Shown: piece after piece, positions 1 through 43,800 of the stretch | Layout of the letters: every line of letters starts with the position of its first letter | How positions within the stretch are numbered: position 1 is the first letter of the stretch | Assembly (NCBI GenBank): GCA_017467905.1 | Contig: JAFUKD010000036.1 | Coordinates: 1-43,800 of the forward strand | DNA: 43,800 nt | Source: Phascolarctobacterium sp. | GTDB lineage: Bacteria > Bacillota > Negativicutes > Acidaminococcales > Acidaminococcaceae | Direction: 5' to 3' | Made by a program: the position numbers and the translations under genes | Notes under the pieces: model-generated | The model's input: only the letters and a program-made list of their open reading frames with translations | What the model was told of the DNA's origin: nothing | Database searches by the model: none

Positions 1-114
1 ATCACCCAAGATGAACTGCACAAGCTTGCCAGCAAAACCGTAGGCAATGCTCAAAAAATTTATGTACACTACACTCCCAGCGAGGGAACCATGGTAGTAA
101 AGTTCTTGTTTTAA
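1..114 (+). CDS. C-terminal fragment of a small unrecognised protein
   Basis: An open frame enters the window from the left and ends at a TAA at 112-114, leaving the last 37 residues (ends with MVVKFLF). I do not recognise the family. It lies 31 bases before the DUF1659 gene on the same strand, so it probably belongs to the same cluster of small proteins. The start lies outside the window. Only the reading frame and its position support this call. Confidence 0.4.
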   Translation: MTQDELHKLASKTVGNAQKIYVHYTPSEGTMVVKFLF

Positions 115-145
115 AATTACTCAACACAGAAAGGATTGAAATTTT

Positions 146-370
146 ATGCCTATTAACCAACAACTCATCAAACGAAGCTTAGTAATCAACGTAGAAGACG
201 GTGTGAACGCCGATGGCAGCACCCGCACTAAAAGCCGTACCTACAGCGAAATCAAGGAGGATTCCACCGTGGAAAATTTGTTCAGCGCCGGCAACGCACT
301 GGCAAGCTTGATGGCAAGTCCCTTGGTGAACATCACCCTCAATGACCGTAGCGAGCTTGTAGAAGCCTAA
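146..370 (+). CDS. DUF1659 domain protein, 74 aa
   Basis: A short acidic protein without signal peptide or membrane segment. The N-terminal half resembles DUF1659: a strand like SLVINVEDGVNADG, a TKSRTYSEIKEDST stretch, and an alanine-rich end (AGNALASLM). Function is unknown in the family. An AAAGGA Shine-Dalgarno lies about ten bases before the ATG. A DUF2922 gene follows at 605. The DUF1659/DUF2922 pair is common in Firmicutes, which supports both assignments. The family call is from memory of sequence character, not a search. Confidence 0.75.
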   Translation: MPINQQLIKRSLVINVEDGVNADGSTRTKSRTYSEIKEDSTVENLFSAGNALASLMASPLVNITLNDRSELVEA

Positions 371-380
371 GCTCCTGCCT

Positions 381-449
381 ATGTGGAACAAGTTTTGGCG
401 TGCGGTAGCACGCATCCTGCTCAAGCTCATCATGTGGGAGCGCAGGTAA
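381..449 (+). CDS. possible 22-aa peptide
   Basis: An ATG ten bases after the DUF1659 stop opens a 22-residue frame (MWNKFWRAVARILLKLIMWE, then RR). It would be a cationic amphipathic helix. There is no clear Shine-Dalgarno, so translation would depend on coupling to the upstream gene. Small genes do occur between DUF1659 and DUF2922 partners, but this one may be chance. Confidence 0.2.
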   Translation: MWNKFWRAVARILLKLIMWERR

Positions 450-454
450 ACACA

Positions 455-553
455 TCCCCCTTCAGTCAGCTACGCTGACAGCTTCCCCAGTGGGGAAGCC
501 TAAAACAAAAGCTGTCCCCTTTGGGAAAGCAGCACGCGTAGCGTGACGAAAGG
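455..553. repeat. two-hairpin dispersed repeat, copy 1
   Basis: Palindrome GTCAGCTACGCTGAC is followed at once by CTTCCCCAGTGGGGAAG. Then comes a weaker related segment (AGCTGTC, TCCC/GGGA, CACGC/GCGTG, GACGAAAGGAGG) that looks like a second unit in the other orientation. The same two-hairpin plan recurs at 3996-4034 and 33951-33993, each time in an intergenic gap. No coding potential is seen. Confidence 0.6.
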
Positions 554-604
554 AGGCAACAATTATAACGCTCAATTATAACAAACGAAAGGAAATGAAC
601 AACT

Positions 605-817
605 ATGGAACAAACTTTAGAACTTGTATTTAAAAACGCCGAAGGTGATACCAAGGTCATCACTGTAACTGACCCTCGCGAAGGCATTACTGCGGAAGAA
701 GCACGCACTGCCATGGAAGCCATCCTCGCCGCCAATGTAATTGAAACCAGCGGTGGCGACCTGGTAGAAATTGTGGAAGCACGCCTGCGCGTAACCCAAC
801 TTACTGTGTTGCAGTAA
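605..817 (+). CDS. DUF2922 domain protein, 70 aa
   Basis: A small acidic cytosolic protein matching the DUF2922 pattern: an N-terminal strand (TLELVFKNAEGDTKVITV), the turn DPREGIT, a helix with MEAILAANV, and a C-terminal strand. Family function is unknown. The start has AAAGGA about eleven bases upstream. It is separated from DUF1659 by the repeat at 455-553 and ends before the terminator at 885-921. Confidence 0.75.
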   Translation: MEQTLELVFKNAEGDTKVITVTDPREGITAEEARTAMEAILAANVIETSGGDLVEIVEARLRVTQLTVLQ

Positions 818-884
818 GCCTTATTGCATAAAGTTTGATATTCCACACTACGAATACCAAACTTAAAATGCACCCATAACAATT

Positions 885-921
885 AAAAGACGTTCCCGAA
901 AATCTTTCGAGAACGTCTTTT
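885..921. terminator. bidirectional terminator between DUF2922 and dnaJ
   Basis: Arms AAAAGACGTTC (885-895) and GAACGTCTTTT (911-921) form an 11-bp stem with A and T runs at its ends, so it can serve both convergent transcripts. Confidence 0.85.
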
Positions 922-930
922 ACTATTAGT

Positions 931-2082
931 TTATTTGAAGAAGTCTTTAACCTTATCCATAAAGCTCTTCTCTTCGGGGTTGATATTATCTTTACTAATG
1001 TCAGCAAACTTGCGTAATGCATCCTTTTGTTTATCACTAAGCTTGGTAGGCACAACAACTTTTACGCGTACCAGCTGATCGCCACGACTGCCGTTACGCA
1101 GGCTGGGAATACCCTTGCCCTTGAGGCGCAATACCTTGCCAGGCTGAGTGCCTTCGGGAATTTTCATGGTTACCTGACCATCCAAGGTGGGTACTTTGAT
1201 ATCCGCACCCAAGGTAGCCTGAACAATGTTAATAGGTACTTCGCACAATACAGTAGTGCCATCACGTTCAAAGAACTTGTGGGGCTTCACATACAGGTAA
1301 ACGTACAAATCGCCATTGGAACCGCCCTTTGCACCAGCTTCACCTTCGTTGGAAACACGCAGGCGAGAACCATTATCAACGCCGGCAGGGATTTTCACTT
1401 TCAGCTTTTTATTACGTTTTACAGTGCCTTTACCGCGACACTCCTTGCAAGGCTCGCTGATGATTTTGCCTTCACCCTTACATCTGGAGCAAGGACGTTC
1501 ATTCACCATCTGACCGAACATTGTGTTTTGAGTGTAGCGCACATAGCCGCTGCCATTACATTCGGGGCAGGTTTCTACTTTAGAACCGGGTTCTGCACCT
1601 TCGCCATGGCAATGGTCGCAGGCTTCGTCACGATACAGGTTAATTTCCTTTTCAATGCCAAAGGCAGCTTCTTCAAAGGAAATTTCCAAATCAAAGCGCA
1701 GGTCTGCACCACGTTGGGGGCCAGCCTTGGCTCTGCTGCCGCCGCGACCGCCTTGGCCGCCAAAGAACATGTCGAAAATATCCTCCATGCCACTGCCGCC
1801 AAAGCCGCCAAAGCCACCGGCTCCTCCAAAACCGCCACCGCCGCCCATGCCGCCGTTTTCAAAGGCAGCGTGACCGAATTGGTCGTATTGGGCGCGTTTT
1901 TGGTCATCAGAAAGCACGCTGTAAGCTTCATTACATTCTTTAAACTTTTCCGCAGCTTCCGGGTTATCTTTATTCAAATCAGGATGATACTTACGCGCCA
2001 GTTTGCGGTATGCTTTTTTCAGCTCATCTTGGGTAGCTGTTTTAGACACACCCAGGACCTCGTAATAATCTCTTTTACTCAA
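931..2082 (-). CDS. dnaJ: chaperone DnaJ
   Basis: Hsp40 co-chaperone that stimulates DnaK ATPase and delivers unfolded clients in the cytosol. The 383 residues are full length. The J domain spans about 1-70 with HPD (KYHPDLN). A Gly/Phe-rich linker spans about 75-115. Four CxxCxGxG zinc repeats follow ([32 protein letters not shown]), then the C-terminal substrate-binding domain. It lies 23 bases after dnaK on the same strand, as the last gene of the hrcA-grpE-dnaK-dnaJ operon. prmA, a frequent next gene in Firmicutes, does not follow here. Confidence 0.97.
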
Positions 2083-2105
2083 AGTTTACACCATCCTAAA
2101 TTCAA

Positions 2106-3932
<1,827 letters not shown>

Positions 3933-3995
3933 TTATTCCTCCTAAGAATATAAATCAATATTTATTGTAGTTTAAACTTTTACTAATTTATGGCG

Positions 3996-4034
3996 CCCCT
4001 GAAAGGGGAGCTGTCGCTGAAAGCGACTGAGGGG
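3996..4034. repeat. two-hairpin dispersed repeat, copy 2
   Basis: Hairpin CCCCT/AGGGG is followed by AGCTGTCGCTGAAAGCGAC and TGAGGGG. This is the same two-stem plan as copies 1 and 3, in the opposite orientation to copy 3. It abuts the grpE stop codon and may modulate the grpE-dnaK mRNA. Confidence 0.6.
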
Positions 4035-4622
4035 TTAATCGTTTGAGATTACTCTAACCTTACTATGACGAATCACCCTATCACGCAATTTATAACCCTT
4101 TTCAAAAACCATATCAATGGTTTCATCTTCCAGTTCAGGGTTTTGACCACGCATTACTGCTTCGTGCAAATTGGGGTCAAACTTAGCATCTTGAGCTACA
4201 ATTTCTTCAACGCCCAATTCTTTGAAGGTTTCTTCAAACTGACGGCGGATTTGCTTCATGCCGGTCAGCAAGCCTTCTAAATCCGCAGTTTTTTCTGCGC
4301 TGGCTTCTGCTCTTTCAAAGTTATCAAGCACTTTTAAGAACTTGCCAACAACACCTGCGGTCACGAAGCCGGAAAGCTGTTCCTTTTCACCGGCAGTACG
4401 ACGACGGAAGTTGTCAAAATCAGCCTGCAAACGCATCAGGCGGTTGTTAAGCTCGGTAATTTTTTCGTCCTTTTCGTCCACTACTGCTTCCTCTTTAGCT
4501 TCGGCTTGTTCTTCCTTAGCTTCTTCCACTACAGTTTCTTCTGCAGCAGTTTCTTCCTTTACCTCTTGTTCATTGGCGGAAGCTTCTTCAGTCGTAGTAT
4601 TTTTAATATCTTCCTGTTGCAA
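4035..4622 (-). CDS. grpE: nucleotide exchange factor GrpE
   Basis: Exchanges ADP for ATP on DnaK. The 195 residues have a long acidic Glu/Ala-rich N-terminus, then a coiled-coil (LNNRLMRLQADFDNFRRR) and the C-terminal beta domain (GYKLRDRVIRHSKVRV). The start is TTG at 4622: AAAGGAGG lies seven bases upstream and overlaps the hrcA stop codon, implying translational coupling. The TTG start is decided by this ribosome site. Confidence 0.95.
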   Translation of the reverse strand: MQQEDIKNTTTEEASANEQEVKEETAAEETVVEEAKEEQAEAKEEAVVDEKDEKITELNNRLMRLQADFDNFRRRTAGEKEQLSGFVTAGVVGKFLKVLDNFERAEASAEKTADLEGLLTGMKQIRRQFEETFKELGVEEIVAQDAKFDPNLHEAVMRGQNPELEDETIDMVFEKGYKLRDRVIRHSKVRVISND

Positions 4623-4636
4623 AACTCTTCCTCCTT

Positions 4637-5665
4637 TTATTCTTTATCTTGCTCAAACATTGTTTTCAAATACTTATGCAGGTAATCCATTACGGTAATT
4701 ACTTTTCCGTACTCCATGCGGGTAGGGCCAAGCACCGCCATGGTTCCTACTATTTTACCGTTCAAGCGGTAGGTAGCCTGTACCATACTGCAATCTTGAA
4801 TTCCGGTAAACTTATTTTCTGTACCGATAGTAATTTTTAAACCACTATCTTCTCCAGCAACTAAAAGGTCGCGTACAACCTTTTCTTCCTCTAAAATACC
4901 CAACAGGCTCTTAACTCTTTCCACATCACGGAACTCCGGCTGGTTCAGCAGCTGCTTAGTACCACCCAGGAACACTCTTTGTTCGTTCTGCTTACGGCTC
5001 ATGCGCTTGATTGCCTGCAGGAAGGAAGTAAATAATACTTTATCCTCTGCCACATCCATATGCAGCGCACTTAAAAGCTCGTCACTGATTTCGGAAAGCT
5101 CCTTACCTTCCAGCACCCTGCTAATCCTGCCTGCCAGGTAGTCCATTTCTTCGGGACGCATGCCCAAGGGAATTTCTACTACGCAGTTATCCACATTACC
5201 ATCATCGGTAACGATGCACAGGATGGCATGACTGCTATCCAAGGGTAAAAACTTTATGTAACGGAAAACAGCTCCCGCATCCTTATTGGCAAGTACCATG
5301 GATACGTTTTGAGTCATTCGGGAAAGTATTTTCGCCGTTGATTGGAAGATGTCATCAATACTGCGACGACGTTCTTTATACCAGCTGTTTATCAACGCCA
5401 TATCATTATCAGTCAAAGAACCGGGTTCAATAAGGGAATCTACATAAAAGCGGTACGCCTGCGCAGAAGGTATGCGTCCTGCGGAAGTATGGGGCTGTTC
5501 AAGATAGCCAAGCAATTCCAAATCGCTCATTTCGTTGCGAATGGTTGCAGGGCTAATGCCCAAATCATACTTGCGGGCGATAGTTCTGGAGCCTACCGGT
5601 TCGGCAGTAGAAATATAATCCTCGATAATAAGCTGGAGAATTTTTTTCTTTCTGTCATTTAACAT
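4637..5665 (-). CDS. hrcA: heat-inducible transcription repressor HrcA
   Basis: Represses class I heat-shock genes by binding CIRCE. About 342 residues. The N-terminal winged helix (residues about 1-75) contains ISPATIRNEMSDLELLGYL and the AGRIPS turn. The rest is the GAF-like dimer domain. It is the first gene of the chaperone operon, and its own promoter and a perfect CIRCE lie just upstream, giving autoregulation. GAGGTGG provides the ribosome site. Confidence 0.97.
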   Translation of the reverse strand: MLNDRKKKILQLIIEDYISTAEPVGSRTIARKYDLGISPATIRNEMSDLELLGYLEQPHTSAGRIPSAQAYRFYVDSLIEPGSLTDNDMALINSWYKERRRSIDDIFQSTAKILSRMTQNVSMVLANKDAGAVFRYIKFLPLDSSHAILCIVTDDGNVDNCVVEIPLGMRPEEMDYLAGRISRVLEGKELSEISDELLSALHMDVAEDKVLFTSFLQAIKRMSRKQNEQRVFLGGTKQLLNQPEFRDVERVKSLLGILEEEKVVRDLLVAGEDSGLKITIGTENKFTGIQDCSMVQATYRLNGKIVGTMAVLGPTRMEYGKVITVMDYLHKYLKTMFEQDKE

Positions 5666-5685
5666 ATTCCCACCTCAGTTTATTG

Positions 5686-5712
5686 TTAGCACTCGTTTTG
5701 TTAGAGTGCTAA
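5686..5712 (-). promoter_or_regulatory. CIRCE operator
   Basis: TTAGCACTC (5686-5694), a nine-base spacer, then GAGTGCTAA (5704-5712): a perfect match to the CIRCE inverted repeat bound by HrcA. It lies between the hrcA start and the promoter at 5724-5752. Confidence 0.97.
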
Positions 5713-5723
5713 CATCTGGTATA

Positions 5724-5752
5724 AGAATAGCACTTCCCCCAAACCTTGTCAA
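5724..5752 (-). promoter_or_regulatory. promoter of hrcA-grpE-dnaK-dnaJ
   Basis: On the minus strand, TTGACA (5747-5752) is spaced 17 bases from TATTCT (5724-5729), directly upstream of CIRCE. Transcription would start at the operator edge, so HrcA binding would block it. Confidence 0.85.
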
Positions 5753-5771
5753 CAAGATTTTAGGAAAAGTG

Positions 5772-6929
5772 CTAAACAGTCACAAATATTTCAAAAACAA
5801 GGTTGCCCAGCTCCATACCGCGCTCTGTCAAACGCAGAACCTCTGCTTCCGAATCGTAGGCAAGCATTCCTTTTTGGAAGAAGGGTTCCATTTCCCCTGC
5901 AAAGCGTTCCATAACGTCAACGCCAAAACGCTCACGCGCCTCTCGTAAATTGGCGCCACTGGTCTTACGCAAACCCATGAACAACAGCTCCCCAAGAAGC
6001 TCTGCTTCGGAAAGCTGTTCTGTGTCATATATAAAGGAAGAAAGTTGTGCGTTAATGTATGCTTCCACGTCAGAAGTTGCTGTGTAGCGGGCAGAACCAT
6101 CAAAGCCACAAGCCGCTGCCCCGAAGGCTGCGTAGGGTTGATACTTCCAGTAAACCAAATTATGTTTGGAATACTGCTCCATCTTAGCGTAGTTAGAAAT
6201 CTCGTAACGCTCAAAACCCTGCTCGCGCAATAATTGCTGCACCAGCTCATACATATCTGCGGCAACATCCTCGTCCGGCAAAATCAACTTTCCTTCATTT
6301 AATAAGGTTGCCAAAGGAGTGCCTTCTTCCACAATCAAACCATATACGGAAAGGTGCTCAATACCTGTCGCCACAAGCTGTTCCAAGGTTTGGCGCAGGC
6401 TTGCTATCGTTTGACCGGGCAGACCGTAAATTAAATCCGCACTTATGCGGTCAAAGCCTGCCTCCTTCGCCCAAGCAATTGCCTTCAACGCTTCCTGCGC
6501 AGAATGAATACGACCAATGGTGCGCAGTTCGCTGTCGTTTAAGGACTGCACCCCAAAGCTAATACGGTCAAAGCCTAAGGCACGCAAGGCCTTGAGCTTG
6601 TCTAAATCCGCAGTGCCGGGATTAACCTCAATGGTTGCCTCCGCAGGCTGCTGCCAAAATTTATATTCTTTTAAGGCGTTCACAATCCTTGCAATACATT
6701 CAATAGGTAAGGTTGAAGGAGTGCCACCGCCAAAATAAATGGTAGCGTTGGGGTTGATGGGCAGCTTCACTGCCCCGCCCATAGCAATCTCCTTACAAAC
6801 AGCTTCCGCATAACGCTCCATCACCTGCCGGTCACGACAGGCGTAGGAGGCAAAATCGCAGTACAAACACTTCTGCACGCAGAAGGGGGTGTGAATGTAA
6901 GTTGCTTGAATTTGTTCGTATGGTTTCAT
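5772..6929 (-). CDS. hemW: radical SAM heme chaperone HemW
   Basis: HemW-type radical SAM protein, formerly called oxygen-independent coproporphyrinogen oxidase-like. It inserts heme into target proteins. The cluster motif CVQKCLYCDF ends in Phe, as in HemW rather than HemN. GGGTPS follows for SAM binding. I place the start at the ATG at 6929 (MKPYEQIQ), about 385 residues; an upstream in-frame TTG at 6959 lacks a ribosome site. It ends 20 bases before the hrcA promoter with no obvious terminator, so read-through into hrcA is possible. Its leader contains the structured RNA and terminator at 6966-7106. Confidence 0.93.
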   Translation of the reverse strand: MKPYEQIQATYIHTPFCVQKCLYCDFASYACRDRQVMERYAEAVCKEIAMGGAVKLPINPNATIYFGGGTPSTLPIECIARIVNALKEYKFWQQPAEATIEVNPGTADLDKLKALRALGFDRISFGVQSLNDSELRTIGRIHSAQEALKAIAWAKEAGFDRISADLIYGLPGQTIASLRQTLEQLVATGIEHLSVYGLIVEEGTPLATLLNEGKLILPDEDVAADMYELVQQLLREQGFERYEISNYAKMEQYSKHNLVYWKYQPYAAFGAAACGFDGSARYTATSDVEAYINAQLSSFIYDTEQLSEAELLGELLFMGLRKTSGANLREARERFGVDVMERFAGEMEPFFQKGMLAYDSEAEVLRLTERGMELGNLVFEIFVTV

Positions 6930-6965
6930 TGTATATACCTTTTTTCTTATTAAAAACAAAATATA

Positions 6966-6996
6966 CTAAAAAAGACTCTGCCACAGCAAAGTCCTT
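6966..6996 (-). terminator. intrinsic terminator in the hemW leader
   Basis: On the minus strand, AAGGACTTTGC pairs with GCAGAGTCTT (one bulged G), with a TGTG loop and then six T (6966-6971). It stands about 35 bases before the hemW ATG, so it either ends a small RNA or attenuates hemW. Confidence 0.75.
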
Positions 6997-7020
6997 CAAA
7001 ATCAAAATTCGGAAACGAAA

Positions 7021-7106
7021 GGTTATTTGGCAGGCGTCGCCGCTCCTGCATCTCTTTTGACCCATAGGGTGCGTGGTTGCAACGTAATTTACCACCTCAA
7101 ATAACC
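7021..7106 (-). ncRNA. unassigned structured RNA (multi-branch)
   Basis: GGTTATTTG at the minus-strand 5' end (7098-7106) pairs with CAAATAACC (7021-7029), closing about 86 bases. Inside are three hairpins: GTGGT/ACCAC (7091-7095 with 7073-7077), ACCC/GGGT (7060-7063 with 7067-7070), and GCAGG/CCTGC (7045-7049 with 7030-7034) capped by a GCGA tetraloop. AACG/CGTT can extend the outer stem. A promoter at 7126-7154 and a terminator at 6966-6996 would give an RNA of about 150 bases. It matches no riboswitch, tRNA, 6S or SRP consensus that I know. Confidence 0.55.
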
Positions 7107-7125
7107 ATCCGTTATCTTCAATTAC

Positions 7126-7154
7126 ATTATAAAACAACTATTCTTTTCTGTAAA
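7126..7154 (-). promoter_or_regulatory. promoter of the structured RNA / hemW
   Basis: TTTACA (7149-7154), 17 bases, then TATAAT (7126-7131) on the minus strand. It overlaps the end of the 7138-7527 gene and points at the structured RNA. Confidence 0.7.
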
Positions 7155-7527
7155 GAACTTCCTTGTTTCTAAGATAGTTAGCCAATCTACTCTCACTTAT
7201 TTGCCAATATGATATGATTGAATTTTTATATCCTACCTCATCACTTGAAGTACAAATACGTAAAACAATCTGTATATGATTTCCAGAAACAGATATTTTT
7301 TTAACAACCAAACCAGTATTAGGATGTTTATCTCTAAAAATAAAATCCGGCTCAGATAAAGCTTCCGATATTGAACATCTCGCTAACTCCAATGCTTCTC
7401 TATGCCTAAATTTAATATGCTCAATTTGATTATTGGTGATGATGACTTCATCGGTGACAATATCTTTTGTGATACATCTATATATTTCTTTATTTATCTT
7501 TCCAATATATTTGCCAACAGCTTCCAC
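7138..7527 (-). CDS. PBECR-like small protein (putative nuclease fold), 129 aa
   Basis: The pattern resembles phage-type PBECR (barnase/EndoU/colicin/RelE-like) domains: IEHIKFRH near the middle, EALSEPDFIFRD, KKISVSGNHIQIVLRI, and a final YWQISESRLANYLRN. These domains often occur as toxin-like RNases in phage polyvalent proteins or as stand-alone genes, and catalysis by this copy is unproven. The start is GTG at 7527 with GAGG seven bases upstream. It is visibly AT-richer than its neighbours and interrupts the usual lepA-hemW adjacency, which suggests acquisition. No cognate antitoxin gene is seen. Confidence 0.5.
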   Translation of the reverse strand: MEAVGKYIGKINKEIYRCITKDIVTDEVIITNNQIEHIKFRHREALELARCSISEALSEPDFIFRDKHPNTGLVVKKISVSGNHIQIVLRICTSSDEVGYKNSIISYWQISESRLANYLRNKEVLYRKE

Positions 7528-7549
7528 AGCAATACCTCATATAGCAGAA

Positions 7550-7580
7550 AAGGACTCCGCATTGGTACTGCAGAGTCCTT
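7550..7580 (-). terminator. hairpin terminator after lepA
   Basis: Minus-strand AAGGACTCTGC (7570-7580) pairs over 11 bp with GCGGAGTCCTT (7550-7560), followed by TTCT. It resembles the terminator at 6966-6996. A promoter-like TTGACT-17-TATTAT (7599-7627) lies upstream, so it may also be part of the leader of the 7138-7527 gene. Confidence 0.7.
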
Positions 7581-7598
7581 AGGACATTTAATGATATT

Positions 7599-7627
7599 AT
7601 AATACCTTAACTTTATAAAATAGTCAA
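7599..7627 (-). promoter_or_regulatory. promoter candidate for the PBECR-like gene
   Basis: TTGACT (7622-7627), 17 bases, TATTAT (7599-7604), just after the lepA stop. Transcripts would cross the 7550-7580 hairpin before reaching the gene. Confidence 0.45.
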
Positions 7628-7633
7628 ATCTGA

Positions 7634-9430
7634 CTAGTCCATCTTGAGGATTGCCATAAACGCCTCTTGCGGCAATTCAACACATCCAACTTGCTTCATG
7701 CGCTTCTTGCCTTCCTTTTGTTTTTCCAACAGCTTGCGCTTACGGCTGATGTCGCCGCCATAACATTTTGCCAGTACGTCCTTACGCATAGCGCGCACGT
7801 TTTCGCGGGCAATAACCTTGTTGCCGATGGCAGCCTGCACGGGAATTTCAAACATTTGGCGGGGAATAAGGCTACGCAGCTTTTCTACCAGCTGACGTCC
7901 ACGTACTTGCGCTTTTTCTCGATGCACAATGGCAGAAAGCGCATCCACAGGGTCGCCGTTAAGCAGAATATCCACCTTAACCAAATTGGAATCACGATAG
8001 CCGCACAGCTCGTAGTCCAAGGAAGCATAACCACGAGTTGTAGATTTTAATCTATCAAAATAGTCATAGATAATTTCACTCAGAGGCAGGGCGTAGTGAA
8101 TCATAACACGACTTTCATCAAGATAAGTCATATTTTCGTATTCACCGCGTTTTTCCTGACTAAGCTCCATTACAGCGCCAACATAATCCTTGGGTACAAT
8201 AATAGTTGCATTTACGAAGGGCTCTTCCACATGGTCAATAACAGTGGGATCCGGGAAGTTGGAAGGGTTATCAACCATCTCCACTTCGCCGTTGGTACGG
8301 AACACTTCGTAAATTACGTTGGGAGCTGTGGTAATAAGGGTTAAGCCATATTCACGTTCCAAGCGTTCCTTGATAACATCCATATGCAATAGACCAAGGA
8401 AGCCACAACGGAAGCCAAAGCCCAAAGCAGTAGAGGTTTCCGGCTCGAACACCAAGGACGCGTCATTAAGCTGCAGCTTTTCCAAAGCATCACGCAGGTT
8501 GTCGTATTCGGAGTTTTCTACAGGATAAAGACCGCAGAACACCATGGGAGTAGCCTTGCGATAACCGGGCAACGGCGCAGGCGCAGGATTATTGGCATCA
8601 GTAACGGTGTCACCAACGCGAGCGTCCTTTACATTTTTAATGGAAGCTGCAAAGAAACCTACTTGCCCCACTTCCAAAGAATCTACATTCACCAGACCGG
8701 GTTTGAAATAGCCAACTTCGGTAACGTCAAATTCTGCACCAGTAGCCATCATACGAATCTTCATCCCCTTACGGATGGTGCCGTCGATGACACGCACATA
8801 CAAAACTACACCCTTGTAAGCATCAAACTTAGAGTCAAACACCAAAGCCTTCAAGGGTTTTGCTTCGTCTCCGCTTGGAGCAGGAACCTTCGCCACGATT
8901 GCTTCCAAAACATCTTCAATGCCAATGCCGGTTTTGGCACTGCACAACACTGCATCAGAAGCATCAATGCCAATTACTTCCTCTACTTCACGTTTTACAT
9001 GGTCAGGGTCCGCACTGGGAAGGTCAATTTTATTTACAACGGGGATAATTTCCAAATCGTTGTCCAGGGCAAGGTACACATTAGCCAAAGTTTGAGCTTC
9101 AATACCTTGGGTGGAGTCAATTACAAGAAGCGCACCCTCGCACGCCGCCAAAGCACGAGAAACCTCGTAAGTAAAGTCTACGTGACCGGGGGTATCAATA
9201 AAATTCAACATATATTCTTCGCCATTGCGCGCTTTATAGATGCTGCGCACAGCCTGCGCCTTAATGGTGATGCCACGTTCACGCTCCAAATCCATAGAGT
9301 CGAGAATTTGCTCCTCCATCTCGCGCTTGGTAAGAGTGCCGGTATATTCAATCAATCTGTCGGCCAAAGTAGATTTCCCATGGTCGATATGGGCAATAAT
9401 GGAAAAATTACGGATTTTGCTTTGATCCAT
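7634..9430 (-). CDS. lepA: elongation factor 4 (LepA)
   Basis: Translational GTPase of the EF-G family that back-translocates or remodels stalled ribosomes and affects initiation. G1 is [15 protein letters not shown]3 is DTPGHVDF, and G4 is NKIDLPSAD. The C-terminal LepA-specific domain includes [20 protein letters not shown] place the start at the second of two adjacent ATGs (9430), six bases after GGAG, giving 598 residues, the normal size. The open frame continues upstream, but that extension overlaps the promoter region and is not family-like. Confidence 0.97.
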
Positions 9431-9482
9431 CATAAGCTCCTTTATAGAAAAGATTTTAATAATTATTTTTTCAGTACAGATT

Positions 9483-9512
9483 ATTATAACATCATTCAAC
9501 GATGACTGTCTA
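9483..9512 (-). promoter_or_regulatory. lepA promoter
   Basis: TAGACA (9507-9512), 18 bases, TATAAT (9483-9488) on the minus strand, upstream of lepA in the lepA-rpsT divergent gap. Confidence 0.6.
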
Positions 9513-9600
9513 CGCTTAAAATCCTCTATCCCTTGTGTTAGCGCCATCATTCCCCTACAACATTCGTGAAAAATATTTAAAACTTTTTTAGGCAAAAGCC

Positions 9601-9629
9601 TTGCGTAAAGCCTAAGTCCGTGATAGAAT
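9601..9629 (+). promoter_or_regulatory. rpsT promoter
   Basis: TTGCGT (9601-9606), 17 bases, TAGAAT (9624-9629), about 35 bases before the rpsT start. Confidence 0.65.
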
Positions 9630-9664
9630 ATTCGAGTACAGAAAAAATCAGGAGGTGAATTCAG

Positions 9665-9928
9665 TTGCCGAACATTAAATCTTCTATCCGCAGTGTAAAA
9701 ACCGATGCAGAACGTCGTGCTAAAAACGCTCCGATTAAAGCTGCTCTCCGTAACGCTTCTCGTAAAGTTGTTGCTTTGACTGAAGCTGGCGCTCAAGAAG
9801 ACGCAAAAGTTACTTTCGCTACTGCTTCCGGTTTAATCGATAAAGCAGCTCGCAAAGGCATTATCCACAAAAATGCTGCAGCTCGCAAAAAATCCAGACT
9901 TGCTAAAAAAATCAACGCTATGGGCTAA
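9665..9928 (+). CDS. rpsT: 30S ribosomal protein S20
   Basis: Small basic primary 16S rRNA-binding protein, 87 residues. It begins with [20 protein letters not shown] and has the typical late [16 protein letters not shown]. The start is TTG at 9665, with a strong AGGAGGTG seven bases upstream; S20 genes often use weak start codons, linked to autoregulation. It stands alone with its own promoter and terminator, divergent from lepA. Confidence 0.97.
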
Positions 9929-9978
9929 TTGATTGAGAAATAAGTTTACGCGCGTGCACTTATTCATTTTACAAGCTG

Positions 9979-10008
9979 ACCTGTTCTCGTAAGAGGACAG
10001 GTTTTTTT
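9979..10008 (+). terminator. rpsT terminator
   Basis: ACCTGTTCTC and GAGGACAGGT form a 10-bp stem with a GTAA loop, followed by a run of T. Confidence 0.9.
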
Positions 10009-10059
10009 GTTGTTACAAGAAAGTACAACAGCGCAAGCCCCAGAATAAAACATCCCTCT

Positions 10060-10109
10060 AAAAAAGAAGAAGTGAAATTGAGATACATACATCCTCAACT
10101 TCACTTCTT
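10060..10109 (-). terminator. terminator of the hydG/M20 operon
   Basis: On the minus strand, AAGAAGTGAAGTTGAG pairs with CTCAATTTCACTTCTT (one mismatch), followed by CTTTTTT. The 10003-10060 stretch before it shows nothing else. Confidence 0.8.
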
Positions 10110-10160
10110 ATATATTTTCATACAAGGTTCAGGCTTCTTGCCTGCTTCCTACAACAAAAA

Positions 10161-11393
10161 CTACTCGTTGCCCTCTTGCTCCAGCAATTTCGCCAGCACT
10201 TCAATCGCACGACAGATATCTTCCAGTTTCGCATACTCTGCCGGATTATGGCTAATGCCTTCCTTGCAGGGGATGAAGAGCATGGTCGTGGGTGCAAGCT
10301 TCGCCATATGCATGGCATCGTGCCCCGCACCACTATTCATATGTAAATAGTCAATACCTTCCGCCTCGCAGATTCCTTCCAGCTTGTGCGCCAGTTCTTC
10401 ACTTAAAGCAACAGGCTTATCCGCAGTGAACATTTCCAGCTCAACAGCCACGCCGTCACTTGCGGCAACGCGCTCTGCTTCCGCCTTGATTGCTTCCAAA
10501 GTGCGGGCAATGCTTTCGTTATTTACACCACGCACGTCAACCCACAGAGTTACGCCGCCGGGAACAACATTGATGGAGCCCGGCTCTACTTCCACAACGC
10601 CAACAGTACCAACTGTTCCATTGTCCTTTTCTTTAGTTGCAGCAGCTTCCACTGCTAAAATAAGCTTCGCCCCGCTTACAAGAGCATCCCTACGAAAGCC
10701 CATGGGCGTTGCACCGGAATGATCTGCCATACCTTTAATATGTATCTTGAAACGGGTGGGAGCAGCAATATTATGCACAATACCTAACTGCTTGCCGGTT
10801 TCTTCCAAAACCTTGCCTTGTTCAATGTGAATTTCACTAAAGCTTTTGTAGGTTCCGGGTTTAACGATAGCCTCTGCGTAACGTTCAGGGTCACAGCCCC
10901 AATTTGCCAAAGCTTCGGTAAAACTAAGCTCGCCCTTTTTCGCAGCCTTGGAGAAGCCAACCGGACTACCGTTGCCGGTCATCAGCTTGCTGCCAATGGT
11001 CGCAAAGCCAAAGCGGCTACTCTCTTCCGCACGGAAGATAATCACTTCCACACTGCGTTTGAGCTTTACATCACGCAGCATATAGAGTGCTTCTATCGCA
11101 CCCACTACACCGCACATACCATCATACATTCCACCGTGGATTACTGTATCAAGGTGGGAACCTGTTGCCACTGCCGGCAAAGACTCATCCTCACCTACAC
11201 GGCGCAGGAACACATTACCCACAGCATCCTCGCGCACCTGCAAATTTAAATCTGCAATTTGCGCCAGCAGCCATTCTTGGGCAGCCCTGTCATCATCACT
11301 ATAAGCCAAACGGGTAATGCCTTGCTCTGTCTTGCCAAATTCAGCCAAGCCCTGCAATAAATTATTTACTCTCTCTTTATTAACAGCTAACAT
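10161..11393 (-). CDS. M20-family Zn hydrolase, N-carbamoyl-L-amino acid hydrolase / allantoate amidohydrolase type
   Basis: Cytosolic binuclear zinc amidohydrolase, 410 residues. It shows ATGSHLDTVIHGGMYDG (metal His and Asp), RAEESSRFG with the catalytic Glu pair, HIEQGKVLE, and MADHSGATPMG in the dimerisation domain. A late SGAGHDAMHMA carries another metal His. These are hallmarks of the AmaB/HyuC/AllC group, and the substrate cannot be separated within the group. It starts nine bases after hydG with AAGGAGCAAGT before the ATG, so the two are co-transcribed, an unusual pairing. A hydantoinase-family gene at 26038 is elsewhere in the window. Confidence 0.85.
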   Translation of the reverse strand: MLAVNKERVNNLLQGLAEFGKTEQGITRLAYSDDDRAAQEWLLAQIADLNLQVREDAVGNVFLRRVGEDESLPAVATGSHLDTVIHGGMYDGMCGVVGAIEALYMLRDVKLKRSVEVIIFRAEESSRFGFATIGSKLMTGNGSPVGFSKAAKKGELSFTEALANWGCDPERYAEAIVKPGTYKSFSEIHIEQGKVLEETGKQLGIVHNIAAPTRFKIHIKGMADHSGATPMGFRRDALVSGAKLILAVEAAATKEKDNGTVGTVGVVEVEPGSINVVPGGVTLWVDVRGVNNESIARTLEAIKAEAERVAASDGVAVELEMFTADKPVALSEELAHKLEGICEAEGIDYLHMNSGAGHDAMHMAKLAPTTMLFIPCKEGISHNPAEYAKLEDICRAIEVLAKLLEQEGNE

Positions 11394-11402
11394 ACTTGCT
11401 CC

Positions 11403-12818
11403 TTAGAATCTAAAATCTCGGATGCCTTCTTCAATTTTCTGCAGATGGTCTGCACAAATTTCACGAACCTTCTCCTTGGGAATATTGTTCAACTCCGCTT
11501 CAATAAGCGCCTCGCCAATAGCTCTGGTTTCTTCAGAAGCATAATCCACCAAATATTCCTTCAAGGTCATAAGCGCATTGGGGTGGCAGCAGTTTTGAAT
11601 CTGCTTGGATTTACACAGCTCCATGAACCTGTCCCCGGTACGACCGGCACGATAGCAGGCAGTACAGAAGGATGGAATATAGCCTAAATCCATCAGCCAA
11701 TGTACTACTTCGTCCAAGGTACGTTGGTCAGAAACATCAAACTGCTCCGTATCGGTGGGACGTTCTTTCTCCGTGTAACCACCAACGGAAGTTCTGGAAC
11801 CACCGCTGATTTGGGAAATGCCCAGCTTCAAAACCTTTTCACGCACGGCTTGGCTTTCGCGGGTAGAAACAATCATACCAGTGTAAGGCACTGCAATACG
11901 GATAAGCGCCACCAGCTTGCCAAAGGTTTCGTCATCAATGCCATTAGCAAAGGTAGAAGGGTCAATGTCATCAGCACGCTTGATACGTGGCACGCTGATA
12001 GTATGGGGGCCAACACCATGCACCGCTTCCAAATGCTCTGCGTGCATTAAAAGTCCTGCAAATTCGTACTTGTAGCGTTCCAAACCAAAAAGCACGCCCA
12101 AGCCTACGTCATCAATGCCACCTTCCATAGCTCTGTCCATTGCCTCGGTGTGATAAGCATAATTATGCTTCGGTCCTGTTGGGTGCAGCTCTTCGTAGCT
12201 TTCCTTGTGATAGGTTTCTTGGAATAAAATGTAGGTGCCAATGCCTGCATCCTTTAACTTACGATAGTTCTCTACCGTAGTAGCCGCAATATTAACGTTT
12301 ACACGACGGATGGCACCGTTCTTATGCTTAATGGAATAAATTGTATTGATACATTCCAAAATATATTCGATGGGATTATTTACCGGGTCTTCGCCTGCTT
12401 CTAAGGCTAAACGCTTATGACCCATATCCTGCAAAGCGATTACCTCTGCCGCAACCTCTTCTTGAGTAAGCTTTTTGCGAGCGATATGCTTGTTCTTCAT
12501 ATGATAAGGGCAATAGGTACAACCATTGATACAATAGTTGGATAAATACAGGGGAGCAAACATAACAATACGGTTGCCATAAAAATCAAGCTTAATCTGC
12601 TCTGCCAAAGCATACACTCTGTGCAGGATACCTTCATCCTCACAGGCAAGCAGCACGGAAGCCTCTCGGTAGCCCAAGCCTTCACGTTTTTCTGCCTTTG
12701 CTAAAATTTCTTCAATAAGTTCAAAATTATTCTTGTTCTCTTCGGCGTAAGCCAAAGTCGCAAGAATCTCCTCGTGACTGATGAACTCCTCAGCCTTCAT
12801 AGATTTGGGATTATACAT
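11403..12818 (-). CDS. hydG: [FeFe]-hydrogenase maturase HydG
   Basis: Radical SAM tyrosine lyase that makes the CO and CN ligands of the H-cluster, about 471 residues. The SAM cluster motif is CINGCTYC. The C-terminal second-cluster motif CTACYRAGRTGDRFMELC and the later NCCHPNA fit the CX2C-X22-C site that separates HydG from ThiH. I choose the ATG at 12818 (MYNPKSM), nine bases after AAAGGA; two upstream in-frame starts overlap the ribosome site. It follows the TM1266-type regulator by 66 bases. HydE, HydF and the hydrogenase are not in the window. Confidence 0.93.
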   Translation of the reverse strand: MYNPKSMKAEEFISHEEILATLAYAEENKNNFELIEEILAKAEKREGLGYREASVLLACEDEGILHRVYALAEQIKLDFYGNRIVMFAPLYLSNYCINGCTYCPYHMKNKHIARKKLTQEEVAAEVIALQDMGHKRLALEAGEDPVNNPIEYILECINTIYSIKHKNGAIRRVNVNIAATTVENYRKLKDAGIGTYILFQETYHKESYEELHPTGPKHNYAYHTEAMDRAMEGGIDDVGLGVLFGLERYKYEFAGLLMHAEHLEAVHGVGPHTISVPRIKRADDIDPSTFANGIDDETFGKLVALIRIAVPYTGMIVSTRESQAVREKVLKLGISQISGGSRTSVGGYTEKERPTDTEQFDVSDQRTLDEVVHWLMDLGYIPSFCTACYRAGRTGDRFMELCKSKQIQNCCHPNALMTLKEYLVDYASEETRAIGEALIEAELNNIPKEKVREICADHLQKIEEGIRDFRF

Positions 12819-12884
12819 TTTCTTCATTCCTTTCAAGTCAGCTTCGCTTCCTCGTTAGTTTATTACAGCCTAAGCGGCGAGTAA

Positions 12885-13148
12885 TCATAAGCTATTATTG
12901 GTAGTAACACTGGAATAAGCAGTCTTAGCATTTACACCCGGCAATCTGCCAAGCTTACCACTCATGGCACTGATAATATCCTGGGGCGCATCCACTGCCA
13001 CGCAGATAATACTCACACCCTTACTGCGATAAGGCAAACCCATGCGTCCAATAACATATTGTCCATAATCGTGGAGTATCCTATTTAATTGTTCCACATA
13101 ACCATCGTCTGACACGATAATAGAGATAACAGCAACACGAGTTTCCAT
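12885..13148 (-). CDS. TM1266-type iron-only hydrogenase system regulator
   Basis: An 87-residue ACT/NikR-C-like protein: METRVAVISIIVSD at the start, a HDYGQYVIGRMGLPY centre, and ISAMSGKLGRLPGV near the end. It matches the family found beside hydrogenase maturation genes (TM1266 type), whose exact role is unknown. The start at 13148 is set by GGAGG five bases upstream. It is the first gene of the hydG operon. Confidence 0.85.
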   Translation of the reverse strand: METRVAVISIIVSDDGYVEQLNRILHDYGQYVIGRMGLPYRSKGVSIICVAVDAPQDIISAMSGKLGRLPGVNAKTAYSSVTTNNSL

Positions 13149-13292
13149 AACTACCTCCAGCATTTTAGACAAGTATATCATAAAACTATAAATTGAACAT
13201 AGAAATTATTTAAAGTAGAAAACTCAGCACCAATTCCGTTGAATATGTTACAATATTAATACCACCCCAACTAAATATTTTGGAGGTACTCA

Positions 13293-13913
13293 ATGGAATT
13301 TGTTGCCATAGATTTTGAAACTGCTAACAAATCCTACGATAGCGCCTGCTCCATTGGCTTGGTAACAGTCAGGGACGGGGCAATCGTTGACGAATATTAC
13401 AAGCTCATTCGTCCTAAAAAATTATACTTTCACCCCGACAACATTAAAATTCACAACATCACCGAAGAAATGGTTGCTGACGAACCAGGCATCAACGAAT
13501 TATGGAAGGAAATTCTGCCACGCTTACAAGGCAAGCAAGTGGTAGCACATTTCGCCAAATTTGACATGAATGTCTTACGCAGCTCCCTTGCTTCCTGGGG
13601 AGTACGCCTGCCGGAATTTGATTACTTATGCAGCTTTCTGCTCTCTAAAAAGGCGTTCCCTTATTTGGAAAGCCATAGTTTAAACTACGTTGCGGAATCA
13701 GTTGGCTTTAAGTTTCACCATCACCACGCGCTGGAAGATGCTAAAGCCTGCGCTACCATCATCAACAAAATAGTCAAGGAAGGCAACTACCAAAATTTTG
13801 AACAGCTTGCCAACGCCTACGGTCTTGATTTGGGAAGAATGTGGCACGGCGGCTTACGTCCCTGCGCAGAAAAACCTAAGGAAGAACCATTGATGGACAG
13901 CTTGTTTGGGTAA
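13293..13913 (+). CDS. DEDDh 3'-5' exonuclease (DnaQ-like)
   Basis: A stand-alone exonuclease domain, 206 residues. Exo I is AIDFETAN (Asp, Glu), Exo II is VVAHFAKFDMNVL (Asp), and Exo III is HHALEDAKA (His, Asp), so all DEDDh residues are present. It is related to the epsilon subunit of DNA polymerase III, but with no polymerase-binding partner visible its DNA or RNA substrate is open. TTTTGGAGGT precedes the ATG. It is transcribed alone, divergent from the hydG operon. Confidence 0.9.
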   Translation: MEFVAIDFETANKSYDSACSIGLVTVRDGAIVDEYYKLIRPKKLYFHPDNIKIHNITEEMVADEPGINELWKEILPRLQGKQVVAHFAKFDMNVLRSSLASWGVRLPEFDYLCSFLLSKKAFPYLESHSLNYVAESVGFKFHHHHALEDAKACATIINKIVKEGNYQNFEQLANAYGLDLGRMWHGGLRPCAEKPKEEPLMDSLFG

Positions 13914-13951
13914 GCACCTTTCCCATAACTACATAACCATCTAAAAGCAAG

Positions 13952-13997
13952 AACCTCCGTCTAAACTAAAGTGCTCATTTAGTTTGGACGGAGGTTT
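13952..13997 (+). terminator. terminator of the exonuclease gene
   Basis: AACCTCCGTCTAAACTAAA pairs with TTTAGTTTGGACGGAGGTT (one internal mismatch), a very long stem. Confidence 0.85.
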
Positions 13998-14044
13998 GAA
14001 TTTTGAACAAACCCATTCTTGTGCAAAGTCCTTTATTTCCCCAT

Positions 14045-14074
14045 TTGACATTCTACCACAACTCCCCATATAAT
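14045..14074 (+). promoter_or_regulatory. promoter of the small membrane protein gene
   Basis: TTGACA (14045-14050), 18 bases, TATAAT (14069-14074): both hexamers are perfect. Confidence 0.8.
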
Positions 14075-14108
14075 TATCCTATACTACTCTCACAAAGGAA
14101 CTACTACC

Positions 14109-14291
14109 ATGCTTAACATTTTATTTGCATTTTTTCTCTTTGGTATGCTGTGCGTGCTTTGCGCCAAGGGCATCTACCGCGTTTACAAATATCAACAAGG
14201 CTTTACCGCTAAAGAATATGCTTTGCTCGTAGCACTCTTCATTGGAGTTATGGCAGCAATCCATATGGGCATGAGCAAGCTAAACGGTTAA
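14109..14291 (+). CDS. small membrane protein, 60 aa
   Basis: I do not recognise the family. Two hydrophobic helices (about residues 2-20 and 38-55) flank a basic loop (IYRVYKYQQG), so it is probably a two-pass inner-membrane hairpin. AAAGGA lies nine bases before the ATG. It has its own consensus promoter and terminator, which favours a real, well-expressed gene. Confidence 0.75.
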   Translation: MLNILFAFFLFGMLCVLCAKGIYRVYKYQQGFTAKEYALLVALFIGVMAAIHMGMSKLNG

Positions 14292-14303
14292 TATTATTCA
14301 TCT

Positions 14304-14341
14304 AAGAGGATGCAGCATTAATTGCTGTGTCCTCTTTTCTT
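14304..14341 (+). terminator. terminator of the small membrane protein gene
   Basis: AAGAGGA-TG-CAGC pairs with GCTG-TG-TCCTCTT, followed by TTCTTTTT. Confidence 0.85.
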
Positions 14342-14434
14342 TTTCACAGCTTCACTCTTTTTACATAGTAACTTCACCACTGAACTATGAGCTGTAGTAT
14401 TACTGTGACAATGGTTAAAGAACAGCAAACTCTA

Positions 14435-14463
14435 TTGAATTAGCTAATTTTGTCGCCTATAAT
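14435..14463 (+). promoter_or_regulatory. promoter of the amidohydrolase-transporter operon
   Basis: TTGAAT (14435-14440), 17 bases, TATAAT (14458-14463). Downstream, the palindrome AATTACC-CTTGT-GGTAATT (14483-14501) falls about 15-35 bases past the expected transcription start and could be an operator. Confidence 0.65.
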
Positions 14464-14552
14464 GAAGGCGCAACAAGGTAACAATTACCCTTGTGGTAAT
14501 TATATGTTTTTGTCCAATATGTAAACTTTCCCAAGAACAGGAGATGAAAGAA

Positions 14553-15806
14553 ATGAGTAAATTTATCAACCAGCTGGCTGATTCCGTTAAAAAGATTTTG
14601 CCATACGCCGAAGAAGTCTATAAAGATTTACACCAGCATCCGGAACTTTCCTTACAAGAGAACCGCACTTCTAAAATTGTGGCTTCCCATTTAAAGGATG
14701 CAGGCTTTCAAGTTACGGAACACGTTGGTGTTACCGGCGTTGTAGGCTTAATGAAAAACGGTGATGGTCCTACCATTATGCTGCGCTCCGATATGGACGC
14801 GCTTCCCATGAAGGAAGAAAGCAGCGTACCTTATGCCAGCAAATGTGAAGCTGTCAACGCTAAGGGCGAGACTGTTCCCGTAGCTCACACCTGTGGTCAT
14901 GACCTGCACATTACCTGGCTGTTAAGCGCAGCCACCATTTTATCCAGACACCGCGAGCTTTGGCAAGGTACTCTACTGGTTGTGTTTCAACCTGCAGAAG
15001 AAACAGCCCAAGGCTCTGCCAAAATGATTGAGGATGGTATAACCAGCCGATTTCCTAAACCGGATATAATTTTAGGTCAACACTTGTTACAATACCGCGC
15101 AGGCAAGGTTGGTTATCGTCCTGGTCAAATTCTAACTGCCGGTGATAGTATGCTGGTACGCTTCTTTGGCAGAGGTGCCCATGGTGGTATGCCTCAAAAT
15201 GGTATCGACCCCATCGTTATGGCTTCCGCCGCAGTTTTACGTTTACAAACCATCGTATCCCGCGAAGTCGCTCCTCAAGCTCAGGTTGCAGTAACAATTG
15301 GTGAGTTCCACGCAGGCACTGCAGAAAACATCATTGCAGAAACTGCCGAAATTAAACTCAACGTACGCAACACCGATGCCGCAGTACGCGAGCATGTACT
15401 GGATGCGATTAAACGTATCTGCGTTGCTGAAGCTCACGCTTCCAATGCACCTAAGGACCCGGAATTTGAACCCATCAACAATTATCCGCTCACTGTTAAC
15501 GACGCGGCAGCCACATCCAAAATTGCAGAAGCCTTTAAAGCCCACTTCGGTGACGATGCTTTTGAGTGTCCTCCCGTCGGTGCCAGCGAAGACTTTGCAC
15601 GTTTTGGTTTAGCTTTTGGTAGTCCCTACGTTTACTGGTTCGTAGGCGGTACTGACCAAGCTAAATATGATGCCGCAGTTAAAAACAATACTGTCAGTGC
15701 TTTACCCGGTCCCCACTCCCCCTTCTGGGCTCCGGCAATTGAGCCTACTCTGCGTACTGGTATCGAAACCATGCTAGTAGCAGCAGGCGTTTGGCTGGCA
15801 AAATAA
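14553..15806 (+). CDS. M20D amidohydrolase (hippurate / N-acyl amino acid hydrolase type)
   Basis: Zinc-dependent amidohydrolase releasing amino acids from N-acyl conjugates, about 417 residues. It shows YKDLHQHPELSLQE, LRSDMDALPMKEE, HTCGHDLHIT with metal Cys/His, QPAEETAQGSAKM with the catalytic Glu pair, and GAHGGMPQNGIDP. The start at 14553 (MSKFINQ) is nine bases after GGAG; an ATG six bases earlier abuts the ribosome site. It is followed after 27 bases by an MFS transporter, which suggests uptake of a conjugate and intracellular hydrolysis, or export of a product. The acyl group cannot be predicted. Confidence 0.9.
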   Translation: MSKFINQLADSVKKILPYAEEVYKDLHQHPELSLQENRTSKIVASHLKDAGFQVTEHVGVTGVVGLMKNGDGPTIMLRSDMDALPMKEESSVPYASKCEAVNAKGETVPVAHTCGHDLHITWLLSAATILSRHRELWQGTLLVVFQPAEETAQGSAKMIEDGITSRFPKPDIILGQHLLQYRAGKVGYRPGQILTAGDSMLVRFFGRGAHGGMPQNGIDPIVMASAAVLRLQTIVSREVAPQAQVAVTIGEFHAGTAENIIAETAEIKLNVRNTDAAVREHVLDAIKRICVAEAHASNAPKDPEFEPINNYPLTVNDAAATSKIAEAFKAHFGDDAFECPPVGASEDFARFGLAFGSPYVYWFVGGTDQAKYDAAVKNNTVSALPGPHSPFWAPAIEPTLRTGIETMLVAAGVWLAK

Positions 15807-15833
15807 TCTTAGAAAGGCAGATGAGTATTGATT

Positions 15834-17279
15834 ATGAAGAAAAATACTCAAGTCATTCCTTACCAGGGTAATGACAAATTACTTTTAGGTATTGTATTGG
15901 GCGTAATTACCTTCTGGTTATTTGCCCAAACAACTTTAAATATTGCTCCCACCATGCAAGCAGAATTAGGTATTACTGAAAACTGGAGCAACATTGCCGT
16001 AAGCATCACTGCTCTGTTTTCCGGTATCTTTATCGTTGTCATGGGTGGTTTGGGCGATAGAATTGGTCGCGTAAGAATAACAATCTTAGGAACGTTTCTG
16101 AGCATCATCGGTTCTCTTTTGATTGCCATTACTCCGGCAGGTACTGTAAATTACCTGCTGGCAGGCAGAATCATTCAGGGACTTTCCGCAGCGTGCATTA
16201 TGCCCTGTACCTTGGCATTAATCAAGGCTTACTACGATGGACCAGCCCGTCAGCGTGCTGTAAGCTTTTGGTCCATTGGTTCTTGGGGCGGTAGCGGCTT
16301 GTGCTCCCTTTTTGGTGGCTTCGTAGCTTCTACCATAGGTTGGCGTTGGATTTTCTGGTTCTCCATCATTGTATCCGTCATCAGCTACTTTCTCATCAGA
16401 GGAACTCCTGAAAGTAAAATTGTTGACGATAAACCGGAAGCCTTCGATTGGAGCGGTCTAACTGCTTTTATGGTGTCCATGGTTTCTGTAAACCTCGTCA
16501 TCGGTCAAGGCTCCAAGCTTGGCTGGACTAGTCCCCTGATTATGTCTCTGGCAGCAATCTTCATCATTTCCTTTGTCATCTTCTTTAAAATAGAAGAGTC
16601 CAAAGAAAATGCTTTTGTTGATTTCAAACTGTTCCGCAACAAGACCTACACTGGCGCAACCATTTCTAACTTTATGCTGAATGGCGCTGCCGGTACTATT
16701 ATGGTTACCTTGGCGCTGGTACAACAAGCCGCCGGCATGACTTCATTGCAGGCTGGTATGCTTACCCTTGGCTATTTAGTTGCAATTTTGGCAACCATTC
16801 GCGTTGGCGAAAAGCTTTTGCAAAAATGGGGACCTCGCAAACCGATGATTTTAGGCTGCACTATCACAGCTATCGGTATTGCTCTTAACTCTTTAAGCTT
16901 CCTGTACACTTGGCAATATGTAATTGCTTCTCTTATCGGCTTTACTCTCTTTGGTATCGGCTTGGGCTGCTATGCTACTCCTTCTACGGATGCAGCATTA
17001 TCCAATGTTCCCCAAGAGCAAGCCGGTTCTGCAGCAGGCATTTACAAAATGGCGTCCTCTCTCGGAGCTGCCTTTGGCGTAGCAATTTCCGCGGCAATAT
17101 TTACTGCCCTTAGTAATAGCGATACTATTATGTTCGCACATCTTTTCTTAGGACGCACAGACAACATTGATATCCGTTATGCAGCAGCAGTTGCGTTGCT
17201 CTTTAACGTATTCATGACCATTGTTGCAATCATTTCCATTGTAATGACTGTTCCCGAAGGTAAAAAAGAGTCAGCTTAA
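15834..17279 (+). CDS. MFS transporter, DHA2 (14-TM)-like
   Basis: Inner-membrane proton-coupled transporter, about 481 residues. Motif A is GGLGDRIGRVR between early helices, and a motif C-like stretch (SLFGGFVASTIGWRWIFW) is typical of DHA2/EmrB-QacA drug exporters. The length suits 14 helices. The ATG at 15834 is the likely start, though the ribosome site is weak; a TTG at 15828 is possible. Its place after the amidohydrolase suggests a shared substrate. Confidence 0.85.
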   Translation: MKKNTQVIPYQGNDKLLLGIVLGVITFWLFAQTTLNIAPTMQAELGITENWSNIAVSITALFSGIFIVVMGGLGDRIGRVRITILGTFLSIIGSLLIAITPAGTVNYLLAGRIIQGLSAACIMPCTLALIKAYYDGPARQRAVSFWSIGSWGGSGLCSLFGGFVASTIGWRWIFWFSIIVSVISYFLIRGTPESKIVDDKPEAFDWSGLTAFMVSMVSVNLVIGQGSKLGWTSPLIMSLAAIFIISFVIFFKIEESKENAFVDFKLFRNKTYTGATISNFMLNGAAGTIMVTLALVQQAAGMTSLQAGMLTLGYLVAILATIRVGEKLLQKWGPRKPMILGCTITAIGIALNSLSFLYTWQYVIASLIGFTLFGIGLGCYATPSTDAALSNVPQEQAGSAAGIYKMASSLGAAFGVAISAAIFTALSNSDTIMFAHLFLGRTDNIDIRYAAAVALLFNVFMTIVAIISIVMTVPEGKKESA

Positions 17280-17286
17280 CCCCATA

Positions 17287-17321
17287 AAAAACAGCCCTAC
17301 TCGAAAGAGCGGGGCTGTTTT
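17287..17321. terminator. bidirectional terminator
   Basis: AAACAGCCC-TA-CTC pairs with GAG-CG-GGGCTGTTT around a GAAA tetraloop, between two convergent genes. Confidence 0.9.
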
Positions 17322-17326
17322 GCTTT

Positions 17327-18550
17327 CTATACAACTTGGAAGATATAAAATTTCAAATAGTAAGTTTCCGGCACGTTCCACAAAATAGGATGGTCAGGCG
17401 ATTGCTGACGCGCTTCTATCTGGCGTAAGCTCACGTTGGCATCCTTCGCCGCATCGTGTAGCATTTGCACGAAAAACTCCTCCTTCATAAAGTGGGAGCA
17501 AGAGCAGGTAGCCAAGTACCCACCACGGGGCAGCAGCTTCATGGCTTTAAGGTTAATCTCCTTGTAACCACGGATAGCATTCTTAACCGTGCTTCCTGAT
17601 TTGGTAAAAGCAGGCGGGTCCAGAATGATAAAATCATATTCGTGAGATTTTTTATCTGCAAGCTCGCTGAGCAAATCAAAAACATTTGCCTGCAAACCTT
17701 TGACAATTTTTTCGTAGCCATTAATCTTGGCGTTATGATCTGTCATACGCACTGCTTCAGCACTGATATCAACGGCAGTAACCTTCGCCGCACCGCCTTG
17801 AGCAGCGTTCAAGGCAAAAGAACCGGTATGAGTAAAGCAGTCCAAAATCTTTTTGCCCTTGGCAATTTTGGCAACCGCCTGGCGGTTATACTTCTGGTCA
17901 AGGAAGAAGCCTGTCTTTTGTCCATTTTCAACATCAACGGTGTAGCGGATACCGTTCTCGTTGATTTCAGTAGTGGTGGGGCAAGCAGGATCAAGCAAAT
18001 CTGATTTAAAGAAGCCTTTATTTTCTTCCATGCCTTCTAAGCGACGAATCTTTACGTCATTGCGCTCGTACAAGCCACGAATTTCCTGCCCCATCTCACG
18101 CAAAATTTTAATGAGCAAATTAAAGAGCATTTCTTTACGCACTTCAATACCCAAGGACAAGGTTTGGGTTACTAAAATATCATTGAAGCGGTCAACAGTA
18201 AGACCAGGAAAGGTATCTGCTTCACCAAAAATTAAACGGCAGCAATTAAAATCCTTCTCTCCCATTACTGTCAGACGATAATCTATCGCGTAACGCAAGC
18301 GACGTTCCCAAAAAGCTTCATCAAATTTATCATTAGTATTAGTAGAAATAATGCGTACCCTGATTTTAGAAACGTCATTGACAAAACCAGTGCCTATATA
18401 TTTACCCTTGTGAGTTACAACGTCTACCAAGTCACCATTTTGGTATTCGCCTTCCACCTTGGTCACTTCTTCACCAAACACCCAGGGATGTCCCGTGCGG
18501 GCTGCCTTCTCTCCTTTGGGGGTTACATAAAATTTTGCGTACTTGCGCAT
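17327..18550 (-). CDS. class I SAM-dependent rRNA methyltransferase, RlmI-like
   Basis: Probably 23S rRNA m5C methyltransferase of the RlmI/YwbD type, about 407 residues. An N-terminal PUA domain (KYAKFYVTPKGEKAARTGHP) is followed by a Rossmann methyltransferase with ILDCFTHTGSFALNAA, VTAVDIS and ILDPPAFTKS. The last motif and the late CSCSHFM stretch fit a cytosine-C5 enzyme. I choose the ATG at 18550, seven bases after AGAGGT; the frame is open upstream without a ribosome site. It is a single gene, convergent with the MFS gene. Confidence 0.88.
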   Translation of the reverse strand: MRKYAKFYVTPKGEKAARTGHPWVFGEEVTKVEGEYQNGDLVDVVTHKGKYIGTGFVNDVSKIRVRIISTNTNDKFDEAFWERRLRYAIDYRLTVMGEKDFNCCRLIFGEADTFPGLTVDRFNDILVTQTLSLGIEVRKEMLFNLLIKILREMGQEIRGLYERNDVKIRRLEGMEENKGFFKSDLLDPACPTTTEINENGIRYTVDVENGQKTGFFLDQKYNRQAVAKIAKGKKILDCFTHTGSFALNAAQGGAAKVTAVDISAEAVRMTDHNAKINGYEKIVKGLQANVFDLLSELADKKSHEYDFIILDPPAFTKSGSTVKNAIRGYKEINLKAMKLLPRGGYLATCSCSHFMKEEFFVQMLHDAAKDANVSLRQIEARQQSPDHPILWNVPETYYLKFYIFQVV

Positions 18551-18768
18551 GCTACAACCTCTTTCGTTTTTCAGATGAGTAAAGTATATCACAGGCATCG
18601 AAAGCTGTACAGATATTCCCCTGACAATAGCCTCTTAGCTTGCCTCTGCCTCCATTACGTACCACCAAAAATAAACACATTTCCTCAGAAACATCTACTA
18701 CATTTTATTTCAACCTTAACATTTTACCAATAGGTAACCTGTTTCCGAAAATGATTTACATAAAATTG

Positions 18769-18797
18769 TAGACAAAACTGAATTTTAGTAAGATAAT
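18769..18797 (+). promoter_or_regulatory. promoter of the PheC-like gene
   Basis: TAGACA (18769-18774), 17 bases, GATAAT (18792-18797). The rest of the 18551-18835 gap shows only a small TTACC/GGTAA palindrome at 18724-18737. Confidence 0.55.
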
Positions 18798-18835
18798 ATG
18801 AGTGTATCTGTTTTTATGAAAGGAAGGACTGTAGT

Positions 18836-19627
18836 ATGTTGAACTTCAAAAAACTTATGGCTGGCGGTTTGCTGGCAGCAACAATTTTAGGATTTGGCAG
18901 CCTCGCTCAAAGCGTAGAAGCTGGCAAAGTTGATGACATCAAAGAACGTGGCTACATTGCCATCGGCACCACCGGTGACTACAAACCTATGTCTTATCTT
19001 GACAAGGCAACCGGTAAATACGAAGGCTTCGACACCGAACTGAGCCAACTTTTGGCACAATCCCTCGGCGTTGAAGTTAAATACGTTCCCACTACCTGGA
19101 AAACCCTTACCGCTGACACCATGGCAGGCAAATTCGACGTAGCTATCTGCGGTATCACCCGTACCTTCGCTCGTCAACAAGTTATGGATATGTCCACCGG
19201 TTATCTTGAATTTGGCAAAACCATTCTGTGCCGTAAAGCTGACGCTAAAAAATTTAAATCCGAAGCTGACTTAAACAATCCGAAAGTACGCGTAATGGTT
19301 AACCCCGGCGGCACCAATGAAAAATTTGCTCTCTCCAATTTGCCCAACTGCACTCTGCTGGTACATCAATTCAACGCAGAAATCCCCTCTCTCATTGCAG
19401 AAGGCAAAGCAGATGTAATGATTACCGAAACCATGGAAGCTCGCCGCTATGTTCGTGACGACGCACGCTTGGCAGCACCCTTGATTGATGACCCGTTCAC
19501 CAAGAGCCAATTTGGTATCTTGATGCAAAAAGGTGACCAAGACTTCCTGAACTACGTTAACTTTTTCATGGAAGAAATGGATTCCACTGACACCATTGAT
19601 AAACTGGAAGACAAATACATTAAATAA
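18836..19627 (+). CDS. exported family-3 solute-binding fold, PheC (cyclohexadienyl dehydratase)-like
   Basis: 263 residues with a signal peptide (about 1-29, KKLMAGGLLAATILGFGS, cut near VEA-GK). The mature part has the two-lobed family-3 fold. IGTTGDYKPMSYLD, the CGITRTFARQ region, VMVNPGGTNEKFA and ADVMITETMEARR are closer to periplasmic cyclohexadienyl dehydratase than to amino-acid binding proteins. No permease or ATPase gene is adjacent, which also favours an enzyme making phenylpyruvate from prephenate in the periplasm. A scavenging amino-acid binding protein remains possible. Confidence 0.75.
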   Translation: MLNFKKLMAGGLLAATILGFGSLAQSVEAGKVDDIKERGYIAIGTTGDYKPMSYLDKATGKYEGFDTELSQLLAQSLGVEVKYVPTTWKTLTADTMAGKFDVAICGITRTFARQQVMDMSTGYLEFGKTILCRKADAKKFKSEADLNNPKVRVMVNPGGTNEKFALSNLPNCTLLVHQFNAEIPSLIAEGKADVMITETMEARRYVRDDARLAAPLIDDPFTKSQFGILMQKGDQDFLNYVNFFMEEMDSTDTIDKLEDKYIK

Positions 19628-19644
19628 AATGTTCTACACATACG

Positions 19645-19679
19645 AAAGACCGACTGGCTCAAAGCCAATCGGTCTTTTT
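19645..19679. terminator. terminator between the PheC-like gene and metQ
   Basis: AAAGACCGACTGGCT pairs with AGCCAATCGGTCTTT around CAA, followed by TTG; it can serve both convergent genes. Confidence 0.9.
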
Positions 19680-19694
19680 GTTTTAGAAAAATTA

Positions 19695-20501
19695 TCAGAA
19701 CGCCGGAACTACAGCACCTTGATATTTGTCTTCAATGAATTTTTTAACTTCGGGAGATTGCAATGCTTGCATCAATTTTTGGATTTCCGGACGTTTTTCA
19801 TCGCCTTTGCGGATAGCAACGATGTTAGCATACGGAGATTCTTTAGGTTCTTGGAAGATAGCGTCTTTAGTCGGGTTCAGCTTAGCTTCCATAGCGAAGT
19901 TGGAATTGATAACGGAAAGATCGGTATCATCCATGGAACGCGGCAAAAGAGCAGCTTCGATTTCGATAACTTGCAATTTCTTCGGGTTATCAACAATATC
20001 AGCAACGGTTGCGTTAACGCCTACACCTTCTTTAAGAGTGAAAAGCTTTGCGCTTTCGAGAATTGCCAGCGCACGACCGCCATTGGACGGGTCGTTAGGA
20101 ATAGCAATTTTTGCGCCGTCGGGAATATCAGCAATGTTTTTAATAGTTTTGGAGTAAACGCCCATGGGTTCAATGTGAACTTTACCTGCGGAAGCGAGAG
20201 GCAATTTACGATCGTTTACGAAGATTGCCAGATACGGATCATGTTGGAAGAAGTTAGCATCAATTTCTTTATCATTCAGGGACAGATTAGGTTTTACATA
20301 GTCACTGAACTCAATGATTTCCATTTTAACGCCTTGTTTTTCCAAATTAGGTTTAATGAAGTTAAGAATTTCTGCGTGGGGGACGGGGGTAGCACCTACC
20401 TTCAAAGCTGCAGCCTGTTCAGCTTTCTTGTCGCCGCCACAACCAACTGCTACCATTGCAATGCTCAACAATGCCAATGCTGCGATGAATAATTTTTTCA
20501 T
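19695..20501 (-). CDS. metQ: methionine ABC transporter substrate-binding lipoprotein MetQ (NlpA family)
   Basis: 268 residues. The lipoprotein signal has lipobox AVGC (Cys about residue 21), anchoring it at a membrane face. The NlpA fold shows LKVGATPVPHAEIL at the start, DANFFQHDPYL and IAIPNDPSNGGRAL. It captures methionine for MetNI, but no metN or metI is next to it. A SAM-I riboswitch with terminator precedes it, which supports the methionine assignment. Confidence 0.93.
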   Translation of the reverse strand: MKKLFIAALALLSIAMVAVGCGGDKKAEQAAALKVGATPVPHAEILNFIKPNLEKQGVKMEIIEFSDYVKPNLSLNDKEIDANFFQHDPYLAIFVNDRKLPLASAGKVHIEPMGVYSKTIKNIADIPDGAKIAIPNDPSNGGRALAILESAKLFTLKEGVGVNATVADIVDNPKKLQVIEIEAALLPRSMDDTDLSVINSNFAMEAKLNPTKDAIFQEPKESPYANIVAIRKGDEKRPEIQKLMQALQSPEVKKFIEDKYQGAVVPAF

Positions 20502-20548
20502 ATAAAGTCACTCCTTTTCTTTAACACAACTCTAAGAGTATTCTGCAA

Positions 20549-20686
20549 TAAAAAAACTCTTTCCGAGGAAAGAGCGCGCCTGCTTTCCTCTCATCTTTCA
20601 AGATAATCTTGCAGGATTTAGCACCATAGCAAAAGCCTGGTTGCCGGACGTCATTGGGCCTGTTCCCTCAGCCACTCTTGATAAGA
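20549..20686 (-). promoter_or_regulatory. SAM-I (S-box) riboswitch with terminator
   Basis: On the minus strand, P1 CTCTTATC/GATGAGAG encloses GGCTGAGGGAACAGGCCC, ATGACGTCCGGCAACC and GGTGCTAAATCC, which are S-box core motifs. The expression platform terminator CTCTTTCC-TC-GGAAAGAG plus seven T ends at 20549. When SAM is high, metQ should be shut off. Confidence 0.95.
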
Positions 20687-20706
20687 GCGTGTCTTTAATT
20701 GAAGAT

Positions 20707-20736
20707 ATCTTAGCTCATTTATAGTACTTCTGTCAA
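20707..20736 (-). promoter_or_regulatory. metQ promoter
   Basis: TTGACA (20731-20736), 18 bases, TAAGAT (20707-20712), just before the riboswitch. Confidence 0.75.
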
Positions 20737-20752
20737 CTAAATTTTCAAAAAT

Positions 20753-20779
20753 AGCGGAACGGATTTAATCCGCTCCGCT
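20753..20779 (-). terminator. terminator of the malic enzyme-fumarase operon
   Basis: On the minus strand, AGCGGAGCGGAT pairs with ATCCGTTCCGCT (one wobble), followed by ATTTTTG. Confidence 0.85.
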
Positions 20780-20793
20780 TTGTGTAACATTTT

Positions 20794-21360
20794 TTACTCT
20801 TTACTATATTTGGCAATGCCTACTTTGTAGAAGTCGTTGCCTTCCGCATCAATAACAACAATTGCCGGGAAGTCTTCTACTTCGTAACGACGAATCGCTT
20901 CAGGACCCAAGTCTTCGTAGGCAATCATCTCTTCGCCTTTGATGGACTGCGCGATTACGGCAGCAGCGCCACCAACAGCAGCAAAGTAAACTGCGCCATG
21001 CTCTTTGCAGGCATCAATAACCTCTTGACTACGCAAGCCTTTGCCAATCATGCCACGCATACCCTGCTCAATCATGGTAGGAGTGTACTTGTCCATACGT
21101 CCACTAGTGGTAGGACCGGCACTGCCAACAACCTCGCCCGGCTTTGTCGGAGAAGGGCCAACGTAATAAATTACATTGTCCTTCAAATCCAAGGGCAGCT
21201 TTTCGCCACGCGCCAAAGCTTCAGTCAAACGTTTATGGGCAGCGTCGCGTGCAGTGTAAATGTAGCCACTGATGCGCACCACATCACCTGCGTGTAAATC
21301 CTTAACTGTTTCTGCGCTCAGAGGAGCCTTAATATATTTGATAGCAGCTTGTTCGCTCAT
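20794..21360 (-). CDS. class I fumarate hydratase, beta (C-terminal) subunit
   Basis: Iron-sulfur fumarase beta subunit, 188 residues, pairing with the gene at 21371. It shows LKDLHAGDVVRISG-like text (VKDLHAGDVV), GPTTSGRMDKYTP and MIGKGLRSQEV. The ATG at 21360 has AAGGAGG five bases upstream. It could instead be the tartrate dehydratase beta subunit, but the malic enzyme in the same operon favours interconversion of malate and fumarate. It ends before the operon terminator. Confidence 0.92.
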   Translation of the reverse strand: MSEQAAIKYIKAPLSAETVKDLHAGDVVRISGYIYTARDAAHKRLTEALARGEKLPLDLKDNVIYYVGPSPTKPGEVVGSAGPTTSGRMDKYTPTMIEQGMRGMIGKGLRSQEVIDACKEHGAVYFAAVGGAAAVIAQSIKGEEMIAYEDLGPEAIRRYEVEDFPAIVVIDAEGNDFYKVGIAKYSKE

Positions 21361-21370
21361 AATGCCCTCC

Positions 21371-22216
21371 TTATATTTCAGCTTCTGCACGACGTGCAGC
21401 ATGGCAGTTTAAATTTACAGCAACGGGCATGCCGCCGATATGTGTAGGCGCATATTCGATATTAACCGCAACAGCAGTAGTACTGCCGCCCAAACCGGAA
21501 GGACCTACACCAGTTTTGTTTACCAATTCTAAAAGCTTTGTTTCCAGCTCTGCATACTGAGGGTTAGGATTATGCTCGCCTACCTTGCGGCTCAAGGAAT
21601 ATTTTGCAAGAAGAGCTGCCTTTTCCATATTACCACCAATGCCTACGCCCACGGTTACAGGGGGGCAGGGATTAGGGCCTGCGCTACGCACGGTGTCCAC
21701 AACAAATTTGATAACGCCTTCTACACCATCAGCAGGCTTCAGCATTTTCAATGCCCCCATGTTTTCACTGCCACAGCCTTTGGGAGATACGGTAATCTTT
21801 ACCTTATCACCGGGCACAATGGTGGTATGAATAATAGCAGGTGTATTATCGTTAGTATTCTTGCGGATGAACAGGGGGTCATCAACAGAGGATTTGCGCA
21901 GGTAGCCATTCACATAGCCATCTGCTACACCTGCATGGATTGCAGTGTATAAATCGCCGCCAACAAAATGTACATCCTGCCCAATATCCATGAACACAAC
22001 GGTCAAACCGGTGTCTTGGCAAATAGGCACGTCCTTACGCTTTGCAAGCTCTGCGTTTTCTACAATAGTAGTTAAAATTTCTTTACCAAGGGGAGATTCT
22101 TCCGTATCAATGGATGCCTTCAATTTAGCAAGCAATTCTTCCGGCAGGTAGTAGCAGGAATCCTTACATAACTTGCTAACAACAGCAGTTACTTCACTAA
22201 CATTAATCTCTCTCAT
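21371..22216 (-). CDS. class I fumarate hydratase, alpha (N-terminal) subunit
   Basis: [4Fe-4S] alpha subunit, 281 residues. It carries VPICQDTGLTVVF (cluster Cys), SPKGCGSENMGALK (cluster Cys) and VGIGGNMEKAALL. The start at 22216 has AAGGAGG five bases upstream. Ten bases separate it from the beta subunit and ten from the malic enzyme stop, so all three are one tight operon feeding the reductive C4 branch (malate to fumarate) typical of succinate and propionate producers. The last point is inference. Confidence 0.94.
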   Translation of the reverse strand: MREINVSEVTAVVSKLCKDSCYYLPEELLAKLKASIDTEESPLGKEILTTIVENAELAKRKDVPICQDTGLTVVFMDIGQDVHFVGGDLYTAIHAGVADGYVNGYLRKSSVDDPLFIRKNTNDNTPAIIHTTIVPGDKVKITVSPKGCGSENMGALKMLKPADGVEGVIKFVVDTVRSAGPNPCPPVTVGVGIGGNMEKAALLAKYSLSRKVGEHNPNPQYAELETKLLELVNKTGVGPSGLGGSTTAVAVNIEYAPTHIGGMPVAVNLNCHAARRAEAEI

Positions 22217-22226
22217 AGCGTCCTCC

Positions 22227-23453
22227 TTAGCGACCAACGCGTTTCATGGTATTAGCTTTTACTACTTCCGGATCAACTATTTTACGAGCCAAGCCCTTTT
22301 CAATGGCAACCTTAGCCACAGCAGCAGCTACAGCCGGAGCTACACGAGGATCAAAGGCATCAGGAACAACATAGTCTTCACGCAGGTCTTTTTCGTCAAT
22401 CAAATCAACGATTGCCCAAACAGCAGCTACCTTCATATCTTCGGTAATCGCACGGGCACGAACGTCAATTGCGCCACGGAACACGCCGGGGAATACAGTT
22501 ACGTTATTTACTTGGTTAGGTCTGTCACTACGACCGGTACCAGCTACTGCAACACCAGCCTCCTTAGCTGCATCGTAAGTGGTTTCCGGAACAGGATTTG
22601 CCAGCGCAAACACAACAGCGTCCTTTGCCATGCTTTGCATAATTTCCTTGGTGAATACGTTAGGAGCAGATACACCAATCAAAACGTCAGCTCCCTTAGC
22701 AACATCAGCCAAGGTTCCTTGCACTTTATCCTTATTGGTTACAGTAGCAAGATAGCTTTGAATTCTGTCGAGCTTTGCATCAATGCCTTCATAAAGAGCG
22801 CCAAAGCGGTCAACCATGATTACGTTTTCTGCGCCCATGTTAACCAGCAGGCGACCAATAGCACTACCTGCAGCACCGCAACCATTAACTACGAACTTCG
22901 CAGTTTTCATATCCTTCTTCACGAAGCGCAACGCACCCATTACAGCAGAAAGGCAAGCAATAGCAGTACCGTGTTGGTCATCATGGAATACGGGGATATC
23001 GCAAATTTCTTTCAGGCGGTCTTCAATATCATAGCATTTGGGAGAAGAAATATCTTCCAAATTAATACCTGCATAGTTCGGCTCTAAGTATTTGACGGTT
23101 TTGATAAACTCTTCCGGATCTTTAGTTCCCAAGCATACGGGTACAGCGTCTACATCTGCAAAGGTTTTAAAGAGAGCAGCCTTACCTTCCATAACAGGGA
23201 TACCTGCTTCAGGACCAATATCACCTAAGCCCAGTACACGGGTACCATCAGAAATAACAGCAATCATATTGCCACGGCAAGTATATTCAAAGGATAAATC
23301 TTTATTTTCTTTAATGTCTTTACAGGGTTCTGCAACACCGGGAGTGTATGCCAAAGACAAGTCATAACGATTTTCGATGGGTACTTTGCTAACAACTTTA
23401 ATTTTACCGTTGTTATCCAAATGTAATTTAATGGCTTCGTCGCGTAATGTCAT
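22227..23453 (-). CDS. NAD(P)-dependent malic enzyme
   Basis: Oxidative decarboxylation of malate to pyruvate, 408 residues, the short bacterial form without a phosphotransacetylase tail. N-terminal [14 protein letters not shown] and [14 protein letters not shown] are malic enzyme signatures. The Rossmann motif is [14 protein letters not shown]. The start at 23453 follows GGAGGAG by seven bases; the upstream extension is not family-like. It is the first gene of the operon with both fumarase subunits. Confidence 0.94.
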
Positions 23454-23493
23454 AATAAAACTCCTCCTAAATTTTATATTTAGTGACACTTCC

Positions 23494-23522
23494 ATTTTAA
23501 TTTAAATCATACGTCAATGCAA
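23494..23522 (-). promoter_or_regulatory. malic enzyme operon promoter
   Basis: TTGCAT (23517-23522), 17 bases, TAAAAT (23494-23499) on the minus strand. Confidence 0.5.
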
Positions 23523-23596
23523 GTTTTTAGTTAATTAAACTTAAAAACATTGCAAAATTCCTGCAAAGATTTTAAAAACACTGTTCCAACTGCAAG

Positions 23597-24121
23597 CTAT
23601 CTACATTCCGCACAGAAGGTGAACAGGGGCTTCTGCGCCTCTACTGGCAACTCAAAAAACTCCACCTGAGGACGCTCCCCTGCGTTTAAGGTAAGCACTG
23701 CAAAGCTTGGCTTACTGCCTCCCCGCGGGCGTGAAGGACTGCCGGGATTTACAAGCAGCACATCTCCATACCACTTAGCCATGGGAACGTGGGTGTGTCC
23801 GTAAACAACAATGCTGGTTTCCAAACGGTGCGCCCACCATGCCAGCTCACCCACCTCACCGTGATGAAAATATCTGTGCCCGTGGGTCAGCCAAATATTA
23901 AACCCATCGCGCTCAAAAATCTCATCAGGATTTGCTGCTCCGTCCTTATCGCAGTTACCACTCACCTTGATAACGGGTAACCCTGTCAAGGTTTCCAAAA
24001 CATTTGCATCAGGAGCGTAATCACCTGTATGTAAAAGCAGTTCCACCGGAGGCAACAGTTGTACTGCCTTACGCATTGCCTGCTGACTGCCGTGAGTATC
24101 GCCAATAATACCTATCTTCAT
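23597..24121 (-). CDS. YfcE/MJ0936-type metallophosphoesterase
   Basis: Two-metal phosphodiesterase, about 174 residues. Motifs in order: GDTHGS, HTGDYAPD, GNCD, LTHGHR, YGHTHVP, then NPGSPSRPRGG. The physiological substrate is unknown in this family. Its ATG at 24121 overlaps the rdgB stop by four bases (ATGA), giving translational coupling, a frequent pairing in Firmicutes. Confidence 0.93.
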   Translation of the reverse strand: MKIGIIGDTHGSQQAMRKAVQLLPPVELLLHTGDYAPDANVLETLTGLPVIKVSGNCDKDGAANPDEIFERDGFNIWLTHGHRYFHHGEVGELAWWAHRLETSIVVYGHTHVPMAKWYGDVLLVNPGSPSRPRGGSKPSFAVLTLNAGERPQVEFFELPVEAQKPLFTFCAECR

Positions 24122-24711
24122 TTTTTCTTTTCCCACAAGGCTACCAATTTACGGATAGCCTTGCCACGATGGCTAATCTTATTTTTTTCCTGAACACTTG
24201 CTTCTGCCATACCCTTGTGCAGTTCCGTGGACCAGAACAACGGATCATAGCCAAAGCCGCCATCACCCAAAGGAGCATGAAGCAGCATACCTTCGCAGAT
24301 ACCATCCACCTCGTTCAGCACCTTGCCACTGGGTAACGCTACTGCCAAAGCACAACGGAAGCGGCAGGTTCGTTTTACCTGAAACTTCATGATGTGCAAA
24401 AGCTTCTCATTATTTTCTTCATCAGTTGCCTTCTCTCCGGCATAGCGGGCACTGCGTACCCCGGGAGCACCGTCCAGCGCCTGCACTTCTAAGCCACTGT
24501 CATCAGCTATGCAGGGCACTCCTAACTTTTTAGCGTAATACTGCGCTTTCAAACGTGCATTAGCAGCAAAGGTACGTCCTGTTTCTTCCGGCTCATCCAC
24601 CTTATCAAAATCTTCCAAGCACTTAATTTCAATAGGCAGATCCTTCATCAGCGCTTTAAATTCTTCCAGCTTACCCATATTGTGGGTAGCAATTACTAAT
24701 TCTTTAATCAC
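24118..24711 (-). CDS. rdgB: XTP/dITP pyrophosphatase (RdgB/HAM1)
   Basis: Removes deaminated purine triphosphates from the nucleotide pool. 197 residues with IATHNMGKLEEFK, IADDSGLEV, GGFGYDPLFW and ISHRGKAIRKL. The start is GTG at 24711, with GAGG eight bases upstream. It follows the HDAC-family gene by 13 bases and overlaps the phosphoesterase gene. Confidence 0.95.
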   Translation of the reverse strand: MIKELVIATHNMGKLEEFKALMKDLPIEIKCLEDFDKVDEPEETGRTFAANARLKAQYYAKKLGVPCIADDSGLEVQALDGAPGVRSARYAGEKATDEENNEKLLHIMKFQVKRTCRFRCALAVALPSGKVLNEVDGICEGMLLHAPLGDGGFGYDPLFWSTELHKGMAEASVQEKNKISHRGKAIRKLVALWEKKK

Positions 24712-24724
24712 TTTTTAAACCTCA

Positions 24725-26041
24725 CTAAATTGTTTCGATGAATCCATCCACAATCTGCTGCACGAAAACATATTGCCAACGCCCCGTCTTCTTCTCTCGC
24801 AGAGCTTCATCATAAGCACGCTGCCTACAGCTTGGGCAAATATCTCGTGGCAAGCAAACGATGAACGCACTTTGGTCACCAAAGCGAGTATCCTCTGCCG
24901 CAGTTTGAATGGTGAAGTAACCGCCACAGCTCTTGCAGTAACGCACCGTCTCTACCTGCTGCTCGCGTATACCTTCCTCATCGTAGTAAATATGTTTCTT
25001 GCGCTGCCAAACGCCATTGCATTTTTGCAGCAGCTCCTTGCGTGTACGCTCACGATTAAAATACAAATCCCCCACCTGCTCAATAAGCTGGTCAACCCTC
25101 TTGTTGCAGCGTGGGTCCTGCTTGCGCAGCTCGCTCATATCGGGTTCCAGAACCTTACTATAATCCATACCTGCCATAGCCAAGATGATACCTGTGTTGA
25201 CGTAGGGCAAAGCACTTTCTACAGAATAACCGCCTTCCAGTACAGCGATATCTGCCTGCAATTTATCTGCCAAGCGAGCGTAGCCCTGGGCAGTAACCGC
25301 CATGGAAGCCAAGGGGTCAGAAAAATGGTTGTCCTGACCAGCAGAGTTGATTATCAATTCCGGTTGGAAGTCTTCCAGAATATGGCTAATCAAGCCATCA
25401 TACAAACGGTGCAACCCTTCGTCGCCGGTTCCCGGCAGCAGGGGCAAATTGATGTTAGTCCCCCAGGCGCCGGGGCTACCTGCTTCTTCCGGAAAGCCTG
25501 TTCCCGGATACAGAGTGCGTCCGTCCTGATGAAAGGAAATATACAATGTATTAGGGTCGTGATAGAACACGTCTTGAGAACCATCACCATGATGTACGTC
25601 CGTATCAATAACAGCAATCTTGCGTACACCATAACGGCTTCTTAAATATTCTACCATTATCGCTTCTATATTAACAGTACAAAATCCACGAATGCCATGA
25701 ACAACACGCATAGCATGGTGTCCGGGCGGACGTACCAGTGCGAAGGCACGCTTCACTTCCTTACGCATAACTGCATCAGCGGCAGTCAAGCATCCTCCGG
25801 CAGAGGCAAGATGAGCAGGCGTAATCAGACGGGCAATTCCCGGTACGCCAACATGGGCACGCTGCAAATCGTTTATCTGTGCCAAACGAGGACGATACTC
25901 CTTAATCTCCTCGCAATCAAATAGACCCTCTTCCTCCAGCTGGTCGCGAGTGTATAATAAACGCTCCTGCCTTTCAGGATGGGTAGGGCTAATCATCCAG
26001 TCGAAGGCCGGGAAAAATACTAAGCCGAGAGTGTTCTTCAT
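24725..26041 (-). CDS. histone deacetylase-family deacylase with C-terminal zinc-ribbon extension
   Basis: Arginase-fold zinc deacylase, 438 residues. The catalytic domain (about 1-310) has RPPGHHA, IDTDVHHGDGSQD (metal Asp, His), SAGQDNHFSDPLA (metal Asp) and LEGGYS. This is the AcuC/polyamine-deacetylase group. Beyond it, about residues 365-410 hold two CxxC pairs (CKSCGGY and CPSCRQ), a likely zinc ribbon not usual for the family. It overlaps the upstream hydantoinase gene by four bases (ATGA). Both hydrolyse amide-type bonds, so a shared small-molecule pathway is plausible. The substrate is unknown. Confidence 0.87.
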   Translation of the reverse strand: MKNTLGLVFFPAFDWMISPTHPERQERLLYTRDQLEEEGLFDCEEIKEYRPRLAQINDLQRAHVGVPGIARLITPAHLASAGGCLTAADAVMRKEVKRAFALVRPPGHHAMRVVHGIRGFCTVNIEAIMVEYLRSRYGVRKIAVIDTDVHHGDGSQDVFYHDPNTLYISFHQDGRTLYPGTGFPEEAGSPGAWGTNINLPLLPGTGDEGLHRLYDGLISHILEDFQPELIINSAGQDNHFSDPLASMAVTAQGYARLADKLQADIAVLEGGYSVESALPYVNTGIILAMAGMDYSKVLEPDMSELRKQDPRCNKRVDQLIEQVGDLYFNRERTRKELLQKCNGVWQRKKHIYYDEEGIREQQVETVRYCKSCGGYFTIQTAAEDTRFGDQSAFIVCLPRDICPSCRQRAYDEALREKKTGRWQYVFVQQIVDGFIETI

Positions 26042-27687
26042 AACTCTACCTCCCTGCCACTAATCTTATGTAAAATTCCGGGTTTCAGCTGCATCCTCAA
26101 ATTAAAGATGTCTCCAGTATCGTAATAGCTATGGATAGTACGGAAGTGCTCACAACTAATCAGCTCTACCTCCTGGTCAGGCAGCTGCCAATCTACCGCT
26201 TGCTTGCGCAACCAATCTGCTAAAAGCTTTTCCGCCACACGTTGGCTAAAGCCGCTAGGCAAACGTTCCCTTTTTCCGCTTTCCGGAATTATATAATAGC
26301 CATCCGTCGTGTCAGCACGTAAGCCGGCAGATAAAGTTGGTCTCGCCAAGGCTGCACCAATAGCATTGGCAACCATTGCTCCTTGCGGTATTTCCACAGG
26401 CAAGTTCATAGCTTCGCCCACGGCTCTTACCAATCCAAGACTACCGCCTCCCACGCCAATAAGCTGATCCGGCTCAAACTCAGTACCTCGAATAACATCA
26501 TCAACTGTATAAACAGGCTGCTTCGCCCATTCAGCCAACATCTCCTTAATAGTAGCAGTAATCTGCGCCACAGCGCTTGCCACAATCTTGCGCGCCTCAA
26601 CCGCAGGCTCACCACCCAATTGAGCAATGGCTTGCCAGGCTTTACGTTCATCACCAAAGCAAACATACCCTGCTACAATGAGAGCATCACTTAAAGTAGC
26701 AACACTTCCTCCAATTGCCGCTGCCGCCCCCTCACGCTCCGGTCCAACTTGATAGCTGTCAGCAAGCTTCGTAATCCTGCTATCGCCACCAATACCAATG
26801 CTCCGCATATGGAATGCTCGCACCGCCGTAGGATAACCATTTATGCTGGCACCACGCTTCGCCATCAAAGGCAATCCCTTTTCCCAAAAGGCAATATCCG
26901 TCGTAGTACCTCCCACATCTAAAGAAATACTATTTACTTTCGGAGCAGCCAAAGCTTCTATTCCCAAAACCGAAGCTGCCGGACCAGTAAACACTGCCTC
27001 AACAGGTTGCTCCAGGGCAACATCCAAAGGCAAAGTACCTCCGTCTGCTTTCAAAATATGTATGGGAGCCGTAATACACCTATTCGCCATGGCAAGCTTC
27101 ACCTTTTGACAAAACTTATCAAACACTTTATATACCGCAGCCGCAAAATAGGCGGAATTAGTACGACGTACAAAGTTTAGTTCACCACTAAGCTCACTTC
27201 CTAGAAAAACCTTTGTATAACCACATTTCCTTAGCTCATGTTCCAATAAATACTCATTCTGCGGTTGACGTACTGCAAACTTACCACTTGCCGCACACAC
27301 ACCATTCCCTTTAGCAGCAAGCAAATCACGATGCTTAGTCCAATCTATTTGCGCCGTAATCTTACCTCTGTGGTCAACATAACCACTTACAAAATAAGGC
27401 TTTACAGGAAACTTCCCCTTTACGTTCATTCCAGGACCCGTCATAACAGCTAAAAACACAGGCTCAATTTTATTTTCAGTAAGTGCATTAGTCACAATCG
27501 TACTGGAAATTACTACTCTCTGCACAGACTGCGCCACTCCATCAAGCAGTACCTTGTCCAGCGCAGCCAAAATGCTTTGCAAAACATCCCCGTGATTAGT
27601 CGGAACCTTTGCCTGTGTCAAAATCTGTTTATCAGCAACAACAACTGCATCAGTAAAGGTTCCCCCCACGTCAATACCTAATAGCAT
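26038..27687 (-). CDS. hydantoinase/oxoprolinase family protein (HyuA-like)
   Basis: ATP-dependent amidohydrolase of the HyuA/5-oxoprolinase A/acetone carboxylase beta superfamily, 549 residues. It begins LLGIDVGGTFTDAVVV (phosphate loop), with VISSTIVTNAL, FTGPAASVLG and ISLDVGGTTTDIAFW. This is the stand-alone short form, with no HyuB partner. GGAGGTGGAAGT precedes the ATG. It is the first full gene of the operon with the HDAC-like gene, rdgB and the phosphoesterase. The substrate is unassigned. Confidence 0.9.
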   Translation of the reverse strand: MLLGIDVGGTFTDAVVVADKQILTQAKVPTNHGDVLQSILAALDKVLLDGVAQSVQRVVISSTIVTNALTENKIEPVFLAVMTGPGMNVKGKFPVKPYFVSGYVDHRGKITAQIDWTKHRDLLAAKGNGVCAASGKFAVRQPQNEYLLEHELRKCGYTKVFLGSELSGELNFVRRTNSAYFAAAVYKVFDKFCQKVKLAMANRCITAPIHILKADGGTLPLDVALEQPVEAVFTGPAASVLGIEALAAPKVNSISLDVGGTTTDIAFWEKGLPLMAKRGASINGYPTAVRAFHMRSIGIGGDSRITKLADSYQVGPEREGAAAAIGGSVATLSDALIVAGYVCFGDERKAWQAIAQLGGEPAVEARKIVASAVAQITATIKEMLAEWAKQPVYTVDDVIRGTEFEPDQLIGVGGGSLGLVRAVGEAMNLPVEIPQGAMVANAIGAALARPTLSAGLRADTTDGYYIIPESGKRERLPSGFSQRVAEKLLADWLRKQAVDWQLPDQEVELISCEHFRTIHSYYDTGDIFNLRMQLKPGILHKISGREVEL

Positions 27688-27782
27688 ACTTCCACCTCCT
27701 CGAATAAACTTCTTCGCTCAAACTCATAAAGTAATAATTCAATACCAACAATACAAATACCTGCACCCAAATAAAAAATCAT
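27678..27782 (-). CDS. possible 34-aa single-pass membrane peptide
   Basis: A frame starting MIFYLGAGICIVGIELLL continues to a charged end (YEFERRSLFEEVEVCY) and overlaps the hyuA start by ten bases. It has the look of a transmembrane helix with a Gly-rich face. There is no Shine-Dalgarno, so it may be chance. It sits after the terminator of the next gene upstream. Confidence 0.25.
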   Translation of the reverse strand: MIFYLGAGICIVGIELLLYEFERRSLFEEVEVCY

Positions 27783-27815
27783 TAGCAAGTCTAAATAAAC
27801 CGAACCAATATAAGT

Positions 27816-27852
27816 GAAAAGAAGCACTAAGCTTTCACTCAGTGCTTCTTTC
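27816..27852 (-). terminator. terminator of the exported protein gene
   Basis: AGAAGCACT/AGTGCTTCT stem followed on the minus strand by TTTCACTT. Confidence 0.8.
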
Positions 27853-27873
27853 TGTTTGGAGGGAGATTGTCTA

Positions 27874-28326
27874 TCAATCTGCGTCAAAAACGTATACAAC
27901 GTTTCTGCTGGAATCTTTTTGCAATACGTAGTAATCAACGTCACCTTTGCGGATATCTTCGCGGTCAGCATCTGCGGTGATGTCTTCACCAATAGCGGGG
28001 AGAAGTTTACCATCAACCCTTACGCCTCTAAGTTGTACGAAGGGCATGCCTTTGGAATAGGTCAGACGAACCTTACCATCAGCATCGGCTTTAACGCTTT
28101 CAACTACACCATCATGGTCTACATATTCTAAGGTTGCGCCAGCTAGCGGTACCTCTTTTTCATCAACAAGTACATATACAAACTGTACCTTTCCGGGAAC
28201 TGCTTCACGATGAGATTCTACTTTATATGCATTTTTAAAAGGATTGTATTCGTGAGCCAATGCCGGAGCTTCGATTGCTACGCTCATAACCATTGCCGCG
28301 AGTAAACCTAACATTAATTTCTTCAT
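27874..28326 (-). CDS. small exported protein of unknown function, 150 aa
   Basis: Signal peptide about 1-24 (KKLMLGLLAAMVMSVAIEAP, cut after ALA). The mature part looks like a single beta-sandwich: VQFVYVLVDEKEVPLAGATL then DADGKVRLTY, a pattern reminiscent of carboxypeptidase-regulatory or Big-type domains. I do not recognise a named family. The ATG at 28326 is nine bases after GGAG. It has its own promoter and terminator, so it is monocistronic. Confidence 0.8.
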   Translation of the reverse strand: MKKLMLGLLAAMVMSVAIEAPALAHEYNPFKNAYKVESHREAVPGKVQFVYVLVDEKEVPLAGATLEYVDHDGVVESVKADADGKVRLTYSKGMPFVQLRGVRVDGKLLPAIGEDITADADREDIRKGDVDYYVLQKDSSRNVVYVFDAD

Positions 28327-28352
28327 ATGGAACAACTCCTTTCTTTTAGTTC

Positions 28353-28381
28353 ATTATAACAGAGTATTCCCACCAACACAA
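28353..28381 (-). promoter_or_regulatory. promoter of the exported protein gene
   Basis: TTGTGT (28376-28381), 17 bases, TATAAT (28353-28358). Confidence 0.65.
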
Positions 28382-28442
28382 TGGGTTTATGTGAAGAAAT
28401 TGAAAATAATTTTCCGTTGAAGAAAATTTTAAAAAGCAAAGA

Positions 28443-28483
28443 GAAAACGACCCGCAGGGGATGTTCGCGAGTCGTCTCTCTAG
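28443..28483 (-). terminator. probable terminator of the priA-rpe operon
   Basis: On the minus strand, ACGACTCGC pairs with GCGGGTCGT (one mismatch), followed by TTTCTCTTTG. It lies about 130 bases after the rpe stop. The 28484-28610 stretch holds nothing else I can identify. Confidence 0.55.
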
Positions 28484-28610
28484 GAAAGCTGTTTATGATG
28501 AATTTGATGGGAAGGGTTTGTAACAAGTCTTCCTTGCTACGTCTTTAGTATACTATATAGCTGTGAGAGAACAAGGGCAAGTTAATGAACTGTTTGTGAA
28601 ATCTCTACCC

Positions 28611-29252
28611 TTATCTTAAACTTTCGATAGCAGCCTTCACGTCTTTAGCACCATATACATAGGAGCCTGCTACCAAAATATTTGCACCTGCTTCCTTCAC
28701 AAGCAATGCAGTTTTATCGTTGATACCGCCGTCAACCTGGATATCTACATCAAGTCCGGCATCAGTAATCATTTTACGCAAGCGTGCAACCTTAGGAACC
28801 ATGCTTTCGATAAAGGATTGTCCGCCGAATCCGGGGTTAACCGTCATCAAGAGCACCATATCAACGTAGGGAAGAATCTCCTCCACAGTACTAAGAGGGG
28901 TTGCAGGGTTCAGAGCAACGCCCGCTTTCATGCCCTCGCCTTTAATTTGCTGAATGCAACGATGCAAATGTTTGGTGGTCTCCACGTGCACAACCATTTG
29001 GTCTGCGCCTGCTGCCTTGAAGTCCGCAATATATTTTTCAGGATTTTCTACCATAAGATGGCAGTCAAAAAACATTTTCGTAGTTTTGCGGATACATTTT
29101 ACTACTGGCGCACCAAAGGTAAGGTTAGGTACAAACTGACCATCCATTACGTCAATATGCACCCAATCTGCACCGGCAACTTCAATTTTTTTGATTTCGT
29201 CTGCCAAAAAAGCAAAATCAGCGGACAAAATAGAAGGAGCAATTTTTACCAT
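28611..29252 (-). CDS. rpe: ribulose-phosphate 3-epimerase
   Basis: Interconverts ribulose-5-phosphate and xylulose-5-phosphate. TIM barrel, 213 residues, with IAPSILSADF, WVHIDVMDGQFVPN, DCHLMVENP, MTVNPGFGGQSFI and VDGGIN, all expected metal and phosphate sites. It overlaps the rsgA stop by seven bases. It is the last gene of the long priA operon, a normal Firmicute arrangement. Confidence 0.97.
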   Translation of the reverse strand: MVKIAPSILSADFAFLADEIKKIEVAGADWVHIDVMDGQFVPNLTFGAPVVKCIRKTTKMFFDCHLMVENPEKYIADFKAAGADQMVVHVETTKHLHRCIQQIKGEGMKAGVALNPATPLSTVEEILPYVDMVLLMTVNPGFGGQSFIESMVPKVARLRKMITDAGLDVDIQVDGGINDKTALLVKEAGANILVAGSYVYGAKDVKAAIESLR

Positions 29253-30139
29253 AAACGTTTACCCTCTTTCTCTTTAATCTCTTTTATTTCCTGAAGTATA
29301 TCCAAATAAGACTGATAGCGGCTCGCGGCAACCTCGCCATTTGCCACTGCTTCCTTTACACCACAAATAGGTTCATGAGTGTGGTTGCAGGGACAAAACT
29401 TACAGCCATCCTCAAAGCCTGCAAATTCACGGAAGCAGGCTACAAGATTTTTTTCGTCAAAATCTTCGAAGAGCAAATTTCCAAAGCCAGGAGTATCGGC
29501 AATGTAACCTTCGTCAAAGGGCAAGAGCTGCGCATAACGAGTGGTGTGCTTACCGCGTCCAATCTTCTCGCTCACTTCACCAGTGCGCAGGTCTACGCTA
29601 CTATCAATTGCGTTAATAGTAGATGACTTCCCTACGCCCGAAGGTCCGCCAAAAGCACAAATCTTGCCACGCAATCTTTCACGCAGGGCTTCTATGCCCT
29701 CGTCATTATCTGCAGAGATTGCGTAAACTTCATAGCCAATTTTTTCGTAGGTTGCCCTCACTTCTTCCAGCAAGCCATCAGGAGCGATGTCCTTCTTGTT
29801 CAGCACTAAAATTGCAGGAATATGTGCCAGCTCTGCCAAGGCAAACAGCTTATCCGCCAGCAGATAGCTAAAATCCGGAGAAGCACAGGCAAAAGTTACT
29901 ACCAGTAAATCAAGGTTGGCAATGGTGGGACGGAGCAAAAAGTTCTTGCGCGGCAAAACCTTTTTAATCATACCCTCGTCCTTCTCGCCCATTTGGAAGC
30001 TTACCATATCACCGGTTGCCAAAGAAAAACGATTCTGCTTCATCTTTCCTTTAACCTTACAGGTGTAAAGCTTATCTTCCACGCTAACGTAGTAGTAGCC
30101 ATTATAATTTTTTAATACTCTTCCTTGCAATTCACTCAC
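29246..30139 (-). CDS. rsgA: ribosome small subunit GTPase RsgA
   Basis: Circularly permuted GTPase that checks late 30S assembly. 297 residues: an N-terminal OB fold (about 1-70), G4 LVLNKKD, G1 GGPSGVGKSS, G3 DTPGF, then a zinc site CKFCPCNHTHEPIC. The start is GTG at 30139, overlapping the pknB stop (GTGA), with GAGG eight bases upstream. The neighbours pknB and prpC are its usual companions, and RsgA is a known target of this kinase in other Firmicutes. Confidence 0.97.
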   Translation of the reverse strand: MSELQGRVLKNYNGYYYVSVEDKLYTCKVKGKMKQNRFSLATGDMVSFQMGEKDEGMIKKVLPRKNFLLRPTIANLDLLVVTFACASPDFSYLLADKLFALAELAHIPAILVLNKKDIAPDGLLEEVRATYEKIGYEVYAISADNDEGIEALRERLRGKICAFGGPSGVGKSSTINAIDSSVDLRTGEVSEKIGRGKHTTRYAQLLPFDEGYIADTPGFGNLLFEDFDEKNLVACFREFAGFEDGCKFCPCNHTHEPICGVKEAVANGEVAASRYQSYLDILQEIKEIKEKEGKRLW

Positions 30140-32160
30140 AGAGATTTATCCTCAATTAAACTACCGTCGGCATAAACCTTAATTCTTGCGTTGCCAACGA
30201 TTTCTACTTTCTTGCGAACGTTCTCGCCCATCTTCTTCTTACCGCTGAACACAAGGTCTCTGCCCTTGTCGTCCACTACGTAAATTTGCAGCTCGTACTT
30301 TCTATCCTTATTCTTTTTCAGATAGTTGGAGTACAGCTCGTTCTTTCTCTTTACGTTTTCTGCTTCTTTCTTTTTATCCTTATCGTAGGTATCAATGTAA
30401 CCTACCAGCTTGTCAACGCTAAGAGTAAAGTTAACGTAAACATCCTTGGGCTTGCTTGCCTCACCGTCAGAAACAGTCAGGTCTACCTTTTCAAACTCTA
30501 CAATTTTTTGACCAGCCATGGGAGTTGTAGAAATAATGGTGTCTTTGGCAGGCCTGTCTTCAACGTAGCGCACTTCACCCAAACGCAAGCCTGCTGCCTT
30601 TAACAGCTTCTCTGCTTCCTTAACCTTCTTGCCTACCAAATTAGGTACGGGCTTGTCACCTTCGTTGATTACCAAATTAATCTTGCTACCCTTGGGAAGC
30701 TTGCTTGCTCCCTTAGGCTGTTGGCTTAAAACAGTACCAATAATTTCCGTGCGCACATATTTTCTGCTAACCTCTCCCACTTCAAAGCCTGCGTATTCAA
30801 TAAAGCGCTTTGCTTTTTCCAAGGTCATGGTTCTCACTTCGGGAACGCTCTTCAGCTCCGCGCCCTTACTTACAACCAGAAGCACCTTGCTGCCTTCTTT
30901 ACGCTCTTCGCCCGGAGCAGGAGTTTGCTTCATAACTGTACCCGGCTGTACATTTTCACCAAAGCCTTCTTCTAAATCCACAATAAACTTTTGTGCTTCC
31001 AGCAAGTTTTGCGCTTCCACAACAGTCATCTTCAAAACATTGGGTACCTTTACTACGGCACGGTTGCTGCCAAACATAAAGTTAGCTATGAAAGAAGCTA
31101 TCACCACAACCACCGTAGCAGCAATCATAATTCCGTTAATGCCTAATTTTTTAATACTCTTCTTTTTTCTTGCCATATCATCTTCACCTGTATGGTTATC
31201 ATCATTGCCAACTGCTTCACTGTTAGAACGCACCGGTCGCATTATCACAGTCGCATCATCTGTTTCCGTTACGTTATAGTTAGTTTCCGTAGGAATGGCA
31301 ATGGTCATTTCCTTCATATAATCATTACTGCTAAAAGGGAACAGCTGCATCTTCAAATCCAGCAGGTCTCTACGCAAAGCGCCTGCATTACGATATCTAT
31401 CCCCAGGGTTCTTCGCCAAAGCAGTATCTAAAATTGCCTGCAAGCCTTCCGGAACCTCTGCCAGGTAATCGCTCAAGGGAGGAACCTGCTTTTCCGCATG
31501 CATCATGGCAACTGCTACCGCAGTGTTGCCGTCAAAGGGAACTCTTCCGGTGAGCATTTCAAAAAGCACTACGCCCAAGGAATACACGTCACTGCTGGCA
31601 GTAACCTGCCCGCCGGTTGCCTGCTCCGGAGAAAGATAATGAACAGACCCCATTACCGTAGAGGTGTAGACCATAGTTTGGTTGCTTACCATTTTAGCAA
31701 TGCCAAAATCTGCAATCTTGGGATTCAAATTTTTATCTATTAAAATATTTTGGGGCTTAATATCGCAGTGAACAATGTTTCTGCTGTGAGCATGCTGCAG
31801 GACATCTGCAAGGCGCACGCCAATTTCCAGTACGGCGTTTAGGGAAAGCCTGTTACTTTGCAGGTAATCCTTCAAGGTAATGCCTTCCACATATTCCATA
31901 ACTATATACTGCTTGTCACCTTCAGAAACTACATCGTAAATGTTGATGATGAAAGGGTGTACCAGCTTCGCCGCGGATTTTGCCTCTCTGCGGAACTGTT
32001 CTAACAATGCTTTATCTGCTACAAATTGGTCACGCAGCATTTTGATTGCCACATAACGATCCAGCAGAAGGTCATGAGCAAGATAAACCTCTGCCATTCC
32101 CCCTTGCCCAATGTTCTGGAGGATTTCATAGCGTCTATTCAATATGGTCTTTTCTTCCAT
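30136..32160 (-). CDS. pknB: Ser/Thr protein kinase with PASTA repeats (PknB/PrkC)
   Basis: Membrane receptor kinase sensing peptidoglycan fragments, about 674 residues. The kinase domain (about 8-270) has GQGGMAEVYLA, VAIKML, HCDIKPQN (HCD in place of HRD) and DFGIAKM. One transmembrane helix (about 343-363) follows KKKSIKKLG. Three PASTA repeats (about 367-563) follow, then a 110-residue charged tail with lysine-rich segments and beta strands, unlike the usual end. The ATG at 32160 is one base after the prpC stop; an ATG nine bases earlier abuts the ribosome site. Confidence 0.96.
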   Translation of the reverse strand: MEEKTILNRRYEILQNIGQGGMAEVYLAHDLLLDRYVAIKMLRDQFVADKALLEQFRREAKSAAKLVHPFIINIYDVVSEGDKQYIVMEYVEGITLKDYLQSNRLSLNAVLEIGVRLADVLQHAHSRNIVHCDIKPQNILIDKNLNPKIADFGIAKMVSNQTMVYTSTVMGSVHYLSPEQATGGQVTASSDVYSLGVVLFEMLTGRVPFDGNTAVAVAMMHAEKQVPPLSDYLAEVPEGLQAILDTALAKNPGDRYRNAGALRRDLLDLKMQLFPFSSNDYMKEMTIAIPTETNYNVTETDDATVIMRPVRSNSEAVGNDDNHTGEDDMARKKKSIKKLGINGIMIAATVVVVIASFIANFMFGSNRAVVKVPNVLKMTVVEAQNLLEAQKFIVDLEEGFGENVQPGTVMKQTPAPGEERKEGSKVLLVVSKGAELKSVPEVRTMTLEKAKRFIEYAGFEVGEVSRKYVRTEIIGTVLSQQPKGASKLPKGSKINLVINEGDKPVPNLVGKKVKEAEKLLKAAGLRLGEVRYVEDRPAKDTIISTTPMAGQKIVEFEKVDLTVSDGEASKPKDVYVNFTLSVDKLVGYIDTYDKDKKKEAENVKRKNELYSNYLKKNKDRKYELQIYVVDDKGRDLVFSGKKKMGENVRKKVEIVGNARIKVYADGSLIEDKSL

Positions 32161-32161
32161 C

Positions 32162-32887
32162 TTATTCATCCTCCCCTACAGCAATCATAATCAGGCTTAT
32201 ATTATCCTTGCCGCCATTATCAAGGGATTGCTCCATTAAATTGGCAGCAGCATTTTCAAAATCAGTTGCTTTCAGTATGCTTGCTATCTCCACATCACGC
32301 AGCATGTCAGAAAGCCCGTCACTGCACAAAAGCAGGATGTCTCCCCGCTCCAAGGCAAAGTGAATTATATCGGTGTTAATCTCCTCATCCACACCTAATG
32401 CCTGCAAAAGCATATTTCTTTTGGGATGGTTAAAGGCTTCACTATCAGTAATCTTACCCTTCGCCAGTAAATCTGCCACATAGGAATGGTCCTTGGTAAT
32501 TTGGCTTAGAATATTGTTGCGGTAAAGGTACAGCCTGCTATCGCCAACATGTGCAGCGTAAGCAGTATTGTTCCCCGGCAGATACAAGGCGGTCAAAGTT
32601 GTACCCATACCATTGTAAGCATTATTCTTCTGCGCCATTTTATAGGTGTGAGTATTTGCTTTAGCAAAAGCCTCCCGTAGTACCTCCGCAGGATTGCCCA
32701 CCTGACCATGACGCAGCTCATGAGTAGCAGCTTCAAATGCCTTTAGGGTTTCGCGACTTGCTACCTCTCCTGCGCTATAGCCTCCCATACCGTCAGCAAC
32801 AGCAAAAAGGAAGGGCTCACGCACCAGCAAACTATCTTCATTATTATTTCTGACCATACCCACATGGGTCTTGCTAATAACTTTCAT
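32162..32887 (-). CDS. prpC: PP2C-family Ser/Thr phosphatase (PrpC/Stp)
   Basis: Metal-dependent phosphatase that reverses PknB. 241 residues with MVRNNNEDS, VADGMGGYSAGE, AAHVGDSRLYLYR, TKDHSYV, LLCSDGLSDM and GGKDNISLIMI, so all metal Asp residues are present. The ATG at 32887 is one base past the rlmN stop, and an open extension upstream is not family-like. It is paired with pknB as usual. Confidence 0.96.
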   Translation of the reverse strand: MKVISKTHVGMVRNNNEDSLLVREPFLFAVADGMGGYSAGEVASRETLKAFEAATHELRHGQVGNPAEVLREAFAKANTHTYKMAQKNNAYNGMGTTLTALYLPGNNTAYAAHVGDSRLYLYRNNILSQITKDHSYVADLLAKGKITDSEAFNHPKRNMLLQALGVDEEINTDIIHFALERGDILLLCSDGLSDMLRDVEIASILKATDFENAAANLMEQSLDNGGKDNISLIMIAVGEDE

Positions 32888-32888
32888 C

Positions 32889-33947
32889 TTACTTTTTTCC
32901 TTGTTCCTTAGCAAATTTAGCACGCAGCTGTCCGCAAGCGGCATCAATGTCCTTGCCCATCTCCTTGCGCACCGTAGCGTTCACTTTATTTTTTTGCAGT
33001 ACCTTTACAAAACGCTCAATAGCATTTTTAGAAGGACGTTCAAAGCCCTTTTCAGGTACGGGATTAGCGGGAATAAGATTTACAGTAGCGTGCTTGTAAC
33101 GCAGGAAGTTACTTAAAAGCTCTGCATCCTGTACGCTGTCATTTTTATCCTTAATCAAAATGTATTCGTAGGTAACCTGTCTGCCACCTGCTTCGCTGTA
33201 GCCTTCGGCAGCAGTGATAACATCTACAAAATTAAAGCCCTTATTTACAGGCATCAGCTCTGTACGCAGCTCATGCTTTACCGCGTGAAGACTTATGGCC
33301 AAATTAATTGGCTTGCCCTCAGCTTTAAGCCTTTCTATTCCCGGAATAATACCGCAGGTGGAAATGGTCATATTGCGGTAGCTCATAAAGCTGGTGTCCT
33401 CTTGATGGAGGAAGTCCAACGCACCCAGCACGCTGTCAAAATTAAGCATAGGTTCACCGCTGCCCATAACAACCACGCGGCTAACCATCTTACCGGTAGC
33501 ACGCAGGCGTTCGTTAAAAAGATACACCTGCACAATGATTTCCGGCGCAGTCAAATTGCGCACACAGCCATTCAACCCACTAGCACAAAAGGCGCAATGC
33601 ATATCACAGCCAACTTGACTGGAAACACACACGCTGTAGCCATAATCGTGGTGCATCAAAACAGTTTCCACAGAATTACCATCGGGAAAGGCAATCAAAA
33701 GCTTGCTGGTCATACCGTCGCTGGAGTTTTGCTCACGCAAAATCTTCAGTTCACGAGGCAGTACCGTAAAGTTTTCTTCCATTATATTAGCATCTGCCTT
33801 ACTCAGATTACGCATCTGGTCAAAATCAAAGACAGACTTCTGATACATCCACTGGAACACCTGCTTTGCGCGAAACTTTTTCAAGCCAAGTGCTTCAAAT
33901 TTATTTTGTAGTTCTTCTAATGTCAAACCAAAGATATCTTGCTTCAT
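32889..33947 (-). CDS. rlmN: dual-specificity RNA methyltransferase RlmN
   Basis: Radical SAM enzyme making m2A2503 in 23S rRNA and m2A37 in some tRNAs. 352 residues; cluster motif CDMHCAFCASG, VVMGSGEPMLNFD, and ISLHAV in the core. A C-terminal catalytic Cys (DAACGQLRAKF) is present. The Shine-Dalgarno (GGGAG, three bases before the ATG) is contributed by the dispersed repeat at 33951-33993. Confidence 0.97.
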   Translation of the reverse strand: MKQDIFGLTLEELQNKFEALGLKKFRAKQVFQWMYQKSVFDFDQMRNLSKADANIMEENFTVLPRELKILREQNSSDGMTSKLLIAFPDGNSVETVLMHHDYGYSVCVSSQVGCDMHCAFCASGLNGCVRNLTAPEIIVQVYLFNERLRATGKMVSRVVVMGSGEPMLNFDSVLGALDFLHQEDTSFMSYRNMTISTCGIIPGIERLKAEGKPINLAISLHAVKHELRTELMPVNKGFNFVDVITAAEGYSEAGGRQVTYEYILIKDKNDSVQDAELLSNFLRYKHATVNLIPANPVPEKGFERPSKNAIERFVKVLQKNKVNATVRKEMGKDIDAACGQLRAKFAKEQGKK

Positions 33948-33950
33948 TGA

Positions 33951-33993
33951 CTCCCTCAGTCAGCTAAGCTGACAGCTCCCTCACGAGGGAGCC
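33951..33993. repeat. two-hairpin dispersed repeat, copy 3
   Basis: CTCCCTCA, then palindrome GTCAGCT-A-AGCTGAC, then GCTCCCTC-AC-GAGGGAGC. It lies between rsmB and rlmN and its edge supplies the rlmN ribosome-binding site. Relatives are at 455-553 and 3996-4034. Confidence 0.7.
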
Positions 33994-33998
33994 TTCTC

Positions 33999-35342
33999 TT
34001 ATTTCTTCTTCAACTTACAAATGTAGAACCCATCCACATTATCCACTTGGGGCAACAGCTGCAGTTCTTCTACCAATTCGCCGGTCAGCGGATGGGGGAA
34101 TGGTTCAATGTGCCACTCAGGGTTCGCCGCCAAAAACTCCTGTACTAAATAATGGTTCTCTGCCTGCTCGATAGTACAGGTGCTATAAACCAAGGTACCA
34201 CCTGCTTTTACATAGCGGGCAGCATTGTTCAAAATCTTTAATTGCAAGGGCGGGAAGATTTTTAAATCGTTCCTGGTCTTACGCCAGCGTGCCTCCGCAC
34301 GGCGACGCAACACCCCCATACCGGAGCAGGGTGCGTCAACCAAAACCTTATCCGCCTTTTGCTCCCAAGCCTCTACAAATTGAGTAGCGTCTTGGAGCTG
34401 CGCCTTAATTATCTTAATACCCAAACGGGCAGCGTTTTCTTCAATAAGTTTTATTTTGTGCTCGTGTACATCCCCTGCGTAGATGATGCCTTCATTTTGC
34501 ATCAGCTGCGCCAAATGAGTTGTCTTACCGCCAGGCGCACTGCACATATCAATTACGGTCTCCCCTGCTCGCGGAGCAAGCACTGCACCTACAAGCATAC
34601 TGCTTTCGTCCTGCACATAAAAGGCATTGTGTAAATTAGCAAAGACCTCACTTAACGCAGGAAGCTTATCGCAAACGATACCATCCGCACTCCATTTAGA
34701 AGCACGCACCTGACCACCAGCCTTAGTTAATTCAGCCACCAGCTTATCGCGGGTAGTAACCAAGGTGTTTACACGCAGGCAAACCGGCGCGGGAGTATTG
34801 TCAAAGGCACATAGGGCTTCTGTTGCCTCACGCCCATAATTTTTCAGCCACTTCTTTACCAGCCAACGGGGATGGTACATTTTAAGAGAAATATAATCGG
34901 CAGCTTCCTGCCCCTCATCAGGGAAAGTGAAGCTGTCTTTTTTACGCAACAAGCCACGCAGTACCCCGTTAACAAATTTGGCAGTGCCCTCATGACTAAA
35001 AAGGCGCGCCAAATTAACGGCTTCGTTGCAAGCCGCTGATACAGGAATCTTATCCATATACAAAAGCTGGTACACGCTTACGCGCAAAATATTTAAAACC
35101 AGCTTATCAATCTTATCCAAGGGGCGGGTAACGCATTGCGCCAGATACCAGTCAATTGTCCCCACAGCCTTCACCGTACCGTAAACCAGCTCCGTCAGCA
35201 AGCGGCGCTCCATATCGCTAAGGCTGTGACTGCGCAGATACTTGTTCACTGCAATATTGGTGTATGCTCCCTCGTTCAAAACCTGCTGCAAAATTTCTAC
35301 AGCACCGCTACGAGCAGTAGCCTTCTTCTCAATTTTTGCCAT
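33999..35342 (-). CDS. rsmB: 16S rRNA m5C967 methyltransferase RsmB
   Basis: About 447 residues. An N-terminal NusB-like RNA-binding domain (about 1-140, AVEILQQVLNEGAYTN) is joined to a Rossmann methyltransferase with MCSAPGGKTTHLA, VDAPCSGMGVLRRR and YSTCTIEQAEN (catalytic Cys in the last two). The ATG at 35342 lies inside the end of the DUF116 gene with AGAGGA five bases upstream, a 14-base overlap. It is part of the priA operon. Confidence 0.96.
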   Translation of the reverse strand: MAKIEKKATARSGAVEILQQVLNEGAYTNIAVNKYLRSHSLSDMERRLLTELVYGTVKAVGTIDWYLAQCVTRPLDKIDKLVLNILRVSVYQLLYMDKIPVSAACNEAVNLARLFSHEGTAKFVNGVLRGLLRKKDSFTFPDEGQEAADYISLKMYHPRWLVKKWLKNYGREATEALCAFDNTPAPVCLRVNTLVTTRDKLVAELTKAGGQVRASKWSADGIVCDKLPALSEVFANLHNAFYVQDESSMLVGAVLAPRAGETVIDMCSAPGGKTTHLAQLMQNEGIIYAGDVHEHKIKLIEENAARLGIKIIKAQLQDATQFVEAWEQKADKVLVDAPCSGMGVLRRRAEARWRKTRNDLKIFPPLQLKILNNAARYVKAGGTLVYSTCTIEQAENHYLVQEFLAANPEWHIEPFPHPLTGELVEELQLLPQVDNVDGFYICKLKKK

Positions 35343-36114
35343 TGGCTTCCTCTTCATCTAAAAATGCTAAAATAGCAGCTTCCAGCTTCTTCTTGTCCAC
35401 ACGAGTGTTAAAACAAGGGCCAAAGGGACGCTCGTTTAACACGCCCAAGACCGGCAAGGGGAAAACATCCTGAATACCGCTAGTCAAATCCCGCTCGCAG
35501 GCAACAGCAACAATGGCTTTAGGTCTTGCCTGCATAACCATCTGGCGCGCCAAGGTTCCCCCGGTGGCTACCGCCAGCTTGCAGCCGTACTTGTGGGACA
35601 GCTCCAGCATATCGCCAACACTACAGCCACCGCACTGCTTACAGTTTTCTACATTGCGGGTAATCTTGTGTACGCAGGTATCCCTTTGAATACAGTGGGG
35701 TGTCAAAATCAAAATGCGTTCTGCCGGAACCTTTAGCTTGTGCTGCATTACCAGATTATTGCTAACTTCGATAAAGCTCTGTTCAATCTTTACGCGGGGA
35801 ATATTAAAAATTCTTCCCAAGATAACGGCGAATGGGAACAAAATATTGATTGCCTTCCACGCCCAAAAGTATAGCATTTTAAAAATAGAAATACCCAACA
35901 GCGCCATAACAATGCCCACAACGCCGGTCATCAGCGCCAAAGCAATGAAGGCTCCTATAACGCCCATAATCTTTGGCAGCAGGTGATGGATTTGCTGTAA
36001 GCCGGGAACCGTCACCTTCCAGACAACATAAATCATCAACGCGCCAATTATAGCACTAAAAGAAGTGAGCGCCATGAATATTCGTTTCTTCGGTTTAAAA
36101 ATAGTTTCTTCCAT
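35329..36114 (-). CDS. DUF116 membrane protein
   Basis: 261 residues. The N-terminal third has about three hydrophobic segments (ALTSFSAIIGALMIYVVW and onward). The cytosolic part is DUF116-like: LILTPHCIQRDTC, a cysteine cluster VENCKQCGGCSVGD, AVATGGTLARQMV and VACERDLTSGI, suggestive of a metal or Fe-S site. Function is unknown, but its place between fmt and rsmB recurs in Firmicutes. The ribosome site is weak and distant. Confidence 0.87.
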   Translation of the reverse strand: MEETIFKPKKRIFMALTSFSAIIGALMIYVVWKVTVPGLQQIHHLLPKIMGVIGAFIALALMTGVVGIVMALLGISIFKMLYFWAWKAINILFPFAVILGRIFNIPRVKIEQSFIEVSNNLVMQHKLKVPAERILILTPHCIQRDTCVHKITRNVENCKQCGGCSVGDMLELSHKYGCKLAVATGGTLARQMVMQARPKAIVAVACERDLTSGIQDVFPLPVLGVLNERPFGPCFNTRVDKKKLEAAILAFLDEEEANGKN

Positions 36115-36123
36115 TATATATGG

Positions 36124-37065
36124 CTACTCCTTGCCTAATACATCCTCAACCTGTACGCCACGTCCGTTAATGAAAACCTGCGCAGCCATACGTTTTTTAG
36201 ATTCGGGCTGCACTTCGACAATCTCCAGCACACCTGCACCGCAAGCTACAAAGAAGCTGTGCTTGGTAACTTCAATCACAGTGCCTGCTTCCGCAGTAGT
36301 AGTCTTGTCAGTTAGGCGGCTGCCCCAAATCTTTAAATTTTTACCATCGGGTAATTTAGTGAACGCACCGGGAGCAGGGTTAAAGCCACGAACTAGATTG
36401 TGAATATCCGTAGCAGCTTTGCTCCAGTCAATTTTTTCCATATCACGTTTAAGCAGGGAAGCATAAGTAGCTTCTGCTTCGTTTTGCTTTTCAGGCAGTG
36501 CCCTGCCAGCTTCAATGTCTTCGATAACTTCCAGTAACAGCTTTGCACCCTTTACCTTCAGCTCGTCGTGCAGCTCGCCCATGGTCATGTTCTCGCCAAT
36601 GGGTACGGTAACCTTTTTCAACATATCACCCGTATCCATGCCGATATCCATTTGCATAATGGTTACGCCACTTTCCTCTTCGCCCTGCATAATTGCATAG
36701 TGAATGGGCGCAGCACCTCTGTACTTGGGAAGTAAGGAAGCGTGCACGTTGATGCAGCCATATTTAGGCATCTCCAATATTTCCTGGGAAAGTAATTGTC
36801 CAAAGGCAGCAACTACAATCAAATCAGGGTTCATTTCGCGCAGCTGCGCTACAAATTCCGGAGTCTTAACCCTTTGAGGCTGATGTACTTCAAAGCCTTG
36901 GCTCAAAGCATATTCCTTCACAGGAGTCATCAGCATTTGGCGACCACGTCCCTTAGGTCTGTCCGGTTGGGTAATAACACTTACGATTTCATATTTACCT
37001 GCTTCTGCCAAAGCCTGCAAGCTGCCTACGGCAAAATCAGGAGTTCCCATAAAAACTATACGCAT
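36124..37065 (-). CDS. fmt: methionyl-tRNA formyltransferase
   Basis: Formylates initiator Met-tRNA. About 313 residues with MRIVFMGTPDFAV, the active-site block NVHASLLPKYRGAAPI (Asn, His) and MQMDIGMDTGDM (Asp). The ATG at 37065 has AGGTG upstream; an in-frame GTG at 37074 directly after the def stop is the alternative. It is co-transcribed with def as usual. Confidence 0.97.
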   Translation of the reverse strand: MRIVFMGTPDFAVGSLQALAEAGKYEIVSVITQPDRPKGRGRQMLMTPVKEYALSQGFEVHQPQRVKTPEFVAQLREMNPDLIVVAAFGQLLSQEILEMPKYGCINVHASLLPKYRGAAPIHYAIMQGEEESGVTIMQMDIGMDTGDMLKKVTVPIGENMTMGELHDELKVKGAKLLLEVIEDIEAGRALPEKQNEAEATYASLLKRDMEKIDWSKAATDIHNLVRGFNPAPGAFTKLPDGKNLKIWGSRLTDKTTTAEAGTVIEVTKHSFFVACGAGVLEIVEVQPESKKRMAAQVFINGRGVQVEDVLGKE

Positions 37066-37074
37066 ATCCTTCAC

Positions 37075-37548
37075 CTATTTTCCCGGTTTTTCTTTTTGTT
37101 TAGGCATAATGCTTTGCGCCTTGTCAATAAACAGCACGCCGTCCAAATGGTCAAGCTCGTGTTGAATAGCAATAGCCATCAAGCCACTTGCTTCCATTAA
37201 ATAGCATTTGCCTGCGCGGTCAGTAAATTCGCAGTCCACCTTTTCAGAACGCTCCACTTCCCCTTCGTAATCAGGCACGCTCAAGCAGCCTTCGCCACCC
37301 ACAACGCTACCTTCCCTACGCACAATAACAGGGTTAATCATTTCCACCAAGCCTTCGCCAACATCAATGACAACAATGCGTTTGGAAACACCAATCTGCG
37401 GAGCGGCAAGGCCAACGCCATCTGCGGCGTACATGGTCTCTGCCATATCTCGCAAAAGTTTAAGTAATTTTTTATCTATTCTCTTTACTTCCTCAGCAGT
37501 TTTACGCAAAACAGGATCGCCTGCAGTAAGAATTTTTAATTTAGCCAC
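37075..37548 (-). CDS. def: peptide deformylase
   Basis: Removes the N-formyl group from nascent proteins. 157 residues with all three motifs: GVGLAAPQIG, EGCLSVP (metal Cys) and QHELDHLDG (metal His pair, catalytic Glu). It directly abuts fmt and follows priA by 84 bases. Confidence 0.98.
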   Translation of the reverse strand: MAKLKILTAGDPVLRKTAEEVKRIDKKLLKLLRDMAETMYAADGVGLAAPQIGVSKRIVVIDVGEGLVEMINPVIVRREGSVVGGEGCLSVPDYEGEVERSEKVDCEFTDRAGKCYLMEASGLMAIAIQHELDHLDGVLFIDKAQSIMPKQKEKPGK

Positions 37549-37632
37549 AACGAGCCTCCTATATATTTATGTTAAATTTAGTACCTTATATTGTACCATA
37601 TTAAGAAGTACATTTCAAAAATCCTTTACCTG

Positions 37633-39900
37633 TTAAATTACACTTACAGGGTCAACATCAAAGAAAAGATTGCGTTGCTCCTTAAACTGGCTGGCAAGCA
37701 AGGCATCCTTCACAGGCTGCAGCTCCTTTGCCTTCACAATAATATTGTAGCGGTACATATCCCTCACCTTGGCAACCAATCCGGGGAAGGGACCCAGCAC
37801 CAGCAAATCGCGTAGCTTTCCTTCCAGCTGCTGTCCCTTTAAAAAATCTGTTACCCTTTTCGCCAAGGCTAAAGCCGCGGCTTCGTCCTTGTCCCAAATG
37901 GTCAGCTTCAACATCTGGGCGAAGGGTGGGTAGAAGAAAGTCTCCCTGTCCTTCAATTCATCTTTGGCAAAGCTGTCATAATCCTGACGTGCCGCCTGCT
38001 CCAAAACTTTATTTTCCACATCATAAGCCTGAAAGATTACTCGCCCTTCCTTCTCGCCCCGTCCAGCCCGTCCGGCAGCCTGGGTTAAAAGCGAAAAGGT
38101 ACGCTCCGTAGCGCGAAAGTCCGGCAAATTCAACGAAGCATCTGCGGCAAGCACGCCAACCAAGGTTACGTTGGGAATGTCGTGCCCCTTGGCAACCATC
38201 TGGGTTCCAATCAAAACATTGCGCTCGCCACGGGCAAAGCTGCTCAAAATATCTGCGTGAGCAAATTTTTGTGCCGTGCTATCCTGATCCATGCGCAGCA
38301 CCTTCACTTCGGGAAGCTCCTGTAATTCTGCCTCTGCCTTTTGGGTACCTGTTCCAAAAAATTTAATGCGCCTGCTGTGACAATTGGGGCACTCCGCAGG
38401 AATGGGAGCAGTGTTGCCGCAGTAATGGCAACGCATTGCCTCCCCTGCGCTGTGATAAACTAGCGCCACCGCGCAATGAGGACACACAATGGAAGCACCG
38501 CAGTCCCTACACATTACAAAGGTAGAATAGCCACGCCTGTTCAAAAGCACAATCGCCTGCTCACCTTCGGCAGCAGTAGTAACAAGAGCCTGCTTTAGCT
38601 TGCGGGAAAGCACGCTAAAATTTCGCTCCTGCAATTCCTTACGCATATCCACAAGCTCCACCGTAGGCAGCTTGCTTCCCGTAGCGCGCTTTGTCAAACG
38701 CAAATGCTGATACTCGCCCCCAATCGCCTTGTAATAACTTTCAAGGTCAGGGGTGGCACTGCCTAAAATCAATGGCGCGCCTGTAAGCTTGGAACGTTCC
38801 AACGCCACATTCCTTGCGTGGTAATTGGGGCGTTCCTCCTGCTTGTAGCTGCTCTCGTGCTCTTCATCTATAATAATCAATCCTAAATTCTCAAAGGGTG
38901 CGAACACCGCACTGCGCACGCCAATTAAAATATTTGCCTGATGGGTGTGCATCTTGTACCACACGTCACCCCGCTCGTTTTGGGAAAGCTTGCTGTGAGC
39001 AACCGCCACCATATCGCCAAACCAACCTTTAAAACGCTTCACCAGCTGAGCAGTCAAGGCAATTTCCGGCACAAGCATTAACACCTGTTTTCCCTGCGCC
39101 ACTGCTTCTGCCGCCGCTCGCAGGTAAACCTCCGTCTTACCACTGCCTGTAATGCCCTGCAGTAAAAAGGTTTTGCCATCTGCCTTCTTCACAGAAGCAC
39201 TAAGCTTTTCCAAAGCACTTGCCTGCTCGTCAGTCAAGGTAAAAACTTCGCCACGCCTTTGCAGATTCACATAACTGTTCCGTAAAACGCGCTTTTGTCT
39301 GGCTTCCGCCCAAGCTTTTTCTGCCAAAGTACGGGCTGTGGCAGCACTCACCTTGTATTCGGAAAGTTCATTTACAGTTAACCACTCACCTTCGGACAGC
39401 ACTGCCAGCGCCGCCATCTGAGCCTTCGCCCTGCTGTCGCCAAGTGCGAGGGCGGCGCGACCAGCTTCCGTAATGCGGTAAGCAAGCACAGTTTTTTCTT
39501 TCAAACGTTCCTCGTAGGCGTAATACAAAAGCTTTCCCTCTTCATCCTTCACAGCATGACGTTTGATACTGGTCTTGCCGGGAACAAAAAGGCGCATTGC
39601 CTCCGCCAAAGAACACATATAATAATCAGCCAACCATTTGGCTGTAGCAAGCATCTCTTTGTCGAACCAAGGTCTGTCGCCTAAAGCTGCTTCAACATTT
39701 TTCAGTTTTGCTTGTGCCTGCGGGGGCAAGCTTGTCATTTCCCTGCGCTGCACAACAAAGCCTTCCACCTTTTGCGCGCCAAAAGGAACAACCACACGCC
39801 AACCACTGTCCAGAAAATTCAGCTCTGCAGGTACGGCGTAGGTAAACTGCTTGAACAAACTCTTTACAGGCAAATTAATCGCAACATCAACGCAGAACAT
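37633..39900 (-). CDS. priA: primosomal protein N' (replication restart helicase PriA)
   Basis: 3'-5' helicase that reloads the replisome at stalled forks. 755 residues: an N-terminal DNA-binding domain, Walker A GITGSGKTEVY, Walker B IIDEEHESSYK, and zinc-binding Cys pairs (CRDCGASIVCPHC, CHYCGN, CPNC). The C-terminal helicase motifs include TQMVAKGHD and QAAGRAGR. GGAGGAG precedes the ATG. It is the first gene of the operon running to rpe. Confidence 0.97.
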   Translation of the reverse strand: MFCVDVAINLPVKSLFKQFTYAVPAELNFLDSGWRVVVPFGAQKVEGFVVQRREMTSLPPQAQAKLKNVEAALGDRPWFDKEMLATAKWLADYYMCSLAEAMRLFVPGKTSIKRHAVKDEEGKLLYYAYEERLKEKTVLAYRITEAGRAALALGDSRAKAQMAALAVLSEGEWLTVNELSEYKVSAATARTLAEKAWAEARQKRVLRNSYVNLQRRGEVFTLTDEQASALEKLSASVKKADGKTFLLQGITGSGKTEVYLRAAAEAVAQGKQVLMLVPEIALTAQLVKRFKGWFGDMVAVAHSKLSQNERGDVWYKMHTHQANILIGVRSAVFAPFENLGLIIIDEEHESSYKQEERPNYHARNVALERSKLTGAPLILGSATPDLESYYKAIGGEYQHLRLTKRATGSKLPTVELVDMRKELQERNFSVLSRKLKQALVTTAAEGEQAIVLLNRRGYSTFVMCRDCGASIVCPHCAVALVYHSAGEAMRCHYCGNTAPIPAECPNCHSRRIKFFGTGTQKAEAELQELPEVKVLRMDQDSTAQKFAHADILSSFARGERNVLIGTQMVAKGHDIPNVTLVGVLAADASLNLPDFRATERTFSLLTQAAGRAGRGEKEGRVIFQAYDVENKVLEQAARQDYDSFAKDELKDRETFFYPPFAQMLKLTIWDKDEAAALALAKRVTDFLKGQQLEGKLRDLLVLGPFPGLVAKVRDMYRYNIIVKAKELQPVKDALLASQFKEQRNLFFDVDPVSVI

Positions 39901-39923
39901 GGCTCCTCCAAAAATAGCTTAAT

Positions 39924-39952
39924 ATAATAATATTCTCGAAAGGAATGGTAAA
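39924..39952 (-). promoter_or_regulatory. priA operon promoter
   Basis: TTTACC (39947-39952), 17 bases, TATTAT (39924-39929), about 25 bases before the ATG. Confidence 0.55.
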
Positions 39953-39992
39953 TCCTTTTTTAATTATTAACATAATAAAACCCTACATATAG

Positions 39993-40027
39993 AAAAATCA
40001 GGAAGACACACCATCTTCCTGATTTTC
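39993..40027 (-). terminator. terminator after the Cas9-like gene
   Basis: On the minus strand, AAAATCAGGAAGA pairs perfectly with TCTTCCTGATTTT around a TGGTGTG loop. It is downstream of the two repeat-like units and can also act on the plus strand. Confidence 0.9.
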
Positions 40028-40035
40028 ATCATAAA

Positions 40036-40072
40036 CTTCTAAGTTCATCAATATCCAACAAAGGACTAAAAC
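40036..40072 (-). repeat. CRISPR-repeat-like unit B
   Basis: On the minus strand this 37-base unit begins GTTTTAGTCCTTTG and continues TTGGATATTGATGAACTTAG. The opening ten bases equal the start of type II-C repeats such as that of Campylobacter jejuni. The TGTTGGATATTGAT core is identical to unit A, 49 bases away. It is not a standard array: only two units, diverged, with a gap of about 12 bases instead of about 30. Confidence 0.5.
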
Positions 40073-40084
40073 AAATAAATATAT

Positions 40085-40120
40085 TGCATAAGCTTATCAA
40101 TATCCAACAGAGATTATGCA
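40085..40120 (-). repeat. CRISPR-repeat-like unit A (diverged)
   Basis: It shares TGTTGGATATTGAT with unit B and TAATC/TAGTC just before it, with one gap. It is bounded by TGCATAA and TTATGCA, so the unit can also fold as a hairpin; an inner ATAAGCTTAT palindrome offers an alternative fold. It begins nine bases after the Cas9-like stop codon. Confidence 0.45.
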
Positions 40121-40128
40121 TTACACCA

Positions 40129-42378
40129 CTACTTTTCTTCCAACAGCGTTAGGGGTTTAAAGCTTTTTACTTCTCCACCAAGCTTTCCAAGAACATCTAC
40201 ATAATATTTTTTGAAAACATCTTTACGCGTTACATAATAAGCAATGTCTTTATCACCAGTAATGCTTCTAACATTTAGTAAGCTTCTCGTAATAGCCCTA
40301 ACACTTCTATACCATCCCTCAAACTTCAAATTACCATTATCATCAAAAATTCTAAGGTAATCATTGGTAAAAAGGTACATCACATGTTCCCGATAGTTTT
40401 TCGGATAAGGAATATTTAAATATAATTTTTTATCCTGCTTTTTTAAATCCACATAACGTATTCCACGAAGCACTGTCCTGTTATCGTTATCCTTGTAAAT
40501 TTCTACGCAGTAATATTTATTGGCACTCAATACATTCTCATTTCCACGAGCATCAAGCTTAACAATTGAAGAATCCTTACACTTAGACTTAGGAACAGGA
40601 TTATCATCTGTAAGCTTACCCTGGAACTTTTTATTTTGTTTATAACTTATCAAAGGTTGTCCATCGTAACCTTCACACATCTCGCCATTAGACCATGCCT
40701 TATATATTTTGGTAGCAATATTACTTTTTGCCACACGCACATTCCTTTCGCAAGCTTCGTCAAACCAAAGATTACTTTCTAAATAATTAGCAATGTATCT
40801 GTTAATAAAATTACCGGCTGCTATATTTATATAACGCGGAGACCCATACCTTCCAATAATGGCATTAATAACCTTGCGAGTTTCGTTGATAGTTTTAAAC
40901 ATAACAACATCATGCATTATTTCTTCATCAACATTTTTGGTTAAAGCCGGCAAAGTTTTATGCTTGTGTTCAGCTTGGGACTTCACCTTATTGTAAGCCA
41001 AACGTCTTTCCCGAAGTAGCCTTGCTTTAAAAGTGCAATAGTTTTCTCCTTCCATAAAAGCATTGATTGCTTCTGTCATATAACGTTCGCCAACATTAAC
41101 AGTACCACCAAAATTACTATAAAGCAGTTTTTGACAAAGCTGTTCATTCCAGCCTGCCTCTTTTAAAACTTTATTCCTCCGTTTAGGAGTAACATTTTCA
41201 GAAAGTAAAAGGCTTAACTTTTGCAGTTTGGAAGGACACTCTAAAACAAATCTCTCTCCTGAAATAAACTCCTGATAATTATAACCACTTGTATCTAATG
41301 CACTCTTTAATATTTTTAAAGTTTTAAGCGTATCATTAAGCTTTACCTTCTCATTACCGCTTACTATTGATATCCCAAAACGTTTTAAGATTGCACCTAA
41401 CCATTTTTCTGAAACCTTTGCGTTTAACAAAGATTCCTTTAAAATTACACGAGCAACATCTCGCGGCAATCTAACAGTACCGCCTTCCATATCGACAAAT
41501 TTATACCTCGATAATCTATTAATCAAAATAAACACATCTGCCAGCACAGTACTCTTAAAGCCACGCTTTTCTTCTTTATAAAATCTACACTTACCAACAG
41601 AATCTAAATACCCCATAAATTTACGCGGCTTATCATTTTCAGTACCAGGTCCTGTTTCAAAATCTCGTTGGGCAAAAACAATCCTATCGCACAAGAAATT
41701 AATATTACCTTCCGTAAGTTGTGGGTAATATTCTGCCTGAACATGTAGAATATCTAAAAGTTCCTTCCTAATATATGCACGCTTAATCAAAACATACCTA
41801 TCATTATTTTTGTGGTTGTGATAATCAGGAAAGCTTGTCGCAGTCTTAAAAGCTTCATCATTTAAAACCATATCCGCAACGCTACGATAGTTACTATTAC
41901 TAAAGATACGTTCAAATTCTGCCAAGCCAGCTTTTACTAACCCTGCGTCTTTAGAACTAATTTCTTCATTATAATAGTCACTGTAACCACGATGATTACA
42001 AATGTGAATAATACAATCGGTAAGTTCTTCCGCAGTAAGCTTTTCAGTTAACCCTTTCAACCGAAGGAAAAAAATATTTTGATTACCATTCTTCTCCTGC
42101 CATAGCCTTAAAGCAGCATCAGTAATCAAACCAATCTTTTGCAAAAAGCTTTTAACTCTATCCTTGCGATGAGCACGACGGCGAACCAACCTTCTTAAAT
42201 TGCGGTACATCCTGCGTTCTTGGTTTTTCCTTGTTTTGCCGTCAGCAATTTTCCCAGAAGCAAAGAACCTTATCCCGGCATCCTCAACCTGTACATTATC
42301 TTCACCAGTTTGCAAGGCTACGGCAAAGCCAACATAACCAATACCAATATCTAAATCGATACCATATTTTCTTGTCAT
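40129..42378 (-). CDS. type II-C Cas9 homologue lacking HNH and RuvC-III (predicted nuclease-dead)
   Basis: 749 residues from the second ATG (42378), six bases after GGGGG; type II-C Cas9 proteins are usually about 1000 or more. RuvC-I is GIDLDIGIGYVGFAV with Asp10. The bridge helix (about 47-81) has RRMYRNLRRLVRRRAHRKDR. REC-type text follows (HICNHRGY, IVFAQRDFETGPG, GKCRFYKEEKRG). RuvC-II (about 514-522) reads PRYINIAAGN, with Ala for the catalytic Glu. KIYKAWSNGEMCEGYDGQPL matches the lead-in to HNH, but after about residue 581 the sequence jumps to WED/PI text ending VFKKYYVDVLGKLG. No HNH His/Asn core and no HHxxDA RuvC-III motif are found. No cas1, cas2 or full array adjoins. The gene is AT-richer than its neighbours. 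Confidence 0.88.
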   Translation of the reverse strand: MTRKYGIDLDIGIGYVGFAVALQTGEDNVQVEDAGIRFFASGKIADGKTRKNQERRMYRNLRRLVRRRAHRKDRVKSFLQKIGLITDAALRLWQEKNGNQNIFFLRLKGLTEKLTAEELTDCIIHICNHRGYSDYYNEEISSKDAGLVKAGLAEFERIFSNSNYRSVADMVLNDEAFKTATSFPDYHNHKNNDRYVLIKRAYIRKELLDILHVQAEYYPQLTEGNINFLCDRIVFAQRDFETGPGTENDKPRKFMGYLDSVGKCRFYKEEKRGFKSTVLADVFILINRLSRYKFVDMEGGTVRLPRDVARVILKESLLNAKVSEKWLGAILKRFGISIVSGNEKVKLNDTLKTLKILKSALDTSGYNYQEFISGERFVLECPSKLQKLSLLLSENVTPKRRNKVLKEAGWNEQLCQKLLYSNFGGTVNVGERYMTEAINAFMEGENYCTFKARLLRERRLAYNKVKSQAEHKHKTLPALTKNVDEEIMHDVVMFKTINETRKVINAIIGRYGSPRYINIAAGNFINRYIANYLESNLWFDEACERNVRVAKSNIATKIYKAWSNGEMCEGYDGQPLISYKQNKKFQGKLTDDNPVPKSKCKDSSIVKLDARGNENVLSANKYYCVEIYKDNDNRTVLRGIRYVDLKKQDKKLYLNIPYPKNYREHVMYLFTNDYLRIFDDNGNLKFEGWYRSVRAITRSLLNVRSITGDKDIAYYVTRKDVFKKYYVDVLGKLGGEVKSFKPLTLLEEK

Positions 42379-42390
42379 TGCCATCCCCCA

Positions 42391-42423
42391 AACTTCATAT
42401 ATAAGTTAAGCTTTAAAACATCC
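42391..42423 (-). promoter_or_regulatory. leader of the Cas9-like gene: palindrome and repeat-related sequence
   Basis: AACTT-N7-AAGTT (42391-42407) lies just before the ribosome site. Minus-strand 42423-42396 aligns without gaps to the start of unit A's core (40105-40078), 19 of 28 bases, including GGAT, AAGCTTA and ATATAT. I see no convincing -35/-10 pair, so transcription may come from rfbB or a weak promoter. Confidence 0.35.
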
Positions 42424-42440
42424 TTACTGGAAAATACTAT

Positions 42441-43460
42441 TTACCTATTCCCATACATCTTCTCGTAATAGTTTTGGTACTCACCGCTGATGATGTTCTC
42501 CCACCAATCGCGATTATCCAAGTACCATTGAATAGTCTTCTTAATACCATCTGCAAACTTGGTTTCCGGCAACCAACCTAATTCGCTATGAATCTTAGTC
42601 GGGTCAATTGCATAGCGCATGTCATGACCCTTACGATCAGTAACATAAGTAATCAAGCTTTCATGTTTGCCAAGTTCCTTGCAGATAAGCTTAACAATAT
42701 CAATATTACGCATCTCGTTATGACCGCCAATATTATATACTTCGCCTACTCTACCCTTGTGAAGAATCAAGTCAATCGCTTTACAGTGATCTTCAACATA
42801 AAGCCAGTCACGCACGTTAATACCTTCACCGTAAACTGGTAGGGGCTTGTCATTCAAAGCATTGACAATCATCAAGGGGATAAGCTTTTCCGGAAAATGG
42901 TACGGTCCATAGTTATTGGAGCAACGAGAGATTGTTACAGGCAAACCATAAGTACGATGGTAAGCCAGCACCAATAAATCAGCACCAGCCTTGGAGCTAC
43001 TGTAGGGAGAGCTTGTGTGAATAGGAGTTTCTTCCGTAAAGAACAAATCCGGTCTGTCCAAAGGAAGATCACCATAAACCTCGTCAGTAGAAACCTGATG
43101 ATAACGCTTAATATCAAACTTACGACAAGCATCCATCAAGACAGCAGTACCCATTACGTTAGTCTGCAAGAAGATTCCAGGGTCTTCAATAGAACGGTCA
43201 ACATGGCTTTCCGCAGCAAAGTTAACTACAATATCAGGTTGTTCTTCCTCAAAAAGTTGCTCCACTGCCTCGCGGTCACAGATATCTGCCTTCACAAAAC
43301 GGAAGTTAGGAGCATCCATCACGCTTGCCAAAGTGGAAAGGTTGCCTGCGTAAGTAAGCTTATCCAAACATATGATGCGATAATCAGGATACTTAGCAAG
43401 CATATGAAATATAAAATTAGAACCAATAAATCCAGCACCGCCGGTAACAATGATATTCAT
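42441..43460 (-). CDS. rfbB: dTDP-glucose 4,6-dehydratase
   Basis: Short-chain dehydrogenase making dTDP-4-keto-6-deoxyglucose for rhamnose and other surface sugars. About 339 residues with VTGGAGFIGSNF (NAD binding), STDEVYGDLP, HTSSPYSSSKAGADLL (Tyr-x-x-x-Lys) and RCSNNYGPY. The ATG at 43460 has AAGGTGA upstream. It sits 20 bases after a KAS III-like gene, and no terminator separates it from the Cas9-like gene. The other rml genes are not in the window. Confidence 0.96.
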   Translation of the reverse strand: MNIIVTGGAGFIGSNFIFHMLAKYPDYRIICLDKLTYAGNLSTLASVMDAPNFRFVKADICDREAVEQLFEEEQPDIVVNFAAESHVDRSIEDPGIFLQTNVMGTAVLMDACRKFDIKRYHQVSTDEVYGDLPLDRPDLFFTEETPIHTSSPYSSSKAGADLLVLAYHRTYGLPVTISRCSNNYGPYHFPEKLIPLMIVNALNDKPLPVYGEGINVRDWLYVEDHCKAIDLILHKGRVGEVYNIGGHNEMRNIDIVKLICKELGKHESLITYVTDRKGHDMRYAIDPTKIHSELGWLPETKFADGIKKTIQWYLDNRDWWENIISGEYQNYYEKMYGNR

Positions 43461-43480
43461 TTTAATCACCTTATCCAAAA

Positions 43481-43800
43481 CTAGACTTCATATTTAGATA
43501 AATCAACCACACAGCCACCCCAAGACAGCCCAACACCAAAGCCAATAGCTAAAACCTTTTTGATTTCTTTATCCATATTGGCTTTCATCATATCAGCTAT
43601 TGCAATCGGGATGCTTGAAGAAACGGTGTTTCCATATTCCTTGACATCATTCCAATACAGATAGCCAAGCAAATCACATTTCATCTGCAAAAACTCAAGC
43701 ATAAATTTATTTGCTTGATGGAATACAAAATAGTCAATATCACCTTTAATCAAGTTTGTTTTTACCAAAACTTTTTCTAAAGTATCCGGCACTACTTCGA
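43481..43800 (-). CDS. 3-oxoacyl-ACP synthase III-like protein, C-terminal part
   Basis: Thiolase-fold condensing enzyme; only the last 106 or so residues are here and the frame is open to the window edge. The catalytic His lies in YFVFHQANKFMLEFL and the Asn in EYGNTVSSSIPIAIAD; GFGVGLSWGGCVVDL closes the fold. Its place beside rfbB suggests a role in a glycan or lipid-linked sugar locus rather than housekeeping fatty-acid synthesis. This is inference from context only. Confidence 0.9.
   Translation of the reverse strand, partial: EVVPDTLEKVLVKTNLIKGDIDYFVFHQANKFMLEFLQMKCDLLGYLYWNDVKEYGNTVSSSIPIAIADMMKANMDKEIKKVLAIGFGVGLSWGGCVVDLSKYEV

What the first reader, a model, noticed from the sequence alone, without database searches (positions are those of the whole stretch)
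40129..42378. Naturally nuclease-dead, HNH-less type II-C Cas9 homologue
Seen: RuvC-I Asp10, an Arg-rich bridge helix, REC-type motifs and a II-C-like C-terminus ending K-x-VDVLG are kept. The RuvC-II Glu is replaced by Ala (codon near 40819-40821). The protein passes from the HNH lead-in (CEGYDGQPL) directly into WED/PI text around 40620-40650, with no HNH core and no RuvC-III motif. The frame stays open for 749 codons. Known: both nuclease sites are needed for target cleavage by Cas9. Inference: either a recent in-frame deletion or an RNA-guided binding protein kept for regulation. The point change in RuvC-II in addition to the deletion, with an intact frame, favours loss of cleavage under continued selection.
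Basis: partly seen in the sequence, partly recalled or inferred. Interest (0 to 1): 0.92.

Follow-up and report, generated by a model that had tools for sequence, protein, structure and literature searches.

The report
Domesticated nuclease-less Cas9 with one-spacer array
A gut bacterium related to Phascolarctobacterium carries three copies of a shortened Cas9 that has lost its DNA-cutting parts but kept its guide-RNA machinery, each copy with its own tiny fixed guide locus, so it probably uses RNA to find and sit on DNA rather than cut it.

Summary
The window encodes an intact 751-aa type II-C Cas9 homologue without HNH and RuvC-III, with RuvC-II Glu changed to Ala. It is not decay: the same genome has three such mini-Cas9 paralogues, and a sister species has an orthologue at the same locus (79% identity, same deletions, same Glu->Ala) plus one of a second paralogue. 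All five form one clade (100/100) beside a full-length Cas9 of Phascolarctobacterium sp. ET69; orthologue dN/dS is about 0.2. Repeat 1 pairs best with anti-repeat 1, repeat 2 with anti-repeat 2, with a U-A to C-G switch between species. No other array with this repeat was found; genus members without mini-Cas9 lack it. Best reading: Cas9 exapted as a guide-directed, non-cleaving DNA binder with hard-wired guides, most likely a transcriptional regulator. The target was not found, and nothing was tested at the bench. I found no published Cas9 family lacking both nuclease sites.

The parts
40129..42384 (-). mini-Cas9 gene (751 aa; 749 from the second ATG), HNH and RuvC-III missing
   Evidence: dN/dS 0.20 against the sister orthologue
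42349..42351 (-). codon of the kept RuvC-I Asp (residue 12)
   Evidence: alignment with full-length relatives
40819..40821 (-). RuvC-II Glu->Ala codon (residue 522); Ala also in the sister orthologue
   Evidence: alignment
40129..40653 (-). WED/PI-like C-terminal part, beta-rich in the model; windowed dN/dS 0.06 over codons 601-700 and 0.24 over the last 52
40086..40112 (-). mini-array repeat 1 (R1), 5' part lost; pairs with tracrRNA anti-repeat 1 encoded elsewhere in the genome (G000 C14, L007)
40073..40085 (-). single short spacer AATATATTTATTT, predicted guide 3' part (PAM-proximal end next to R2)
   Evidence: TATTTATT[T/A] end shared by all five mini-arrays
40037..40072 (-). mini-array repeat 2 (R2), full 36 nt, GTTTTAGTCCTTTGTTGGATATTGATGAACTTAGAA; pairs with tracrRNA anti-repeat 2
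39994..40026 (-). 13-bp hairpin followed by a T-run, possible terminator of the mini-array transcript

Best explanation
A type II-C CRISPR-Cas9 of the ET69 type was domesticated in a Phascolarctobacterium lineage. Inferred order: HNH was lost, the RuvC site then eroded differently in each copy, cas1, cas2 and most of the array were lost, and the gene came to sit at three loci. The RNA-binding lobe, bridge helix and WED/PI region stayed under purifying selection. Each mini-Cas9 is followed by a two-repeat, one-spacer mini-array that should give one fixed crRNA; one shared tracrRNA locus (next to the C14 paralogue in this genome) serves all copies in trans. The complex should form a guide-directed R-loop without cutting and act by occupancy, most likely repressing transcription at host promoters. 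Shown by computation: missing nuclease parts, orthology, selection, tracrRNA and mini-arrays, co-varying pairing. Inferred: RNA expression and processing, RNA and DNA binding, regulation. The target is unknown.
For: Three paralogues in one genome and orthologues of two of them in a sister species. Monophyly 100/100 beside ET69 Cas9. dN/dS 0.20 and 0.19. Catalytic residues lost in different ways per paralogue while the rest is kept: W/G3a Glu->Ala, C36/G3b RuvC-I Asp->Glu and RuvC-II Glu->Gly, C14 RuvC-III HHAxDA replaced by LRAVNA. A two-repeat mini-array after every mini-Cas9, one tracrRNA locus per genome, no further copy of the repeat, none in two genus members without mini-Cas9. Specific R1:AR1 and R2:AR2 pairing with a two-sided U-A/C-G change. 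Mini-arrays 82-93% identical between paralogues whose synonymous sites are near saturation.
Against: No target found: seed-like sites in the genome are no more frequent than reversed-pattern controls (53 vs 47), and near-guide hits are mostly coding. No expression data. The window copy has no tracrRNA of its own and would depend on another locus. AF2 model only moderate (pLDDT 65, pTM 0.35). Two genomes only, one a fragmented MAG.
Confidence: 0.62

Rival explanations
1. Decaying CRISPR remnant: HNH-deleted Cas9 genes and array leftovers on the way to loss, without function.
For: Domain losses, a degenerate R1, no adaptation genes next to the gene, two of four sampled genus genomes lack it.
Against: Five open frames in two species, dN/dS about 0.2 since the species split, shared loci, conserved tracrRNA (95% C14 vs G3b) and compensatory repeat/anti-repeat changes.
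Confidence: 0.08
2. Autoregulation only: the guide represses the system's own tracrRNA/cas promoter, as tracr-L does in type II-A.
For: The tracrRNA -10/start region of the full-length relatives ET69 and L059 holds TTTGTATTTATTT, matching 12 nt of the C36 guide end (2/500 and 1/500 shuffles, not corrected for about 40 comparisons) and the GTATTTATTT end of the C14 guide.
Against: The present tracrRNA promoters in the two mini-Cas9 genomes do not match any guide; the similarity could be common descent of the mini-array from the tracrRNA region.
Confidence: 0.12
3. Binding-only defence or counter-defence: the complex blocks mobile elements, or competes with another Cas9.
For: Some copies lie near toxin-antitoxin-like genes and, beside G3b, a protein resembling the anti-phage dCTP deaminase family though below its cut-off; a half-dead phage Cas9 (II-C2) has been proposed as an anti-CRISPR (PMC12669027).
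Against: No adaptation genes beside it, no spacer diversity, one short guide whose end is shared by paralogues and species; the host's canonical Cas9 system uses an unrelated repeat, so competition for tracrRNA is unlikely.
Confidence: 0.09

Closest known systems
Type II-C CRISPR-Cas9 of the Phascolarctobacterium sp. ET69 type (L060/L023)
   Same: Closest homologue (50-52% identity), same repeat family, same two-anti-repeat tracrRNA layout upstream of cas9
   Different: Full length (1050 aa) with HNH and RuvC-III, a cas1-like gene and a normal array; pairs its repeat equally with both anti-repeats
Phage-encoded II-C2 Cas9 variant (PMC12669027)
   Same: Natural Cas9 with a lost nuclease site
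   Different: RuvC dead but HNH apparently active, in phage genomes; here HNH is absent and RuvC broken, on the chromosome, in several copies
TldR, nuclease-dead TnpB-derived RNA-guided transcription factors (PMC13418256)
   Same: Works like: natural loss of cleavage, fixed guide, binding-only regulation (inferred here)
   Different: TnpB descent with a single guide RNA; here Cas9 with tracrRNA plus a crRNA mini-array; target known there, unknown here
FnoCas9-scaRNA and tracr-L repression (PMC13431127 citing Ratner et al. 2019; PMC11417352)
   Same: Works like: Cas9 with a short-complementarity guide binds DNA and represses without cutting
   Different: There a full, cleavage-competent Cas9 does it as a second job; here the protein cannot cut
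Engineered small dead SaCas9 (sdCas9, PDB 8ywh)
   Same: Compact dead Cas9; seventh in the Foldseek list
   Different: Man-made; the present one is natural and conserved

Membership tests
Type II-C Cas9 (homology) | Cas9 sequence family match and phylogenetic placement among II-C Cas9 | tested here: met
   TIGR01865 254 bits, PADLOC Cas9, tree
Type II-C CRISPR-Cas system (function) | HNH and RuvC nuclease sites | tested here: not met
   No HNH_4 or RuvC_III in five minis, present in two controls; RuvC-II Glu->Ala
Type II-C CRISPR-Cas system (function) | tracrRNA with anti-repeat matching the repeat | tested here: met
   One locus per mini-bearing genome, pairing energies and co-variation; for the window copy only in trans
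Type II-C CRISPR-Cas system (function) | cas1/cas2 and a multi-spacer array for adaptive immunity | tested here: not met
   None next to the mini-Cas9 genes in the ORF lists; repeat core only in two-repeat mini-arrays and the tracrRNA
RNA-guided transcription factor (works like TldR / natural dCas9) | Loss of cleavage with retained guide and DNA-binding parts under selection | tested here: met
   (retention inferred from sequence; binding itself not testable here)
RNA-guided transcription factor (works like TldR / natural dCas9) | Guide matches a host promoter and binding changes its transcription | tested here: inconclusive
   Seed search without enrichment; candidates weak
TldR family | Descent from TnpB | tested here: not met
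   Sequence and tree place it in Cas9
Phage II-C2 Cas9 variant | Active HNH with dead RuvC, phage-borne | tested here: not met
   HNH absent; chromosomal priA/rmlB locus; only one distant match in phage records, none in viral contigs

The most novel reading that the evidence does not exclude
A chromosomal family of naturally nuclease-null Cas9 proteins, present in several copies per genome, each with a hard-wired one-spacer array and all sharing one tracrRNA, forms a Cas9-based endogenous gene-control network whose two repeat/anti-repeat pairs have become specialised.
Probability: 0.5. Interest if true: 0.93.

Novelty: new variant of a known kind. Interest (0 to 1): 0.87.

Why it matters
dCas9 is among the most used laboratory tools and is made by mutating both nuclease sites. 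Natural nuclease-dead relatives are described for TnpB and Cas12, and a half-dead Cas9 for phages, but I found no described Cas9 lineage that lost both sites and kept its guide machinery. If confirmed, it would show Cas9 exapted from immunity to a binding-only function, give a compact (751 aa) natural dCas9, and make concrete tests possible: fixed guides, one shared tracrRNA and three proteins in one genome.

Tried and rejected
Target search: the window guide AATATATTTATTT has exact non-self hits only in purF coding sequence, taken as chance. A 12/13 match lies in a repeated leader of a surface-protein family (10 exact copies of its 18-nt core in the own genome); not accepted, because the leader element also occurs in genus members without mini-Cas9, the sister guide matches it less well, and the mismatch sits at the PAM-proximal position. 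C36/G3b guide hits were mostly coding and not orthologous. Autoregulation through the present tracrRNA promoter was not supported. Viral contigs gave no relatives; phages and plasmids only distant matches. Assembly artefact rejected by three loci and a second species. Library searches for a natural dead Cas9 gave nothing.

Full report
The gene. The ORF at 40129-42384 (-) gives 751 aa without stops and is a Cas9 homologue by NCBIfam (254 bits) and PADLOC. An alignment with full-length type II-C Cas9 shows the RuvC-I Asp and the Arg-rich bridge helix in place, RuvC-II Glu replaced by Ala at 40819-40821, the L1-HNH-L2 stretch missing at about 40809, and RuvC-III with the stretch after it missing at about 40653-40684. 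Pfam finds HNH_4 and RuvC_III in two full-length controls and in none of the five mini-Cas9s.

The family. The own genome holds three such genes (window 'W'; C14, 812 aa; C36, 787 aa) and a separate canonical type II-C system: an 1104-aa Cas9, following ORFs that I read as cas1 and cas2 by sequence and position, and a 16-copy repeat array with an unrelated repeat. A sister species (Phascolarctobacterium sp. RGIG3958, named) has orthologues of W (79% identity) and of C36. W and its orthologue share the locus between priA and rmlB, and the Glu->Ala change. The C36 type lies beside rpsB in both genomes, with rmlB on the other side. Two other genus members have no match to the protein; there a gene that reads as glycyl-tRNA synthetase precedes priA. 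The closest full-length relatives are the Cas9 of Phascolarctobacterium sp. ET69 and of a related MAG; the five minis are one clade (100/100) beside them. dN/dS is 0.20 and 0.19 for the two orthologue pairs (dN 0.134, dS 0.666; dN 0.044, dS 0.235), against dN 0.046, dS 0.557 for priA of the W pair. A scan of one genome for each of 84,980 species found, beyond these, only full-length relatives, with the limit that it starts from short peptide patterns.

The guide loci. Seven to eighteen nucleotides after each mini-Cas9 stop codon lies a degenerate two-repeat array: R1 without its 5' part, a 13-19 nt spacer ending TATTTATT[T/A], and a full R2. In ET69 the same repeat forms a normal array downstream of cas9 and a cas1-like gene. 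In the window R1 is 40086-40112, the spacer 40073-40085, R2 40037-40072, and a hairpin with a T-run at 39994-40026 follows. A tracrRNA-like region, with two anti-repeats, a nexus-like part, a terminator-like hairpin and a TTGACA-17-TAGAAT promoter (in C14 and G3b), lies upstream of and divergent from ET69 cas9, C14 and G3b; C14 and G3b are 95% identical there. Within three mismatches the repeat core occurs 8 times in the own genome (three arrays x 2, tracrRNA x 2), 6 times in the sister genome (2 x 2 + 2), never in the two mini-less genus members, and never in the reversed-pattern control. So each genome has one tracrRNA locus, one mini-array per mini-Cas9, and no other array with this repeat.

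Co-variation. Duplex energies within each genome are -37 to -47 kcal/mol for R1 with anti-repeat 1 and -45 to -49 for R2 with anti-repeat 2 (the figure depends on the stretch taken), while crossed pairs lie at -31 to -35, except one at -40.6 (details). The ET69 repeat pairs equally (-40) with both. Between the species R2 and anti-repeat 2 differ together (CCUUUG with CAAAGG; CCCUUG with CAAGGG), with W in the own genome as a G-U intermediate. The non-coding mini-arrays remain 82-93% identical between paralogues whose synonymous sites are near saturation; part of the C14/C36 identity could be gene conversion. These facts argue that crRNA-tracrRNA pairing is still selected.

How it most likely works (inference from here on). 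A crRNA from the mini-array pairs with the shared tracrRNA, loads into mini-Cas9 and directs DNA binding without cutting. With a fixed guide and no adaptation genes beside it, immunity is unlikely and control of transcription likely. All three loci border surface-glycan genes (rmlB; glycosyltransferase-like and UDP-galactopyranose mutase genes), which is a lead and not a test. The target was not found: seed-like sites are as frequent as in the reversed control (53 vs 47), and the best candidates (a surface-protein leader; the tracrRNA promoter of the full-length relatives) are weak.

Structure. AlphaFold2 with eight sequences gave pLDDT 65, pTM 0.35: RuvC-like strands, a long bridge helix, a helical lobe and a beta-rich C-terminal part. 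Foldseek ranks Cas9 structures first (CjCas9 5x2h, E 4.6e-26) with TM about 0.44. The model supports Cas9 descent but is too weak for details.

Literature. The 2025 classification mentions a phage II-C2 Cas9 with dead RuvC but apparently active HNH (PMC12669027); in the passages examined it describes no Cas9 that has lost both sites. TldR (PMC13418256), tracr-L (PMC11417352) and FnoCas9-scaRNA (cited in PMC13431127) are works-like comparisons. Library searches for natural dead Cas9 found nothing, with the limit that only open-licence papers are held and no preprints.

Noticed in passing
window 20588-20687 (-): SAM riboswitch aptamer (RF00162, 83 bits).
   Followed up: no
window 7022-7105 (-): skipping-rope RNA (RF02924, 66.9 bits).
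   Followed up: no
L053-L057, L101-L129 (e.g. G000 C8:15447, C12:173417): Multi-copy surface-protein-like family with a conserved leader (GAAGCTTTGTAATAAATA, 10 exact copies in the own genome, 6 in the sister genome), several at contig ends; the leader resembles the window guide at 12 of 13 positions.
   Followed up: partly
L060/L059 and L024, tracrRNA region upstream of cas9: The tracrRNA of the full-length relatives also carries two tandem anti-repeats (both pair equally with the ET69 repeat); the role of the first is unknown.
   Followed up: partly
L022:13144-15567 (-): 807-aa protein near G3b resembling the anti-phage dCTP deaminase family (355 bits, below the cut-off of 400).
   Followed up: no
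L007:11036-11431 (+) and L007:11704-12297 (+): ORFs upstream of the C14 copy that read like a HicB-type antitoxin and a ParE-like toxin (judged by eye, not HMM-tested); about 410 nt upstream of C14 are 95.6% identical to sequence upstream of G3a.
   Followed up: no
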